A DNA stretch of 64,000 nt, taken from positions 2,326,289 through 2,390,288 of the forward strand of contig NZ_KE356561.1 of NCBI RefSeq assembly GCF_000415985.1, given 5' to 3'. A model generated the notes under the pieces. That model was not told where the DNA came from. It was given only the letters and a program-made list of their open reading frames with translations, and ran no database searches. Of this stretch, positions 1 through 64,000 are shown one piece after another. Source of the stretch: Haloquadratum walsbyi J07HQW2 (GTDB lineage: Archaea > Halobacteriota > Halobacteria > Halobacteriales > Haloferacaceae). A program made the position numbers and the translations under genes. Positions within the stretch are counted from its first letter, which is position 1, and each line of letters begins with the position of its first letter.

Positions 1-297
1 CCAGAGCGTGCAAGCGTTAAAACTGCAGTGAACGCACTCAGCGGCAGCGATGTCCGAACGTTTGAGGACGTTACTGGTGAGATGGAAGTGTTTGATATCC
101 GTGTTGCCTCTGATTCACAGGTAGCAGGACAGGCTCTCAATGAGGTTGAGCTTCCAGAAGGAAGTCTCGTGATTTCAGGCGCTGGGGGAGAGCAGACCGC
201 TACTTCTGATACGCAACTTGAAGCTGGTGAACGATATATTGTCGCAGCCGATGCGGATGCCTCCGATATCGTTATCTCTGCGTTCCGGGGTGAGTGA
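1..297 (+). CDS. TrkA C-terminal (RCK_C) domain protein, 3' part only
   Basis: The reading frame is open from the first base of the window to the TGA at 295-297, so only the last 98 residues are present and the true start lies to the left. The sequence matches the RCK_C (TrkA-C) fold: a short beta-rich ligand-binding domain with the pattern VFDIRV, a hydrophobic turn at LPEGSLVIS and a closing IVISAFRG. In TrkA/Ktr regulators this domain follows an NAD-binding RCK_N domain and controls K+ or other cation transport from the cytoplasmic face. A paralogous C-terminus ending LQLFRG is encoded at 31836-32489, so the window carries two RCK-type regulators. The missing part could be an RCK_N domain or a membrane transporter. 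The family call is good, the role is inferred. Confidence 0.8.
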   Translation, partial: PERASVKTAVNALSGSDVRTFEDVTGEMEVFDIRVASDSQVAGQALNEVELPEGSLVISGAGGEQTATSDTQLEAGERYIVAADADASDIVISAFRGE

Positions 298-397
298 AGT
301 TACGACATTCACCTGTGAGTCTTGAAAGCTGATAAAACCGGAAAAATAAATAGAAATATACTCATTGTATTGTATTGTATTAAGCATAGCCGCTTAC

Positions 398-649
398 TTA
401 GCAGTTGACATCCTTTCCGCCCGTCGGCGAAGATTCCTCGCAGAGGAATTCACGGTTGCGCGTCTCCTCGGTTCTCACGGACGCTGTCGCTGTCGCGTGG
501 ACCGTCGAAGGAAGCCACCCACTTATTACCGACAGTGTGCTGGACAGCGCATGCAAATCTGTCACCGGAGCCTGAGCCTTCTCACTCGGACACACCGAGC
601 GGGTCACTGAGATACGACTACGACTACGATTCGTCCCTCCACGGGAGGA
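398..649 (-). mobile_element. Probable IS200/IS605-type remnant (TnpB 3' end / right-end hairpin)
   Basis: This stretch is visibly more GC-rich than the flanking spacer. It carries a perfect 7-bp stem with a 3-nt loop at 433-449 (ATTCCTC/GAGGAAT) and a second hairpin at 636-648 (CCTCC/GGAGG). On the minus strand an open frame runs to a stop at 398 and ends in residues such as NREFLCEESSP. Its codons overlap the first hairpin. The broken TnpB element at 32.8-34.4 kb has the same arrangement, with its C-terminal codons overlapping the right-end hairpin. I infer a decayed or miniature IS200/IS605 relative. The catalytic core is absent and I cannot name the family. Confidence 0.35.
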
Positions 650-880
650 TATTCACCTACTGGGGACCGTCAGTCGCGTTCGGTGAGTTAGCCGAGACAT
701 GACGGAACGGTGTCTTGGACTTGTCACAACGAAGCGAGACACGACGAAGCCATGATGTAGTCGAAAACTACAGTTGCTATTGAGGGAACTGTAATAAATT
801 ATGGTATGAAAAGAACGAGAAAATTTCTGTCGAATTTATTCCCGTGCGAAAGCGCGAGGCTTTCTCCTTGATTTCAGTAA

Positions 881-1060
881 TATCCTACACCTTTCTCACG
901 TGAGATTATTGCACCGGGTGGTACTCAAGCGGGGACAGTCACCGGCGCGGTCTCAATCCGTGATCAATTTAGCATCAAATTGTTCGATAATCAAATCGAC
1001 CCTCAAATCGCTGTTGTTGGCACGATTGTCGCCGATGCTGTTGAGAACGATGAACTCTGA
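881..1060 (+). pseudogene. Orphan C-terminal coding fragment, unidentified
   Basis: Frame 2 is open from just after a TAA at 878-880 to a TGA at 1058-1060, giving about 59 codons with no ATG. The residues look like real protein rather than chance: a Gly/Thr-rich stretch (GGTQAGTVTGAVS), then a beta-like hydrophobic run (FSIKLFDNQ), then an acidic haloarchaeal end (VADAVENDEL). No start codon or ribosome site is present. I read it as the surviving 3' end of a gene truncated by the insertions or deletions that shaped the 300-1140 spacer. I do not recognise the family. Confidence 0.35.
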
Positions 1061-1157
1061 ACGTCCTTATTTGCGTGTCTGAGAGTACCTCAATCACGTA
1101 CCTGTGTTCACTGCTATTTATTATGATATCTATGTGATTGCAGCTCCTATATGCTCA

Positions 1158-2819
1158 CTATCCTTCACGACGAATACGCTCTACGACAAACTCAGTATCA
1201 AGCTCTCCAAGGAACTCTCCAAGACGGGGTCCCTCTGATTGATCGAAGAACAACTGATACCCAACCTCAAAGAACTCACCCACGGGGATATCATGGTCTC
1301 TCGCGATATCGAAGATTGCCTCTTGAATCTCTTCACCATCGCTTCCATCTGCAACGACTTCTGCAAGCGTATCGAGTGCTTCTGCTGTATCTGATGTTGG
1401 GTCAATATCAACAGCTGGTTGGGTTTCCTGTAATTGATAGTTATACGTATTATCCATTCGCTCTGCCCACGTACGGGCTTTCTCAATACGCTTGAGCGCA
1501 TCGTCAATCGCCCATTCAGGTGTTTCCGCGTCGATATGACCCTCATTACGTGCCATCTCAATCTGAAGTGAGCGGTCGTCTGTCATCCCCAACATCGCCG
1601 CAAACGTATATGGGAGTCGGACACGATTTGAGTCAATATCCTCAACGACGTGTGGATATGCCTGTTCAGCGAATGCATTTAATGAGTCATCATTGACCCC
1701 ATCAAAGTACGCCCGCTCAAATCGGTCAAAATCATCAACAAGCTGATCGAGATTCCGCAAGTCAAGATCACGTGCCCGCCGTGGGTCAAGTGCGAAGAAA
1801 TATCGAATAATAGCCGGTTCAAGTAGCGTGAGCAACTCTGTAACGGTAACTATATTTCCAGTCGATGAAGACAGTGGTTCATCATTGATCGTGAACCACT
1901 CATACACCATTGGAATCGGCGCGGTTGAATCAAGCACGTTCTCTGCGATATCCTCTCCGGATGGCCATGACCCCTCAGCATGGTCTTTCCCAAACGGCTC
2001 AAAGTCAACATCAAGAACCTGCCACTGTGCAGGCCATTCGAACCGCCACGGAAGCTTTCCCTCTCGGAGTGTTGCTTCACCCTCATGACCACACCCCTCG
2101 ATTATCTTCTCACCAGCAGTCATATCTGTACAACGATATGCGATTGTCTGCGCCTCAAGATCAATTTCAGTGACCGTCTCTGTTATTTTTCCACAGTTTT
2201 GACAAAGCGGATTGAATGGAACGTAATCCTCATTTACCTTTGATTGATACTGAGAGAGCACTTCGCGTGCACTATCGATATTCTCCAAGATAGACGTGAT
2301 GACATCTTCAAATTTCCCTTCACGATAATATTCAGTATTCGAGATAATCTCAACCGGGATACCGAGACGATCGGCGTCGGCTGCCAACAGTTTCGTAAAA
2401 TGAGCAGCGTATGACGCTGATTCGCCGAACGGGTCGGGAATGTCAGTGTATGGTTGCCCAAGGTTTCGACCCAGGGCACCAGCATCGACATCGCCTAAGC
2501 CAACAATTTCCCCTGTATCATCTGCAAGTCGCTTTGGGAGACTCCGTAGTGGGTCTCGGTCATCGCTAGTGAACACCTGTCGTACTTCATGTCCACGCTC
2601 TCGGAGTACTTCGGCGACAAAGTATCCTCGCATGACCTCATTGAAATTTCCAAGATGTGCAACTCCAGACGGTGATACACCACCTTTGATTACGATTGGA
2701 TCAGTCGGATCGCTCCCTTCGATCTCGTCTGCAGCGACTGCAGCCCAAAATGCCTGTGTTTGTGCTTTGTTTGTTGAGTCAGTATCCTTTGTCGCAGGGG
2801 TCTGTGTATCATTATTCAT
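1158..2819 (-). CDS. lysS: Lysyl-tRNA synthetase, class I
   Basis: This 553-residue protein charges tRNA-Lys with lysine in the cytoplasm. It is the class I LysRS typical of euryarchaea, not the class II enzyme of most bacteria. The HIGH-type motif reads HLGN at residues 55-58, following the PSG turn. The KMSKS-type loop is the diverged LSSSTGN in the middle third. A Cys cluster (CQNCGK, later CGHEGE) lies between them and fits the zinc-binding insert of this family. The C-terminal half is the helical anticodon-binding region. It is the second gene after pyrH on the minus strand, only 30 nt downstream of the pyrH stop, so the two are probably co-transcribed. The length is normal for haloarchaeal LysRS. 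Confidence 0.96.
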   Translation of the reverse strand: MNNDTQTPATKDTDSTNKAQTQAFWAAVAADEIEGSDPTDPIVIKGGVSPSGVAHLGNFNEVMRGYFVAEVLRERGHEVRQVFTSDDRDPLRSLPKRLADDTGEIVGLGDVDAGALGRNLGQPYTDIPDPFGESASYAAHFTKLLAADADRLGIPVEIISNTEYYREGKFEDVITSILENIDSAREVLSQYQSKVNEDYVPFNPLCQNCGKITETVTEIDLEAQTIAYRCTDMTAGEKIIEGCGHEGEATLREGKLPWRFEWPAQWQVLDVDFEPFGKDHAEGSWPSGEDIAENVLDSTAPIPMVYEWFTINDEPLSSSTGNIVTVTELLTLLEPAIIRYFFALDPRRARDLDLRNLDQLVDDFDRFERAYFDGVNDDSLNAFAEQAYPHVVEDIDSNRVRLPYTFAAMLGMTDDRSLQIEMARNEGHIDAETPEWAIDDALKRIEKARTWAERMDNTYNYQLQETQPAVDIDPTSDTAEALDTLAEVVADGSDGEEIQEAIFDIARDHDIPVGEFFEVGYQLFFDQSEGPRLGEFLGELDTEFVVERIRREG

Positions 2820-2849
2820 TGATGATTATCACTCGCCATGAACTCATAC

Positions 2850-3551
2850 TCATAATTCATCCGTTGTATCAGGTGGAACGATATCTGTTCCATTATGCTC
2901 ACCGTTGAGGACAGCTGATTTGATGTGTTGTGGATCGCCACCATCAAGAACAATCGTTCGCATCCCCGCTCGCTGAATAAGCTTTGCTGCAAGAAGATCA
3001 ACAGGTGCGGACGCGCCGGCATCACGGCTCATTGGTGCAACGACGTCGACCAACTCTGTCGGCAACAGTTGAGCATATTTCTCTGCTCCATCCTGTGAGC
3101 TTGGGTCAGCATCATACACACCATTGACGCTTGTTGCGTACACAAGTAGGTCAGCATCAACGTACTCAGCAAGCGCAGCAGCAACCGCATCAGTCGTCTG
3201 TCCCGGCATGATTCCACCCATGATCGATATATCGCCGCGTCGCATCGCATCACCAGCGTCTTCATAATCTTGTGCGACTTTCGGGTCAACGCGCGATCCA
3301 AGGGCAGCAATGAGTAACCGTGCGTTAATCCGTGTTACGTCGATACCAATCTGGTCAAGTTGGACCTCATTTGCGCCCAGTTCTCGAGCAGTCCCGATGT
3401 AATCACGAGCAACACCACCACCACCGATGACCGCTGCGATATCATATCCCGCCTCGGCAAGGGTCTCGACAACCATCGCGTGGTCTTCGACCCGTCGTGC
3501 ATCGAGATCAGGAGCAAGGACACTCCCGCCGATGGAGACGACAACTCTCAT
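2850..3551 (-). CDS. pyrH: UMP kinase, archaeal type
   Basis: This 233-residue protein phosphorylates UMP to UDP with ATP in pyrimidine nucleotide synthesis. The fold is the amino-acid-kinase family. The N-terminal beta-strand and Gly loop reads VVSIGGSVLAPD, a second Gly-rich loop reads VIGGGGVARDYIG near residue 60, and the central MGGIMPGQTTDAVAA motif is characteristic of archaeal UMP kinases. The length suits the archaeal branch, which is shorter than bacterial PyrH. The start at 3551 gives the expected MRVVVSIGG beginning, so no extension is needed. It is divergent from the MoaE-fusion gene and forms the first gene of a pyrH-lysS unit. Confidence 0.95.
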   Translation of the reverse strand: MRVVVSIGGSVLAPDLDARRVEDHAMVVETLAEAGYDIAAVIGGGGVARDYIGTARELGANEVQLDQIGIDVTRINARLLIAALGSRVDPKVAQDYEDAGDAMRRGDISIMGGIMPGQTTDAVAAALAEYVDADLLVYATSVNGVYDADPSSQDGAEKYAQLLPTELVDVVAPMSRDAGASAPVDLLAAKLIQRAGMRTIVLDGGDPQHIKSAVLNGEHNGTDIVPPDTTDEL

Positions 3552-3687
3552 TGAACGTGATTGCTGCGAATTAGGCTTAAGAGTTTTTAACTACTATTGA
3601 TCTTAGTTTGAATATTACGTACATCACCGGGCTAACCTGTATGAACACGCCGACAATATGAAACCGATTGGTCACTCGAGAGATATT

Positions 3688-4512
3688 ATGCAAGTGCTCG
3701 GGATCCTTGGGCGAGATGCAGGGGCGCTCTGCAGTGACGTCGTTGCCCAACTTGATGGCACAGTCGCGGTTATCCAGACACAGCAAACAACAGATCAAAT
3801 ATCCACTGGTGCTCAAACCATATCACCCGATGTAACGACTCAGTATGACCTCACAAATGACGGTCGCTGGCATGCGAATGGTGAAAATCGCAATATATCT
3901 GATATTCTTGATGAACTTTCAACGACGGTCGATTATACGCTTGTTATCGGCGCATCAAGCGCACGTATACCTACGGTGGCACTCGATACTGCAGTAACAG
4001 ATTCTAACTTCGGCTCTGAGTCTAATCACGTCGTTCTTAGTGGTGAATCAGCAGCAACGGTTGATGTTAGTGAGGTTGTTGCTGCCGTTGAGACCGCTGA
4101 ACCGTATATTACTCTGTCAACGCTTGTTGAACGAGTCAAGGCGTCTTCAGAGGCAGGCCGTGCCGGTGCAATTGCAACCTTCACTGGGCGAGTGCGCGCA
4201 CGCGATGATGATGACGATCCAAAGACCGTTTCTCTTCGATTTGAGACGTATGATTCAGTCGCTGATGATCGAATGCGTGAGATTGAGTCTGAATTGATTG
4301 AACGTGATGGTGTATTTGCGGTTGAGCTATTTCATAAGACGGGTGTGATCAATAATGGAGAGGACATTGTGTTCGTTGTTGTCTTAGCTGGACACCGGCA
4401 AGAAGCATTCGAGACAGTTTCAGATGGTATTAATAGACTCAAAGCTGAGGTTCCAATCTTCAAGCATGAGACAACTGTTGAAGAGGATTTCTGGGTACAT
4501 AAACGCGATTAA
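3688..4512 (+). CDS. moaE: Molybdopterin synthase catalytic subunit MoaE with N-terminal MobB-like domain
   Basis: The C-terminal half (about residues 125-274) is MoaE, the large subunit of molybdopterin synthase, which inserts dithiolene sulfur into precursor Z with MoaD as donor. It shows GAIATFTGRVR, the YDSVADDRM helix and VPIFKHE, where the Lys corresponds to the active-site Lys region. The N-terminal half resembles the MobB GTPase domain fused to MoaE in haloarchaea. Its P-loop is degenerate, however: the start reads MQVLGILGRDAGALCSD with no GKT/S. I chose ATG 3688 over 3658 because MQVLGI is the usual beginning. The MoaE call is strong. Loss of nucleotide binding in the MobB part is inferred. 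Two molybdopterin oxidoreductases at 38.7-44.1 kb would use the product. Confidence 0.9.
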   Translation: MQVLGILGRDAGALCSDVVAQLDGTVAVIQTQQTTDQISTGAQTISPDVTTQYDLTNDGRWHANGENRNISDILDELSTTVDYTLVIGASSARIPTVALDTAVTDSNFGSESNHVVLSGESAATVDVSEVVAAVETAEPYITLSTLVERVKASSEAGRAGAIATFTGRVRARDDDDDPKTVSLRFETYDSVADDRMREIESELIERDGVFAVELFHKTGVINNGEDIVFVVVLAGHRQEAFETVSDGINRLKAEVPIFKHETTVEEDFWVHKRD

Positions 4513-4817
4513 TGTGCTTTCTGGTGGAGACTATATTCGCTGCTGACGAGAGAAATATTCGAAAATCAACCCATATAGATTATTTATAATTGCGAATTGT
4601 CTGACATCCGTCGAACATATCGCCGATTACATCTCATTTAATTTTGATCTTATATCTATAGAAATAAACAGTTAAAAACAAGAATAAAATATAAGACGTC
4701 TACAAAATCAGAGTTAAAGAGTCACGATATCTCATTCAAAACGTAAATAAAGTCGAATTTTATCGAACAATCTTACCCATATATACTCTCGGGAAATTAT
4801 TATGCGAGTGTATACTG
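4513..4817. other. AT-rich intergenic spacer
   Basis: No coding frame of substance is present on either strand. The sequence is markedly AT-rich with several A/T runs. The last 60 bases before 4818 contain candidate TATA-like stretches for the following gene. I see no repeat, RNA gene or hairpin that stands out. Confidence 0.6.
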
Positions 4818-5084
4818 ATGAGCGCAACTACATCACCCTCCACAGATGCGGACGAGGACCAGTCCAAAGAAGATCGTTTGCGAAATTATCTCGTTTCGAA
4901 GGCTCAAGATGGCGAGATGTATTTCAAATCGAAGTTCATCGCTGATGAAGTCGGACTTTCGGCGAAAGAAATTGGTGCACTCATGGTCAAGCTTCGTGAC
5001 TCTGCAACCGAATTGACCGTTGAGAAATGGTCATACACCAGCGCAACTACCTGGCGTGTGGAAACAACCACCGAGGCGGCTTGA
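4818..5084 (+). CDS. Small winged-helix-like haloarchaeal protein (DUF7123-like)
   Basis: This 88-residue acidic protein has the pattern of a short winged helix: RNYLVSKAQDGEMYFKSKFIADEVGLSAKEIGAL looks like helix-turn-helix followed by a wing ending in VEKWSYTS and TTWRV. It resembles a small family conserved across haloarchaea (I believe DUF7123), whose members share the YFKSKFI and LSAKE segments and a C-terminal TTWRV. No enzymatic motif is visible. A DNA-binding role is only suggested by the fold. It stands alone between two long AT-rich spacers, upstream of the M50 protease gene. Confidence 0.8.
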   Translation: MSATTSPSTDADEDQSKEDRLRNYLVSKAQDGEMYFKSKFIADEVGLSAKEIGALMVKLRDSATELTVEKWSYTSATTWRVETTTEAA

Positions 5085-5399
5085 ATATCGCTGCCACCCG
5101 CTGAGTTGATCTGAGTAGTCATCATACACGTGTCAGCCTGCCGTTCATCATTCCGCTGATCAAGAAATTTAGTTGCTTTTTACATCAGTTTATTATCACG
5201 TTTACCTGATAGTGATACCATTACGATCAGGATCAGAATAATGATACTGATAACGATAACATATAATAGATATCGGCGATTCGACTAATAGCTGTATCCG
5301 GCGTATCACCGACATATGAGTGACTTCTGTGCATTGCTAGCCGTTTCAACTATGGCGCAGTCAAGAGGTTTATTGGTCCCTACATAATATTATTCTGTA
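5085..5399. other. Intergenic spacer with promoter of the M50 protease gene
   Basis: No gene is visible. The spacer contains direct reiterations of GATAATGAT/GATAACGAT-like sequence around 5220-5265. It ends with a TATA-like TTTATT at 5369-5374, 26-31 nt before the ATG at 5400, the spacing expected for a leaderless archaeal transcript. Confidence 0.55.
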
Positions 5400-6539
5400 A
5401 TGGAATCACTCGATCCGGCAGTGGATCCGCCGGTCGACGCCCTCCAATCGGTCTTCCATCTTTATGAAACACAGCGGGACGGCGACCGCATCCTCTATTA
5501 TGGTGAGTCGCTCGTGCCCGAGCAGATGTTGATTCGTGAGGCATGGCCAGCGTTCCGTGAGGCGGGCTATGAGATCGAACTGGCATCGACAGAAACACAT
5601 GAAGACATTGTCGTCGCACGTCCAGTCGATACTACTATCAATGGATTTCCGTGGAAAAATGTGCTCTTATTTGTTGCGACGATCGTTTCAACACTCCTTG
5701 TCGGCGCAATTACCTGGTATTATGTCCCACCGTCAGACCTCCTTGCTGATCCATTGATCCTATTGCAAGCATGGCCGTTCACTGCAGCCATCCTTGGCGT
5801 TCTCGCCACACACGAGTTAGGTCACTACATTATGGGACGATATCATGGGGTTGACGTCTCACTTCCATATGTTATCCCGTTCATATTCCCGTTCGGTACA
5901 CTTGGCGCAATCATTCAAATGCGTGGACAGATGCCAGATCGAAAGGCACTGTTCGATATCGGTGTTGCAGGTCCGCTTGCTGGGTTGATGGCAACAGTAG
6001 TTGTAACCGCCATTGGTCTCACTCAGTCTCCGATTCAAATCCCCACCCGAGCAATAGAGCAAGGTGGGCAAGCAATTATATTCAATAATCCACCGTTACT
6101 CAATATTATCGCGGCTACCATTGGAGAGCCGACAGCGTACAATGATCCTCGTATGTCTGTCTCTCCTATTATTATCGGTGGCTGGGTTGGCATGTTTTTC
6201 ACCGTACTCAATTTACTCCCCGTGGGTCAACTTGACGGTGGACATATTCTTCGGGCAATCCTTGGGAGTGCTCAAGAACGTGTTGCGGCCCTTGTCCCAA
6301 TCAGTCTTATCGGGCTTGCAGCATACCTCCATTACGGTCTTGGATATGCATTTAATGAGTCAGTCGGACTCTGGGCATTCTGGGGCGTTATCTCAGCACT
6401 TGTTGCATTCAGAGGTCCTGCAAACCCCATTGATGACACGCCACTTGATATCCCCCGCATCCTTCTTGGGGTGATTACGTTTGCTCTCGGAGCACTCTGT
6501 TTCTTGCTTGTCCCAATCGAAGTAGCGACGGTGGGATAA
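5400..6539 (+). CDS. Site-2-type membrane metalloprotease (peptidase M50)
   Basis: This 379-residue multi-spanning membrane protein is an intramembrane zinc protease. The zinc-binding motif HELGH is at residues 138-142, inside a hydrophobic segment. The second motif NLLPVGQLDGGH begins near residue 271 and supplies the third metal ligand, Asp 279. The N-terminal 85 residues are soluble, followed by at least six hydrophobic segments. In other organisms such enzymes release membrane-tethered regulators. No substrate is encoded next door. The start ATG at 5400 lies 26-31 nt after a TTTATT box, supporting a leaderless mRNA. Convergent thiL follows after about 220 bp. Confidence 0.93.
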   Translation: MESLDPAVDPPVDALQSVFHLYETQRDGDRILYYGESLVPEQMLIREAWPAFREAGYEIELASTETHEDIVVARPVDTTINGFPWKNVLLFVATIVSTLLVGAITWYYVPPSDLLADPLILLQAWPFTAAILGVLATHELGHYIMGRYHGVDVSLPYVIPFIFPFGTLGAIIQMRGQMPDRKALFDIGVAGPLAGLMATVVVTAIGLTQSPIQIPTRAIEQGGQAIIFNNPPLLNIIAATIGEPTAYNDPRMSVSPIIIGGWVGMFFTVLNLLPVGQLDGGHILRAILGSAQERVAALVPISLIGLAAYLHYGLGYAFNESVGLWAFWGVISALVAFRGPANPIDDTPLDIPRILLGVITFALGALCFLLVPIEVATVG

Positions 6540-6765
6540 TCTGCATCAAATAGTAAACGGAATTCAAATGAGACACAGTTAGGCGGCTTGAGAGTGCTGA
6601 TCTCACTGTTTATGCTTTTCTCTATGTACTAGATGTAAGTAATACTATGACAGCTTGGACAATGTGAAACTGTTCTTAGGTTCTAATCCCGGGGTCCATG
6701 CCAGAACTGACACATAAAGAACTCAATAATATAATTTCGCAATCGTGATAGCAGTATTTCGATAC

Positions 6766-7662
6766 TTAATCCGTGGCGTGTGTATATCCTTCATCTGCAA
6801 GTGGTTCATCATCTATTGTAATTCCACTACCGGATTCTGTGACTTCACCAATGACGTGTAATGGAGCTGATGTTGTTCCACGGGCATCTTCAACTGCTGT
6901 TGGTGGGAGCGTAAATACGAGTTCAAAATCTTCACCAATCGTTGTCGTGAGTTCTCGCTGTGTCGACACATCATCAGCATACTCTTTCACACCTGGATGA
7001 GCTGGGATCGAATCCCAGCGTAAGGACATTCCTACTTCAGAAGCAGACGCAAGTTGGTGGACCGACCGCGCAAGTCCGTCAGAGGAATCCATCATTGCTG
7101 TTGTATATTCTGTGAGTGCTACTCCCGTGCGTACACGCGGGGTAAACTGGAATAATTCATTTGCATATGTAATATCATCAGCAGCAAATGCTTTCAGCCC
7201 CGCTGCGGTTCGCCCGAAGCTGCCACTCACACAGACGCAATCACCGACCTGTGCACCATGGCGATACGATGGATGATCAACAGTACCGAGCGCCGTCGTT
7301 GCAACAGTTAATTCTGATGTTGTATCAAGATCACCACCGACATAACTGCCGCCGACAGCTTCACATACATCAATTGCACCAGCAATGAATGAGTCTAGTT
7401 CATCTGAATCAAACGCTGGAGCACCGTACACAGCAACTGCAGCGATAGCCTGTCCACCCATCGCAGCAACATCCGAGAGTGACGCACCAACAGCACGCCA
7501 TCCTGCAGTATATTTGGTGGTTCCGTCTGGGAAATCTGTCGCCTCATGAAGCATATCAGTCGTGATGACGAGTGATACTGAATCTAGTGAAATTACTGCT
7601 GCGTCATCGCCTGCCTGCGATATAGTTGTTGACAACTGACTGAGAGCAGCACCTTCGTCCAT
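6766..7662 (-). CDS. thiL: Thiamine-monophosphate kinase
   Basis: ThiL phosphorylates thiamine monophosphate to thiamine pyrophosphate, the last step of cofactor synthesis. The protein belongs to the PurM/AIR-synthetase-like ATP-binding family. The N-terminal segment has AGDDAAVI, the conserved Asp-rich Mg/ATP site. Then come TTDMLHEATDF, the helix WRAVGASLSDVAAMGG, GGDLDTT, and the C-terminal MMDSSDGLARSV and GEDFELVFTL. I prefer the ATG at 7662 (MDEGAALS) over 7674, because haloarchaeal homologues begin with MDE and the four extra residues are not conserved in character. About 298 residues, normal length. Confidence 0.93.
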   Translation of the reverse strand: MDEGAALSQLSTTISQAGDDAAVISLDSVSLVITTDMLHEATDFPDGTTKYTAGWRAVGASLSDVAAMGGQAIAAVAVYGAPAFDSDELDSFIAGAIDVCEAVGGSYVGGDLDTTSELTVATTALGTVDHPSYRHGAQVGDCVCVSGSFGRTAAGLKAFAADDITYANELFQFTPRVRTGVALTEYTTAMMDSSDGLARSVHQLASASEVGMSLRWDSIPAHPGVKEYADDVSTQRELTTTIGEDFELVFTLPPTAVEDARGTTSAPLHVIGEVTESGSGITIDDEPLADEGYTHATD

Positions 7663-7865
7663 ATACAGTATCATCAGACCCGTCTTAATACGCGTTTGTC
7701 ATGGCTAAATGACATCCCTATCTGCATCGACCAGATGCTGATTTCCTTTTATCATATTCCTGGTTTCTCTGCTCCCCGATATTACTATGACCGTGATATT
7801 CAGCCAACATATCATCGTTTCAGGCTTTCGATGGGTTGATAATCAAGACAGCCAAGTGAAAATAC

Positions 7866-8912
7866 ATGCGCGTTGATGATCTCCGAACCACCGCTATTGG
7901 GTTTGGCAGTGTCATCATCATCTTTGCTGCGCTATTCGCTTTTGTTGGCGTTGATGAACTCATTGCAACCGTACGTACGGCTAATCCCCAATATATTGTA
8001 TTAGTCGTCGGAGTGACGCTCATGTGGCTTTTTTCATGGAGTGTTTCACTTCATACAGTGCTTCAAACACTTGATGTGCATCTCTCTTATATTGGATCAT
8101 TCTTTGTGTTTGCCGGTGCAATGTTTTCTAATAACGTCACCCCATTTGGGCAAGCCGGTGGTGAGCCCATTACTGCATATCTTATTTCAAAAACTGCTGA
8201 TGCAGAGTACGAAACGAGCCTTGCAGCTATTGCCAGCGTCGACACATTAAATCTAATTCCTTCGATATCAATCGCATTAATCGGCGTTGGGTATTTTATG
8301 ACTGAGATTGCACTTGGTTCACGCTCAAATATTGTTATTGGGGTTACGTCGGTCGTTATTCTTACAAGTATTATTCTAACGATTGGATATACCGCTTGGC
8401 GATATCGATACAACATTGAACATCGTGTCGTAAATGCGTTTACGCCGATTATTCACTGGTTTGCAAACGTCGTTCCGCCTCTGCCAGACACCAATAAAAC
8501 AGAAGTCGAGAGCCGGATTGAAGGATTCTTCCGAGCAATCGAGCGTGTCGCAGCAAATCCTCGACAACTCGCTGTTGCGCTCAGTGCCTCGACTATTGGA
8601 TGGATCTGTCAAATGACCGCCTTATGGCTTGCATTTCGCGCAATTGGGATCGAGCTTCGAACGACATTTATTCTGATCATCGTCCCGATTGCGACTATTG
8701 CTGGGGTGACACCATTGCCTGGTGGTGCTGGTGGGATTGAAACAGTGCTCGTGTTCTTATTATTATCCGCCCCGCTCCCAAGCGTGACTGAGGCGATTGC
8801 AGTCACAGCTGTGGTCATCTTCCGAGGTGCCATTTACTGGGTTCCGGTCATCCTCGGTGGGGGTGTGGTCGCTTGGATTAGTAGTGGCGCTAACATCGGC
8901 AGTCACAGTTGA
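7866..8912 (+). CDS. Flippase-like / LPG-synthase transmembrane-domain membrane protein (UPF0104)
   Basis: This is a 348-residue integral membrane protein with about eight hydrophobic segments and little soluble sequence. The pattern fits the UPF0104 family (LPG-synthase TM domain). It has the FSNNVTPFGQAGGEP motif after the third segment and the TPLPGGAGGIE motif near residue 290, both signature loops of the family. Archaeal members are often annotated as lipid flippase-like, but the substrate is unknown. The C-terminal amino-acyl transfer domain of bacterial MprF is absent. It is divergent from thiL, with a 200-bp spacer. Confidence 0.85.
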   Translation: MRVDDLRTTAIGFGSVIIIFAALFAFVGVDELIATVRTANPQYIVLVVGVTLMWLFSWSVSLHTVLQTLDVHLSYIGSFFVFAGAMFSNNVTPFGQAGGEPITAYLISKTADAEYETSLAAIASVDTLNLIPSISIALIGVGYFMTEIALGSRSNIVIGVTSVVILTSIILTIGYTAWRYRYNIEHRVVNAFTPIIHWFANVVPPLPDTNKTEVESRIEGFFRAIERVAANPRQLAVALSASTIGWICQMTALWLAFRAIGIELRTTFILIIVPIATIAGVTPLPGGAGGIETVLVFLLLSAPLPSVTEAIAVTAVVIFRGAIYWVPVILGGGVVAWISSGANIGSHS

Positions 8913-8981
8913 TGATTTCGCAGCGACTCTATTTTACTGGTTAACCGCCGGTCTTGAGCCATGAAGCGGTGATACGATGGC

Positions 8982-8987
8982 TTTAAA
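8982..8987 (+). promoter_or_regulatory. TATA-like box of rps19e
   Basis: TTTAAA lies 25-30 nt before the ATG at 9012, the spacing of a haloarchaeal TATA box to a start site at or next to the start codon. This suggests a leaderless transcript. Confidence 0.5.
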
Positions 8988-9011
8988 CGATATCGGCAGG
9001 TATCAAAATGC

Positions 9012-9467
9012 ATGGTTAGCGTATATGACGTACCGGCGGATGCTCTCATTGAGGATGTCGCCGAGCGACTTTCCGATCGGATTGAGGAACCTGAATGGAT
9101 GGAATATGCAAAGTCTGGACAAAGCCGTGAACTACCTCCTCAACAGGATGATTTCTGGCATGTCCGTGCTGCTTCGCTTCTCCGAAAGGTTGCAAAAAAG
9201 GGTCCGATCGGTGTTGACCGCCTTGCAACTGAATATGGTGGTCGTAAACGTGGGTCGAACCGATATCGAGTTTCCGGTGGTCACTCCACAACAGGCAGTA
9301 AGAACATTATCCGAACTGCGCTCCAGCAACTCGAAGAAGAAGGACTCGTCTCAACGGCGAAAGGACAAGGTCGGCGTATTTCACCTGACGGTCAACAGTT
9401 CCTTGACAACGCTGCTTCTGAGGTACTTTCAGAACTTGATCGTCCGGATCTTGAACGCTACGCATAG
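9012..9467 (+). CDS. rps19e: 30S ribosomal protein S19e
   Basis: This 151-residue protein is the archaeal/eukaryal small-subunit protein S19e, needed for 18S/16S-type rRNA maturation and 30S structure. The winged-helix family marks are clear: the N-terminal VYDVPADALIEDVAERL helix, DDFWHVRAASLLRKV, the basic loop YGGRKRGSNRY, and a closing GRRISPDGQ with a C-terminal helix. It is upstream of a PDCD5-family gene, an order common in archaea where rps19e, the PDCD5 homologue and ribosomal genes cluster. The start at 9012 is set by the TATA spacing and by homology at MVSVYDVPA. Confidence 0.97.
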   Translation: MVSVYDVPADALIEDVAERLSDRIEEPEWMEYAKSGQSRELPPQQDDFWHVRAASLLRKVAKKGPIGVDRLATEYGGRKRGSNRYRVSGGHSTTGSKNIIRTALQQLEEEGLVSTAKGQGRRISPDGQQFLDNAASEVLSELDRPDLERYA

Positions 9468-9578
9468 AACGTTTTAGACTTCTATATTAACAAGCGATTT
9501 GTGTTGGTTATTTGCAAATACTACGAGGTAATTCACACCCCGTAATCGTTTTTAATAATCAGAGAGAACATTATATTG

Positions 9579-9941
9579 ATGAGTGAATCTCCTGACGATA
9601 TTGATGAACTTCGCCAGCAGCGAATGGAGGAACTCCGCGATCAAGCAGATGGGCAACAGGGTGGAGCAGGTAATGATTCTGCTGCCGCGCAGGAGGCTGC
9701 TCGCGAACAGGCTGAAGCGCAGCAGGAGGCTCTATTGAAACAACACTTGACTGACGGCGCTCGACAACGACTAAATGCGATTGAAATGTCGAAACCTGAC
9801 TTTGCAAAAAAAGTGAAAAAACAGCTTGTCACTCTCGCACAAAGTGGTCGGATTCAAGACCGTATTGACGAAGACCAAATGCGTGAGTTACTTCAAGAAA
9901 TGAAACCTGATTCAAAGAGTTACAATATCCGCCGTCGATAG
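9579..9941 (+). CDS. DNA-binding protein of the PDCD5 family
   Basis: This 120-residue protein has the PDCD5 (TFAR19) architecture. A charged N-terminal helix rich in Glu, Arg and Gln ([12 protein letters not shown]) and a Gln/Ala/Glu linker are followed by a three-helix core with [21 protein letters not shown] and a C-terminal SYNIRRR tail. Archaeal members bind DNA or ribosomal partners and usually sit next to rps19e, as here. ATG 9579 (MSESPDD) is the likely start; the overlapping ATG three bases earlier adds only one Met. The downstream PP-loop gene begins 7 nt after the stop, so the two are probably co-transcribed. Confidence 0.92.
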
Positions 9942-9948
9942 CGCAGTT

Positions 9949-10554
9949 GTGAATCTCGCACTTCTTTACAGTGGCGGGAAAGATTCCTCACTCGCAGCAC
10001 TGCTTGTCAAGAAATTCTACGATGTTCGACTTATTACCGGATCTTTTGGAATAACAGACGACTGGCAGCACGCTGCTGTAGCGGCTGAACGGCTGGGATA
10101 TCCATTTGAGACAATTGAGCTTGATAGAGATGTCGCCGAAACAGCTGTGACGACAATGCTTGAAGACGGATATCCCCGAAATGGGATTCAAACGGTTCAT
10201 GAACACGCACTTGAGGTAGCTGCACAGCTGGATGTCGCTGCTGTTGCAGATGGAACACGTCGCGATGACCGTGTACCCACCATTTCACGGGCAAAAGCGC
10301 AGAGTCTCGAAGATCGAAATAATGTTGACTATCTGTCACCGCTCAGCGGCTTTGGTCATCATGCTGTTGATCAATTGACTGCAGAGCGCCTGAGCGTAAA
10401 CACAGGGCCCTCGGATGAGATTTCAAAAAGTGATTATGAGACGGAACTCCGCGCGCTGATTGCTAATCGTGCCGGTTCTGATGCCGTCACGTCTGTCTTT
10501 CCAGCGCATACACAATCATATGTCAATCATTTGCGCTCGAGTGATGACGAATAA
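9949..10554 (+). CDS. PP-loop N-type ATP pyrophosphatase family protein
   Basis: This 201-residue protein begins at a GTG and opens with the PP-loop motif SGGKDSSLAALL, which binds the ATP pyrophosphate in enzymes that adenylate a substrate (asparagine synthetase, tRNA thiolases, diphthamide ligase). A second conserved part is the VADGTRRDDR loop in the middle. The chain is short, so no THUMP, glutaminase or zinc domain is present. It could modify tRNA or another small substrate, but the sequence does not say which. It lies 7 nt after the PDCD5-family gene and about 170 bp upstream of hisS, a translation-linked neighbourhood. Confidence 0.82.
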   Translation: MNLALLYSGGKDSSLAALLVKKFYDVRLITGSFGITDDWQHAAVAAERLGYPFETIELDRDVAETAVTTMLEDGYPRNGIQTVHEHALEVAAQLDVAAVADGTRRDDRVPTISRAKAQSLEDRNNVDYLSPLSGFGHHAVDQLTAERLSVNTGPSDEISKSDYETELRALIANRAGSDAVTSVFPAHTQSYVNHLRSSDDE

Positions 10555-10720
10555 GACCAGTTTTTGATTTGCGATTTATAATTCAGGTCCCGATAGCTCA
10601 CATAATGACCATGGTCTTAATTACTATCTCAACCAAGGATTCTGATACTCTAGCCATTGGGACGATCACTTTCAGATGCGGTTCAACAGCTTCAAGCGCA
10701 ACACTGTCAAAACGCGGCGT

Positions 10721-12025
10721 ATGTATGACGGACTCAAGGGGTTTCGTGACTTCTACCCCCGCGAGATGACTGCCCGACGGCAGGTTATTGACACACTCGA
10801 GAAAACTGCTGCTCAGTATGGATTCCGTGAAGTTGGGACACCAACACTTGAGCAGACACAGATGTATATCGATAAAAGCGGTGAAGGGATTGAAAAAGAG
10901 TTGTACGCATTTACCGATGATGGCGGACGTGATGTGACATTAACACCTGAATTGACACCGACGGTTGCACGGATGGTCGTCGGTCAACAGCAAGCACTTT
11001 CAAAGCCAATCAAATGGGTCTCGACCCGACCATTCTGGCGATATGAGCAAGTTCAGCAAGGACGATTCCGTGAATTCTATCAGACAAATGTTGATATCTT
11101 TGGTACAGCTGATCCAATAGCCGATGCTGAGATTCTTGGGTTCGCCGCTGATGCACTGATTGATCTTGGGTTGACCGCGACTGATTTTGAATTTCGAGTT
11201 TCACACCGTGACATCCTAAGTGGACTCTTAGCATCTATCACCGATGATGATACTAATATCGATACTCGCGCTGCTATCCGTGCGGTTGACAAACGTGAAA
11301 AACTCGAACAAGCGGAGTATCACGGATTACTCACTGATGCTGGATTAAATTATAATCAAGCACAATCATTTGATGATCTCCTGACGACGGCTGATTTAGA
11401 CGAAATTGCATCTGTTGGCGACGATACGGTCTCGGCTGCGGTTCAAAATCTACGCTCAGTCCTCGCTGCCGGTGATGACCTTGGTGTTGGTGAGTTCTGT
11501 GATATCTCATTAACAACCGCTCGCGGACTTGATTATTACACTGGCGTTGTGTTTGAGTGCTTTGATGCGACTGGTGAGGTATCTCGATCTGTTTTTGGCG
11601 GAGGGCGATATGACGATCTAATCGAGAGTTTCGGTGGGCAATCAACACCTGCTGTCGGAGTTGCGCCTGGTCTTGCACCATTATCACTACTATGCCAGCG
11701 TGCTGGTGTCTGGCCGGCTGAAGAACTCACTACAGACTACTATATCCTCACTGTTGGTGATACCCGCTCGGTCGCCACCCGAATCGCTCGTGAGTTACGT
11801 GTTGGTCAAAATACCGTCGAAATTGATATTGCTGATCGAAGCTTTGGTGCTCAGATGGGCTATGCGGACAGTATCAATGCTGAAACGGTCGTTATTGTCG
11901 GCGAGCGAGACCTCGAGAATGATAAGATCACAATTAAAGATATGCAATCTGGTGATCAGACAACGGTCGCCGTAGAAAGATTCCCCGGTGATCTTGATGC
12001 ACCGACATACGAAGACGTAGCCTAA
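10721..12025 (+). CDS. hisS: Histidyl-tRNA synthetase
   Basis: This class II aminoacyl-tRNA synthetase charges tRNA-His. From the preferred start (ATG 10721, MYDGLKGFRDFYP) it is 434 residues. Class II motif 1 lies near REVGTPTLEQTQMY. Motif 2 is STRPFWRYEQVQQGRFREF, and the HisRS-specific segments TARGLDYYTG and FGGGRYDDLIESFGG are intact. The C-terminal anticodon-binding domain ends in GDLDAPTYEDVA. Upstream in-frame codons give a basic, unrelated stretch, so the longer start is unlikely. It is followed after 70 bp by truA on the same strand. Confidence 0.96.
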   Translation: MYDGLKGFRDFYPREMTARRQVIDTLEKTAAQYGFREVGTPTLEQTQMYIDKSGEGIEKELYAFTDDGGRDVTLTPELTPTVARMVVGQQQALSKPIKWVSTRPFWRYEQVQQGRFREFYQTNVDIFGTADPIADAEILGFAADALIDLGLTATDFEFRVSHRDILSGLLASITDDDTNIDTRAAIRAVDKREKLEQAEYHGLLTDAGLNYNQAQSFDDLLTTADLDEIASVGDDTVSAAVQNLRSVLAAGDDLGVGEFCDISLTTARGLDYYTGVVFECFDATGEVSRSVFGGGRYDDLIESFGGQSTPAVGVAPGLAPLSLLCQRAGVWPAEELTTDYYILTVGDTRSVATRIARELRVGQNTVEIDIADRSFGAQMGYADSINAETVVIVGERDLENDKITIKDMQSGDQTTVAVERFPGDLDAPTYEDVA

Positions 12026-12095
12026 TAAATAATCCATCGAGATTATAATATGATGACTCCCAGATACCAGCCGTCCATACTACTGTACTCCTGAG

Positions 12096-12950
12096 ATGTC
12101 AGCCCAGATGCGTGCATTCCGAGTTGCATATGATGGACGCCCGTTCTCTGGATTTCAGCGACAACCATCGGTTCCAACCGTTGAAGACGCACTATTTGAT
12201 GCACTTGAATCACTTGATGTATTCACTCGTAAAACTGATTCAAAACCATCAAGATATGCAGCAGCCGGCAGGACAGACGCCGGCGTATCAGCAGTTAAAC
12301 AAACAGTTGGGTTCAAATGTCCATCATGGTGTACACCTCGGGCGATAAATAGTGAACTTCCTGAAACTATCCGGGCATGGGCAAGTGCTGATGTTCAATC
12401 GGGGTTTCACGCCACTCATCATGCCATCCAACGGACATACACATATCACCTGTATGGACCAGAGCTTGACAGTAATCGACTTAACACTGCTACAAGGATA
12501 CTTTCCGGCAAACATGATTTTCATAATTTTACCCCTGATGATACCGGCACGACCCGTGAACTGTCGATTTCACTTGAGTTTGATGATCCCTTTGTTACTG
12601 CAAGGATAACTGCCGGTGGATTCCCCCGATCACTCGTCCGTCGTATTGCATCCGCGCTTCGTAGTGTTGGCTCAGCGTCGATGACAATTGAAACACTCAC
12701 AGAACTATTAGACACAGTGCCACAGACCGGTCCGGACGGTATTCCAACAGCACCTCCGGAGCCACTTGTTCTGACAATGGTTAGTTATCCAAATATTACG
12801 TTCCAGACAGATGATCGTGCAGTTGACGATCTCAGGTCTGTATTCACTCATCATTATCAACGTCATCTTACCCAGGCACGTATTGCTAAACACGTCGCAT
12901 CAGCGACAGTAACAGATACCGACGTTAGCACTGATTCACAGACTGAGTGA
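12096..12950 (+). CDS. truA: tRNA pseudouridine synthase A
   Basis: TruA isomerises uridines to pseudouridine in the anticodon arm (positions 38-40) of tRNA. The protein is 284 residues. The catalytic motif GRTDAGV has its nucleophilic Asp at residue 61. Other family marks are AYDGRPFSGFQRQP at the N-terminus, RTYTYHLYG, and RSLVRRIASAL in the second half. The C-terminus carries a short Thr/Asp tail typical of haloarchaea. It follows hisS by 70 bp, so both may be read together. Confidence 0.94.
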   Translation: MSAQMRAFRVAYDGRPFSGFQRQPSVPTVEDALFDALESLDVFTRKTDSKPSRYAAAGRTDAGVSAVKQTVGFKCPSWCTPRAINSELPETIRAWASADVQSGFHATHHAIQRTYTYHLYGPELDSNRLNTATRILSGKHDFHNFTPDDTGTTRELSISLEFDDPFVTARITAGGFPRSLVRRIASALRSVGSASMTIETLTELLDTVPQTGPDGIPTAPPEPLVLTMVSYPNITFQTDDRAVDDLRSVFTHHYQRHLTQARIAKHVASATVTDTDVSTDSQTE

Positions 12951-13049
12951 AAAACGATCCTCTGCGTGAAAATATACAGATCACACAATGTTATGACCCG
13001 ACATATCTGTCCCTAGACATTATTATGATTGGGCAGAGATTCGAAATTG

Positions 13050-13211
13050 ATGTCGCAGTATGAGAACTGTGATCCATTCGTTATCATGGAATATGTGCGT
13101 ATGTTTTCCCCTGAGAAAATAAATCGACCCCGCGCATGCCCAAACTGTAAGGATAAAACACGAGACGGTGCTAGTGTTTGTGAGGCACGCGATACAAGAC
13201 AGTTATACTAG
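13050..13211 (+). CDS. Possible small Cys-containing protein, unassigned
   Basis: An open frame from ATG 13050 gives 53 residues with a CPNC knuckle (ACPNCKDK) and one more Cys nearby (SVCEAR). A longer form starts at TTG 13029. Small CxxC proteins are common in haloarchaea, but this one lacks the usual second CxxC, the C-terminus is not acidic, and there is no clear promoter. It may be a decayed zinc-finger gene or a chance frame in the 590-bp spacer between truA and pepF. The rest of the spacer (13212-13540) is AT-rich, with a TATA-like TTTATT at 13518-13523 serving pepF. Confidence 0.25.
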   Translation: MSQYENCDPFVIMEYVRMFSPEKINRPRACPNCKDKTRDGASVCEARDTRQLY

Positions 13212-13540
13212 TCATGTGAGTAACTGAATACCAATAAAACCGATTCAGATTAATTTCGAGACGAGTGCGTGATGATTAGACCCCGCGGTGGATACAGATC
13301 TGATGACAGCTAAGAGCTCATAAAGCGCTCAACGAGATATCGATTGAAGTCGCTCCAAATAACTCTCTCAATATCTCTGATAGCATTATTTCTGACCGAG
13401 GATAACACAGACAATCGACTCAAAATTGATTACATATATTCAAAAAGACTACTAAAGGATCAAATATAGATTATTCGCTTTCAACGATTACTTGCTCAAC
13501 GAGTGACAAGGTTCACTTTTATTGCCGATTAAATGCGGGT

Positions 13541-15340
13541 ATGAGTTCGGTTCCCGAACGAAGTGAGATTGAGACCGAGTACACCTGGGATCTTTCAGGT
13601 ATCTATGAGGACGATGCAGAGTGGGAATCAGCCTATGAGTCTATTCAAGATCAGCTGGCAGATCTCAAAGATTATGAGGGGCGCGTAACTGAGTCACCTG
13701 AGACACTCCTACAACTACTTGAGCGTCGTGAAGAAATATTCCGAACACTTTCGATAGTCGGTACGTACGCGAGTCTTCGTAGTGCTGAGGACACGCGTGA
13801 TCAAGAGTCTCAAGCTCGACAGTCGAAAGCCGAGTCGCTATCATCTCGTGCACGCTCAGCGATCAGTTTCATTGAACCTGAATTACAGGAGCTTGATACT
13901 GAAGAACTCACATCATTCTATGAACGCGAGCCTGCACTCAAAGAGTATGAGCACTTTTTCGATGATGTCCTTCGGACAAAGCCACATACACGATCGCCTG
14001 AGGTTGAATCCGTACTTGCAGACCTCGGTGAGGTGGCAAGTTCGCCGTCTGATATCTACGGAATGTTATCAAATGCAGATATGACATTCCCAACTGTTGA
14101 TCACCCAGACCCAAGTGAGGGCTCAGTTGAGATTACTCTTGGAAACTTCACCAAGCTGCAGAAACACCCAGATCGTGAATTTCGACAGACTGTCTATGAG
14201 CAGTTTTATGATGAATGGGAAGATGTTCGTAATACAGTCGGAACTGCGCTACAGAACAGCATTAAAAAAGATGTCAAGTATGCTCGTGCTCGGCGGTATG
14301 AGTCTGCCCGCGCTGCTTCACTCAACGGTCCAAATGTTCCTGTAACGGTATATGACACTCTTTCAGAGACCGTTCGAGATAATCTTGAGCATCTTCACCG
14401 CCATGCTCAATTAAAACAAAAAGCACTTGATCTTGATGAGCTCCGCCCGTGGGATCTCTATATTTCACTTACCGGCGATGAGAGTCCTGAGATCCCATAT
14501 GACCGTGCGAAGACATACATCACTGATGCTGTTGCGCCACTTGGGTCGGAATATCAACAACGCGTCGCTGATGGACTTGACTCCCGGTGGGTCGATGTGT
14601 ATGAAAACCGTGGAAAGCGATCTGGTGCGTTCTCGTCTGGGGCTTATGATACGCAACCGTTCATATTGATGAATTATCAAGATGATATTTCATCAATGTT
14701 CACTCTCGCACACGAACTCGGTCATTCAATGCACTCTCAGCTCGCAAAGAATGCCCAACCATGGCAGTATGCTGATTATACGATATTCGTAGCTGAGGTC
14801 GCTTCGACAGTCAATGAAACGTTGTTAACCAATCATTTGCTTGAAACAGTTGAAGATGACACGCTTCGTCTGCACGTTCTTGATGAATATCTGGAGCGTG
14901 TTCGGTCAACACTTTACAGACAGACGATGTTTGCCGAATTTGAATCAACGATCCATGAGGTCATTGAGGATGGTGGCGCACTCACACCTGATCGCTTTGA
15001 TGAAATATATCGTGATCTGAAAGAGACGTACTATGAACCAGCCGTGCTCGATGATCGAATCGCACGTGAGTGGATGCGTATTCCACACTTCTATTATTCA
15101 TTTTATGTTTATCAGTATGCAACCGGTATCTCAGCCGCTATTGCGATTGTTGATCAAATCAATATTAACGGAGAGGGTGCAGCCGCGGACTATCGTGATG
15201 CACTTTCACTCGGAGGCTCAGCGTATCCGATCGATATTCTCCAAACAGCTGGTGTCGATATGACTGATGCAGCTCCAATTGAATCCGCGCTTGCAGGATA
15301 TTCCGATTATCTTGATGAAATGGAGACACTTATCGAATAA
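13541..15340 (+). CDS. pepF: Oligoendopeptidase F (M3 metallopeptidase)
   Basis: This 599-residue cytoplasmic zinc peptidase cleaves short peptides. The M3 zinc motif HELGHSMH starts at His 391, with the third ligand expected in the downstream FVAEVASTVNE helix. The C-terminal signature IPHFYYSFYVYQYATG is diagnostic of the PepF/M3B branch. The N-terminal 200 residues are the helical lid domain, rich in Glu and Asp. Length is normal. The start gives the MSSVPERSEIE beginning usual in haloarchaea, 18-23 nt after a TTTATT box. It is monocistronic. A gamma-glutamyltransferase and a peptide-type binding protein are found much further right. Confidence 0.95.
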   Translation: MSSVPERSEIETEYTWDLSGIYEDDAEWESAYESIQDQLADLKDYEGRVTESPETLLQLLERREEIFRTLSIVGTYASLRSAEDTRDQESQARQSKAESLSSRARSAISFIEPELQELDTEELTSFYEREPALKEYEHFFDDVLRTKPHTRSPEVESVLADLGEVASSPSDIYGMLSNADMTFPTVDHPDPSEGSVEITLGNFTKLQKHPDREFRQTVYEQFYDEWEDVRNTVGTALQNSIKKDVKYARARRYESARAASLNGPNVPVTVYDTLSETVRDNLEHLHRHAQLKQKALDLDELRPWDLYISLTGDESPEIPYDRAKTYITDAVAPLGSEYQQRVADGLDSRWVDVYENRGKRSGAFSSGAYDTQPFILMNYQDDISSMFTLAHELGHSMHSQLAKNAQPWQYADYTIFVAEVASTVNETLLTNHLLETVEDDTLRLHVLDEYLERVRSTLYRQTMFAEFESTIHEVIEDGGALTPDRFDEIYRDLKETYYEPAVLDDRIAREWMRIPHFYYSFYVYQYATGISAAIAIVDQININGEGAAADYRDALSLGGSAYPIDILQTAGVDMTDAAPIESALAGYSDYLDEMETLIE

Positions 15341-15704
15341 ATTCTGAAATATATCATTCATGATCGATTTATCTGCATCAAATACTAATAAATAACAGCC
15401 ATAATTGGAAACATGATCACTCGCTTGCGCCCGAAATATTGGATCCTAAACAGCGAATCGTACCGATATTGGGCGAATATAATTCAGATCTCTCTGTAAT
15501 CTATATAATTTCGAAGCGAATTATCCGTAGTCTATAGGCTTGAACCCCAAGGGTGAACACATCAAGAAGAGACACAACGTACACTTTATTGTAATCAATA
15601 TTAATAAAACGCAGTTGAAAGTATGCTTCGGATACAGGACTAAGATCGGCTATCAAACCTGATGTGACGTATTGGAGTGGGTACTCACAACGACTATTGT
15701 ATTC
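15341..15704. other. Intergenic spacer between convergent genes
   Basis: This AT-rich stretch lies between pepF (+) and the HTH gene ending at 15705 (-). The longest frames are under about 30 codons apart from shadows of the neighbour. No hairpin, repeat or RNA gene is evident. Confidence 0.5.
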
Positions 15705-16652
15705 TCATTTAGTCTCAAAGGCGTCTTCAAGTGCATCACTGACGATTCGACCTGGTGGACAGTTCTCGACAGACGCTCGCCGTCGCAACTCGCGATACAG
15801 TGGAATCGGCAGAGAAAGTTCGATTGATCCAATAGCGGTTCCTTGTTCAGCAAGTACCTCAGCTACGCCTGTATCATCATCGACTTTACTTGCAATTCGT
15901 CGCACTTCACGAACCGTAAGGTCAGCATCAACAACAGCCCATGCGAGATCAAGTCGGTCAAGCCCTGATACACGTGCAATATGTTTGGCGGCTGTTGGAG
16001 CAATATCTCCCCGGGCAACATGACGTCTGATTGACTGTGGGAGGTCATGCACTCGTGCCCACTTTCGCACAAAAGAAATCGAAACATCACCACCTGCGCG
16101 CTCTACGGCTTGTTTATACGACCCAACGCCTCTAACGAGCGCAGCACACGCAGCGGCTCCCCGAAGAATGAATACGTTATCATCAGCGCCAACGGTGTTC
16201 TCAGAAAATGCCCGAACGGTTCGGGCAGCCAATTCAATACTTTCTGGATCGGCCGGGTCGAACTCAACCGCCTCGCGTGCTCGCTGTCCCGTGACAGCTG
16301 GGTCAGATCGAACAACCGGTTCGCCGACAGGCTCCTCACGGTCTGCTGGAGGACGAATCGATGGGTCCCCACCATCGCTTCGGAGTTGATCAAAATCTAA
16401 CGTAGAGTCATGGGTATTATCTCCGTCATTCTCATCTCTGTTTCTGTGCTCTGAACTGGGAATACTGTCATCAACTGATAAATCAATGTGTTGAGATTCC
16501 GTCTTGCTCAACCCAGACTCTATATTAGTGGTATCATCAGAATTAATCTCAAACGTAGTGCTCGTGACTGAATCCAATGTTAAATACTGTCTCGATACTG
16601 GATCCAACTGGTTGTTGTGTTTATCACCAGAGCTGTGATTATCCCCACTCAT
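15705..16652 (-). CDS. Haloarchaeal conserved HTH-containing protein (DUF7119-like)
   Basis: From ATG 16652 the protein has 315 residues. The first 100 are low-complexity, acidic and Asn/Ser/Asp-rich. The conserved body starts at IRPPADREEPVGEP and is arranged as helices: RAREAVEFDPADPESIELAARTV, then GADDNVFILRGAAACAALV, then a helix-turn-helix region (ISFVRKWARVHDLP, GDIAPTAAKHIARVSG) of the kind seen in ParB-like proteins. It ends with a ribbon-helix-helix-like segment (IELSLPIPLYRELRRRA). The match to the DUF7119 family is from memory. A longer start at 16748 would overlap the upstream gene by 46 bp. DNA binding is inferred; targets are unknown. Confidence 0.75.
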   Translation of the reverse strand: MSGDNHSSGDKHNNQLDPVSRQYLTLDSVTSTTFEINSDDTTNIESGLSKTESQHIDLSVDDSIPSSEHRNRDENDGDNTHDSTLDFDQLRSDGGDPSIRPPADREEPVGEPVVRSDPAVTGQRAREAVEFDPADPESIELAARTVRAFSENTVGADDNVFILRGAAACAALVRGVGSYKQAVERAGGDVSISFVRKWARVHDLPQSIRRHVARGDIAPTAAKHIARVSGLDRLDLAWAVVDADLTVREVRRIASKVDDDTGVAEVLAEQGTAIGSIELSLPIPLYRELRRRASVENCPPGRIVSDALEDAFETK

Positions 16653-16702
16653 CTTGTGCGTTGATAACTTATCACCGGCTAAAAGCCCCACCCCGTCTTT
16701 GT

Positions 16703-17035
16703 TTATGAATCTCGACCTTCTGAAAGGTGTTCCCAGATTTCTGTACATCCAGCACCATCAGCAAGATCATCTAGATGATCGCTCTCGTCATTTGGTTTGG
16801 ATGCGGATGTAGACTCCGACGATGTTTCAGATGTTCCTGTTTCTGTCTTGGTTGATATTTCTGCTATCGATTCTTCAGCCTCGGCATCCTGCTTGTTGTC
16901 ATTATCGCCTCCCTGTGGCTCAACAGTGTCGGCTTGACGATCAGTGTTACTGCTTCTGCCCGTCAGTGTAGCAAAAAGGCGGAACAACTTGCTATCATGT
17001 AAAAATCTATCACTATTGCTGCTTACGCCCGTCAT
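16703..17035 (-). CDS. Uncharacterised acidic protein with conserved C-terminal motif
   Basis: This 110-residue protein is not assigned to a function. It has a basic N-terminal segment (residues 1-33, FRLFATLTGR) and a long Ser/Thr/Glu/Asp linker. The short C-terminal block GAGCTEIWEHLSE looks like a true conserved motif, because it breaks the low complexity with Cys, Trp and His. Its start overlaps the stop of the next upstream gene by ATGA (17032-17035). It ends about 50 bp before, or overlaps, the start of the HTH protein. The three genes therefore form one minus-strand unit and may act together. Confidence 0.6.
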   Translation of the reverse strand: MTGVSSNSDRFLHDSKLFRLFATLTGRSSNTDRQADTVEPQGGDNDNKQDAEAEESIAEISTKTETGTSETSSESTSASKPNDESDHLDDLADGAGCTEIWEHLSEGRDS

Positions 17036-17271
17036 TGCAGTGACCCCTGTGTTTCAGTAGTATATAGCTCGGGGGCAACATCTGCGGACGCATGCTGGCG
17101 GGTGGTCGCTGTAAGATTGCTTTCTGACTCGGAACTAGCTGTATGCTTAGTTGTGTTTATATCCGTTTTTTCCTTATTTGCTTCTCGCATACCAGAGTCG
17201 ACAATCGCCGCTTGCTTGATCGCTATCGCAGCGACCGGCTTGATCGTCGGCTGTGGATTCAAATCAGTCAT
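17032..17271 (-). CDS. Uncharacterised small protein, first gene of the trio
   Basis: From ATG 17271 the product is 79 residues (83 from 17283). The N-terminal 28 residues, with KPVAAIAIKQAAIVDSG, are mildly hydrophobic, too short and interrupted to be a clear membrane anchor. The rest is Thr/Ser/Glu-rich. I do not recognise it. The TGA at the end overlaps the ATG of the next gene (17032-17035), which is the best evidence that it is translated. The nearest upstream gene is divergent (17484). It could also be a degraded or fast-evolving lineage-specific gene. Confidence 0.45.
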   Translation of the reverse strand: MTDLNPQPTIKPVAAIAIKQAAIVDSGMREANKEKTDINTTKHTASSESESNLTATTRQHASADVAPELYTTETQGSLQ

Positions 17272-17483
17272 CAATTCATACAACTTCTGTACTCCTGTAT
17301 AAGAGCCGCTGCACGAGTGATTTCAACCCCTACTCCCGAATACCAGAATTTTCTGCCGGTATTAGTAACGCGCGTCATATCCTGTACACGGCTCCCGTAT
17401 TGCGATTATAGCTGGTCATGTGTGTCATTGACATCGTCGCCGTTTGCATACTCCGTCACACACTGTGGTCTCCGGTCTAAGTT

Positions 17484-17822
17484 ATGAGTGTGACTGTCCG
17501 ACTTCGAGTGCTTGATGATGGTGCGTGGATTTCGGTCAATGATCAGAGGAAAGTCAGTGTGAGTGAACTCTGGCGGGTTTCAGCTGCTGATTTTTGTTCA
17601 TGTGAACTTGTCGATTTTGTTGTTGAGAATTTCCAAGCGGTCAGCGTGAATGGTAGAACAATTGAAGTTATTGTTTATGGTCAATGTATCGCCTGTGGTG
17701 CGACTGGCGAGACTGAGTGGCTCCCAGTTGGTCGGATTATAGATGGTGAATTCACCGTATTCGACCAATCAGCTGTTCGTCACACGTATGAATCAGGAAA
17801 TCCGGAAATAAATTCCGGTTAG
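17484..17822 (+). CDS. Uncharacterised haloarchaeal protein with CxxC knuckle
   Basis: This 112-residue protein has predicted mixed alpha/beta structure (SVTVRLRVLDDGAWISVND, a second beta pattern at IEVIVYGQC). A CIACGATGE motif near residue 72 and a lone CSC earlier could make a small metal site. A conserved-looking ending EWLPVGRIIDGEFTVFD supports a real gene. It is 66 bp upstream of the nitrite/sulfite reductase start, on the same strand, so co-transcription is possible. No functional family is recognised. Confidence 0.6.
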   Translation: MSVTVRLRVLDDGAWISVNDQRKVSVSELWRVSAADFCSCELVDFVVENFQAVSVNGRTIEVIVYGQCIACGATGETEWLPVGRIIDGEFTVFDQSAVRHTYESGNPEINSG

Positions 17823-17887
17823 CGGGAGCAGCGGGGAATGGTGACGAAACACCACCTATGTTATTGTTGCCCGTTATTGTTTATAGC

Positions 17888-19636
17888 ATGCCGACGGATG
17901 TCGAACGCTGGAAGTCCGAGGTGTATGGGCAGGAGATTCGCGATCATCTCTTTGAGTTCGCAGAGGAGGGGTATGACACGATTCCGGAAGATGAGCGAGA
18001 TGCATGGTTTGAGCGGTTCAAGTGGTGGGGCCTATATCATCAGCGAAACGGTCAAGAAGGATACTTCATGATGCGGATCGGGACGCCAAATGGCGTCATG
18101 AAGCCTGGTCAACTTCGAGTGGTCGGAGAAATCGCTTCCGAATACGCAACTGGCCCTGGAATAAATCCAATATTTGGCGACGGGTATGCCGACTTCACGA
18201 CCCGACAGTCAATCCAACTCCATTGGATTGAATTATCAGACGTTCCAGCCATATTCGAGAAACTTGAGGAGAATGGGTTGTCAACACAACAAGCCTGCGG
18301 TGACTCATGGCGAAATATCGTCGGAAATCCCGTAGCTGGTAAAGATGCACGTGAGGTCGTTGATGCATGGTCAGTTATCCACGACCTCAATGAGACGTTC
18401 AAAGGGAACGATGACCATTCCAACCTTCCACGAAAATGGAAGGTTTCAGTCACCGGTACGCCCGATGGTTCTGGTCAGGGAGATATCAACGATCTCGGCT
18501 TCGAGCCAGCATATAAGACTATTGATGGTGAGGAAACTGTTGGATTCAATGTTCGTGTTGGAGGCGGTCTCTCTCGTAATGAGCCGCGATTTGCCCGTGA
18601 TATTGACGTTTGGGTTCCTCCAGAAGACGTATCAGATGTCGCAGGCGGACTCTCAGCGCTATTCCGAGATAATGGCGACCGTGAAGACCGCTACAACGCT
18701 CGGATTAAATTCCTCGTTGATGAGTGGGGCGCAGACGAAGTTCGCGAGACACTCCAATCAGAATACGTCGACTTCGAGTTGCACACAGCTGGACGTGACG
18801 TTCGAGATGAGTACACATACAATACCGGGGATGGCGACCGAAATGACCTCATCGGTGTACACGAACAACATGATGGCTCATACTTCGTTGGATTGAATGT
18901 TCTTGTTGGACGAATGGGAGCGTCTGATGTGATTGAACTCGCTGAGCTTGCCTCTGAGTACGGGTCTGGTGAAGTTCGACTCTCTCAGCGACAAAATATC
19001 ATTGTCACAGATATCCCAGGAGATGCTCTTGATGAGTTCAGAAATGAACAGCTGCTTGAGAACTATTCATCGGATCCATCTCCATTCATGCGGGGCTCCG
19101 TTGCCTGTACGGGCACTGAGTTTTGTTCGCTATCCATTGTCGAGACAAAGAATCGACAAGTTCGCTACGCTCGATGGCTGAAAGACAACGTCACACTTCC
19201 AGGTGACGTTGATGAGTTCCACATTCATCTCTCGGGATGTACTGCTTCCTGTGCACAACCACAAATTGCAGATATCAGCCTTCGAGGTATGAAAACACGA
19301 AAGAATGGGGAACCTGTTGAGGCTCTTGACGTTGGTCTTGGAGGCGGACTCGGCGCAGAGCCACAGTTCGCACGCTGGGTAACCCAACGTGTTCCTGTCG
19401 ATGAGATTCCTGGTGCGATCTCCAATCTAATCGAATCATTCGCTGCTGAGCGTAATGATGATGAATCATTCCGTGCGTTCGTCGACAGACATGATAACGA
19501 TGAACTTGATTCATTTGTTGCGCCTGAGGAAACCGATTATGAGGATCCAATGATGCATAATACCAAGCGTACTTGGTATCCATATGCAGAGAATGATGGT
19601 CTTGACGCTGGACCATCTGCACCAGCGGATGACTGA
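17888..19636 (+). CDS. Ferredoxin-dependent nitrite/sulfite reductase (siroheme, 4Fe-4S)
   Basis: This assimilatory six-electron reductase converts nitrite to ammonia or sulfite to sulfide with ferredoxin as donor. From ATG 17888 (MPTDVERWKSE) it is 582 residues, with two repeated ferredoxin-like half domains. The siroheme/4Fe-4S ligands are the four cysteines of ACTGTEFC and, about 40 residues later, SGCTASC (C-x5-C and C-x3-C). Substrate-side basic loops such as TTRQSIQLHW and RLSQRQNII are present. No nitrate reductase, cysteine or sulfate genes flank it, so context does not choose between nitrite and sulfite. The small gene 5 nt downstream is probably co-expressed. Confidence 0.93.
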   Translation: MPTDVERWKSEVYGQEIRDHLFEFAEEGYDTIPEDERDAWFERFKWWGLYHQRNGQEGYFMMRIGTPNGVMKPGQLRVVGEIASEYATGPGINPIFGDGYADFTTRQSIQLHWIELSDVPAIFEKLEENGLSTQQACGDSWRNIVGNPVAGKDAREVVDAWSVIHDLNETFKGNDDHSNLPRKWKVSVTGTPDGSGQGDINDLGFEPAYKTIDGEETVGFNVRVGGGLSRNEPRFARDIDVWVPPEDVSDVAGGLSALFRDNGDREDRYNARIKFLVDEWGADEVRETLQSEYVDFELHTAGRDVRDEYTYNTGDGDRNDLIGVHEQHDGSYFVGLNVLVGRMGASDVIELAELASEYGSGEVRLSQRQNIIVTDIPGDALDEFRNEQLLENYSSDPSPFMRGSVACTGTEFCSLSIVETKNRQVRYARWLKDNVTLPGDVDEFHIHLSGCTASCAQPQIADISLRGMKTRKNGEPVEALDVGLGGGLGAEPQFARWVTQRVPVDEIPGAISNLIESFAAERNDDESFRAFVDRHDNDELDSFVAPEETDYEDPMMHNTKRTWYPYAENDGLDAGPSAPADD

Positions 19637-19641
19637 TACGA

Positions 19642-19941
19642 ATGAGTGACCGACTCCTCCGCGTGAACGCGTACACAACACTCGATCTCGCTGATATTCG
19701 TGCCCGTGGACATGAGTTTGACGTGGATACACTCGGCGTTGTGAACGTTACCGCGCCGCGTAAAAATCCAGACCATGTGAGTCTTCAACTCGAAGTTGAT
19801 CACACGAATGTTGAGGGGCTCCCTGCCCACGCTGATGAAGTTACACTGTCAGTCTCAGAAGCCCGAACAATCGCTGAGGACTTGGAGTCATACGCTGATC
19901 GCGTTGAGAATGCGCAATCATCGAGTTCAGACGATTCCTGA
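19642..19941 (+). CDS. Small haloarchaeal partner protein (DUF6360-like)
   Basis: This 99-residue acidic protein starts 5 nt after the reductase stop and so very likely shares its mRNA. It has the look of the haloarchaeal DUF6360 family: MSDRLLRVNAYTTLDL at the start, VVNVTAPRKNPDHV in the middle, and LSVSEARTIAEDLESYADRV as a final helix. No catalytic motif or Cys is visible. The family link to the siroheme enzyme is suggested by the tight spacing only. A role in assembly or electron delivery is a guess. Confidence 0.8.
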   Translation: MSDRLLRVNAYTTLDLADIRARGHEFDVDTLGVVNVTAPRKNPDHVSLQLEVDHTNVEGLPAHADEVTLSVSEARTIAEDLESYADRVENAQSSSSDDS

Positions 19942-20350
19942 ACTGAGCATGCGTTAATCACGTTACCTCACGCCGGGATACGTTGAAGCTATTATATTCT
20001 AGTATTAAATGTAATATCTAACGGATATTCTGTCTGTGATCTGTATATCCTGAATGTGTCTGCGAGCGATGGTCGATGTTATTACCTGGTATTTCTGGTC
20101 ATGCGAGCATAAAAATTCGAATCATCTATAATGAGTAGCATAGCGCGTGCACAGGGACACCAGACTTCTTTAATTTATTTTTCCAGCATCTCACAGGATG
20201 GATTGACTCCGCTTCCACCAGCAATACTACAGTATTAGATCAATGCGTGGCTCAAACTTACTTTAGAATAATTTGCTACGGACAATAATAACTTTGTTAT
20301 CCAAAGTAAAGATTCGAATACGCTTTATTCCAGTCGGGTAGAGAAAAAAT
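19942..20350. other. Intergenic spacer with regulator promoter
   Basis: No gene is seen across 19942-20250. A T-rich run near 20168-20185 may end the reductase transcript. The right end holds the promoter region of the Lrp/TRASH gene, with inverted CTTTG/CAAAG elements and a TTTATT box (listed separately). Confidence 0.5.
20292..20306. promoter_or_regulatory. Candidate operator upstream of the metal-sensing regulator
   Basis: CTTTG-TTATC-CAAAG is a perfect 5-bp inverted repeat. An outer TTACTTT at 20258-20264 is mirrored by AAAGTAA ending near 20309. The elements sit 18 bp and more upstream of a TATA-like TTTATT (20324-20329), itself 22-27 nt before the ATG at 20351. Autoregulation by the Lrp-type HTH protein is an inference. 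Confidence 0.4.
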
Positions 20351-20977
20351 ATGATTGATGACACTGATATTCAGATTCTTGAATGTCTCGTTGAGGACGC
20401 TCGTCATTCATACACGGATATCGCTGAAGTAGTCGACCTTTCACCGCCAGCAGTTTCAGACCGAATCGATCGGCTGCGTGAATCCGGCGTTATCCGTCGA
20501 TTTACTGTCGAACTTGACCGATCACAACTTCGCGATGGTGTCCATGTGTTAGTGACTCTCTCGGCGTCAACGTCCGCGGTTGATTCGGTATACTCTGCCG
20601 TTTGCGACGCTTCATCGGTTGAGCATACATTCATGACTGCTGATAATACGGTTATCTTTTCGACTCGTGTTCGTGGGGACCGTATCCGCGCTGCAATTGA
20701 TGATATTGTTAATTTCTCACGGGTTGACAGCTACGATGTCAGCATTATCGATACCGCTAAATGGAGTCCTACTATTGGGGGGACAGAGTTCGCTCTTTCA
20801 TGTGATGAGTGTGGAAATACAGTCACCGATGAAGGGCGCAGTGAGCAGATTGGTGACAATCAGCGACATTTCTGTTGCTCATCATGTTTACATCGCTTCC
20901 GCGAGCGATATAACCGAATTGAAGATGATGTCGACGCCCCTGAGAAAACCACCATTGGGAGTGATGATGATTCATGA
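20351..20977 (+). CDS. Lrp/AsnC-type HTH regulator with C-terminal TRASH metal-binding domain
   Basis: This 208-residue transcription regulator most likely senses copper. Residues 1-60 are an AsnC/Lrp winged helix (DDTDIQILECLVEDARHSYTDIA, then LSPPAVSDRIDRLRESG). The middle is an Lrp-like ligand domain. From about residue 148 there is a TRASH domain with CDEC and, 20 residues on, CCSSC followed by HRFRERY, the Cys arrangement used by archaeal metal-sensing regulators. Directly downstream is a CopA-type copper ATPase, which matches known archaeal HTH-TRASH/CopA pairs. The start at 20351 is supported by the TATA distance. Metal identity is inferred from the neighbour. Confidence 0.92.
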   Translation: MIDDTDIQILECLVEDARHSYTDIAEVVDLSPPAVSDRIDRLRESGVIRRFTVELDRSQLRDGVHVLVTLSASTSAVDSVYSAVCDASSVEHTFMTADNTVIFSTRVRGDRIRAAIDDIVNFSRVDSYDVSIIDTAKWSPTIGGTEFALSCDECGNTVTDEGRSEQIGDNQRHFCCSSCLHRFRERYNRIEDDVDAPEKTTIGSDDDS

Positions 20978-21064
20978 TCGCTTTAGAATCAAAAGTAAGA
21001 GAGCGTTGATACCCTGGATTTCAAAAGGGAAATTGTGGTAAGTATGGGGATCGTAGTTAGGATC

Positions 21065-23830
21065 ATGTCCACTCAACGTACTCATATCAACGTTGCGGGA
21101 ATGTCTTGTGCTACCTGTTCACAATCGGTGCAAGATGCTCTTTCATCGCTCGCAGGCGTTGAGGCGGTCTCAGTCAACGTTGCGACGGATGAAGCAGCAG
21201 TGACGCATGATCCAACGATAGTCTCCGTTACGCAACTGTATGACACAATCTCGTCTGCTGGTTATAATCCGCTTGCTGAGCGCACTTCAATGGGTGTTTC
21301 AGATCTTTCATGTTCATCTTGTGCCCAAACGGTTGAGTGTGCGCTTGAGTCCTCCCCTGGTGTTCTCACCGCTGATGTCAATGCAGCTATTGATGAAGCA
21401 CAGATTCGATACAATCCTGCCGTGATGACAGTTGATGACCTTGCAGACATCATCGACGGGGCAGGATACACACCAATCGATGACAGATCAGATACTGATA
21501 ATAATCATGATATGACCACAGATAGCGATACTAACAATACCGACGCTAATACCCGTGAAACTGCTCGCAGGGCAGAAATACATCGTCAACGTCGACTCAC
21601 ACTGTTCGGTGCGGCTCTTGCGACGCCGCTTATTATTTTCATGTCACTACATCTGCTCGTACCGAGTGCTATTCCAGCGACAATTCCATATACTACCATT
21701 CCATTTGGGTGGGCTGCCTTCGCTTTCGCGACACCCATTCAGGTAGTGCTAGGTCGGGAATTCTATGAAAATAGCTATACTGCGATCGTACGTAACCGAA
21801 CGGCGAATATGGACGTACTGATTGCACTCGGCTCTTCAACCGCATATCTATATTCTGTGGTTGCCCTTCTTGATGTTCTTCCGCAAGCAGGACTGTATTT
21901 TGACACTGCTGCACTAATTCTTGTATTCATTACTCTTGGAAACTATCTTGAAGCTCGTTCAAAAGGTCAAGCATCTTCGGCACTTCGCTCACTTCTTGAG
22001 ATGGAAGCCGATACTGCCACACTGATCGAAAACGGTGCTGAACAAACCGTTCCTGTCTCTGACATTACCGTCGGTGACCAGCTAAAAATCCGCCCAGGTG
22101 AGCAAATCCCGACCGATGGAACCGTTATTGAGGGAACCTCTGCGGTTGATGAGTCGATGGTAACTGGTGAGTCTGTCCCGGTGTCGAAGACCCAAGGCGA
22201 TGACGTAGTCGGCTCAACGGTCAATCAAAACGGTGCAATTACTATTGAAGCAACAAAAGTTGGCTCTGATACTGCTATACAACAGATTGTTCAGACAGTC
22301 AAAGAGGCTCAATCGCGTCAACCAGAGATTCAACAAGTCGCTGATCGTATTTCTGCATATTTTGTCCCTGCAGTAATTATCAATGCGACTGTTTGGGCGT
22401 TACTGTGGTTCGCTTTTCCAACAACATTAGCAAGTCTCACTGGATTTATTCCAGCGATAGGAGTCATCGCTGGTGGACCGATTGTTGCTGGGGGTACCGT
22501 TTCAACGGTTGAATTTGCTATTTTGGTGTTTGCTTCTGCGGTTCTTATTGCATGCCCCTGTGCGCTTGGTCTTGCAACCCCAGCAGCAACGATGGTCGGG
22601 ACGACAATCGGTGCGAGGAATGGTGTCTTATTCGAGGGCGGTGACGTGTTAGAGCGTGTTCGAGATATTGACACTGTGGTGTTTGATAAGACGGGAACAC
22701 TGACGACAGGCGAAATGTCTGTCACAGATGTCATTGCCATCAATCCACATACGGACGGTGGGCAACTGCGTCCAGATGATGGTGGTGACGAATCGGCTTA
22801 TTCAGACACAAACTCCCTATCCACATTCACTGACACAGATATAGACATAGACACAGAGCTCTTGGGAAGCCCTCACGAGGCGACCGTCCTTCGCCTTGCG
22901 GCTGCTGCTGAGCAAAATAGTGAGCATCCATTAGGTGATGCAATCGTTGATGCAGCGCTTGAGTCCAATATCAATGTCCCTGCGGTAACAGATTTTAATT
23001 CGATTCCTGGACAGGGCGTCCAAGCGACCGTTAATCAACAAACTGTGATTGTTGGCAACCATCGACTTCTCACAAATGCCGATATCAATATCGACCCTGT
23101 AGAGTCAACGCTGCGTGATCTCGAGTCTGATGGTAAAACGGCGATGCTCGTTGGTGTCATCGATGAACCAGACGTCTCGATTAGCGGTGACGCCGATACC
23201 ACAGTAGACAATGATCGGCGTCTCATCGGTATTATCGCTGATGCAGATACAATCAAGGACTCTTCGACAGATGCAGTCGAAAGTCTACATGCTCGTGGAA
23301 CAGACGTCTATCTTATTACAGGAGATAATGAACGAACTGCAAAAGCAGTCGCGAGTCAGGTCGGTATCGATCCTAAAAATGTTCGCGCAGAAGTTCTTCC
23401 AGAAGCAAAGGCAGATGCCGTCGAGACGATTCAATCAGGTGAAGACCGGCGAGTAATGATGGTCGGCGATGGTGTCAATGATGCACCGGCACTGGCGGCA
23501 GCGTTTGTCGGAACGGCGCTTGGATCCGGGACTGATGTTGCCATCGAAACGGCTGAAGTAACATTGATGCGTGATTCTCCAGTTGATGTTATTCACGCTA
23601 TCCGAATCTCTGAGGGTACTCTTGAGAAGATCAAACAAAATCTGTTCTGGGCACTTGGATATAACACAGCGATGATTCCGCTTGCGTCACTTGGATTGTT
23701 ACAGCCTGTCCTTGCTGCTGGGGCGATGGCGCTCTCATCGGTCTCAGTTCTCACGAATAGCCTTCTGTTCAGAGGCTATGACCCAAGCAATCAATACCGG
23801 TTTCTTGACTCACTCCGTCAAAACAAATAA
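21065..23830 (+). CDS. copA: Copper-exporting P1B-type ATPase
   Basis: This 921-residue membrane ATPase pumps Cu(I) out of the cytoplasm. Two N-terminal heavy-metal-associated domains carry CATC (Cys 15 and 18) and CSSC (Cys 83 and 86). After an Asp/Asn/Thr-rich linker come the membrane helices. The metal-transport motif CPC is at residues 497-499, the phosphorylated Asp of DKTGT is at 541, the HP motif is SEHPLGD, and the hinge is GDGVNDAPA. An unusually long Asp/Thr-rich insert (about 40 residues) follows the phosphorylation site. ATG 21065 is preferred over 21035, since HMA domains begin right after MSTQRTHI. It follows the TRASH regulator by about 90 bp on the same strand. Confidence 0.96.
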
Positions 23831-23961
23831 CGAATTTATTCACCTACTTTCTGCGCCCGTAGAAATGGTCTACACTTGTGGTTTATTCTTATGATGACCT
23901 TTTTGAGAAATGAATATTACTGTGTCATATAATACAAATTACATGACACATGACGCATCGT

Positions 23962-25392
23962 TTACTCTAATTCACCACTCAGCACTTTAGCAGCGACAAG
24001 GATCGGATCCCACACTGGACTGAATGGCGGTGCATATCCGAGGTCTTGCTGTTCGAGTTCCTGAACACTCATTTCCCCACCAAGTGCTGTTGCAATCGTA
24101 TTGATACGAACGGCAGCGCGGTCAGCCCCAACGAGGCTACCACCGAGTAACTGACCACTCTTGCGATCGGCGGTGAGCGTGACTGTCGTTTCTTTAGCAC
24201 CTGGGTAGTATCCGGAACGTGATCCTGCAGTAATCGTCTTTGTAACGGGGTCAAATCCAGCTGCCTCTGCTCGGTCAGGATTAACTATTCCTGCCCGCCC
24301 ACAACCGAGTTCAAATGCTTTTAGCATCGCTGTCTCAGCGACATGACCAACTTCTGTCGGCGACCCACCAACCGTTGCCCCGATGGCTCGTCCTGCTCGA
24401 TTCGCTGGGAGTCCAAGTGGACTCCACGTGGTCTCACCTGTGACCATATGTTCGAGTTCAGCAACGTCACCAGCGGCATACACGTTTTCTACATTTGTCT
24501 CTCCATACTCATCTGTTGCAACTGCCCCAGTCGTTCCAAGGTCAACTGGTGTATCTATAAGTAATTCGATATTTGGACGGATCCCGATTCCAATGAGCAC
24601 AGCATCAACATCGAGTGTATGTCCATCCTCATAGACAATGTTGTCTAGCCGCCCGTCCGTCTCACTAAGCCGGTCAACCGCTTCATTAAGATGCACTATC
24701 ACACCAGCTGATTCAAGTGCTGATACGATAGCATCGCCAACTGCTGTCCCAAATGCGGGTAATAGACGCTCTGATCGCTGGAAGAGATGCACTTTGCAGT
24801 CCCATGCACTGAACGCCTCAGCCATCTCCACACCGACATATCCACCACCAACAATTGCGATTGTCTCAGGCGGTTGTATTGCCCCATACTGCTCAGCAAT
24901 CGACACATTGAGTGCACTCCCCCCGCCTAACTCGGTACTATCGAACTCCGCTGGTGGTGTCAAGAAGGACCGAAGTGCGGTCGCATCAGGTAACCCATGA
25001 AGTGTGAACACCGTGTCAAGATCAGCCCCCTCAATGGGCGCTGACACTGCGCGTGCTCCAGTTGCAATCAGCAGCTCCTCATACGGATATTCGAAAGATT
25101 TGGTACCATCCGAGACCATTAGTGCACTCGATTCAGTATCAATTGTAGTTACCTCGTGGTTTCGTCGAAGATCAATTCCTCGCTCCTCAATATCACCAGG
25201 TGAGAGCGACTGCAAATCACTGAGATGTTCAACATCGCCCTTGATAAAATACGGTGTTCCACAGTGTGCATATGAAACCCATGACCCTTGCTCAAAAACG
25301 ACGACATCTCGTGTCGGTGTTTCCCGTCGACATTTACTAGCAGCTGATAGCCCTGCTGCGTCACCACCAATTACGACGAATGGATCCGTCAT
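23962..25392 (-). CDS. FAD-dependent pyridine nucleotide-disulfide oxidoreductase (CoA-disulfide reductase-like)
   Basis: This 476-residue flavoprotein belongs to the single-cysteine branch (CoA-disulfide reductase, NADH oxidase/peroxidase). The FAD Rossmann motif VIGGDAAGLSAAS is at the N-terminus. The single redox Cys is residue 44 in SYAHCGTPYFIKG. A second Rossmann motif for NAD(P)H, AIVGGGYVGVEMAEAF, is near residue 180, and the FAD-contact block VYAAGDVAE follows. A 20-residue Ser/Gly insert (TELGGGSALNVS) precedes the NAD domain and is not usual. The gene is convergent with copA. It may help redox homeostasis. Haloarchaea use gamma-glutamylcysteine, so a reductase of that or CoA disulfide is possible. 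Confidence 0.88.
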   Translation of the reverse strand: MTDPFVVIGGDAAGLSAASKCRRETPTRDVVVFEQGSWVSYAHCGTPYFIKGDVEHLSDLQSLSPGDIEERGIDLRRNHEVTTIDTESSALMVSDGTKSFEYPYEELLIATGARAVSAPIEGADLDTVFTLHGLPDATALRSFLTPPAEFDSTELGGGSALNVSIAEQYGAIQPPETIAIVGGGYVGVEMAEAFSAWDCKVHLFQRSERLLPAFGTAVGDAIVSALESAGVIVHLNEAVDRLSETDGRLDNIVYEDGHTLDVDAVLIGIGIRPNIELLIDTPVDLGTTGAVATDEYGETNVENVYAAGDVAELEHMVTGETTWSPLGLPANRAGRAIGATVGGSPTEVGHVAETAMLKAFELGCGRAGIVNPDRAEAAGFDPVTKTITAGSRSGYYPGAKETTVTLTADRKSGQLLGGSLVGADRAAVRINTIATALGGEMSVQELEQQDLGYAPPFSPVWDPILVAAKVLSGELE

Positions 25393-25532
25393 GTGATATT
25401 GTCACTGTGCAGCCGACAGATAGCTTTCGGCAAAATTGCATTCTATGGATGTCATAACCAGAAATCAACAGTCTGACTCAATAGATACAAAAAATCGATA
25501 TCAACTAAGATTCAAACAGAAAGACGCATCTC

Positions 25533-26765
25533 TCAGATTGATATTTCTTGACCAAGCGCTGGTGCTGTTGCATCGAATCCATCGGCGCTCAGTTCATCAG
25601 CAAATCGTTGACATCGGTCACCATGATTGATTAACACCGGTGCATCCTGATATTCGTTAAGAAGCTCCATGAGACCATCCTTATCTGCATGTGCAGAGAA
25701 ATCATACCACTCAACCTGTGCACTAACTGGCATCACACGATCATTAATCTCAGCACGCCCAGTCTCTAACAGTGATCGACCAGGCGTCCCTTCGACTTGA
25801 TACCCGGTGAGTGTGATCTTATTTGTTGGATTTGACCGAATCTCAGGAATATATGTCATTGCCGGACCGCCAGACAGCATTCCGCTTGTTGTCACAATTA
25901 CTGTATTCTGTTCAGCGATTCGTCTCCGCTGACCATCCCGACCGGTGACGAATCGGGCGTTTGATTTCGCATGCCTAAGCGCCTCCTTACCTCGAACAAA
26001 CTGTGGATGTTCTCGAAGCATCTTTGTTATGCGCTTCCCCATCCCGTCAACATAGCAGTCAATATTGTTTGCTGCACAAACAAGTAATAACTCCTGTGTT
26101 CGTCCGATTGCGAACGCGGGAACAATAACAGTACCACCCTGCCACATAGTCGTTCGGACACTCTCAACAAATTGATTTTCAATCTTCTTCCGGGAGTCGT
26201 GTTGGACGTCTGAGTAAGTGCTTTCGCAAATAACGATATCTGCTTCAGGACGTGCTGTAGAGGCTGAGACGAGTCGCTGATTCTCTGTATGAAAATCAGC
26301 GGTGTAGAATAGTCGCGTGTCACCATCATTAATGAGTACATGCGCGCTCCCTGGGATGTGACCGGCATTATAGAAAGTAATCGAATGACCAGCAGCGTCG
26401 AAGGTCTCTTTGTATGTATGTGTTTCTGAAACTTGGGTGACGCGGTGAACCTCTTCCTGTGTGAACGGGCAATCGTATGTTCCGCCATGAAGTTTGAGCG
26501 TATCACGAGCTAGCGTCAATGCTAACTCCTGTGTTGGAGCGGTCCAGTGAATCGGTGGTCGGCGATCTCCAGAAAGCAATGATGGAACGGCACCGACATG
26601 GTCAAGATGGCCATGACTAACAACAACAGCGTCTGGGCGAGGCGTCTCAACCGGAAATTGTGGTGGGTTTCCGGTCAACATCCCGAAATCAAGCAACAAC
26701 CGATCATTGACAAGGATAGCGCTTCGACCAACCTCCTGTGCGCTACCTAAAAAACGAATATCCAT
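25533..26765 (-). CDS. Beta-CASP metallo-beta-lactamase ribonuclease (CPSF-like)
   Basis: The protein is a zinc-dependent RNase of the beta-CASP family (archaeal CPSF/RNase J relatives), acting in RNA processing or decay. The MBL motif 2 SHGHLDHVG is intact, followed by NAGHIPGSAHV (motif 3) and FYTADFH (motif 4). The beta-CASP motifs are visible as ICESTYSD (A), the IVPAFAIGRTQE helix, TSGMLSGGP (B) and FSAHADKDG (C). No KH domains precede it, so it is the short type. I prefer ATG 26765 (MDIRFLGSAQEVGRS) because the 12 residues before it do not look conserved. About 410 residues. Confidence 0.92.
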   Translation of the reverse strand: MDIRFLGSAQEVGRSAILVNDRLLLDFGMLTGNPPQFPVETPRPDAVVVSHGHLDHVGAVPSLLSGDRRPPIHWTAPTQELALTLARDTLKLHGGTYDCPFTQEEVHRVTQVSETHTYKETFDAAGHSITFYNAGHIPGSAHVLINDGDTRLFYTADFHTENQRLVSASTARPEADIVICESTYSDVQHDSRKKIENQFVESVRTTMWQGGTVIVPAFAIGRTQELLLVCAANNIDCYVDGMGKRITKMLREHPQFVRGKEALRHAKSNARFVTGRDGQRRRIAEQNTVIVTTSGMLSGGPAMTYIPEIRSNPTNKITLTGYQVEGTPGRSLLETGRAEINDRVMPVSAQVEWYDFSAHADKDGLMELLNEYQDAPVLINHGDRCQRFADELSADGFDATAPALGQEISI

Positions 26766-26868
26766 CTGGTGAAGGTAATGCTCCAATCCGTTTGGACGCA
26801 TCGCTTCATCCCCTGGCTGTGGCTTCGAAACGATAACCGTTATACACTATGTCGCTAAATCCGAGAAT

Positions 26869-27720
26869 ATGCAACGACGCGCTGCGGCAATATATGTCGC
26901 ATTATTCATTATCGTCGGTGCGGGTGCGTATTCGCTCATTGCGACCGCAGAAACGCCACATGTCAAGTTTGAGGATCCGACATATGAACTTAGCTCTGAC
27001 GACCGGTTTGAACTCAGTGGACAGACATACACCGTCTCATCAATCTCAACAGCGGAACGAGGCGGTGGTCACGGTGGGACCGAAACAACGGTAACACAAG
27101 GTGCAATACAATACACCAATGAGTCGGCACAATATGTCGTCTCATTCGGGAATAATTCAACACAGACTGTTGATCAACAACAATGGCGAGTGCTCGTCGA
27201 CAGCAGCGGTGGTGACCCGACGAGTTTGACATTTCGTGAATCGGTGAATGAGACCGCTGTTCTTGCCGCAGATCCAAATGTAAGCACTGAGACGGTCACG
27301 CAAAATGATGAACGATATGTGGTCCGTGGTGGCGACCAACTTATTCTTGCTGAGGAGTATTTTCCCGAGCCAGAAACCCGGTCATACGCTGAGGGTGATA
27401 CTATTGAGTACCAGGGGAATACAACAACCGTTGATACGATAACGAATGAAAGTGTTCAATTGGCATGGACTGCTCCGCGAACAAGCACAATTGACGTCAG
27501 TCACAACGATAACGTCACTGTCGGTGATGAGACATATCTTGCACATTTCCCTGATGAGTCAACGCTACAACTCACCCAAAATTTCGAACACTTCCAACAA
27601 CAGAAAGCATCGATAGAGCAGTATCAAACACAAAAGAATGGACTTTGGGGTGTCTCAATTGCATCCGGTCTCACTGTGGTGTTTTTAATTGGATTTGCAT
27701 ATCTTCCGTCCCGATATTAA
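26869..27720 (+). CDS. Membrane-anchored exported protein of unknown function
   Basis: This 283-residue protein has one hydrophobic segment at each end (residues 6-26, and about 258-278, VSIASGLTVVFLIGF). Between them is a large acidic, Thr-rich beta-type domain with many NxT/NxS sites, as expected for an exposed halophilic surface protein. The middle shows two similar beta modules: GQTYTVSSIS with the RGGGHGG loop, and EYQGNTTTVDTITN. Both seem to be built on a short repeat in which a strand is followed by V(D/S)TI. No catalytic motif is recognised. It is divergent from the RNase gene with a short shared promoter region. Confidence 0.7.
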   Translation: MQRRAAAIYVALFIIVGAGAYSLIATAETPHVKFEDPTYELSSDDRFELSGQTYTVSSISTAERGGGHGGTETTVTQGAIQYTNESAQYVVSFGNNSTQTVDQQQWRVLVDSSGGDPTSLTFRESVNETAVLAADPNVSTETVTQNDERYVVRGGDQLILAEEYFPEPETRSYAEGDTIEYQGNTTTVDTITNESVQLAWTAPRTSTIDVSHNDNVTVGDETYLAHFPDESTLQLTQNFEHFQQQKASIEQYQTQKNGLWGVSIASGLTVVFLIGFAYLPSRY

Positions 27721-27898
27721 GATAGTCTCTGCACCAATCTGTTTCATACTACAAATTTCGATACTGAATTGCAATATAGTATGATATACTACAATAATAA
27801 ATCTCATATCGGACAAAAATTCTCTACCTGACAGTTCTGAGCCGAATAATCGAATAGAAACCAATAGGCTATTATATTACCTTCCCAATTAATAATGT

Positions 27899-28060
27899 AT
27901 GTTAGCGCAGAATCGTCAAGATATTGGGTCACACTGGTGTCCTGACTGCGGAAACGAAATGGATCTTGCTGGCGTGCAACCAGCGGGGTACGCACAATTC
28001 TTTTGTGAGCACTGTAGATATCGTCGCGATCGCTTCGTAGGCACCGTTGTAGACAACTGA
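27899..28060 (+). CDS. 53-residue zinc-ribbon micro-protein
   Basis: The frame from ATG 27899 to TGA 28058-28060 encodes 53 residues. Two CxxC knuckles are spaced as in a zinc ribbon: CPDC at residues 14-17 and CEHC at 36-39, with 18 residues between. The basic tail (RYRRDRF) follows the second knuckle. A TATA-like TTATAT at 27872-27877 lies 22-27 nt before the start, giving a leaderless mRNA. Haloarchaea encode many such one-domain zinc-finger proteins, some needed for swarming or biofilm growth. The role here is unknown. Confidence 0.75.
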   Translation: MLAQNRQDIGSHWCPDCGNEMDLAGVQPAGYAQFFCEHCRYRRDRFVGTVVDN

Positions 28061-28189
28061 TCCAATCGTAATTGCATCACAATTGCGGTTGATGCCATTC
28101 TAACACCCCTTGTTTGCCCTACACCAGATATGATAGGGGTAGTGTCAGCTTACTCCCCCGCTTATATCGCTCGCGACGATACCGGAGGT

Positions 28190-28813
28190 ATGACGGACAA
28201 TACGGACGCAACATCAGTCACTGCTGAACACCCTGATAGCCCGATTCGGACGACTGGAACTGATCACATAACCATCTGGGGCAGTAACGAAGAGGATACA
28301 ATTGAATTTTATCAAGACCTCCTCGGGATGCCACTAGTCCTTAGACAACCAAATCTTGATGACCCATCACAAACACATCTATTTTTTGATACTGGTGATG
28401 GTCGAATCCTCACGGTGTTCGTTGGTGGTCGACAATCAACTCAACAGCCACAACGCGGTGGTATCGGCGCTGTCCATCATCTCTGTTTTAGTGTTGCACC
28501 ATCAGATTTTGAGGATGTAATGGCTGCACTGGAAGCCGATGGTCGAGGATACAATATGTTTGACCGTGGTGTCTTCTTTTCATTGTACACGCAGGATAAC
28601 AATGGATTAATCATTGAATTATCAACGGATAAATACGACATCCCGTCTGATCGCCGAGGAGAAGTGCTTGCAAAAGCACAAGAAATTCGTATTGCTGATG
28701 ATGCAGATTACGCAGGAGATAAACATCTTGCAGCTGCGCTTGAAGCACTCAATATGGATGCAGATGCACATGATCTTCCTGAGGCTAGCTCAGGTGTTGG
28801 TGGTGTCAATTGA
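28190..28813 (+). CDS. VOC-superfamily (glyoxalase/extradiol dioxygenase-like) protein
   Basis: From ATG 28190 the protein is 207 residues. TTATAT at 28162-28167 is 23-28 nt upstream, which supports this start against ATG 28130. The vicinal-oxygen-chelate fold is indicated by GTDHITIWGS, which carries the first metal His. Later come the strands IGAVHHLCFSV with a second His and the Glu of GLIIELSTDKY. The C-terminal 50 residues form an extra helical, acidic extension (EVLAKAQEIRIADDADY) usual in haloarchaeal members of this subgroup. The substrate is unknown. The gene stands alone. Confidence 0.85.
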   Translation: MTDNTDATSVTAEHPDSPIRTTGTDHITIWGSNEEDTIEFYQDLLGMPLVLRQPNLDDPSQTHLFFDTGDGRILTVFVGGRQSTQQPQRGGIGAVHHLCFSVAPSDFEDVMAALEADGRGYNMFDRGVFFSLYTQDNNGLIIELSTDKYDIPSDRRGEVLAKAQEIRIADDADYAGDKHLAAALEALNMDADAHDLPEASSGVGGVN

Positions 28814-28952
28814 GTTCGATACAAAAATAATCAAAATGATGCCGTTTCACCTGTCGATCCTGCCCGTGAGACATTATCTCATAAATATCATATAAATATT
28901 TTTGATTTTATTCGTGTGTGTAGCCCAACTGAGTGAAAGTTGTTCGTGCTAT

Positions 28953-29996
28953 CTATAGCTCGACAAGAACCTTGATATCATCCCGTTCGTCCATCGCTTG
29001 ATACCCCTCTGCTATTGAGTCAAGATCAACAGTCTTTGTAAATACTGGCGAAGGATCGAGCGTCCCTTGGAGCACATCGGCTAGTAGTTCATCCGCATAC
29101 GCACGGACAGGAGCTACGCCACCCTGTAGCGTGATGTTACCTCTGAAGAAAGAAAACAGATCGAGACCATCATCAAGTCCGTGTGGAACACCAACATATC
29201 CGACTGTCCCTCCAGGTCGACACACCTCAACAGCAGTCTTCATCGCACTTGTTGCACCGACGCACTCGAGCACATGTTCAGCACCACCATTGGTTCTCTC
29301 CCGAACAGTCTCAATGGCTTCCTCGCCACGTGTAGCGACTATATCGGTAGCCCCAAATTCACGAGCGAGTGATAACCGGTCTTCATGATGACCAACAGCG
29401 ATAATCCGTGAAGCACCCAACCGACGAGCGGCGAGCACGCCACAAAGTCCAACGGCACCATCGCCAACTACGACACACGTCGACCCAGCAGTGACACCTG
29501 CGCTCACCGCTGCATGATGACCTGTTCCCATGACATCTGTCAGTGGAAGTATAGATCGAAGCATGCTGTCATCAGTGGCATACGCATCTGGGACACGAAC
29601 AAGGGTTCCATCCGCGTGACGACATCGAATCACTTCACCCTGTGCACCACCATTGTCACCGCCCCAACTATCGCTGTTCTTACATGATGTGTGCAATCCA
29701 CGACGACAGAACTCACAAAAACCACAGCTTATTTTAAACGGTGCAAAAACACGGTCACCGATATCAACAGATTGCACGTCATCACCGACTTCTTCGACAA
29801 TACCCATCGGTTCGTGCCCAACACGAGACGGGACATCACGATCTGTCTTTCCTCGATAAAACCATAAATCAGAGCCACAGACGGCGCTGTGTGTGACACG
29901 GACAATTGCATCTTTTGATTTCTCTACTGTCGGTTCAGAAACATCCTCGACACGAATATCACGCGGACCATGATACACAGCAGCACGCATACTCAT
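28953..29996 (-). CDS. Zinc-dependent alcohol dehydrogenase, MDR family
   Basis: This 347-residue medium-chain dehydrogenase oxidises an alcohol or polyol with NAD(P). Catalytic-zinc residues are Cys in VCGSDLWFYRG and His-Glu in GHEPMG. The structural zinc site is the four-Cys cluster in CGFCEFCRRGLHTSC. The cofactor motif is VVGDGAVGLCGVLAA near residue 173, with G-x-G-x-x-G. A segment WGGDNGGAQGEVIRC is typical of the branch that includes sorbitol and glutathione-independent aldehyde dehydrogenases. The start is at 29996 or, equally well, 29990 (MRAAVYHGP). It has no operon partner; the divergent neighbour is the APC permease. Confidence 0.92.
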   Translation of the reverse strand: MSMRAAVYHGPRDIRVEDVSEPTVEKSKDAIVRVTHSAVCGSDLWFYRGKTDRDVPSRVGHEPMGIVEEVGDDVQSVDIGDRVFAPFKISCGFCEFCRRGLHTSCKNSDSWGGDNGGAQGEVIRCRHADGTLVRVPDAYATDDSMLRSILPLTDVMGTGHHAAVSAGVTAGSTCVVVGDGAVGLCGVLAARRLGASRIIAVGHHEDRLSLAREFGATDIVATRGEEAIETVRERTNGGAEHVLECVGATSAMKTAVEVCRPGGTVGYVGVPHGLDDGLDLFSFFRGNITLQGGVAPVRAYADELLADVLQGTLDPSPVFTKTVDLDSIAEGYQAMDERDDIKVLVEL

Positions 29997-30152
29997 ATTT
30001 ATAATCTATGCTATGATACCAAAGGTAAAAAATCCCGAGACACATATCTAATTTTCTATCACTCATGTGAGCAGATTTGTCTATAATTTAATTTTGCATT
30101 TATCGCCATACTCAGACGCTATTTGAGATGTATGATGAATTAAATAATTCAC

Positions 30153-30171
30153 ACTGGTCACCAGTATTTAA
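30153..30171 (+). promoter_or_regulatory. Palindrome next to the TATA box of the APC permease gene
   Basis: ACTGGT-C-ACCAGT at 30153-30165 is a perfect 6-bp palindrome with a 1-nt centre. It abuts TATTTAA (30165-30171), a TATA-like box 31-37 nt before the ATG at 30202. A protein bound here would cover the BRE, so repression is the natural inference. Confidence 0.45.
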
Positions 30172-30201
30172 CAGTCTGGCGACATAGCTTATTATACGTC
30201 G

Positions 30202-31833
30202 ATGAGCCAGGGAACTCGCGAGCCAACGGCTGAACTTGGGCTGTTAGATGCCACGATGATCGGGATGGGTGCAATGATCGGTGCTGGAATTTTTGTCCTC
30301 ACAGGACTTGCCGCAGAAATCTCCGGTCCCGCAGCATTACTGGTGTTTGTTCTCAACGGAGTTGTAACGGCATTTACTGGGTTATCATACGCCGAACTCG
30401 CTGCATCAATCCCGAAAAGCGGTGGTGGATATGCCTTTGTACGTGAGATATTCGACGACCGTTCATCATTCATACTGGGGTGGATGCTTTGGTTTGCATA
30501 TATGATTGCGGGAGCACTCTACGCGCTTGGATTCGCCCCGAATTTCATTGAGTTACTCCATGTATATGGATTCACGCCGAAACCTGGTTCTGTCGGTGCC
30601 ATCGCCCTTCCACTCAGTAGCATCGACATTCCCGTTCAATTGGGTCTTGCTTTTGCTGCTGTTACACTTCTTGTTGTCGTGAATGCAATCTCAACGGCTG
30701 CTAGCGGAAGTGCTGAGACGTTCTTTACAATAACGAAAGTAATCATTCTGCTTATTTTCATTCTCTTTGGATTCCTCTCAGTTGGTGGTGGTGAACCAAC
30801 GAGTTTTACATTCCAAAATTTCAATCCGTTATTCCCTGATGATTCGTCGGCATTAAGTATTCTTCCAGCGATGGGGTTGACCTTCATTGCGTTTGAAGGA
30901 TATGACCTCATTACAACTGTCACCGAGGAAGTTGAAAATCCGCGAGAGAATATTCCTAAAGCGATCTTCCTGAGTCTTGCTGCAACTGTTATTATCTATG
31001 CACTTGTCGTCACCGTAGCTATTGGAACACTCGGGGCATCTGGACTTGCACAGGCTGGAGAGGCAGGCATCGCAAATGCAGCGACGTCATTCATGCCAAC
31101 AGGTCTCCCAATCATTCAGAACGGTGGTGCACTCATTGTTTTCGGAGCCGTCTTTTCGACACTGACCGCACTCAATGCAGTTGTTATTGCATCCTCACGC
31201 GTCGCCTTTGCAATGGGACGTGAGGGACAGCTAATTGGTTCAATTGGGAATCTTCATCACCGATTTGGAACGCCATTTGTTGCTATTATCGTCAGCGGTG
31301 TTGTCATGCTCTTGTCCGTCGTACTTCCAACAGTGAGCGCCGGTTATATGTCGAGTTTATTCTTCTTATTATCATTCGTCATCGTCAATTTCTCAGTGAT
31401 CAAACTCAGGCGGGAACGTCCCGATATGACTCGTCCCTACAAAATTCCATACTACCCTGCACCTCCAATAATTGGAATTATACTCAATGTGTTGTTAACT
31501 GGTGTGTTGGTCTTTTATTTGATCCAAAATGACCAACTCGCCCTGATACTTAGTGCAGGGTGGATTACTCTCGGATTTATTGCATACTATGGACTGAACT
31601 GGTTACGTTCGCGATCTAGCGCTACCCCAAGCGGTGGTGACGGTGGTGGCGGCACGTCCGGTGGACCATCTGATCCCACTTCCGGTCCCGGTCCCAGTCC
31701 AGATCCGGATTCAGACCCTACTCCGACGTCTGACCCTGTTGACGCAGCCGTTACAGACACAGATTCATCGTTATCCGGAGACACTGACACTCAAGACAGT
31801 CCCGCACATACAACGGCTCAGGAGGAAATATAA
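30202..31833 (+). CDS. APC-family amino acid permease
   Basis: This 543-residue secondary transporter of the amino acid-polyamine-organocation family has 12 hydrophobic segments. The first carries the helix-breaking motif MIGAGIFVLTG, which binds the substrate carboxyl group. The conserved GLSYAELAASIPKSGGGYAFVR loop follows. The last 65 residues are a cytoplasmic Gly/Pro/Asp/Thr low-complexity tail with no helices. The stop is 2 nt before the start of a TrkA/RCK gene, so the two are translated as a pair. A substrate (cationic or neutral amino acid) cannot be read from the sequence. Confidence 0.93.
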   Translation: MSQGTREPTAELGLLDATMIGMGAMIGAGIFVLTGLAAEISGPAALLVFVLNGVVTAFTGLSYAELAASIPKSGGGYAFVREIFDDRSSFILGWMLWFAYMIAGALYALGFAPNFIELLHVYGFTPKPGSVGAIALPLSSIDIPVQLGLAFAAVTLLVVVNAISTAASGSAETFFTITKVIILLIFILFGFLSVGGGEPTSFTFQNFNPLFPDDSSALSILPAMGLTFIAFEGYDLITTVTEEVENPRENIPKAIFLSLAATVIIYALVVTVAIGTLGASGLAQAGEAGIANAATSFMPTGLPIIQNGGALIVFGAVFSTLTALNAVVIASSRVAFAMGREGQLIGSIGNLHHRFGTPFVAIIVSGVVMLLSVVLPTVSAGYMSSLFFLLSFVIVNFSVIKLRRERPDMTRPYKIPYYPAPPIIGIILNVLLTGVLVFYLIQNDQLALILSAGWITLGFIAYYGLNWLRSRSSATPSGGDGGGGTSGGPSDPTSGPGPSPDPDSDPTPTSDPVDAAVTDTDSSLSGDTDTQDSPAHTTAQEEI

Positions 31834-31835
31834 TA

Positions 31836-32489
31836 ATGTCAGCAAAGCAACCACGAACTCTCATCGCCGGTGGCGGTCGTGTTGGTCGGCGGACAGCGAA
31901 TATACTCAGTGACCGCGGATATGACGTTATTGTCATTGAACCCAATTCAGACCGTGCACAGACAATTGCAGACGACTATGTCGCAACAGTGATTGAAGGT
32001 GACGCGACACGACCAACGATTCTCGAGCAAGTTGGTCTTGAGCGTGTAGATGTTATTGCTGCACTCACCGCAGAGACGGGGACAAATCTTGCAATCTGTC
32101 TTGCAGCCACCCGGATGGGATCTGATTTGAAAACAATCCTTCGAACCGACGTTGAAACCAAAGGCGAATATGATGATTGGGTTGACGAAGTCGTCTTCCC
32201 AGAGAATGCAGCAGCACGCGTTGCTGCTAATACTGTTGAATCAGATGTACGAGCTATCGAAGATACGACTAGTGATTTAGACTTACTTGAAATAACTGTT
32301 GCACCCGAGGCTCCAGTTGCGGAGCGAACGCTTGAAGAAGTTGGACTTCCCCGTGGCTGCCTTGTTGTTTCCAGCACCGGTGGAAATCGTATTGCCGGTC
32401 CGGAAACAGAGTTGATACCAGATGAAACATATACGCTAGCTGTCGAACCGTCAGTAAGCGATGAAGTGCTTCAACTCTTCCGCGGGTAA
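31836..32489 (+). CDS. TrkA-type NAD-binding regulator (RCK_N-RCK_C)
   Basis: This 217-residue protein has an N-terminal RCK_N (TrkA-N) Rossmann domain (LIAGGGRVGRRTANIL, acidic VIEPNSDRA after strand 2, and IEGDATRPTIL) and a C-terminal RCK_C domain ending in LQLFRG. It is cytoplasmic and usually gates K+ transport proteins. Here it follows an APC permease by 2 nt, so it more likely regulates that permease, an arrangement also seen in other haloarchaea. RCK_C domains can bind nucleotides such as c-di-AMP. Whether this one does is untested. The end of a paralogous gene is at 1-297. Confidence 0.92.
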   Translation: MSAKQPRTLIAGGGRVGRRTANILSDRGYDVIVIEPNSDRAQTIADDYVATVIEGDATRPTILEQVGLERVDVIAALTAETGTNLAICLAATRMGSDLKTILRTDVETKGEYDDWVDEVVFPENAAARVAANTVESDVRAIEDTTSDLDLLEITVAPEAPVAERTLEEVGLPRGCLVVSSTGGNRIAGPETELIPDETYTLAVEPSVSDEVLQLFRG

Positions 32490-32813
32490 GTAACCACCAG
32501 CACTGTTGTCGCCGAACCTGTATGTAAGATTGATATCTTATACAGAGCTGTCCGTACGATTCTAAATTTTGAATTTCGAAAATTTAAATTTAAATTCAAA
32601 TTCTAATTCTAATCTCTGATTTTCCCCCGGACACTTCGTTGGTCTCAGCCGTGCACTGGTGTAACACTCGAAAACATACTCACACCCACACCCATACCGA
32701 ACAGATCGTGATCACAGAAATTCAAACTGTCTGCTCACGCTGATTTAACAGACAGGTTGATTCGCTTCCCAGGCTGTCCACCCGGTAAGAATCACGGAGA
32801 ATTAACGAGAAAG
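32490..32813. other. Spacer left of the TnpB element
   Basis: No gene is seen. At 32572-32612 there is an A/T block built of repeated AAATTTAAATTT/AAATTCAAATTCTAATTC units, self-complementary in part and close after the RCK gene, which may serve as a terminator. From about 32640 the base composition rises towards that of the inserted element. Confidence 0.5.
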
Positions 32814-32831
32814 CCCACGAGTTTACTCGTG
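32814..32831 (+). repeat. Left-end hairpin of the IS1341-type element
   Basis: A CACGAG/CTCGTG stem with a TTTA loop, preceded by CC. It shares its first ten bases, CCCACGAGTT, with the right-end hairpin. Confidence 0.7.
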
Positions 32832-32939
32832 AAATGAATCTGACACTTCAAAACACGAACCACAAGCGATAGCAATACCGAGTCCCCAGCGCTAGTCCAT
32901 GCCATGACTTCACGAACGAATATTTCCTCCGATATACTC

Positions 32940-34378
32940 ATGAAGCGAGCCAACCAGCTTGATGTTTGCCTCTGCTCTCCAAATCCAAAGGAGCGTAAGC
33001 TGCTCAAACAATGGTTGGACGCTTCTGGAAGTCTCTGGAACAAGATAAACTACGCTTGCCGGCAAAACTTCCACGGTAATGAAGGCGTCTGGAACGCCGA
33101 TACCGGGAGTCTCAAAGGCAAGTATAAAGCCGTCCTCAGCAGTTCCGGTGCCCAACAAATCATCCGCAAAAATACTGAAGCGTGGCAGTCGTTCTTCAGC
33201 AGTAATCAAAAGTACCACGCCGGGGAACTCGATGAGAAGCCGTCACCACCCGGCTACTGAGGTAACGAAGACGACGGGCGAGTACACGCTTCGCACTTAC
33301 GTCTACGTCCGCACAACCACTACACCATTGAGCACGGGAAGCGCTCCCGACTCGAAGTCCCGATTGGCTCCAAACTCACAGACGAGCTCGGACTGAATCG
33401 GAACCACCGCCTTCGTGATGAAATAGCGGGTGACCCGAAGTGGAAGTGCCAGTGCCAGGGTGAGCAGAACCGGCTTGAAATTGTGTTCGACGAACTCGAA
33501 GATATGTTCAGGGCTTTCCGATTAGTCACCATACCGATCCCTGATTCTCGACTGGCTTCCCACGAAGCCGCCTTGGACGGTGGTGCGACCAACCTCGTCG
33601 CCTGCACCGTCTCAACCGGCACTCAATACCTGTACGAAGGACCCACCCTGTTCGAGAAGTTCCGCGATACCACGGAGCTCATCGCGCACTATCAGCCGCT
33701 TCTCGAAAAACCATCGCGAATCCAGTAATCGAGTCGAATCGACTGTCTGTGCTGTACCGAAAGCGCACGAATCGGCGCAACCGCGCCCAAGACAGTCTTG
33801 TCCGTGATCATGTAGACCGCTTGTCCGACGAGGGTGTCTCCACGCTGTGCGTGGGAGGCATCAAGGGCGTTCTCTCGACACACTAACCGGCTCGTGTGAA
33901 TTTGAAGACGCACAACTTCTGGGCATACCGCTGGTTCATCGACCGTCTCGAGGACGTGTGTGAAGAGTGCGATATCACCTCACGGTCGAATCAGAGTCCG
34001 AGGCGTGGACAAGTCAAACGTGTCCTGAGTGTAGCGAGAGGAGACAATTCGATTCGTCACGAGGACTCGGTACCGTGTCTCTGCGGGTTTGAGGTGGGGG
34101 ACACGCTGATTTGGTGGAGTGGCATCTGAATCGTATCGTTCCTGACCTGAGACAACAGACCACCGCAGTAGGGGCGATGACACGCGCTGTGTCCCTCAAG
34201 TGGACCAATCACAGTTGTCTGGAACATCAGAGCCCGCTGTCGCTTATAGAGACAACGGTCAACGAGGAGTACACAAACCAGAGTAGAGTACCGCATCAAG
34301 CGGGAATATTACTCTCGGAGTGTCTCAGAGCGATTGAGACTCTCATAAGAGGAATCCCACGAGTTCAGTCGTGGGTGG
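32940..34378 (+). pseudogene. tnpB: TnpB (RNA-guided nuclease) pseudogene
   Basis: The translation follows haloarchaeal TnpB from MKRANQLDVCL to the end but is broken. After SPPGY the expected Trp codon is TGA (33258-33260). Frameshifts follow around 33290-33310 and more than once after 33700. Recognisable parts are SLWNKINYACRQNF, the RuvC-I region LDGGATNLVACTVSTG (the usual form has DxG), KTHNFWAYRWFIDRL, and the zinc-finger region SEAWTSQTCPEC with CLCGFE in another frame. TnpB proteins are ancestors of Cas12 and use a guide RNA from the element's right end. This copy cannot make an intact protein. The right-end RNA could still be transcribed. Confidence 0.9.
34356..34375 (+). repeat. Right-end hairpin of the IS1341-type element
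   Basis: CCCACGA and TCGTGGG form a 7-bp stem with a 6-nt loop. It overlaps the last codons of the tnpB frame (RGIPRVQSWVD). In active elements this end also yields the omega/guide RNA. Confidence 0.75.
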
Positions 34379-34667
34379 ATGCCAAACTCTGCTATAGCAG
34401 ACACCACTAGAATAATAATAACAGTGAGCAACGTGATTCACTGACATCCTCACCTGCACGCACTAGACCAGTATATCTCAATATATTCTATGCTTAATGT
34501 AGATTGAGTTAATATAAACAGTCGGTTCGAAAATCAATAACTAAATTGTTTCATACCGTTCGGATGGCTCGATACGTCAGCTACCTCAATTTTTATATTA
34601 GTCTCTGTTGATCAAAGAGCATGATTTCGAGAGCGTCGTATGAACGACACCTGGCTCTCGCCTTCGC

Positions 34668-35951
34668 TCAGTCACCTGCCGCAGCCGGTGGTGCTGCTTG
34701 GGCATCCTGAATCGTATTAATTCGTCGTCGAAGCACTCCAACAGTCAGGAGTCCACCGATTAAGACGACATTGATGATATATAGTGCAGTTGTGTAATCA
34801 CCCGTCGATTCAAGAATGACCGATGCAAGCGTTGGTCCGGCGACACCTGCGAGTCCCCATGCTGTAAGACTGTATCCATGGATTGCTCCGACTTCAGTTG
34901 TTCCAAAGAGGTCGCTCAGATACGCTGGTAAGCAAGCAAATCCGCCACCATAGCAGGTAATGATGAGGAACAGCAACGCGGCGAGAATCCAGACACCACT
35001 GACCTGTGGCATTAAAAAGAAAGCAACAATCTGAATCCCAAAGAACGCCCCATATACTGTTGTTCGACCAACATAATCTGATAGACTTGACCATGCGATC
35101 CGTCCAGCACCATTGAATATCCCAATATATCCAACAATAAAAGCGGCTGTCGTTGCACTTGCTCCACCGATTGATTGCAGCATTGGAGAGGCAAATGCTA
35201 GGAGCATAATTCCGGCAGACACATTAATAAATATAATTAGCCAAACCATCCAGAATCGAGGCGTCTTTCGAGCCTCCCGCGCGGTGAGTTCTTCAAGATC
35301 GCCCCAGATACCCCCCTCATCATCTTCGGCTGCGAGATCATTTTCACTCATACCTGATGGTAGCCATCCATCTGGTGGTTTCTTGAGATAACTTGCTCCA
35401 AGCGTCATTAATACAAAGTATGTCGCTCCAAGCCCATAGAACGCAGCAGATATACTATACTGCTGGATGAGAAAATTCCCTACAGGACCAGTCAGCAATG
35501 CTCCGGCACCGAATCCCATCACTGCCATCCCGGTTGCCATACCTCGCCTGTCAGGAAACCAAGCAACGAGCGTTGAAATCGGTGAGATATATCCAATTCC
35601 AAGCCCCATTCCTCCAATCACACCAAACGTTGCGAAGAATAATGGAAGACTCTCGAGCTGTATACTTACCCCTGCTCCGATTGTTCCAATGCCGTAAAGA
35701 GCGGCAGCGGTAAGACCAGCTATCCGCGGTCCATACCGCTCAACAAAGATTCCAAGGAATGCGGCTGTAAGCCCAAGCACAAATATCGCAATCGTGAATG
35801 CTAATGTTACGTCTGATATCGCCCATCCGAGTGTCTCATTCAATGGGTTCTGATAAATACTATACGCATAAATGCCACCAATCGAGACGTGGATCAAGAT
35901 TGCTGACACTGCAATAAGCCACCTATTTTTGTCTGTGGTAGTGGTAGACAC
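34668..35951 (-). CDS. MFS transporter, OFA (oxalate/formate antiporter) family
   Basis: This 427-residue permease has 12 hydrophobic segments in two halves. OFA-family marks are GIYAYSIYQNPL in the first helix, FPDRRGMATGMAVMGFG between helices 4 and 5, and KKPPDGWLPSG in the central loop. An acidic cytoplasmic loop (AAEDDEGGIWG) divides the halves. Family members exchange small mono- or dicarboxylates such as oxalate, formate or pyruvate. The gene is divergent from the formate dehydrogenase operon across a 172-bp spacer, so formate is a reasonable substrate guess. A second, more distant homologue is at 61515-62843. Confidence 0.88.
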   Translation of the reverse strand: MSTTTTDKNRWLIAVSAILIHVSIGGIYAYSIYQNPLNETLGWAISDVTLAFTIAIFVLGLTAAFLGIFVERYGPRIAGLTAAALYGIGTIGAGVSIQLESLPLFFATFGVIGGMGLGIGYISPISTLVAWFPDRRGMATGMAVMGFGAGALLTGPVGNFLIQQYSISAAFYGLGATYFVLMTLGASYLKKPPDGWLPSGMSENDLAAEDDEGGIWGDLEELTAREARKTPRFWMVWLIIFINVSAGIMLLAFASPMLQSIGGASATTAAFIVGYIGIFNGAGRIAWSSLSDYVGRTTVYGAFFGIQIVAFFLMPQVSGVWILAALLFLIITCYGGGFACLPAYLSDLFGTTEVGAIHGYSLTAWGLAGVAGPTLASVILESTGDYTTALYIINVVLIGGLLTVGVLRRRINTIQDAQAAPPAAAGD

Positions 35952-36123
35952 ATTAATCGATTAGATAATAATGATATAATTCATTGGATATGTCTAGCAA
36001 ATTTCCGCAACAGAAACTTTAATAATTATTTATATCATTCCTAGGCTAAGTTACATTATCACTTAAAAATTGTACCCAATCATTTATGCTATTCAAATAC
36101 TTCTAGCTATTAGACAATAATTA

Positions 36124-37632
36124 ATGACAATACTTACTCCGACCGACGGTCTCCAGCTTCGAGTGGCTGGCATTGATGATTTGTATAATCCAGGTCTAGA
36201 TCTTGATGCCACAGTCGAGTCCCCTGTTGCTACGGTCGGTTCAACGGGCATTACAGCAGCTGAACCATTATTAATGGCAACCGTTGATGGAACAACAGCA
36301 TTTTACCTTGCATGTTCATCCGATCGACTTGAAACTGCCGTACATCGTATCGATGAGACTGGAGATGTTACTGCTGCAGACCCAGCAACAGTCGTAGATC
36401 ATGATCCTGAATTACCCGAGATGCCCGTCGTTGATCTCGACGCACTCGATAACGGAATCCGTCGTGTGCTTGCCGGATGCGGATGGCGACGTCCAGCTAA
36501 TGTGGACGATTATGATGCCGCTGGTGGATTCTTGAATGATGTTGACCCTGATGTTGTCTTTGATGCTGGTGAAAGCATACATGGGCGTGGATGGGGAGAC
36601 GCATGTCATGATAGCGCACTTACAGAGACGTGGGTGGATGCGCACGATGCTGAAGGAGATGCTGCAGTCGTCATCAATGCACACAGCAATCCGGGAGATT
36701 CACTTTTGCTCTCAAGTGCGCCATTCAATGTTCTTGATGGCGCAGTTTCGCTAGCACAGACTGTCGACGCAACCGAGATTGTCATATTCGCGTCTATGGC
36801 AGACGAGTCTGCTGTCGAGACCGCTCACACCGCTGTCGAACGGTATCCCAATGACCCCTCAATCGCAATCGATGTCGTCACTGGTCCAGCCGAGTATCGT
36901 GCGGCTGAGCCAACGATGGCACTTGAAGCGATTGAAGGAAATCACCGACTTGAAGCTCGGCTTCGACCACCAGGTCCTGAGTCAGTCGGTCTGTACGGTC
37001 GTCCAACTCTTATCCACACGGCGCGAACGCTTTCACATCTTGCTGTTTCACTTCGGGAGGGTGATGATGATTCTCACCCATCGACTCGTGTGATGACTAT
37101 CCAAGGCGATGTGACTGATCAAACAGTTACCGAGATCCCAGAAACAGCTACAATCGAACAAGCATGTGCGGCGGCTGATACTACCGGTGAGATAAAAGCT
37201 GCTTGCGTTGGAGGTCGATTCGGTGGTCTTGCAGCTGATCTTGATATTTCGGTTGACCCAGAAACGCTCACTGATGCGGATCTTGGAACCGAAGGTATTG
37301 TCAACATACTTTCTGAGGATCGTTGTGTGGTTGAGTTCGTCGGCGAGCGGGCTCAATTCGCCTCAGAAGAAAATTGTGGACGGTGTGTGCCCTGCCGCGA
37401 GGGTACAACACAACTCGCTGAGTTACTGCGGTCGCTGTACGATGGAACGTATCGTCCTGAGGCTATCGATGAGTTGATTCGAGTGATGACTACTACGAGC
37501 ATCTGTGAGTTCGGTGTTAATGCAGGCCGTCCAGCTCGAACTGCACTCGATACATTTGAATCTGAGTTTAAGGCTCACGCAGATGGTCAATGTCCGACTA
37601 ACAGTTGCCTTGCAGCTATGGAGGTTAAATAA
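36124..37632 (+). CDS. NuoF-like (51 kDa, FMN/Fe-S) subunit of formate dehydrogenase
   Basis: This 502-residue protein is the diaphorase-type subunit that would pass electrons from the Mo enzyme to NAD(P). The C-terminal third is clear. It has RPPGPESVGLYGRPTLI, then an SLBB-like segment, then the N3 4Fe-4S ligands ENCGRCVPCREGTTQ with the fourth Cys in SICEFG. A second cluster-like CPTNSC ends the protein. The N-terminal part is diverged: the usual Gly-rich FMN loop is reduced to HGRGWGD near residue 155, so flavin or NAD binding is not certain. Its stop overlaps the ATG of the next gene (37632 shared), so the two are translationally coupled. Confidence 0.83.
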   Translation: MTILTPTDGLQLRVAGIDDLYNPGLDLDATVESPVATVGSTGITAAEPLLMATVDGTTAFYLACSSDRLETAVHRIDETGDVTAADPATVVDHDPELPEMPVVDLDALDNGIRRVLAGCGWRRPANVDDYDAAGGFLNDVDPDVVFDAGESIHGRGWGDACHDSALTETWVDAHDAEGDAAVVINAHSNPGDSLLLSSAPFNVLDGAVSLAQTVDATEIVIFASMADESAVETAHTAVERYPNDPSIAIDVVTGPAEYRAAEPTMALEAIEGNHRLEARLRPPGPESVGLYGRPTLIHTARTLSHLAVSLREGDDDSHPSTRVMTIQGDVTDQTVTEIPETATIEQACAAADTTGEIKAACVGGRFGGLAADLDISVDPETLTDADLGTEGIVNILSEDRCVVEFVGERAQFASEENCGRCVPCREGTTQLAELLRSLYDGTYRPEAIDELIRVMTTTSICEFGVNAGRPARTALDTFESEFKAHADGQCPTNSCLAAMEVK

Positions 37633-38681
37633 TGAGTTCCGAACGCGATAATCAAAATCACGCACATACACATTCTACCCACGGTCACGATCACCCTGAT
37701 GCACCGCCACTAACAGAAGACATTGCCCCCGGAACGGCTACCGACCCGGATGTCGGCTCAGAAACATCCTCAACGCTGACGGTCGATGGACGAGTTGTTT
37801 CCGTTGGCACAGGCGCAACAATACTCGATGCGCTCAATACAATCGACACCGAGGAATATGTCCCGGCACTGTGTAGTTATGAACGTGAGGATCAAATCGG
37901 TCCTCGCAGCGAGTGTCGGACCTGCATGGTTGAAACCGAGGCACATGGAATCGTTCCAGCCTGTAGTTTCCCAGCCGAGGATGGACTCACTGTACGGACA
38001 GATGCTGAGGCGGCGGCTGAAGCTCGAGATGTCAATCTTGATTTAGTTCTCTCAGATCATAACCTCAGATGTACCGCCTGTGGAAAGAACGGTCGCTGTG
38101 AACTCCAAGATGCAGCAATTGAACAGGAGGTTGAAAAGCCTCGATATGGTGTTCTTGAGGATCGTGATGAGTACGAGCCGATTGATGATTCATCACCATT
38201 CATACAGATTGACCGAAATAAATGTATTCTCTGTAATCGATGTGTCGAGGCATGTAATGATGTGCAAGTTGCGGGCGTGCTCCAAGTAGAAGGATCTGGA
38301 CAAGATACGCGGATTGGATTCCAGAATGACTCCCAAACAATGGAAGATTCGACGTGTGTCTCTTGTGGGCACTGTGCAACCGTTTGCCCAACAGGCTCGC
38401 TTGTAGAGAAAGGAATTGAGGATGCAACAACGATCCCGCTTCCCGGATTTAATCAAAAAAACAGCGTTGGGAAGACAATCGAGGGAACCGGTGAGGACAA
38501 AGAGCCAATGACACAAAAGAAACGACAGGACTCAACGACTACAGACGCAAGTGCTCAAACTGACGGCGGAACAGCATCCACCGAACACAATCATGAACAT
38601 GAAACTCAAAACACCGAAGAAGAATCCAATCAGATCGATGATACTGCCTGGAAAGACGTTTCAAGTGGTGAGTGGCCATGA
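37632..38681 (+). CDS. NuoG-N-terminal-like Fe-S subunit of formate dehydrogenase
   Basis: This 349-residue protein holds the iron-sulfur wire. In order: a His/Asp-rich N-terminus; a 2Fe-2S ferredoxin domain (CSYEREDQIGPRSECRTC, later a lone Cys); the NuoG-type His-Cys3 4Fe-4S domain (DHNLRCTACGKNGRCELQ); and a two-cluster ferredoxin domain (CILCNRCVEAC and CVSCGHCATVCP). The last 80 residues are a Gln/Thr/Glu tail. In many FdhA/FdsA proteins this module is fused to the catalytic subunit. Here it is a separate gene ending in an ATGA overlap (38678-38681) with that subunit, which argues for a 1:1 complex. Confidence 0.88.
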   Translation: MSSERDNQNHAHTHSTHGHDHPDAPPLTEDIAPGTATDPDVGSETSSTLTVDGRVVSVGTGATILDALNTIDTEEYVPALCSYEREDQIGPRSECRTCMVETEAHGIVPACSFPAEDGLTVRTDAEAAAEARDVNLDLVLSDHNLRCTACGKNGRCELQDAAIEQEVEKPRYGVLEDRDEYEPIDDSSPFIQIDRNKCILCNRCVEACNDVQVAGVLQVEGSGQDTRIGFQNDSQTMEDSTCVSCGHCATVCPTGSLVEKGIEDATTIPLPGFNQKNSVGKTIEGTGEDKEPMTQKKRQDSTTTDASAQTDGGTASTEHNHEHETQNTEEESNQIDDTAWKDVSSGEWP

Positions 38682-41002
38682 GTAGTGATGACGATCTCAG
38701 TGGCGTTGCAGGTTACATGGCGAATGCTAAGGAAGAAGCACTCGCCAACGTCGAAAACGTCGCCGAGGATATTGCCGCGGATACATTCCCAGAGGGCAAA
38801 CTCTTCGAAATCGCACAGGCGATTGGTGATAAACGGCTTGAAGAATTGAACGTTGCCGATACAACCTGTGGATACTGTGCGGTTGGATGTCGGTTCGATC
38901 TGTATTCTGATGGTGACGAGATTCTCGCTGCCCGACCAACTGAAGAAGAGGATGCACCGGTTAATGGCATCTCAACATGTGTAAAAGGAAAGTTCGGATA
39001 TGACTTCATCAACTCCGATGACCGACTTACATCACCGCTTGTCCGTGATGACAACGGAGAATTCCGTGAAGCAACATGGGATGAAGCCCTTTCACACGTT
39101 GCTGAGGGACTTGGCGATATTCGTGATACTCACGGCGGTGAGGCGCTATCAGTCATTGCATCCTCAAAAGCAACAAATGAAGAAAACTACTTAATGGGCA
39201 AGTTTGCTCGGCAGGTGCTTCAGACTAATAGTATTGATAACTGTAACCGTCTGTGTCATTCCTCGACAGTTGCTGCTCTTGGACAATCATACGGATATGG
39301 CGCAGCCTCGATTAGCACTGACGATCTTGAGATTGCTGATTGTGTTCTTCTCACCGGTTCAAATACGACAGAAGCACACCCAGTTCTTGCAACGCAGATA
39401 AAACAAAACGTTCGCGATGGAGCTGACCTACTCGTATTCGATCCGCGTGAAATACAAATGTCTGAGTATGCCACACAGTATACACAGGTCAAGCCAGGGT
39501 ATGACGCTGTGTGGATCAACGGCATAACTCGTTACATCATTGAGCATGATCTCCACGATGAGACGTTCGTTGCCGAGCAGACGACCGGATTTGAAGAGCT
39601 TCGTGAGGCTGTAGAGGAGTTCACCCCTGACCGTGTTGAGAAGATCACTGGCGTTTCACCCGATGAGATTGCCTCCGCAGCAGAAACGCTCGGCGATGCC
39701 GATGCCTGTGTCTTTGGATGGACACTTGGACTCACAGAACACTCACATGGAACTGAGAACGTCACCGCAATGGCAAATCTCGCGGCGATAACCGGAAATC
39801 TCGGTAAGCCTGGTGCCGGTGTCTCTCCGTTCCGCGGACAAAATAATGTGCAAGGCGGTGGTGGCGACATGGGACCATTGCCGGATAATCTCCCTGGATA
39901 TCAAGATATTGCTGATGATGATGTCCGAAGCAAATTTGAAGAGGCTTGGGACTGCGAGCTTGATTCCGAGTATGGCTACTACACGACTCAGATGTTTCTT
40001 GAAGCCGCAGAAGACAATATCCGCGGTATGTACATTATTGGCGAGAACTCAGCGTTGTCAGAGCCCGGCGTGAATCACGCCGAAAATGTGCTTGAGAATC
40101 TTGATTTCCTTGTTGTTCAGGATCTCTTCGTCACTGAAACTGCGAAATATGCTGATGTTGTTCTTCCAGCGTCATCGTTTGTTGAGAAGACTGGAACATT
40201 CACTAATACTGATCGAACAGTTCAGATGGTGAATGAGGTGATGGAGCCGAAAGGCAATTCGCGACCTGACTGGATTATTCTACAGGAGCTTGCCAATAAA
40301 ATGGGTCGATCTTGGGACTATGACTCAACGGCTGAGATTATGGATGAAATAAACTCATTAACACCGATATACGGTGGGATCTCTCACGAACGAGTCAGAG
40401 AAAATGGTGGTCTTCAATGGCCGTGCTGGGATATGGATCACCCTGGTACTGTCCGGCTCTATGAGGATGGATTCAACACTGATCATGGCAAGGTAAATCT
40501 CAAAGGTGTCGGGTACAGCGAACCTGCTGAGAAGCCAACTGAGGAATACCCAGTTACACTGACGACTGGTCGCGTGCTCTATCAGTATCATACCGGAACC
40601 ATGACCCACCGCGAAGAGGGTATCATGCAGTATAATCCGAGTGACTTTGTTGAAATCAATCCTGCAACAGCAGCAGGAATGGGTATTTCAGGCGGTGACC
40701 CCGTTCGAATTGAGTCACGATCTGGCGAAACGGTTGTTCCAGCACAGATCACTGACCGTGTTGGTCCTGAGAACGTCTTTGTCCCGATTCATTTCGCTGA
40801 GAGTGCGATCAATAGACTGACCGATGAAGAGCATCTCGACCCCACAGCAGCAACACCGGAATACAAGGTGTCAGCTGTACGTATTGAACCAGCAGACGCA
40901 GATGCGCTTGATGTTGATGTTGACGTTGATACTGATCAAGAAGCAATGAGCCGGTCACTCAGCGGCGACGATCAAACGACTATGAGTACAGGAGACGACT
41001 GA
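38678..41002 (+). CDS. Formate dehydrogenase catalytic (molybdopterin) subunit, Cys type
   Basis: From ATG 38678 (ATGA overlap) the protein is 774 residues, cytoplasmic (no Tat signal). It oxidises formate to CO2 at a bis-molybdopterin-guanine-dinucleotide Mo or W. The N-terminal 4Fe-4S site is CGYCAVGC with the fourth Cys in STCVKG. The metal ligand is Cys in DNCNRLCHSS, followed by the catalytic His. No in-frame TGA occurs, so it is not a selenoprotein. Later MGD-binding motifs include GENSALSEPG and the C-terminal YQYHTGTMTHREEG. It ends in a Val/Asp repeat and acidic tail. A DUF1641 gene starts 2 nt after the stop. Confidence 0.93.
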   Translation: MSSDDDLSGVAGYMANAKEEALANVENVAEDIAADTFPEGKLFEIAQAIGDKRLEELNVADTTCGYCAVGCRFDLYSDGDEILAARPTEEEDAPVNGISTCVKGKFGYDFINSDDRLTSPLVRDDNGEFREATWDEALSHVAEGLGDIRDTHGGEALSVIASSKATNEENYLMGKFARQVLQTNSIDNCNRLCHSSTVAALGQSYGYGAASISTDDLEIADCVLLTGSNTTEAHPVLATQIKQNVRDGADLLVFDPREIQMSEYATQYTQVKPGYDAVWINGITRYIIEHDLHDETFVAEQTTGFEELREAVEEFTPDRVEKITGVSPDEIASAAETLGDADACVFGWTLGLTEHSHGTENVTAMANLAAITGNLGKPGAGVSPFRGQNNVQGGGGDMGPLPDNLPGYQDIADDDVRSKFEEAWDCELDSEYGYYTTQMFLEAAEDNIRGMYIIGENSALSEPGVNHAENVLENLDFLVVQDLFVTETAKYADVVLPASSFVEKTGTFTNTDRTVQMVNEVMEPKGNSRPDWIILQELANKMGRSWDYDSTAEIMDEINSLTPIYGGISHERVRENGGLQWPCWDMDHPGTVRLYEDGFNTDHGKVNLKGVGYSEPAEKPTEEYPVTLTTGRVLYQYHTGTMTHREEGIMQYNPSDFVEINPATAAGMGISGGDPVRIESRSGETVVPAQITDRVGPENVFVPIHFAESAINRLTDEEHLDPTAATPEYKVSAVRIEPADADALDVDVDVDTDQEAMSRSLSGDDQTTMSTGDD

Positions 41003-41004
41003 CG

Positions 41005-41793
41005 ATGGCAAAGCCAGCCGACGAATATCCTGATTCGGCAACGAATGGCGCACAAGAAGCCATTACGAATGGTAGCGTCGATATACATACCGACAGTGGT
41101 GCAAGCGGTCAAAAGACAGTCGACGCTAGTGATGCAGCAGCACTTACTGCAGCTATCGAAACGCATGGCGAAGACCTCGCAGCCGCGATTGAGCATACTG
41201 ATCAGATAAGTGATGCACTCACTACAGCAATAATAGTACTTTCAACCGCTGATGAGGAGGAAATCGATTATATCACTGACTCAGCGTCAAACCTTATCCA
41301 GGCGGCTGATGGGTTCTCAACGGAAGGGTCTGCAGAACTAGCAACAGAGCTTGGAAAGAATGCAGACGATCTTTCAGAATCACTCGATACTGTTGTTTCA
41401 CTGCAACGCGATGGACAACTCGATGATCTAGCGATGATTGCGACTGCCTTTGCTGATTCACTATCATCAGAGGAGGTCGAAGAGTTATCGACGATGCTTG
41501 AGACAGATGGTGCTGAGATTGTCAATGCGCTTGATCTAGTTCTTGAACTACAGCGAGAAGGTCAATTAAAACAACTCCTTGATCTTGCGCAAACGCTCTC
41601 AGTGTTGGAAGTTGATGAGGATACTGCCCGTGGATTAAATCAGCTTCTACAAGGTGTTAGCGAAGCACAACGAGAGTCGGAACCGGTTGGATTATTCGGC
41701 GTTCTTCGGCAACTCTTGGGGGCTGACGCACGAGCTGGCATTGGATACTTCATTAGCATCCTCAAATCACAGGGACGACGACTTCGAGAGTAA
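41005..41793 (+). CDS. DUF1641 family protein of the formate dehydrogenase operon
   Basis: This 262-residue all-helical, strongly acidic protein has two similar halves (LVERxxDL/LQREGQL repeats: VVSLQRDGQLDDLAMIA and VLELQREGQLKQLLDLA) typical of DUF1641. It ends with a C-terminal region GLFGVLRQLLGADARAGIGYFI. Members are encoded beside formate dehydrogenases in bacteria such as Bacillus (YrhD next to YrhE) and are thought to be accessory subunits. It starts 2 nt after the catalytic subunit gene, so co-translation is near certain. No metal or cofactor motif is visible. Confidence 0.87.
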   Translation: MAKPADEYPDSATNGAQEAITNGSVDIHTDSGASGQKTVDASDAAALTAAIETHGEDLAAAIEHTDQISDALTTAIIVLSTADEEEIDYITDSASNLIQAADGFSTEGSAELATELGKNADDLSESLDTVVSLQRDGQLDDLAMIATAFADSLSSEEVEELSTMLETDGAEIVNALDLVLELQREGQLKQLLDLAQTLSVLEVDEDTARGLNQLLQGVSEAQRESEPVGLFGVLRQLLGADARAGIGYFISILKSQGRRLRE

Positions 41794-41979
41794 ACATGAA
41801 AGAGAAAACGAGAGCGAGAACGGGCACAAACACAAACGCAAATACAAGTTGAAATTGGTTATTTTGATCCCACGTGCAGGTTCAATACGATATCTTCGAA
41901 TAAGAGATATGTTTATTTCTTGATCACTATCGACATACAACACTCAAACCCAATTATGTATGGTTAGACACACCAAACC

Positions 41980-44124
41980 GTGAGCAATAATACATCAGAT
42001 GACTCAGTGACTATTTGTCCACGCTGCGGCGTTGGTTGTCGACTCCGCCGCCGAACAGACACATCGATGACACAGTCTGGGAACAATCGTGCAAAAGGAA
42101 TCACTGGTCCAGCGAATCCGAATGGTCGACTTTGTCGCAGAGGGATTAATGCATTTGAGTTCAGTCTTGATGACCCAGAAGCAGCCGCGGAAACAGGCGT
42201 TGAGAATCCTGAAACTGGTCGCTTGACCTCTCCCCATGTTGCAATTCGAAAACAGACAACAGAGAGTGATGACACAGACTCAGGTGATATGCGTCGTGTC
42301 TCATGGCAAACTGCATATGAAACTATCTGTGATCGATTTCGTACAATTCGTGAAGTGCATGGTCCTGATGCGCTTGCGTTTCTTGGTGCGCCTCACTGCA
42401 CAAATGAGGAGAACTATCTGCTTCAAAAGCTGGCGCGAACACTTGGAACGAATAATATCGACAATCGCGCACGTCATTGTCATCGAGAGACGACGCGAAC
42501 ACTTGCTGACCGACTCGGATATCCGGCAACGTCGACGAGTCTTAGTGAGATACTCGACACAGATGTTATCATAGCTGCTGGTGCGAACCCAGCGGGTCGA
42601 CAACCGATTGCATTTAACAGTTTTATTAGACCAGCTGTTTCAGGGGGTGCGACGCTTATCCATATCGATCCTGTCGGAAACGAGACGACTCGACTTGCAA
42701 ATATCCATCTTTCACCTCGACCAGGCTATGATGCTGCTGTTTTTGACTTACTCAGTGCGATGATAATTGAACGCGGTGGTACTGATGAGGCGTTTCTTTC
42801 TGAACGAACTCAAAATGCTGAACGCTTCCGGAAGTCTCTGTTAGCGCTTGATACCGACAATGCACGTGTTGCTGCGGATATTGATTCTGAATCACTCCAA
42901 CGCGTTGCACAGGCAATTATTGATGCAGACAACGTGATTGCGCTTACCGGCACTGGCGTTGATGAAAGCGGTCATACTAATAGCGACCAGCCAAACCCTA
43001 ATGCGCCAGCGGCGTTGTTGCATCTTCTTGGACTGACGGGTAATCTTGGCTGTTCTGGTTCTGGTGTGATTGTATTACGTGGACTGATTAATGAGCAAGG
43101 AGCGACGGATACCGGTTGTGTGCCAGACCGTCTTCCCGGAAATCAATCAATTCAAAATCCTGAAGCTCGCGCCCGCGTTGGTGATGTCTGGGGCATTGAC
43201 CCACCATCGACCACAGGAACGCCTGCAACGGCGCTACTTGACGGATTTGGTGGTGATATCCACGCAGCCCTTGTAGTAGGTGAGAACCCAGCAGTTTCAA
43301 AACGCGACCCAAGTTGGGTCGAAAATCGACTCAACGCAATTGATACATTAGTTGTTATTGACCCACTATGGAGCACAACTGCTGAACATGCGGATGTGGT
43401 TCTACCAGCGGCAACAGGTGTTGAAAAGCGTGGAACAGTCACAAACCTCGAACGTCGTGTCCAGTGCCTTGCACAGACACGAGAACCACCAGGGAACGCT
43501 CGCACCGATTTTGAAATCCTCTCCGATCTTGGGTGTCAACTTATTGGCGATACGTTCGATTATCAGAATGTCACAGAGGTATTTACTGAGTTGACACAGG
43601 TGAGCCCACCACATGCAGGTATTTCATATGCAGATATCGGTACTGACGGGCATCAGTGGCCATTTCACACAGATGATCATCTGTATGCCGAGCGATTCCT
43701 GACCTCGGATGGAAAAATGTCATTTGGCACCGCTCAACCAATTCCTGCAATCACAGACAGCTCTACGCAAACATTCACACTCTTGACGAATGGTCGGGCA
43801 AGTGAAGTCTACGGAGAGAAACGAAAGCAAACACCTCAAGTACAGCTTCATCCTGCAGATGCAAAAAAACACAATCTCACAGATGGTATGATCGTTACTA
43901 TCAAGAATACTGATGCTACAGTGGAGGCTGAAATAACATTTGAGACTAATATTCGCCAAGGAACACTCTCACTTGCAGCCGTTGCTGCTGATCCACTTGT
44001 CCGTACTGAAACAGATGACTCGATGGTCACGGTCATACCATCTATAGACTCAGATTCAGATGACGGTGACGTAGATGTAGATTCAGATTCGAGTGATATC
44101 GATGATGAACAGCAAATATCATGA
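41980..44124 (+). CDS. Second molybdopterin oxidoreductase (formate dehydrogenase/NapA-like)
   Basis: This 714-residue protein begins at GTG 41980. It is a stand-alone member of the DMSO-reductase superfamily. The N-terminal 4Fe-4S motif is CPRCGVGC with the fourth Cys in GRLCRRG (Arg where formate dehydrogenases have Lys). The metal ligand is Cys in DNRARHCHRE, keeping the following His. It is only a distant paralogue of the upstream catalytic subunit. The C-terminus is an Asp/Ser run (DSDSDDGDVDVDSDSSD). No Tat signal is seen. It could be a second formate dehydrogenase, an assimilatory nitrate reductase-like enzyme, or an enzyme with another substrate. The Cys-His pair favours formate-type chemistry. 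Confidence 0.87.
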   Translation: MSNNTSDDSVTICPRCGVGCRLRRRTDTSMTQSGNNRAKGITGPANPNGRLCRRGINAFEFSLDDPEAAAETGVENPETGRLTSPHVAIRKQTTESDDTDSGDMRRVSWQTAYETICDRFRTIREVHGPDALAFLGAPHCTNEENYLLQKLARTLGTNNIDNRARHCHRETTRTLADRLGYPATSTSLSEILDTDVIIAAGANPAGRQPIAFNSFIRPAVSGGATLIHIDPVGNETTRLANIHLSPRPGYDAAVFDLLSAMIIERGGTDEAFLSERTQNAERFRKSLLALDTDNARVAADIDSESLQRVAQAIIDADNVIALTGTGVDESGHTNSDQPNPNAPAALLHLLGLTGNLGCSGSGVIVLRGLINEQGATDTGCVPDRLPGNQSIQNPEARARVGDVWGIDPPSTTGTPATALLDGFGGDIHAALVVGENPAVSKRDPSWVENRLNAIDTLVVIDPLWSTTAEHADVVLPAATGVEKRGTVTNLERRVQCLAQTREPPGNARTDFEILSDLGCQLIGDTFDYQNVTEVFTELTQVSPPHAGISYADIGTDGHQWPFHTDDHLYAERFLTSDGKMSFGTAQPIPAITDSSTQTFTLLTNGRASEVYGEKRKQTPQVQLHPADAKKHNLTDGMIVTIKNTDATVEAEITFETNIRQGTLSLAAVAADPLVRTETDDSMVTVIPSIDSDSDDGDVDVDSDSSDIDDEQQIS

Positions 44125-44317
44125 GAAGGACCCTGTTTTAGTTAAACTACTGATATTAAGAGTTAATAATGTATCTCAAATAAATATTAGTATCGCCAAT
44201 CATAGGTTAATTTATTTGATGTCCGTATTAACCGCATATAACACTCTCAGCGACTAACAAATGTATATCAAATCAGAATATCGTATCAGCAGTAGCAGCC
44301 CCATTGATCTGCTTATT

Positions 44318-44593
44318 TCATTCGTTCGCGCTGAAATTTGAGGATGCGCTGTTAGTATCACTGTCACCGTCACTATCCTCACTTTCGTCTTCGGTGCCAG
44401 TTGATGATCCTGATTCGACTGATGATGGTGAGCGATGACCGAATGGTCGTGGTCCCTCATCGGAATCAGCTTTAGTATCTGGTTCTTCGCTTAGCCACGC
44501 TTCGTGACACTCCGGACAGTAGTTACCGTGGTAGTTTCCTCCACGAACAAACTCTTTCCCGCAGTTCACACAGGCGACGTGCGTCCGAGTCAT
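44318..44593 (-). CDS. Small zinc-knuckle protein with acidic tail
   Basis: This 91-residue protein has two CxxC pairs in the first 40 residues: CVNC and, 16 residues later, CPEC, with His and Tyr between, making a zinc-ribbon-like module. A second half of Ser/Asp/Glu low complexity follows. Similar one-domain zinc proteins are common in haloarchaea. The promoter region is shared with the divergent gene at 44689. Function unknown. Confidence 0.72.
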   Translation of the reverse strand: MTRTHVACVNCGKEFVRGGNYHGNYCPECHEAWLSEEPDTKADSDEGPRPFGHRSPSSVESGSSTGTEDESEDSDGDSDTNSASSNFSANE

Positions 44594-44688
44594 CGTGTAA
44601 TATCATGTGGTGAACACTCATACGTTCGTCGCCGGTTTACATTGCACATCGTCGACAGGATATTATCTTTCGATTACGTATTATTAAT

Positions 44689-45321
44689 GTGGATGAGACT
44701 CTCCTTGGTGGTGTCGTATTATTTAACGCTGGTGAATACCGTCCTGTGTGGACTGCATGTGATCTCATTCGTCAACAAGAGGATCTTTCGTCAGATGACC
44801 AGACTACATGCACAGCACTTGAACAATCCGCAACAGCAATTGAGAGTGCACAAGATCACAGATGGGTCAACACAACAACAGCAGCACATAATGCAACTAC
44901 AAAACTTGCTAGGATAAGACGATCACACTCATCAATTATCGGTAATCGACTGTATGAGTATCTTTCAGCTCTTAGCGATGACCCTGCAGTTATCGAACGA
45001 CACCGTGTTCCTCCATGGTACGTTGATAAGGAACGACCAACAGTTGCGACTCTTCGATTTGATGCAATCGGCTATGCAGCCTCTGCAATTGCATCACATA
45101 CTGATAATATTGATACTGATATTATCGCTGATGCAGTTCAATACGGGCATAAGGAAACTGTACCCGACTCAAAGTCATATAATGAACCACGTGGGTTCAT
45201 TGGGACACTCTCTGTGTTTGTCCGTGATCCTGATCATCGCGGATTAATCTATCGTCGACTCCGGAGCAACGTTGAACGACGACGACAGCGTGAACAAGAC
45301 ATAAACGGACTATTCAAGTAG
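44689..45321 (+). CDS. Helical haloarchaeal protein, possibly DUF309-related
   Basis: This 210-residue protein begins at GTG 44689 (MDETLLGG). The N-terminal GGVVLFNAGEYRPVWTACD resembles the start of DUF309 proteins, in which a helix hairpin with FNxGxYxxxHxxWE lines a hydrophobic pocket. Here the His/Trp-Glu positions are replaced, so any activity would differ. The rest is helical with a conserved-looking HRVPPWYVDK block and a basic C-terminus (RLRSNVERRRQRE). It is divergent from the zinc-knuckle gene. The call is tentative. Confidence 0.5.
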   Translation: MDETLLGGVVLFNAGEYRPVWTACDLIRQQEDLSSDDQTTCTALEQSATAIESAQDHRWVNTTTAAHNATTKLARIRRSHSSIIGNRLYEYLSALSDDPAVIERHRVPPWYVDKERPTVATLRFDAIGYAASAIASHTDNIDTDIIADAVQYGHKETVPDSKSYNEPRGFIGTLSVFVRDPDHRGLIYRRLRSNVERRRQREQDINGLFK

Positions 45322-45496
45322 TCATTCTTGATTGCTCTGCCTAATTTTGGTTATTATCACTCAAAAACAATTTCCATAGGGTACCCAATTTCGCGTTTAT
45401 TCCGACTATCGTGAATTCACTGCAGTAACACACAATTCTCATGCCCAGTAAAAATGAGTACCGCAATAAAATAAAGAAGAACGCTGAAGAATATAT

Positions 45497-46288
45497 TTAT
45501 TCGCCCTTTTTCATTATTCGTTCTTTGCCCTGCCACTCAGCAGAGTTATCTTGTGGATCATATCCAAGTGCTTCTTTCGCACGTGCGATTGAGTAGTATT
45601 TTCGGTCATTATCAGAAATTCCATAAATAATCTCGAATTCATACTCTGCGTCAATACAGCGCGAAAATAGATGTGCGCAGTCTCGATATGAAAGCCACAT
45701 CGCTTGCCCTCGTTCATAATCAATCGGTGGGTGTCCCTCAGTTAGATTTCCGATACGGACATTTGCGACCGTAATCCCATGCGTATCATGATAATACCGC
45801 CCAATAACTTCCCCAGTTGCCTTGCTTACACCATAGAGATTACTCGGTCGGGGGAGTTCCGCTCCATCAAGACGATATGAATCATCACTCCGATACATTG
45901 CTGGCGTTCGCTCATCTGTTTCATATGATCCAACAGCGTGATTTGATGAAGCGAAGATGAATCGATCAACCTCAGCTTTGACTGCGGCTTCATACACAGC
46001 CTGGGTCCCATTGATATTATTTTCTAAAACGCTCTTCCAAGGTGCCTCAGGGCGAGGGTCGCCTGCGAGATGAACAACTGCTTTACATCCCTTCATCGCA
46101 TCCGCCAGTGCATCTGTGTTTGTCAAATCGGAAATGAACACATCGTCATTAGTAATCCGTGATGGGCGACGATTACGAGGGACGGGCTCACGATCAAACA
46201 ACCGCCATGCGAAGTCCTCACCAGCGTGACGTAGGATCGCCTCTCCGACCCGCCCGCTAGCCCCCGTCAACAGAACCGATTCGTCCAT
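45497..46288 (-). CDS. azf: NAD-dependent glucose-6-phosphate dehydrogenase, archaeal Zwischenferment type
   Basis: This 263-residue extended short-chain dehydrogenase is close in pattern to the Haloferax volcanii enzyme that oxidises glucose-6-phosphate to the lactone with NAD in the haloarchaeal oxidative pentose phosphate pathway. The Rossmann motif is TGASGRVGEAIL. The acidic tip for NAD ribose is DREPVP. The block HLAGDPRPEAPW, the SSNHAVGSYET segment and the YGVSK (Tyr-x3-Lys) active site are intact. The C-terminal YGISDNDRKYYSI and GYDPQDNSAE match as well. It is also related to uronate dehydrogenases; the DNDRKYYS ending favours Azf. It is divergent from mptD. Confidence 0.85.
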   Translation of the reverse strand: MDESVLLTGASGRVGEAILRHAGEDFAWRLFDREPVPRNRRPSRITNDDVFISDLTNTDALADAMKGCKAVVHLAGDPRPEAPWKSVLENNINGTQAVYEAAVKAEVDRFIFASSNHAVGSYETDERTPAMYRSDDSYRLDGAELPRPSNLYGVSKATGEVIGRYYHDTHGITVANVRIGNLTEGHPPIDYERGQAMWLSYRDCAHLFSRCIDAEYEFEIIYGISDNDRKYYSIARAKEALGYDPQDNSAEWQGKERIMKKGE

Positions 46289-46409
46289 TCATCAGTTATT
46301 GCGATAGGCGTGGCTAAGAAATCCTCGGTTCGAATTAATTGTATTCAATTCTTGCAATAATCGTGACGACAGCGACAAGCATCCTAATAACATACATCGA
46401 ATTAGATCC

Positions 46410-46805
46410 ATGACTGCGACGGACGAACTCTCAGAGACGACTACAACAACAACTGCTGAAGAAGCATGCTTTGAAGCTGGTATCAAGTTTGGTACATTGT
46501 ATCATCAGTTCGCTGGAACCCCTGTGAGTCCAGCTAGCGCGTCAACACTCGAGGATGGAATAGAAGATGCGATCGAAAACCAACCACACTGTGAGGCTGT
46601 AGAGGTTACTGTTAGGACCGACCGTATTGAAACTGCGCTTGCTGAACAGTCTGCTGAGTATACCGAGTTAACTGGAGAATTTCTTGATGTAACAATGCAG
46701 ATTGAATATGACGGTTGTCAGGTACAAACACAGATGAGCATGGATGGTGATTACCCGCTTATGGAGATTGTCGCTGTTGAATCACCTACAGACGATTCAA
46801 TTTGA
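46410..46805 (+). CDS. mptD: Dihydroneopterin aldolase, archaeal MptD family
   Basis: This 131-residue protein matches MptD, the archaeal dihydroneopterin aldolase (formerly DUF381). It cleaves 7,8-dihydroneopterin to 6-hydroxymethyl-dihydropterin on the way to folate or methanopterin-type cofactors. The marks are EEACFEAGIKFGTLYHQFAGTPVSP near residue 17-42 with its conserved Glu, His and Thr-Pro, and the C-terminal MEIVAVE. The N-terminal 16 residues are a Thr-rich halophilic extension. The next gene begins 85 bp downstream, with its own start region. Confidence 0.87.
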   Translation: MTATDELSETTTTTTAEEACFEAGIKFGTLYHQFAGTPVSPASASTLEDGIEDAIENQPHCEAVEVTVRTDRIETALAEQSAEYTELTGEFLDVTMQIEYDGCQVQTQMSMDGDYPLMEIVAVESPTDDSI

Positions 46806-46889
46806 CAACCTGTTTATCGAGCAACTCAATATCGTACCGCTTCCGTTGCTTGACGTGTCTTTATAACGCTTGGCGTCTAACCCTGCGGT

Positions 46890-47297
46890 ATGAGCAGTCA
46901 GAGTACGTTTACCGATGATGATTTGTTCGGTGAGGCAGCCGAAGAAATGCGTGAAGAAGTTGAGGCTCATCTTGATGATGCTCGTACAGAGCTCCCGGAT
47001 GCCGCCTCGGTGTGGCAGACTAACGCTGATAATGTATTGGGAGCGCTCAACGGACTCCGCTCAGCACTTGATGCAGACGATGCCGAGGAGCATCTTCGGC
47101 AAGCAAAAAAAACCTTTGTCGTTGGTAACCGCGCAGATGCATTTGAGGAACCTGATGAACTCCGCTCAGAAGTTGAGTCGGTCGAAGAACTAATTACATC
47201 GATTAATACAGCAGATGAGCTTGTGAGTGAGCTGACAACAACAGTACCACAGCTACACGACCAACTACCCGAAGCTGATGAGGAAACTGAAGAGTGA
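46890..47297 (+). CDS. Haloarchaeal conserved acidic helical protein (DUF5790-like)
   Basis: This 135-residue acidic protein is almost wholly helical. Its pattern matches the haloarchaeal DUF5790 family: STFTDDDLFGEAAEEMREEVEAHL at the start, WQTNADNVLGALNGL in the middle, and AKKTFVVGNRADAFEEPDEL as the most conserved stretch. No enzymatic motif or Cys is visible. It is on the same strand as mptD, 85 bp downstream. No function is known to me. Confidence 0.8.
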   Translation: MSSQSTFTDDDLFGEAAEEMREEVEAHLDDARTELPDAASVWQTNADNVLGALNGLRSALDADDAEEHLRQAKKTFVVGNRADAFEEPDELRSEVESVEELITSINTADELVSELTTTVPQLHDQLPEADEETEE

Positions 47298-47504
47298 TTC
47301 ATTATAATTTCGATAATACCATCAGCGAAACGTGTGATAGTCTTCTACATTTTTGATAACTCAGACGGAATCGGCGCTTAACATTATTGTTGAATAGTGC
47401 GTGCTGAAATGCGTATCCAACGAAGGGTGTGTATGACGCTATCTAAATACATTAGTATAATAATGACAACGCGAAAATCAGTGAGTTAGCCATCTGATAT
47501 TGAA

Positions 47505-49460
47505 TTAGTCATCTGCGGCATCAGTTTCAATCGACGTCTGGGAAACACGTTCCGTTGCTCGCTGAATGAAGGTTTCAGGTAATTCTTCGATTTCGCCTGC
47601 TTGGACACCCCATAGATGCGCGTAAAGTCCGTCGGCAGCGAGCAATTCAGTATGCGTTCCACGCTCAACAACTTCTCCATCATCAAGCACAAGAATTCGA
47701 TCTGCATCCTTGATTGTTGAAAGTCGATGAGCAATGCTAAACGTCGTTCGATTGGCAGTCAGACGGTCGATTGATCGCTTGATTAACATTTCTGTCTCGG
47801 TATCGACATCTGATGTCGCCTCATCCAGTATCAGGATATCGGGGTCTCTGAGGACAGCGCGTGCAATTGAGAGCCGCTGTCGTTGCCCACCAGAGAGTTT
47901 GACCCCCCGTTCACCAATCTCCGTATCGTATCCATCCGGGAGATTCATGATGAAATCATGCGCTTCTGCTGTTTTCGCAGCGTCAATAATATCCTCACGA
48001 GAGGCGTCAAATGTTCCATACCGAATGTTCTCTGCCACCGTTCCATAGAACATGAACGTGTCTTGACTCACATATCCGATTGATTCTCGAAGACTTGGGA
48101 TCGTTATATCACGCACGTCCGTTCCATCAACTGTAATTTCTCCTTCATCAACGTCATACATCCGAAGCAGGAGTTTCAATACTGTTGATTTTCCGGCTCC
48201 AGTTGGACCAACGAGTGCAAGCGTTTCACCGCCTGGAATTTCAAATGAAATATCTTTGATCGTTGGTTCTTCATCGGTCTCATACCCAAACGTCACATCA
48301 TTATACTGCACCGTGCCTGAATTAACGTCAAGTGCTGGTGCGTCGGGATTGTTGACAATGCGTGCGGGTTCATCCATCAATCCAAATACCCGTGCTGCGG
48401 AAGCGTATGCTCGTTGATACATATTGATTATCTGACCGAACTGTGACATTGGCCAAATAAATCGCTGCGTGAACAGAATGAATCCAACAAATTCTCCTGG
48501 CGTCAGCGACCCTGAGAAGAAAAGCGGTGCCTGACCGGTTTGTTGATATGTTAATACCCATGCCCCACCAATAAGGAACGTTAAGACGAACCCAACCCCA
48601 GAGAGAATACGCAACGCAGGGAAGAACGTAATTCGCGTTCTGATTGCATCCCAGTTCGCATCGAAATACTCCTGTGAGGTGTCGTCAACTCGGTCTGACT
48701 CGAAGTTTTCTGTATGTGCAGATTTGATAACCTGAATTCCACCAAGATTATTTTCAAGACGAGAGTTCAACTGCCCAACCGATGAGCGGACATCAGCGTA
48801 TTTCGGCTGAATTATCTTCACAAACCGATAGGTAAAGAACCCAATGAGTGGAACAACGCTCAGCGTAACAAGTGCGAGTTGCCAATTCCAGTACAGTAAG
48901 ATCGCGGCGATACCGATAACCATCACTCCAAGCCGAAACGCTGAGTTCATGCCGTCGTTGAGAAACCGCTCCAGTCTATTCACGTCATTTGAGAGAATTG
49001 ACATCATTTCGCCGGTTTGTTTATCAGCGAAAAATGAGAGACTCAGCCGCTGCATTTCATTATAGGTGTCTGTTCGAACCGCATGTTGGACCCGCTGGGC
49101 AAATGCATTCCATCCCCAGTTTCGGGTCCAATGAAACGCAGCACCACCAATGAATGCTCCAGCAATAAGAGCAACGGAAAGATATAATTGCCCAACCTGA
49201 TCGGCTGGTATCCATGCTGTTGGAATGAACCATAATGAGAATGACCGCTCATCAAGAAAGATTGCATCCACTGCAACCGCGAGTAAGACCGGCGGAAGAA
49301 GATCAAGAACACGAGCAGCGATACTTGAGATGATACCAATAGCTACTGCTGGTATATTTTCACGACCGTATGTCGAAAAGAGCCGTCGCATCGGGTTTGA
49401 CACACGTTCACGTTGTGACTCAAACGGATCATCCTCGTCTGCGGGAACCGCATCCATCAA
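47505..49460 (-). CDS. ABC-type exporter, fused permease and ATPase
   Basis: This 651-residue half-transporter has an N-terminal six-helix membrane domain (residues about 45-370) and a C-terminal nucleotide-binding domain. The latter shows Walker A GPTGAGKST, the Q-loop at YVSQDTF, signature LSGGQRQRLSIAR, Walker B ILILDEATSDVD and H-loop SIAHRLST, all intact. Such MsbA/LmrA-like exporters work as dimers and move lipids or drugs. The N-terminal 45 residues are acidic and soluble. The first or second Met (49460 or 49457) may be used. No partner gene adjoins, so a homodimer is expected. Confidence 0.94.
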   Translation of the reverse strand: MMDAVPADEDDPFESQRERVSNPMRRLFSTYGRENIPAVAIGIISSIAARVLDLLPPVLLAVAVDAIFLDERSFSLWFIPTAWIPADQVGQLYLSVALIAGAFIGGAAFHWTRNWGWNAFAQRVQHAVRTDTYNEMQRLSLSFFADKQTGEMMSILSNDVNRLERFLNDGMNSAFRLGVMVIGIAAILLYWNWQLALVTLSVVPLIGFFTYRFVKIIQPKYADVRSSVGQLNSRLENNLGGIQVIKSAHTENFESDRVDDTSQEYFDANWDAIRTRITFFPALRILSGVGFVLTFLIGGAWVLTYQQTGQAPLFFSGSLTPGEFVGFILFTQRFIWPMSQFGQIINMYQRAYASAARVFGLMDEPARIVNNPDAPALDVNSGTVQYNDVTFGYETDEEPTIKDISFEIPGGETLALVGPTGAGKSTVLKLLLRMYDVDEGEITVDGTDVRDITIPSLRESIGYVSQDTFMFYGTVAENIRYGTFDASREDIIDAAKTAEAHDFIMNLPDGYDTEIGERGVKLSGGQRQRLSIARAVLRDPDILILDEATSDVDTETEMLIKRSIDRLTANRTTFSIAHRLSTIKDADRILVLDDGEVVERGTHTELLAADGLYAHLWGVQAGEIEELPETFIQRATERVSQTSIETDAADD

Positions 49461-49604
49461 TATAATTTGGGGCTCAGGCGGTATAATGGTTGCTGAGAAC
49501 GTTGATAACTCTCAATACAGCACTCAGAATGATCGGTTTAACATTCATCTGGTGGGTAAAGACCGTGAGCTAGAGTTTGATAATATATACATCCTCGCGA
49601 ATGA

Positions 49605-50006
49605 TTACAGCGTTCGATCCTCTACTGAAGGGTCAATCCCTGCGTCTGCGAGGTCAGACCGAATCCGTGTCCGCAGTGGGTCTGGAACGGTCATCCGACC
49701 AACTGGGACTGCTGTTTCCCCATCACCTTTGACCTTCCAATACAGCACACACTCTGAGGGTGCATAGAATTCAATACTATATCGATCGTTCTCTCCCTGA
49801 TAATGTACACGTGCTGCATAGTTATCGACATTCCATCCCTCTAATTCGCCGAGATCACGCAATATCTCTTTTTTATCTATCGTGTCGTCATCTGGTTGTT
49901 TCTTTTTATTATCTGATCTGGTTACCGACTGACCCTGCATATTATACATGTCCCTATTTTTGTTTTTTTGCTCACCTGCTTGTTCGTCATCTGAGACATC
50001 GCTCAT
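49605..50006 (-). CDS. Conserved haloarchaeal protein (DUF7538-like)
   Basis: From ATG 50006 it has 133 residues. The first 50 are charged, low-complexity and lineage-specific. The conserved domain begins about LRDLGELEGWNVDNYAARVHY and has mixed strands with IEFYAPSECVLYWKVKGDGETAVPVG and a final helix IRSDLADAGIDPSVEDRTL. This looks like the DUF7538 family, recalled from pattern only. No active-site motif is evident. Convergent or unlinked neighbours give no context. Confidence 0.65.
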   Translation of the reverse strand: MSDVSDDEQAGEQKNKNRDMYNMQGQSVTRSDNKKKQPDDDTIDKKEILRDLGELEGWNVDNYAARVHYQGENDRYSIEFYAPSECVLYWKVKGDGETAVPVGRMTVPDPLRTRIRSDLADAGIDPSVEDRTL

Positions 50007-50224
50007 ATCTATCAATCTGGACGGAAGCCGTTTAGCCTACTGTATTATTGTTAGGCTCACACAGGCTATCATCGTTAGCGACTGAACCAAGCCTAATCAA
50101 GTATTATTCACCGACTAGTAATTTGATGATAACTATAAATGATTGCTAGGGGTCTCTGTATCTGTAATATAAGGATCTCAATACACGCTCGTTCTTTCAG
50201 TAACTAATTGTATCTGATATGATC

Positions 50225-50722
50225 TCACTGAATATTGATCTGCACTCTATCGTCGACTGTGATGTTATGTTCTTGCGTGTAATTATATGATACCTCAAGT
50301 ACATACTTTCCATGTCCTGGATACCGTTGTAGACTATCATCTGTCGTACTCGTCGGCATTTCTGCGTGATGTATCCGTGTAATCGTTCCTGTCATATCGA
50401 TAAATATGATATCAATTGGAAATGACATGTTACGCATCACATATACATATCGATCCTCGTTATCATGAATGAATAACATCCCTTCATCTGTGGCGAGTGA
50501 GTCTGTATTACTCAATCCTTGATATCGCTTTTGTGGCGTATCAGCGACGCGCACGGAAACACGTTCTAACTGCTCATCTGTCTGGCTATCAATAATCTCA
50601 ACCGTTTCTCTGTCATACTCACCAGTCGGTCCAATTCCAGGGATTACTGCCACAATTATCACTCCAATGAGGATGACACCAATCGCCACTGCGACGGCTC
50701 GCCCGAATAACCGCCTGTTCAT
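50225..50722 (-). CDS. Membrane-anchored DUF192 protein
   Basis: This 165-residue protein has an N-terminal transmembrane segment (residues 9-31, VAVAIGVILIGVIIVAVIPG) and an exported DUF192 domain. The domain motifs are VADTPQKRYQGLS, GMLFIHDNEDRYVYVMRNMSFPIDIIFID, and a C-terminal YVLEV strand. DUF192 domains are beta-rich and often secreted; the function is unknown. The unit has no operon partner and precedes tRNA-Val in the divergent direction. Confidence 0.9.
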   Translation of the reverse strand: MNRRLFGRAVAVAIGVILIGVIIVAVIPGIGPTGEYDRETVEIIDSQTDEQLERVSVRVADTPQKRYQGLSNTDSLATDEGMLFIHDNEDRYVYVMRNMSFPIDIIFIDMTGTITRIHHAEMPTSTTDDSLQRYPGHGKYVLEVSYNYTQEHNITVDDRVQINIQ

Positions 50723-50905
50723 ATATTCTGATATTGATTCCTGCGCCTAACAGTGTCGACATTTAGATTCTGATGCATAATACACTCACTTCATTGCTCT
50801 ACCGAAGATTGAAAACGGTTATAACTGCGAGTCAGTTGGCTAGATATGTAGGTTGATTGTATGCGCAAAAATGACGATATGAGTGCATATTGATACGGTT
50901 TGAGA

Positions 50906-50978
50906 GGGCTCGTAGTCTAGTGGTTATGACGCTTCCCTTACAAGGAAGAGACCGGTGGTTCAAATCCGCCCGAGCCCA
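50906..50978 (+). tRNA. tRNA-Val (anticodon UAC)
   Basis: This 73-nt gene folds as a complete cloverleaf. The acceptor is GGGCTCG/CGAGCCC with discriminator A. The anticodon stem is CTTCC/GGAAG around CTTACAA (TAC anticodon), and the T-stem is GGTGG/CCGCC around TTCAAAT with one T-G pair. The 3' CCA is not encoded (the next bases are CT) and no intron is present. There is no adjacent integrase. Confidence 0.97.
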
Positions 50979-51048
50979 CTATTATCAGATATCACAAGCG
51001 CGCAAACGGTGGTATCTGGTCTCGCTGATTGATCACAGACAGTATATA

Positions 51049-51378
51049 TTATTCACGTAATCGTGCGCCAGGCTTCCACGTATTACCATCTAGGTGAACC
51101 AACTCATATCGTTCAAGAACTTGCAACAGTGTTACCACCGCATCAGCATCATCTGACAGTGATGACTCATCTGTGAGTTGTTCGGCAACGACGCTCCGAG
51201 TACCACCATCAAGTTGTTCTACTGCCTCAAGTACTGCCTCGGAATCTGCAAGTAATGGTTCAAGTATGTCTGCACCTGTCGTATCAATCCGAAGCTTAGA
51301 CATAACCTCATTATACTCTCCTGAAAGGCTCATCGATACCGACACACCATCGGATGGTTCGGAATCGTTACTCATCAC
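51049..51378 (-). CDS. Small helical protein, winged-helix-like, uncharacterised
   Basis: This 109-residue acidic protein has helices with a winged-helix feel at the C-terminus: GTRSVVAEQLTDESSLSDDADAVVTLLQVLERYELVHLDGNTWKPG, where the ending resembles a wing with NTWKPGARL. The first 30 residues are variable and Ser/Asp-rich. No cofactor or Cys is present. It is a plausible haloarchaeal DNA-binding protein, but I do not recognise the family. Confidence 0.6.
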   Translation of the reverse strand: MMSNDSEPSDGVSVSMSLSGEYNEVMSKLRIDTTGADILEPLLADSEAVLEAVEQLDGGTRSVVAEQLTDESSLSDDADAVVTLLQVLERYELVHLDGNTWKPGARLRE

Positions 51379-51651
51379 GTGTATATACTATGCCAATAGT
51401 ATTTAATATTCCGAACTCAAATATATATTTCTGATATCGACGAATCAATCTCAAAAGTGAATACCGATTATCTATATTGGCATGTTAATTGCCAATTAAC
51501 ACCATTGAGCATATATCATATACTTCTATATGGACAGAATACCTGACGAGAAACTAATCAACTACTTGAAAGTATATCATACGTACCATACTGTGAACAC
51601 CCTAAAATCGAAACAATAATTAATAGATAGTTGAAGCAAATACTAACAGTA

Positions 51652-52158
51652 ATGTCAGAACACAGCGCCAGATTGCTGTGGGTAGCTCTTTTCGGCATAG
51701 TGCTTTCTGTCGGACTCTCTGCACTCACGGTTATATATCTGATAATCGCGATCAGTTCAGGCATTCTCGCTGCGACCCCGATTATTGAACTCATTATTGA
51801 CGTCGCTATTCCGGTTATCACTGCACTTGCGGTCTTTGCAACGCTATGGATTGCCTCGGTAATGAGTCTTCTTTGGGCAGTGTTTCGATGGGTTATGCAA
51901 ATTGAGAATTATCATCTTGCATCGATATTCGCGCGAGTTGAGCAAATCATTCCTCCAATCAGTGTCTTCCATCTTCCTGCCAGATTCACTCCCATGCCCG
52001 CGAGTATTGAACGTAATCTGCCTGTCGAGACAACGCGTGCGCTTGCCTCATTACGTCGGCAATATGTCTCTGGTGACATTTCGGATGTAGCATTCGAACG
52101 ACGCATGGATCGTCTTTTGATCACCAATACCCGTCGTGATGAGAGATACAACCGCTAA
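51652..52158 (+). CDS. Membrane protein with C-terminal SHOCT-like domain
   Basis: From ATG 51652 the protein is 168 residues. Two or three hydrophobic helices (LLWVALFGIVLSVGLSALTVIYLI, and later VITALAVFATLWIASVMSLLWAV) are followed by a linker and a SHOCT-type end. The last is LASLRRQYVSGDISDVAFERRMDRLL, the short C-terminal helix-turn typical of SHOCT domains in oligomerising membrane or phage-linked proteins. ATG 51631 is less likely, as it adds an unneeded six residues before MSEH. Function unknown. Confidence 0.72.
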   Translation: MSEHSARLLWVALFGIVLSVGLSALTVIYLIIAISSGILAATPIIELIIDVAIPVITALAVFATLWIASVMSLLWAVFRWVMQIENYHLASIFARVEQIIPPISVFHLPARFTPMPASIERNLPVETTRALASLRRQYVSGDISDVAFERRMDRLLITNTRRDERYNR

Positions 52159-52420
52159 TATGAGAAACAAAACACAAGACATTTTATGATAGTGTTGCCA
52201 GATACTTTCGTTCCAATGGATGAACGCCCGCCTCTGGCTAGGCGGTATGACGATTAACCAAGCCAAACTATGACACGCTGCGTTTCGCCACGAGCCGCTT
52301 TGCTATCGAGCCACTCTCTTCGACAGTAGCGATAACGCAGCACATAGATGTATACGATGCGTCAGTAAGTGAGTTGCGCCGTCTATCCTATTGTGCGATA
52401 TAGACAATATATTCAACATC
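52159..52420. other. Spacer with a GC-richer block, possible gene remnant
   Basis: Between two AT-rich ends, 52205-52345 is noticeably richer in GC and carries protein-like but interrupted frames (for example NARLWLGGMTINQAKL ending in TGA near 52272). No full frame survives. It may be the last part of a decayed transposase or other mobile gene. Confidence 0.3.
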
Positions 52421-53272
52421 TTATAGATCAGCTGCACGAAACCGATAGAATCCAAATATAACTGGAAGTGAAATCCAGATACCTAATACACCAACTGCAG
52501 CCCACCATCCGACATATATTGGCGTCGTATCAGCAACATACCGACCGGCGACATCAATACCAGCACTTACTCGCAGCAGAAGATGATAGGCTGATTCAGG
52601 GCTAAGCAATCCAAATAGCAACATCCAGTCAGGGGGCGACGCTAATATGTTAAAATTAAATCGATGAAGAATGAGCAATATTGCTGTAGTAAACCCATCC
52701 CAGATAATAATTAACAGAAAATAGCTACCAAATGTACTGAGAGTAATCCAGCGCTCACTTGTGGTCGCGGTTGAAATTCCCACGCCGATCCCAACGAATG
52801 CAGCACTATACAGCAGAGTCATTACAATGACCCATGGGTATGCGATCATTCCTTCAGTTCCGTATAGCGTAGCAGCAATGCTACCGCTGAGGATCAATCC
52901 AGCAACCGTTGTAATTCCAAGAAGGATCCAACGACTGAGTAAGGTTCCAATGACCAATCCCGCCCGCGACTGTGGGAATGATAACGCAAGTAAAACACTC
53001 CCCGTATCTCGTGTATGAGCAATCGACTTATATCCCAAAAGTAGCCCGACAACTGGAATAATAAACGAGAGCAGGCTAGTAACTCCATCAAGGAATCCCA
53101 TGAACGTTGGATCACTGACACCAATGTACGTATATATCACACTGTACCCAATTGAGGTGATCATAATAATGCCAAGAAGAAGTAATATTGTTGGTGTCCG
53201 TCGGGCTCGCCGCGCATCGGTTTGAGCAACGCTCCGCCATCCAGTGGTATCGATCCTACCCAATTTACTCAT
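52421..53272 (-). CDS. ABC-2-type transporter permease (third gene of operon)
   Basis: The ATG at 53272 overlaps the upstream TGA (ATGA, 53269-53272), which fixes the start and gives 283 residues. It has six hydrophobic segments with a short soluble N-terminus (WRSVAQTDARRARRTP), typical of NosY-like ABC-2 permeases. Its N-terminal pattern matches the second permease of the same operon (WRPVARQDWSQAVEQRS), so the two are likely duplicates that pair as a heterodimer with the ATPase. Substrate unknown. Confidence 0.87.
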   Translation of the reverse strand: MSKLGRIDTTGWRSVAQTDARRARRTPTILLLLGIIMITSIGYSVIYTYIGVSDPTFMGFLDGVTSLLSFIIPVVGLLLGYKSIAHTRDTGSVLLALSFPQSRAGLVIGTLLSRWILLGITTVAGLILSGSIAATLYGTEGMIAYPWVIVMTLLYSAAFVGIGVGISTATTSERWITLSTFGSYFLLIIIWDGFTTAILLILHRFNFNILASPPDWMLLFGLLSPESAYHLLLRVSAGIDVAGRYVADTTPIYVGWWAAVGVLGIWISLPVIFGFYRFRAADL

Positions 53273-54084
53273 TGTAGATCCCTCCGCTCGAATCGAAGCA
53301 CGCCAACTGTAAGTGGTCCAACGATCCAGCCAAGCAGCACAATGGCTGCAACCCATTCACTTAGATACCATACGCCTGTGACCGCTTGTGTTGTATCAAC
53401 AAACCCGATGATGACCGTAGAGAACGCATTTCCTGGTGAAAGCCCAAACACAAACTGAATCAGTCCAGGGAGTTCTCCAGAGATCATATCAGCACTCAAT
53501 AAGACACCACGAAGTACACTCTCAATAATATCCCACACAATTGCGAATAAGATCACAATCGCAAATCCAAGTCCAAGCGCCCGGCGAGTCGTCGCAACAA
53601 GCGTCGAGACTGCAACACCGATACCGACCCAAATGGCACTGAAGCTAGCAGTAGTAATAATAAATATCAACACCCCGAGTGGCTCAAATGATCCACGCGG
53701 ATATACGACTAGACCCATCCCAACGATGACGGCACAGAGTGTTGCTATGATTAGCAATCCAGCACGTGCTATGAATCGAGCAAGTACAACTGTCCGACGA
53801 CGCTGCGGTAATGATAACGTGAGTAACAGTGACCCCGATTCAAAATCACCAGCAATAGCGTTGTATCCAAGTAGCGCTCCAACAATCGGTATTACTACGC
53901 GCAGTAGCCCTCGAACGAAACTTCCGAACCGTCCAGTCGTAATCTGTGATTGTGCTAATACTGGATAAAGATACGCAGATAACAAAATCACGATAACCGG
54001 TAGCGCAAGCAATACTTTCACACTCCGTTGTTCAACCGCCTGTGACCAGTCCTGTCGAGCGACTGGTCGCCACTGTGATGTCAT
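53269..54084 (-). CDS. ABC-2-type transporter permease (second gene of operon)
   Basis: This 271-residue permease has six hydrophobic segments. The N-terminal soluble stretch precedes helix 1 (VLLALPVIVILLSAYLYPVL). The conserved loop DFESGSLLLTLSLPQRRRTVVLARF is shared with its partner as DTGSVLLALSFPQSRAGLVIG. Its ATG overlaps the TGA of the ATPase gene (54081-54084). It is a member of the NosY-like ABC-2 family and very likely forms the channel with the gene at 52421-53272. Confidence 0.88.
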   Translation of the reverse strand: MTSQWRPVARQDWSQAVEQRSVKVLLALPVIVILLSAYLYPVLAQSQITTGRFGSFVRGLLRVVIPIVGALLGYNAIAGDFESGSLLLTLSLPQRRRTVVLARFIARAGLLIIATLCAVIVGMGLVVYPRGSFEPLGVLIFIITTASFSAIWVGIGVAVSTLVATTRRALGLGFAIVILFAIVWDIIESVLRGVLLSADMISGELPGLIQFVFGLSPGNAFSTVIIGFVDTTQAVTGVWYLSEWVAAIVLLGWIVGPLTVGVLRFERRDLQ

Positions 54085-55160
54085 TTTGACGGAACCTCTG
54101 ATTCTGATTTTGATCCTTGGATTGAGTCCTGCGATTGCTCTTTGGGTTGTGAATAATGATCCTTTTGTTGCTGATTGCTGGAGTCACTGGCAACCTCCTG
54201 CTGTGTACCGTTGTAACTACGATTGCTATTGCTATTGTTGTGAAGACGGTCACTCTCGGTGTACTCGATAAACATATCCTCAAGTGATGCTTCCTGCGTC
54301 CGGAAATTAACAACATCAACGCCCGCATCTTGAAGCCCAACGAGGATATCCATCTTTGCATCATTCGTGCATGTTGCCTCAATCGTCGAGTTATCTGGTG
54401 CTACTGCTGTCTCGACTCCTTCGATTCCCTGTATTGTCTGGACGGTCCCGTTCTGCAATGCATCAACCGTAATCTCAAGTTTTGTTCCGCCACCAAGAGA
54501 GCTTCTGAGTCCGTTAATTGTATCTACAGCAATCAATTCACCATTCTGGAGGATTCCAACTCGATCACAGACAGCTTCGACCTGTTCAAGAACATGACTT
54601 GAAAAAAACACTGTCGCACCGCGCTTATTCTCGTCACGAATAATCGAACGAAGCTCTGCAACACCTGTTGGATCTAACCCAGCAGTTGGCTCATCAAGTA
54701 AGAGAAGGTCTGGTTCGCCAGCCAATGCCATTCCCAAGACAAGCCGCTGTTTCATACCCTTTGAATATTCAGTTGCCATCCGTTCAGCATCCTCGGTAAG
54801 CCCAACGCGATCAAGCACACTCAATGGGTCAGCGTCATTACCAACTTGTTTCGCTCTTATTGCATACTCAATATGTTGCCGACCGGTAAGATGATCAATA
54901 ACATCATACCCCTCAGGTAGAACGCCAATACGATCACGAGCCATAATGCCCTCCTGTTGACAGTCATGATCAAAAACACTAATTGAACCCGTTGAAGGCT
55001 GTGTAAATCCGAGCATGAGATTCAAGAATGTTGATTTTCCTGCACCGTTGGGTCCAAGAAATCCAAAAATTTCACCTGGTTCAACATTGAGAGTGACGCG
55101 ATCGAGTGCTGTTACCGTCCCGTATCGTTTCGAGATATCTCTAGCATCAATTGCTGACAT
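54081..55160 (-). CDS. ABC transporter ATP-binding protein (first gene of operon)
   Basis: This 359-residue ATPase has Walker A GPNGAGKST (residues about 37-45), signature EYSKGMKQRLVLGMALA, Walker B LLLLDEPTAGLDPTG and switch SSHVLEQ, as in NosF/CcmA-like exporters. After the ATPase core there is a second domain (VEAVCD, LEITVDALQNGTV, a DUF4162-like region). The last 55 residues are an unusual Asn/Gln/Ser low-complexity tail (NNSNSNRSYNG). It heads an operon of three genes joined by two ATGA overlaps. The target of export is unknown. Confidence 0.93.
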   Translation of the reverse strand: MSAIDARDISKRYGTVTALDRVTLNVEPGEIFGFLGPNGAGKSTFLNLMLGFTQPSTGSISVFDHDCQQEGIMARDRIGVLPEGYDVIDHLTGRQHIEYAIRAKQVGNDADPLSVLDRVGLTEDAERMATEYSKGMKQRLVLGMALAGEPDLLLLDEPTAGLDPTGVAELRSIIRDENKRGATVFFSSHVLEQVEAVCDRVGILQNGELIAVDTINGLRSSLGGGTKLEITVDALQNGTVQTIQGIEGVETAVAPDNSTIEATCTNDAKMDILVGLQDAGVDVVNFRTQEASLEDMFIEYTESDRLHNNSNSNRSYNGTQQEVASDSSNQQQKDHYSQPKEQSQDSIQGSKSESEVPSK

Positions 55161-55346
55161 ATCATATGCTTTTTTTCAACCTTTCTGAAGCATAACCTTC
55201 GACTTCTCATATTGAAAACCTCACCGATAATGTATTTCATCATGTGAACCGGTTGTTTGATATTTCGGAGTTAGTATGCCATCGTCCTATGAGTTGATCG
55301 TTGATCAGACCCGCATGTTCTTCGCACTCGGAATGAAATAATATTC

Positions 55347-56117
55347 ATGAGCGATTTGACTGCTGATTTATACTCACCGCCACAGACGCTGTTCATTGCA
55401 GGTGCGAGCGGTGACACCGGTCGGGCGGTTTTGCGGCTTGCTGAATCACGTGTTCCAACTATCCGGGCTCTTACCCGATCAGAGACGAAACGATCAATGC
55501 TGCATGAAGCGGGTGCTGATGAGGTAGTTGTTGATGACCTGCTCAATCCAGATGATCTTGAAACTGCACTCACAGATGTAGATGCAATTATCAGCACCGT
55601 CGGGTCAACTCTCGGTGATATTCGATCTGCTGATCGATTCGTCGATGGCGCCGGTACTCGTGCGCTTGTTGATACAGCTGTGTCTGCCGATGTCGACACA
55701 TTTTGTATGGAATCAGCAATTGGTGTTGGTACTGGCTCAGCGAGCCCTCTTGCAACGGTGTTTAACACTATTATTGGTCCAATTCAGGCTGCTAAGGCCG
55801 ACGCCGAGGCGGCAATTCGGAAAGCACCATTTCGACATGTGATCATCCAACCCGGTGTATTGACCAATGGACCACGAACTGACACTGTCACGGTCGCTGA
55901 GACGGACTCAGATGCGAATCTTTGGGGGACAATCTCGCGGGCTGATGTTGCAAGAGTGCTTCTTGGAGCACTCGTTACCCCTGCTGCAACTAACAAAACA
56001 TTTGAAGTCACATCAACACCGCAACCGATGGCAAGTGCCTCAAACACTGCATGGCAACTTCCAGCTCATGGCAATAATACAGATAAAATCCCAATGTCAG
56101 TGGCATCCACATCATAG
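55347..56117 (+). CDS. NAD(P)-binding SDR/NmrA-like protein
   Basis: This 256-residue atypical short-chain dehydrogenase has a TGxxGxxG-like Rossmann motif FIAGASGDTGRAVL at the N-terminus, then TRSETKRSMLHEAGADEVVVDDL after strand 2, and VDAIISTVGS for strand 4. It has a catalytic-type VCME-like segment (FCMESAIGVG) in place of the usual Ser-Tyr-Lys, so it may act as an NADP sensor or epimerase rather than a dehydrogenase. The C-terminal TSTPQPM fits NmrA-like proteins. It is divergent from the ABC operon. Confidence 0.85.
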   Translation: MSDLTADLYSPPQTLFIAGASGDTGRAVLRLAESRVPTIRALTRSETKRSMLHEAGADEVVVDDLLNPDDLETALTDVDAIISTVGSTLGDIRSADRFVDGAGTRALVDTAVSADVDTFCMESAIGVGTGSASPLATVFNTIIGPIQAAKADAEAAIRKAPFRHVIIQPGVLTNGPRTDTVTVAETDSDANLWGTISRADVARVLLGALVTPAATNKTFEVTSTPQPMASASNTAWQLPAHGNNTDKIPMSVASTS

Positions 56118-56329
56118 CTCAACCATCTACCCGTAAGCGAGTGAGCGCTGGTCTGAAATCCATCATACGAGACTGTGATATAAATATGAATGCTATATTA
56201 TCTGCGTTGGCTCAAAAAAACATATTCTTTAATGTTAGTAACCGAGATTGTGGAGTCTCCCTCTCAGTCAATTATAGTAGCCAAGCTGTGGTTGAACTTG
56301 AGTTTCATTATAAACCGTTTTAATTTAAT

Positions 56330-57136
56330 TCATGTCTGAGTATCAGCTTTGTCAGTGAGCGCATGACCACAATGACGACAATATTGGTCAGTGATGATAA
56401 TAGTCTCCTCACACTCTGGACAGTTGGTCTGATGTGCTGTTTTAATATCTGTATCGGGTGCTTGCAACCGACTTGCTAGCCATGGAACAAGCACGAATCC
56501 AACAAGCACTGCGATGACTGTGACCCACCGACCGATGACTGTTTGTGGGACAATATCACCGAACCCAACCGTTGAGACAGCAATGACGGTATAATAAAAT
56601 GCATCACCGAAATTTGAAATTGCTTGATTTGCGGGAGCCTCAACAGCGTATATAAATCCAGTTGCAACAATGAATATCAGTAGAATCGTTGTTGATACTT
56701 CCAATTGCCGGACTGTCCGTATATCAATTGACTTCCCAAATATCTGTTGTTCATCTATTATCAACCGAAGAAAGCGAAATACACGGAGGATATGAAATCC
56801 ACGGAGAAATCCAATATCAGGTCCAAAAATAACGAATACCGGAAGAATGGCAATAAGATCGATAACCGTGTATGGGTTTGTTATCTCTGCGCTTGGATTC
56901 GGTGCAGAGGTCACTCTGATAATGTATTCAAGCAAAAACACAACCCCCAGAGTGATTTCAAGAATACGAATGACGGTTACGTACGGTGTTGAAATAGCAT
57001 ATGTCGAGATAATATACAGGCTGATAAATACTATATTGAGTACATATAACCCCGCATTTGTCGCCCGTCCTGCCGGTGTTTTACGATCTCGGAGGAGGAA
57101 ACCAACCGTTTCAAAAAGTCCGTTGAGCGTTGTCAT
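56330..57136 (-). CDS. Voltage-gated K+ channel homologue with C-terminal zinc ribbon
   Basis: This 268-residue membrane protein has six hydrophobic segments. S4 is a voltage-sensor-like helix with Arg every third position (RGFHILRVFRFLRLI). The pore loop holds the K+ selectivity filter TVGFGD after a short pore helix (AFYYTVIAVS). After S6 a cytoplasmic tail carries a zinc ribbon made of CPEC and, 12 residues on, CRHCG, ending in HAL. That tail replaces the more usual RCK domain. Its ATG overlaps the TGA of the lipoprotein gene (57133-57136), so both are read together. Confidence 0.9.
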   Translation of the reverse strand: MTTLNGLFETVGFLLRDRKTPAGRATNAGLYVLNIVFISLYIISTYAISTPYVTVIRILEITLGVVFLLEYIIRVTSAPNPSAEITNPYTVIDLIAILPVFVIFGPDIGFLRGFHILRVFRFLRLIIDEQQIFGKSIDIRTVRQLEVSTTILLIFIVATGFIYAVEAPANQAISNFGDAFYYTVIAVSTVGFGDIVPQTVIGRWVTVIAVLVGFVLVPWLASRLQAPDTDIKTAHQTNCPECEETIIITDQYCRHCGHALTDKADTQT

Positions 57137-57567
57137 GTCCGCTCATCTTGACAGTTGACCGCAACGACGTTGACAATGTAGCTATCAGTATTTTTGATAT
57201 CTCGCGCATTATCGCTCACTCGATGTGTGATTATTTCTCCTCCGTCGACGGTCTCTGTGACGGTCGATCGCCCAGTTCGCGCATCAATTCCAAGCGAAGT
57301 TCCCTGTTCAAAAATGACCTGTAGCTCATAACTAATTGGATTTGATCCCTGATTTTCTACTTGGAGTTCAACAACTGGATGCACCTCACCACCAACTGTA
57401 GCCGCTATCTGCTTGATCTGTAGATCATCCGCACAGGGTGGCTCATCGGGAATCGTGATCTGTTGCTCACTCGATTCAGATGCTGTGGTCATACATCCTG
57501 TGAAGACACTCCCAGCACTGACAATACCTATCCGAAGTAAGTCGCGTTTCGTCAGATCACGTGTCAT
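57133..57567 (-). CDS. Putative lipoprotein upstream of the K+ channel gene
   Basis: This 144-residue exported protein has an N-terminal signal with a lipobox (GSVFTGCM), giving a lipid-modified Cys near residue 25. The start KRDLLRIGIVSAG is Tat-like but has only one Arg before the hydrophobic core, so Sec or Tat export is open. The mature part is a small beta-type domain: EVHPVVELQVENQGSNPISYELQVIF looks like an immunoglobulin-like or DUF-type fold. It ends in a lone VNCQD. Its TGA overlaps the channel ATG (57133-57136), so a functional pairing is plausible. Confidence 0.72.
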   Translation of the reverse strand: MTRDLTKRDLLRIGIVSAGSVFTGCMTTASESSEQQITIPDEPPCADDLQIKQIAATVGGEVHPVVELQVENQGSNPISYELQVIFEQGTSLGIDARTGRSTVTETVDGGEIITHRVSDNARDIKNTDSYIVNVVAVNCQDERT

Positions 57568-57785
57568 TAATTCACACTGTGAGTGACGACTGTATGAATC
57601 TGTATCTGTTTATCAATGGACAATGATTGCCGATAGCCGCTCAATATGAATATACTGTGACGTCGGTAACAAAAAGCAGCCAATATAGTGGCTTCTGGAT
57701 AATAATATCTTTGTGAGTACAGTTTTGATGATAAAGAATCGACCAGATAGTTCACGGTCTGAGTCGTGGGCAGTCCACACACAGA

Positions 57786-58286
57786 CTACCGTATCGTATC
57801 AAGACTGGTTGTAAGTTGGTCGCGCGTTGCAAGTCCAGTTTGAAACCGATTAATAAGCTCTGATTGATGCTCAGAACATGCGAGGATTGCGACGCCGCCG
57901 TTTCCAATAGGAATAACCGGATGATTAGGTGTTCGCGGTGCGAGCTGACAACTTGGACAATTGACGCCTCCAGCAGGCAGATACTCAACGACTTGAGCAG
58001 CCTCATCGCTCGTCAATCCGCAAACTGATGCAAATTCTTCGCGATGGTCCGAACATCCAACGATTGGGATCGTGAGTGCATCTAATAATAAAAATGCAGT
58101 TGTCTCCCGTGTTGCCTCACGAAGTGCAGATTGACACTCTATACAGCCAATCGCAGGCTCACCGGTTGGGAATCCATCTTCATCTGTTGGCTGAGGGGAA
58201 TCAAACTCTGGTATTGGCGATTGGATTGGGTCTGAGATATGAGATTTATCTTTATCTTCCTCACTGTTTCCATCATCATCGCTCAT
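57786..58286 (-). CDS. Uncharacterised Cys-rich protein, two zinc-binding modules
   Basis: This 166-residue protein has an acidic, low-complexity start and two repeated Cys modules. The first is CIECQSA with a later CSDH (about 30 residues). The second is CPSCQLAPRTPNHPVI with a later CSEH, so each repeat has a CxxC and a C-x2-H. The repeats share the pattern VGC/ILACS-x-H with the flanking hydrophobic strand. The unit resembles a duplicated zinc-beta ribbon, but I do not recognise a named family. A short divergent spacer separates it from the endonuclease gene. Confidence 0.7.
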   Translation of the reverse strand: MSDDDGNSEEDKDKSHISDPIQSPIPEFDSPQPTDEDGFPTGEPAIGCIECQSALREATRETTAFLLLDALTIPIVGCSDHREEFASVCGLTSDEAAQVVEYLPAGGVNCPSCQLAPRTPNHPVIPIGNGGVAILACSEHQSELINRFQTGLATRDQLTTSLDTIR

Positions 58287-58774
58287 TGTTTCCTCGTGAA
58301 TGTTTGTATCAGTGATGCGTCCACAATCACTTTTGCTTCTAGTTGTGTCATCTCTTCAGTAATATTCATTTGTTTGATTATTGCTAAACTCATCATATAA
58401 TTAAGACCACATTGTGTCAGTGACAATCATATCAGTGTCAGCACTGCCGGTATCCCGCCACAGGAATTGATCATTGGACCGTATAGTCATGACAGGTCCG
58501 AAATTAATGTCAATATTAATGTTAGTATTATCACTGACCACGTCGGAGCTGATAGTATGTATATCTGGATACGTTTTATGTCCAGTTTCGCTGTCTTCGC
58601 TGAGATTGACATCGTCTTGTTTTGATTTCACACCTGACGATGGCGTCTCTCTTGAAACCATTCAGTATACTCAATTATGTCGCCACACACCTAAATAATC
58701 CGGCACGGTCTAACACGGTGCATATATTAACGACCAGCCGAGGCGTTATTTACTGTTGGCTTCCATTCATTAAT
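58287..58774. other. Spacer with uncertain small frame
   Basis: The stretch is AT-rich. An 86-codon minus frame (58401-58661, hydrophilic, Ser/Asp/Thr-rich) is open but has no recognisable domain or promoter, so I leave it unassigned. A TATA-like TTATTTA lies near 58746-58752, about 23-29 nt before the ATG at 58775, and fits the following gene. Confidence 0.45.
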
Positions 58775-59440
58775 ATGGATATCCGCGAACTGCACCGTGA
58801 TCTTGTCTCTTTGCATGAACGCCCTGACCCAGCACATACCACAGATGGTGTCCGACAACTTCTCGGAACTATCCTTTCACAGAGTGTCGCTGATGCACAA
58901 ACTGCCCGTGCGACACATGCGCTATTTGAGAGATATCCAGATTACCAAGCAATGGAGACTGCACCACATGAAGAACTTGCAGATGTAATTGAAGTCGCAG
59001 GATTGAAAAATCAAAAAGCCGCTCGAATCCAACGTGCATTAACAGCGATTCGTGAGGAAACAGATGGCGAATATACACTTGGATTTCTTGCAGATCAACC
59101 AACTGATGCGGCCCAATCATGGCTCACCAATATCAAAGGGATCGGACCGAAAACAGCCAGCGTCGTTCTGAATTTTCACTTTGAAAAGCCAACATTCGCC
59201 GTTGATACGCATGTTGAACGGCTTGCAAAACGATTTGGGCTTCTTGATTCAACGGCGTCGAATAAACGTGCACATACTGAATTGAATGAGCAGGTTCCGG
59301 ATGATCTGAAGTACTCACTGCACGTGTTGATGATTACTCACGGTCGAGAGTATTGCACCGCTCAAAACCCCGATTGTGCGAATCCGGTGTGTAAAATTTA
59401 CTGCTCGTGCTCAGCGTGTGGTTCCTCGGACGGATCTTAG
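58775..59440 (+). CDS. nth: Endonuclease III-like DNA glycosylase/AP lyase
   Basis: This 221-residue HhH-GPD protein excises oxidised pyrimidines and nicks abasic sites. Helix-hairpin-helix is IKGIGPKTASVVLNF, with the catalytic Lys in GPKTA, and the catalytic Asp is in FAVDTHVERL. The C-terminal cluster CTAQNPDCANPVC with a further Cys pair provides the 4Fe-4S ligands (C-x6-C-x-type). The ATG at 58775 (MDIRELHRDL) is preferred, because the 51 codons upstream of it in frame are not domain-like. Length is close to family norm. Alone on its strand. Confidence 0.9.
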   Translation: MDIRELHRDLVSLHERPDPAHTTDGVRQLLGTILSQSVADAQTARATHALFERYPDYQAMETAPHEELADVIEVAGLKNQKAARIQRALTAIREETDGEYTLGFLADQPTDAAQSWLTNIKGIGPKTASVVLNFHFEKPTFAVDTHVERLAKRFGLLDSTASNKRAHTELNEQVPDDLKYSLHVLMITHGREYCTAQNPDCANPVCKIYCSCSACGSSDGS

Positions 59441-59745
59441 TACTCTCTGGTTATACGAGACCACACTGACTGGTACAAGCACTGAATTTAGATCTGATGA
59501 TTGGTATATATTCTTATTTCTCTTCATCCATCGTGACTCGGTGACAGAACGGTAATAGTGACTCACGTCATAGTTTCAAGTACTACTGATGCTTACCTCG
59601 TATCTATCTGTGTGAGAGCTGTTTCCTCGATACTCAATGTATTCTCTATTATAATCTTATAATCACAAGTATTTGATACGAATGGAAATATGTAGACACA
59701 AATTATTCACGTACAATTTTATATCGAGAGATTAACGTTTTACTC
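59441..59745. other. AT-rich intergenic spacer
   Basis: No gene on either strand. Several A/T tracts and a TATA-like stretch near 59710-59725 lie before the GTG at 59746. Nothing else stands out. Confidence 0.5.
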
Positions 59746-61395
59746 GTGACCCAGCCTACCGATTCAGAGATAGATTTCTCATCAGATGAGCTGTCGACAA
59801 ACCCTGATTTAGATAAATTTGACTCGCGCCGTTCAACGATGTACGCACACAATGGTATCGTTGCGACAAGCCAGCCGTTGGCAGCACAGGCTGGGATTCA
59901 ATTGCTTCGAAATGGCGGTAATGCCTTTGACGCCGCTGTCGCGACTGCTGCTACACTGAACGTTGTTGAACCAATGAGCACAGGCATTGGCGGTGACGTA
60001 TTCGCAATGTATCGAACCGCAGAGGGTGATGTTGGTGCAATGCGGAGCTGTGGTGGTGCTCCTGCAGCCGCGACCCGTGAGACCGTTCGTAATCGCGTCG
60101 ACTCTAACACCCCAACAATGCCCGCTTCCGGTCCACTGGCTGTTACTGTCCCAGGGACTGTCCGTGGTTGGGAACGTCTTCTCATGGACCATGGTCGCTA
60201 TGAGCTTAACACAACACTTGAGCCAGCAATTACATATGCGAGTGAGGGATATCCTGTCTCAGAAATTATTGCCAGTGCATGGGCGCGCAATGCTGATGTG
60301 TTCGTTGATACCGTCGGAAAAGAAGCCTTCCACGTATCAGACGGCACTCCATCGGTTGGTGACGTCATTCGACTCCCGCATCTCGCTGAAACATTTGAAA
60401 CGATTGCTGAGGGTAGTGCTGACGCATTCTATGAAGGCCCGCTTGCGACACAAATCGCGACCGCCGTCCGTGACCGTGGTGGGCTGTTAGAACCCTCTGA
60501 TCTTGCAGATTTTGAGGCTGAGTATGTTGACCCAGTCTCAACAACATATCGCGGGACAACAGTGTATGAACTCCCCCCGAACAATCAAGGATTGATTGCA
60601 CTTGAAGCACTCAATATTGCCTCCGAGATCGATGCTGGTTCATACGCATATGACTCTGCAGATCGAATCCATTATTATGCAGAGTCATTGAAACGAGCGT
60701 TCCACGATGGGCATCATTACATTACTGATCCGACATTTGAATCCGTTCCCGATCTCGCCGCATCATCGCATGCAGTCAATCGGGCAAAAAGTATTGATGA
60801 ACGTGCCAGTGACGTCAGTGTCGGCGGACCAGGGATGCCTCCAGAAGAGAGCGATACTGTACTGTTAACAGTTGCTGATAAGGCGGGTAATGTTGTCTCG
60901 TTAATCAACTCAATCTTTGGACCATTCGGTAGTGGTGTTGTCGTACCTGATACGGGAATTGTCCTGCAAAACCGTGGTGCATCGTTCACCCTCGATCCAT
61001 CGCATCCAAACGCACTTGAACCGAAAAAGCGTCCCTTCCATACACTTATTCCAGGATTGATTCAATTCGATTCAGACGACTGGGCTGCATTCGGTGTGAT
61101 GGGTGGGTATATGCAACCACAGGGGCATCTGCAGGTTCTTGCTAATCTAATTGACTACGGCTTTGATCCACAAGCCGCCCTCAATGCACCACGATGGCGC
61201 TACTGTGATGATGGCTCTCTTGCTATTGAAGAGCGATTTGCTGACGGCGTTCTTGGAAAACTTGCCCGGCGCGGTCATGACGTAACTGTTCGCCCCCCAA
61301 GTGCATTTGGAGGCGCCCAATTCACTCGTCGTCGTGGTGATGTTCTCTCTGGTGCGACGGACCCAAGAAAAGATGGGGCAGCAATCGGATTCTGA
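59746..61395 (+). CDS. ggt: Gamma-glutamyltransferase family (Ntn hydrolase)
   Basis: This 549-residue protein begins at a GTG. Autocatalytic cleavage would create an N-terminal nucleophile Thr, here Thr 371 in EESDTVLLTVADKAGN, within the conserved context. Other family marks are GIVATSQPLAAQAGIQLLRNGGNAFDAAVA, VEPMSTGIGGDVFAMY, and the substrate loops NSIFGPFGSG and FHTLIPGLI. No signal peptide is present, so it is probably cytoplasmic. In haloarchaea gamma-glutamylcysteine is the main thiol, so a role in its turnover or in glutamyl-peptide hydrolysis is possible. The neighbouring MFS and oligopeptide-like ABC genes are compatible with peptide use. Confidence 0.92.
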   Translation: MTQPTDSEIDFSSDELSTNPDLDKFDSRRSTMYAHNGIVATSQPLAAQAGIQLLRNGGNAFDAAVATAATLNVVEPMSTGIGGDVFAMYRTAEGDVGAMRSCGGAPAAATRETVRNRVDSNTPTMPASGPLAVTVPGTVRGWERLLMDHGRYELNTTLEPAITYASEGYPVSEIIASAWARNADVFVDTVGKEAFHVSDGTPSVGDVIRLPHLAETFETIAEGSADAFYEGPLATQIATAVRDRGGLLEPSDLADFEAEYVDPVSTTYRGTTVYELPPNNQGLIALEALNIASEIDAGSYAYDSADRIHYYAESLKRAFHDGHHYITDPTFESVPDLAASSHAVNRAKSIDERASDVSVGGPGMPPEESDTVLLTVADKAGNVVSLINSIFGPFGSGVVVPDTGIVLQNRGASFTLDPSHPNALEPKKRPFHTLIPGLIQFDSDDWAAFGVMGGYMQPQGHLQVLANLIDYGFDPQAALNAPRWRYCDDGSLAIEERFADGVLGKLARRGHDVTVRPPSAFGGAQFTRRRGDVLSGATDPRKDGAAIGF

Positions 61396-61514
61396 GATTT
61401 CAACGCTAACAGTGTATATGAGTATGCAATTATTATCTTAACGAAGCAGCCAGTGCTCTCAATCATAATACTGATTTCTGTAATATTGAGCCATTAATTT
61501 CACACAACCTTCGA

Positions 61515-62843
61515 TTAATCACTAGCGTCGACATCAGCTTCAACATATTCTGTATCTGATATTTTTGGCGATCGAAGCGCAAGTGCTGCGACACCAGCAA
61601 TAATCGCCAGCCCCGATCCTGTTAAGAAGGCACCTGACCAGCCGACCTGGTTAACGAGCCACCCAGCAGCGGCTCCTCCAAAAACCCCACCCCACATTTT
61701 TCCTGAGTACAACAACGCATAGTTGGCTGATGAGTTTGCACTCCCATAGTATGTTCCAACAACGCTAGGGAAAAGTGTATACTGTGGACTCCAAAAGAAT
61801 GTTGTCATAATAACCGCTGCCAGAAATCCGAGTGCGGACTCATTCTGAGCGAAGTAAACGACCGCCGCAAGACCAACTCCACACAGTGTAAACGATACTG
61901 CCATAGCCCGCTCTCGTGGAACCCGATCAGAAAGGTCGCCAAGAATGAGACGACCTGCTCCTCCGGCAACAGGTAATAGCGTCGCAGAGGCGGTTGCTGT
62001 TACTGCGGTTAACCCGAGCGCATTTGCGAATGAGACGACTTTCGCGGTGAGCATCAGTCCTGCTCCACTGACAGCGATGAACATACCATACATTACCCAA
62101 AACTGCCATGTTCGAAGTACTTCTCGCCAAGTATACTGCTTCTGAGCTACCTCAGGGGTGTCTCTTGTATCACTATCAGTCTCGGTAAGACCATTTTCAG
62201 TGTTCTTCGTCTGAGCCTCTGCCCATCTATCTGGTGGGTCACGGAGAATGAGTGCGCCGATGAAGATCCCTAAACCGATGATAACACCAAGCGTTCGAAG
62301 CACAAACGGATATGATGCAGCTGTTGCATTTGCTCGAACAAATGGAACTACAAGCGCACTTCCAGCTGCAAATGCCATTGTTCCAATGCCTGTAGTTAAT
62401 CCTGGTCGATCTGGAAACCATTTTAGAGCTGTATTGACTGATACTGTGTATACAATTCCAACTCCGATTGCACCGAGTGAGTACAGAACGTATACCTGCC
62501 ACACTGCTGTGGCATATGCAAGCCCAATATACCCACCCCCAGCCAGTGCTGCTGCAGCAAACGAGAGCGCCTTTGGACCACGTTTATCTCGCCACCACCC
62601 AACGGGAAACTGCGACCCAGCTTGAAAAATCACAAATAATGTAAAGACAGCACCCAGTGCTGGAGCTTGGATACCAAACTGAGCCGACAAGGGTCCTTCG
62701 ATTGATGACCACACGTACTGATATGGACTGACAAGTGCCATACTGACTGCAGCAGCGAGGAGTAACCACCATCGCGAGAATCCAAGTTGTTCACGGGCAC
62801 GAGCCGCATAATCAATCTCAATCTGCTCAGTATTACCGTTCAT
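61515..62843 (-). CDS. MFS transporter, OFA-like family
   Basis: This 442-residue transporter has 12 hydrophobic segments, a soluble N-terminus with an RAREQLGFSRWW stretch, and a long acidic central loop (TENGLTETDSDTRD). The motif ALKWFPDRPGLTTGIG is the family counterpart of the FPDRRGMATG motif in the OFA gene at 34668. The C-terminal half includes a conserved FFWSPQYTLFPSVVGTYYG. The ATGA-free isolated layout and convergent ggt give no operon partner. Substrate is unclear; a carboxylate is likely by family. Confidence 0.86.
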   Translation of the reverse strand: MNGNTEQIEIDYAARAREQLGFSRWWLLLAAAVSMALVSPYQYVWSSIEGPLSAQFGIQAPALGAVFTLFVIFQAGSQFPVGWWRDKRGPKALSFAAAALAGGGYIGLAYATAVWQVYVLYSLGAIGVGIVYTVSVNTALKWFPDRPGLTTGIGTMAFAAGSALVVPFVRANATAASYPFVLRTLGVIIGLGIFIGALILRDPPDRWAEAQTKNTENGLTETDSDTRDTPEVAQKQYTWREVLRTWQFWVMYGMFIAVSGAGLMLTAKVVSFANALGLTAVTATASATLLPVAGGAGRLILGDLSDRVPRERAMAVSFTLCGVGLAAVVYFAQNESALGFLAAVIMTTFFWSPQYTLFPSVVGTYYGSANSSANYALLYSGKMWGGVFGGAAAGWLVNQVGWSGAFLTGSGLAIIAGVAALALRSPKISDTEYVEADVDASD

Positions 62844-63372
62844 CGGGTGACTGCTGTTAATCGTTGAGAATTAAGTACTGATAAAATTTCTTGACATTGG
62901 TTATTCCAATTAATATCAGTATTTCGTAATGAAATTAGTTCTATCATAATTAGTATCTTTATCATTGATTCATACGTTGATGGAATGATGGATAATACTA
63001 CTGTATTAGCACGTTATGTTAAACAATACATGTGATAGTCTTTTATTTTCGGTATTGTCGATATATAAATATACATACACAGGAATTTGATAATCTAAGT
63101 ATTTTGATCCTCGAGTTGGCAACTGAGTCAATATTTTAATTATTTTGATTTGTTAGTCACAGGAAGTTCAACTACGCAGATTTTACGATTAATATACTAC
63201 AGTATGTGTGTATATACAGTCATAACAACTTTTATAATGTTTTATCTGCTTCGATATAACGTTGTATTAGCATAGTTATATTAGAGTGTTATGCTAAATC
63301 AAATACACCAAACAAAAATAATGTTAGAAACCAAACTAACAACAAACAAAACAAAATAAACTTCCAATCAAT
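62844..63372. other. Long AT-rich regulatory spacer
   Basis: No gene is seen in 529 bp. It contains a degenerate direct repeat GTATTAGCA..GTTAT.TTA at 63003-63021 and 63264-63283, and an 8-bp inverted repeat TTAGCATA/TATGCTAA at 63267-63274 and 63290-63297. The last is 76 nt before the start of the binding-protein gene. A substrate-responsive regulator might bind here. Confidence 0.4.
63267..63297. promoter_or_regulatory. Inverted repeat upstream of the ABC binding-protein gene
   Basis: TTAGCATA and TATGCTAA are perfect inverted arms with a 15-nt spacer. A half-matching copy lies 260 bp upstream at 63003-63021. An operator role is inferred from position only. Confidence 0.35.
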
Positions 63373-64000
63373 ATGTTCGACAAATTTGACAAATCTGATC
63401 TTGAAGGTCCAGAAATAGATCGACGTACAGCAGTCAAACTCTTCGCCGCTGGCGGTATTTCTTCACTCGCCGGATGCGCTGGTGGTTCTAGTGATCCTAG
63501 CGGGGGTGATACCGGAGATGCCGAAACTGGCTCAGAAAGTGCTAGTGGATCAGGCGGTGGCTCCATCACTGCAGGATGGAATATTGACCAAATTGAATAT
63601 CTTGATCCGCATTATATTGACAAAGGTCAGGAAATATACCTCTCATCGAATGTATATAGCGGATTAGTGAAAATCGGTGCTGATGGCTCAATCACTGGTG
63701 ACTTAGCGAAGAACTGGACGCTTCCTGACAGTTCAACATACGTGTTCGATCTCAAAGAGGGTGCAACGTTCCATAATGGAGACCCTCTTGATGCAGAAGC
63801 GGTAAAGGCATCATTTGAACGACTGATGAGTCTCGATGACTCCCCTCATCTCGGGAAGGTCTCGTCTGTCGAAGAAATCACTGCTGAGGACCCGACCACA
63901 CTCCGAATTAGCTTATCAGAAACTGTTGGACCGTTCATCTCATTCTTAACACGTGGTCCAGGACGAGCGGGAACCATTGTCCATGCACCGACTGCAACAG
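63373..64000 (+). CDS. ABC transporter substrate-binding lipoprotein, peptide/nickel type (partial)
   Basis: ATG 63373 begins a protein whose 209 residues to the window edge include a Tat motif (RRTAVKLFAAGG) and a lipobox LAGC near residue 35, so it is exported folded and lipid-anchored. A Gly/Ser/Asp linker follows. The domain opening GWNIDQIEYLDPHYID and the block YVFDLKEGATFHNGDPLDAEAVKASFERL are typical of the SBP_bac_5 (DppA/OppA/NikA-like) family. The gene continues past base 64000, where permease and ATPase genes would be expected. Ligand is unknown; peptides are most common. Confidence 0.93.
   Translation, partial: MFDKFDKSDLEGPEIDRRTAVKLFAAGGISSLAGCAGGSSDPSGGDTGDAETGSESASGSGGGSITAGWNIDQIEYLDPHYIDKGQEIYLSSNVYSGLVKIGADGSITGDLAKNWTLPDSSTYVFDLKEGATFHNGDPLDAEAVKASFERLMSLDDSPHLGKVSSVEEITAEDPTTLRISLSETVGPFISFLTRGPGRAGTIVHAPTAT

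Follow-up and report, generated by a model that had tools for sequence, protein, structure and literature searches.

Within the 64,000-nucleotide stretch of Haloquadratum walsbyi J07HQW2 DNA analysed here (the window), a small lipoprotein gene overlaps the gene of a Kv-like channel that ends in a putative Cys4 zinc ribbon. The account we favour, with a probability of roughly two in three, is that the channel belongs to a large prokaryotic ribbon family in which zinc most likely has a structural role, and that it newly came to lie behind the promoter of a lipoprotein gene in the Haloquadratum lineage.

The overlapping gene pair and its channel

Both genes are located on the minus strand of a 3.59 Mb genome assembled as a single contig (G+C of the window 47%), the lipoprotein gene (144 amino acids) at 57133..57567 and the channel gene (268 amino acids) at 56330..57136. 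They share the ATGA at 57133..57136, which holds the lipoprotein stop and the channel start, exactly as the preliminary description had placed them. The three genomes that carry the pair (G000, the genome of the window, G099 and G100) have the same junction of -4 nt, and the overlap is still kept where the pair genes have diverged to 69-78% identity. Among the three, pairwise dN/dS ranges over 0.145-0.172 in the channel gene and 0.143-0.24 in the lipoprotein gene, and both genes are under purifying selection in this lineage. No strong Shine-Dalgarno sequence, as judged by eye, precedes the channel ATG. Just upstream of the pair, at 57786-58286 on the minus strand, a 166-residue protein with several cysteine pairs is encoded; it is kept in all three pair genomes and has no Pfam match.

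The channel exceeds the curated Pfam cut-offs for Ion_trans_2 (5.6e-16; 58.6 bits versus 22.5) and Ion_trans (1.2e-15; 57.8 bits versus 25). An AlphaFold2 model generated from 74 sequences (pLDDT 88.6, pTM 0.81) displays seven predicted helices, at residues 21-44, 50-77, 88-100, 108-128, 139-166, 176-188 and 200-225, which fit S1-S6 and a pore helix, and the Foldseek matches of this model are Kv, KCNQ and Slo channels. The S4 arginines proposed earlier are readily recognized as R112, R118, R121 and R124 (56765..56803, minus strand), positions that are basic in 73, 74, 73 and at least 62 of the 74 aligned sequences, respectively. Likewise, the proposed TVGFGD selectivity filter, T189-D194 (56555..56572, minus strand), is identical in 74 of 74. 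From these features we infer a Kv-like potassium channel, presumably tetrameric and gated by voltage. The six-transmembrane layout, the S4 charges and the K+ filter are common to this channel, KvAP of Aeropyrum pernix and eukaryotic Kv structures.

Searched against the PDB, the channel profile recovered Kv4.2 chains at 6.6e-25 and the voltage-gated chains 2a0l, 6uwm and 1orq, which we take to be KvAP, at about 1e-18; among the best 60 of 311 rows, no match runs beyond about profile position 241, short of the ribbon. The best curated family is NCBIfam NF040645 (hyperpolarization-activated voltage-gated K+ channel), presumably the MVP type, which 74 of the 74 members match at E <= 0.001. The window channel misses its cut-off (76.4 bits versus 300), and the 203-position model covers channel residues 37-212, with the ribbon outside. 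In G099, a second ribbon-type channel gene looks split, with parts (G099:C3:1101982-1102521 and 1104247-1104471) about 1.7 kb apart, as if an insert interrupted it.

The C-terminal ribbon and its distribution

The tail carries a predicted Cys4 zinc ribbon, C239-G257 (56366..56422, minus strand), of the pattern CxxC-10-CxxCG, in which C239, C242, C253 and C256 make up two CxxC knuckles that would be expected to bind zinc. AlphaFold2 places short strands at 236-238 and 245-247, with block pLDDT 73-85 over residues 231-260. Zinc-ribbon matches of the tail in Pfam are sub-threshold (UPF0547 3.9e-05, DZR_2 7.2e-04), the best score of the window protein being 24.1 bits versus a curated ribbon cut-off of 29. 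No RCK or cyclic-nucleotide family was found by Pfam in the window protein, nor among the 22 families listed for the 74 relatives, and the view that a zinc-ribbon tail stands in place of an RCK or CNBD module is thereby borne out. RCK- or cyclic-nucleotide-gated prokaryotic K+ channels likewise have a cytoplasmic module after the pore, with the difference that RCK and CNBD are not listed for this channel family.

The preliminary description had made much depend on whether close homologues possess the ribbon, and they do. In the first alignment, none of the 19 channels deviates at any of the four cysteines, and all four are present in 72 of 74 aligned archaeal and bacterial sequences, the window included, a proportion biased upward because the aligned rows were the top-ranking matches of an alignment in which the ribbon was included from the start. 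The relatives derive from a scan with pore peptides in which 592 stretches matched and the best 80 loci of 515 relatives were kept; a usable channel frame was present in 73 of these (7 were dropped), which together with the window protein gives 74. By record, the set spans Methanobacteriota, Nanobdellota, Woesearchaeota, Bacteroidota, Pseudomonadota, Thermodesulfobacteriota and other phyla. The two exceptions are L067, where Phe replaces the first cysteine, and L082. The latter, from Haloferacaceae archaeon XH8, is a ribbon-group haloarchaeal channel without any tail, amounting to a natural tail deletion. The Cys4 ribbon is a family trait, general in this channel family, and not a peculiarity of Haloquadratum.

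To reduce the bias from the ribbon in the query, 185 genomes from the class of the Stutzerimonas record (Gammaproteobacteria) were examined as well. Using a profile that also contained the ribbon, so that its ranking favours ribbon carriers, 38 of the 185 genomes match at E <= 1e-20, and a full-length member (about 1e-88 or better) is present in 8, with the full ribbon at 8 of 8 loci. A wide score gap, 1e-88 versus 1e-53, separates ribbon members from other channels. For the next 22 loci (L187-L208), the filter is readable in 20, with a single CxxC in 14 and none in 6 according to an automatic pattern confined to the first 110 tail residues; L196 has CPHCG past that limit.

TVGYGD-type channels with a single CPxCG-type terminal knuckle occur among haloarchaea (L152-L171, with the single knuckle at 19 of 20 loci fetched) as well as in the Gammaproteobacteria class (L187-L204). 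These half-knuckle prokaryotic Kv channels share a related six-transmembrane layout and a Cys pair after S6 with the window channel, but differ in having a single CxxC per subunit and in forming a separate clade in a tree built without the tail. As each subunit contributes one CxxC, a Cys4 site would need two subunits, which suggests, hypothetically, that zinc sites of the half-knuckle group are situated between subunits.

The tail-free tree comprises 124 rows, among them the closest relative of the window protein in the set (L042) rather than the window protein itself. The group with the window's relatives holds 51 rows (49 with the full ribbon, 1 with half, 1 with none), a group made up largely of bacteria has the full ribbon in 33 of 33, and a third group of 40 rows has 33 halves (one CxxC knuckle) and 7 without. 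The full-ribbon label requires 3 changes on this tree versus a mean of 35.4 when shuffled, and the midpoint root is compatible with the full ribbon arising once or twice.

The lipoprotein, its pairing and probable shared expression

The lipoprotein N-terminus (57493..57567, minus strand) resembles a signal peptide, with a hydrophobic stretch followed by a lipobox-like FTGC, and Cys25 is present in 4 of 4 aligned homologue rows. The twin-arginine (RR) motif that a canonical Tat signal carries is absent, the signal having KR, not RR, in the window protein and its two closest homologues. The protein matched no NCBIfam family and exceeded no Pfam cut-off, and a PDB sequence search yielded a best E of 0.16. 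The weak AlphaFold2 model (pLDDT 54, two sequences) contains six strands in residues 49-137 and resembles a beta-sandwich. Foldseek gave no match to this model at <= 1e-3, and VIA-align aligned it at a best Z of 8.9 to assorted beta-sandwiches, which we read as a common arrangement and not as fold identity.

To what extent the two genes travel together was surveyed in 170 family genomes at E <= 1e-10 for the channel and E <= 1e-3 for the lipoprotein. The channel is present in 68, the lipoprotein in 11 and both in 9, with the genes adjacent only in the three genomes of the Haloquadratum lineage, and 59 of the 68 channel-bearing genomes are without the lipoprotein. In six genomes both genes are present but apart: about 1.0 Mb from each other on one contig in G077, on separate contigs in G001, G002, G098 and G156, and in G096 with more than 1 Mb between the lipoprotein and the closest channel hit of its contig. 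In G092 and G071, the lipoprotein is present and the channel was not found at E <= 1e-10; for G071, a class-wide search recovered just a channel tail fragment. Several of these genomes are drafts of 68-82% completeness. Across the class (391 genomes), the lipoprotein profile matches 10.

Six-frame translation of the fetched channel loci gave 115 distinct channels with the TVGFGDI motif, and a lipoprotein-profile match beside the channel was detected only in the three pair genomes (flanks of 1.5-3 kb, shorter at contig ends). A lipobox filter picked out 5 of 133 channel loci, some genomes being represented more than once. L013, L014 and L042 represent the pair itself, the last two from one genome, while L069 and L097 seem to reflect a false frame and a fragment of a different protein. 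The survey leads us to reject an obligate pair, with adjacency in 3 and the lipoprotein in 9 of the 68 channel genomes. The pair of the preliminary description is no singularity of this genome, being conserved with its overlap in three, yet it is absent across most channel genomes. No partner gene conserved beside the channel across genera was found. In four species of genus g6 (L021, L026, L030 and L039), a gene for a similar multi-pass membrane protein, which may resemble AI-2E family exporters, precedes the channel; as this upstream gene differs, channel neighbours vary between lineages. From its distribution, the lipoprotein is a local companion of the channel in close relatives, probably forming a lineage-specific operon with it.

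Directly abutting the lipoprotein ATG, a promoter-like block at 57568..57606 (minus strand) includes the palindrome TCACAGTGTGA and is identical in 32 of 39 columns among the three genomes, unlike the rest of the intergenic region, which hardly aligns. No regulon emerged for the block, a single site being present in its own genome at up to 3 mismatches. A sigma-70 scan, with a model unsuited to archaea, returned 9 sites versus 5.4 (sd 2.4) in shuffles. Any promoter serving the channel alone would have to be located within the lipoprotein gene, and we infer that the two genes share one transcript. In H. volcanii, ATGA overlaps give strict translational coupling (PMC6728339). In the same species, 253 of 560 same-strand gene pairs (45.2%) at a spacing of -8 to +10 nt code for complex subunits, compared with 51 of 910 distant pairs (PMC10666635). 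By analogy, translation of lipoprotein and channel is probably coupled. Taken together, the conserved junction and block and the H. volcanii overlap data make shared expression likely and complex formation possible, the latter being less likely because the survey lowers it.

Proposed mechanism and alternatives

In the favoured account, four channel subunits would form the pore, with S4 sensing voltage, and four ribbons, placed about a dozen residues after S6, would hang beneath the inner gate. The zinc would most likely be structural, keeping the ends of S6 in place and perhaps linking them to gating. The gene of the predicted beta-sandwich lipoprotein, rare among haloarchaea and separate from the channel, would have become its immediate upstream neighbour in the Haloquadratum lineage, and through one transcript and probably coupled translation channel output would follow the lipoprotein's promoter.

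The preliminary description had instead proposed an accessory subunit or a sensor-channel complex. The overlapping pair behind this proposal is real in three genomes, but a general complex is not supported, 59 of 68 channel genomes being without the lipoprotein. An accessory role limited to Haloquadratum is possible. In such a setting, which we consider rather unlikely, a beta-sandwich on the outer face would modulate the pore or voltage sensor, with the stoichiometry fixed by the overlap. The retention of ATGA at 69-78% gene identity, the large share of complexes among close H. volcanii pairs and the expected location of both proteins at or across one membrane are congruent with this role, but so many channels without the lipoprotein, the six genomes with both genes apart and the two with the lipoprotein but without the channel argue against it. 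Moreover, the best-conserved part of the lipoprotein, VIFEQGTSLG...ARTGR, persists for the most part in L006, a homologue that is not linked, so this stretch is not specific to a channel partner.

Other alternatives concern the ribbon rather than the lipoprotein. It is conceivable, if doubtful, that the ribbon is a sensor and not a staple, with cytoplasmic zinc or redox state loading or unloading the four ribbons and thereby opening or shutting the pore. The position right after S6 and the near-invariant cysteines fit such a function, but Cys4 ribbons are usually structural with tightly bound zinc, and a conserved extra ligand or redox partner beside the channel was not found. Zinc sites in the T1 domain are general to Kv2-4. 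A precedent is Kv3.1, in which cytoplasmic zinc-coordinating cysteines of T1 are described beside the gating machinery, near S6 and the S4/S5 linker, as proposed here for the ribbon (PMC9287412). We regard this parallel as a likeness, with no homology claimed: the T1 domain is large, lies at the N-terminus and has a Cys/His site, whereas the channel has a tiny C-terminal Cys4 ribbon per subunit. A tethering role, in which the ribbon would attach the channel to some other cytoplasmic protein or to nucleic acid, is quite improbable, considering that across genera no conserved partner gene was found beside the channel and that the ribbon surface beyond Cys and Gly differs between clades.

A broader reading, which we deem unlikely, merges several of these elements into an ancient zinc collar under the gate of prokaryotic Kv channels, present in the full-ribbon clades and as an intersubunit version in the half-ribbon clade, with a Haloquadratum lipoprotein subunit gained via the overlap. 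If true, zinc would staple or gate the tetramer, in parallel with the zinc found at the T1 interface in animal Kv channels.

A literature search, mostly of papers outside subscription, identified no description of a Kv channel with a C-terminal zinc ribbon, and the ribbon-tailed Kv architecture is apparently new to the literature searched. Were assembly or gating of these channels set by zinc, the ribbon would represent a gating module besides RCK, CNBD and T1. The gene pair, in turn, is well suited as a natural test of what an ATGA overlap signifies, a protein complex or no more than joint expression.
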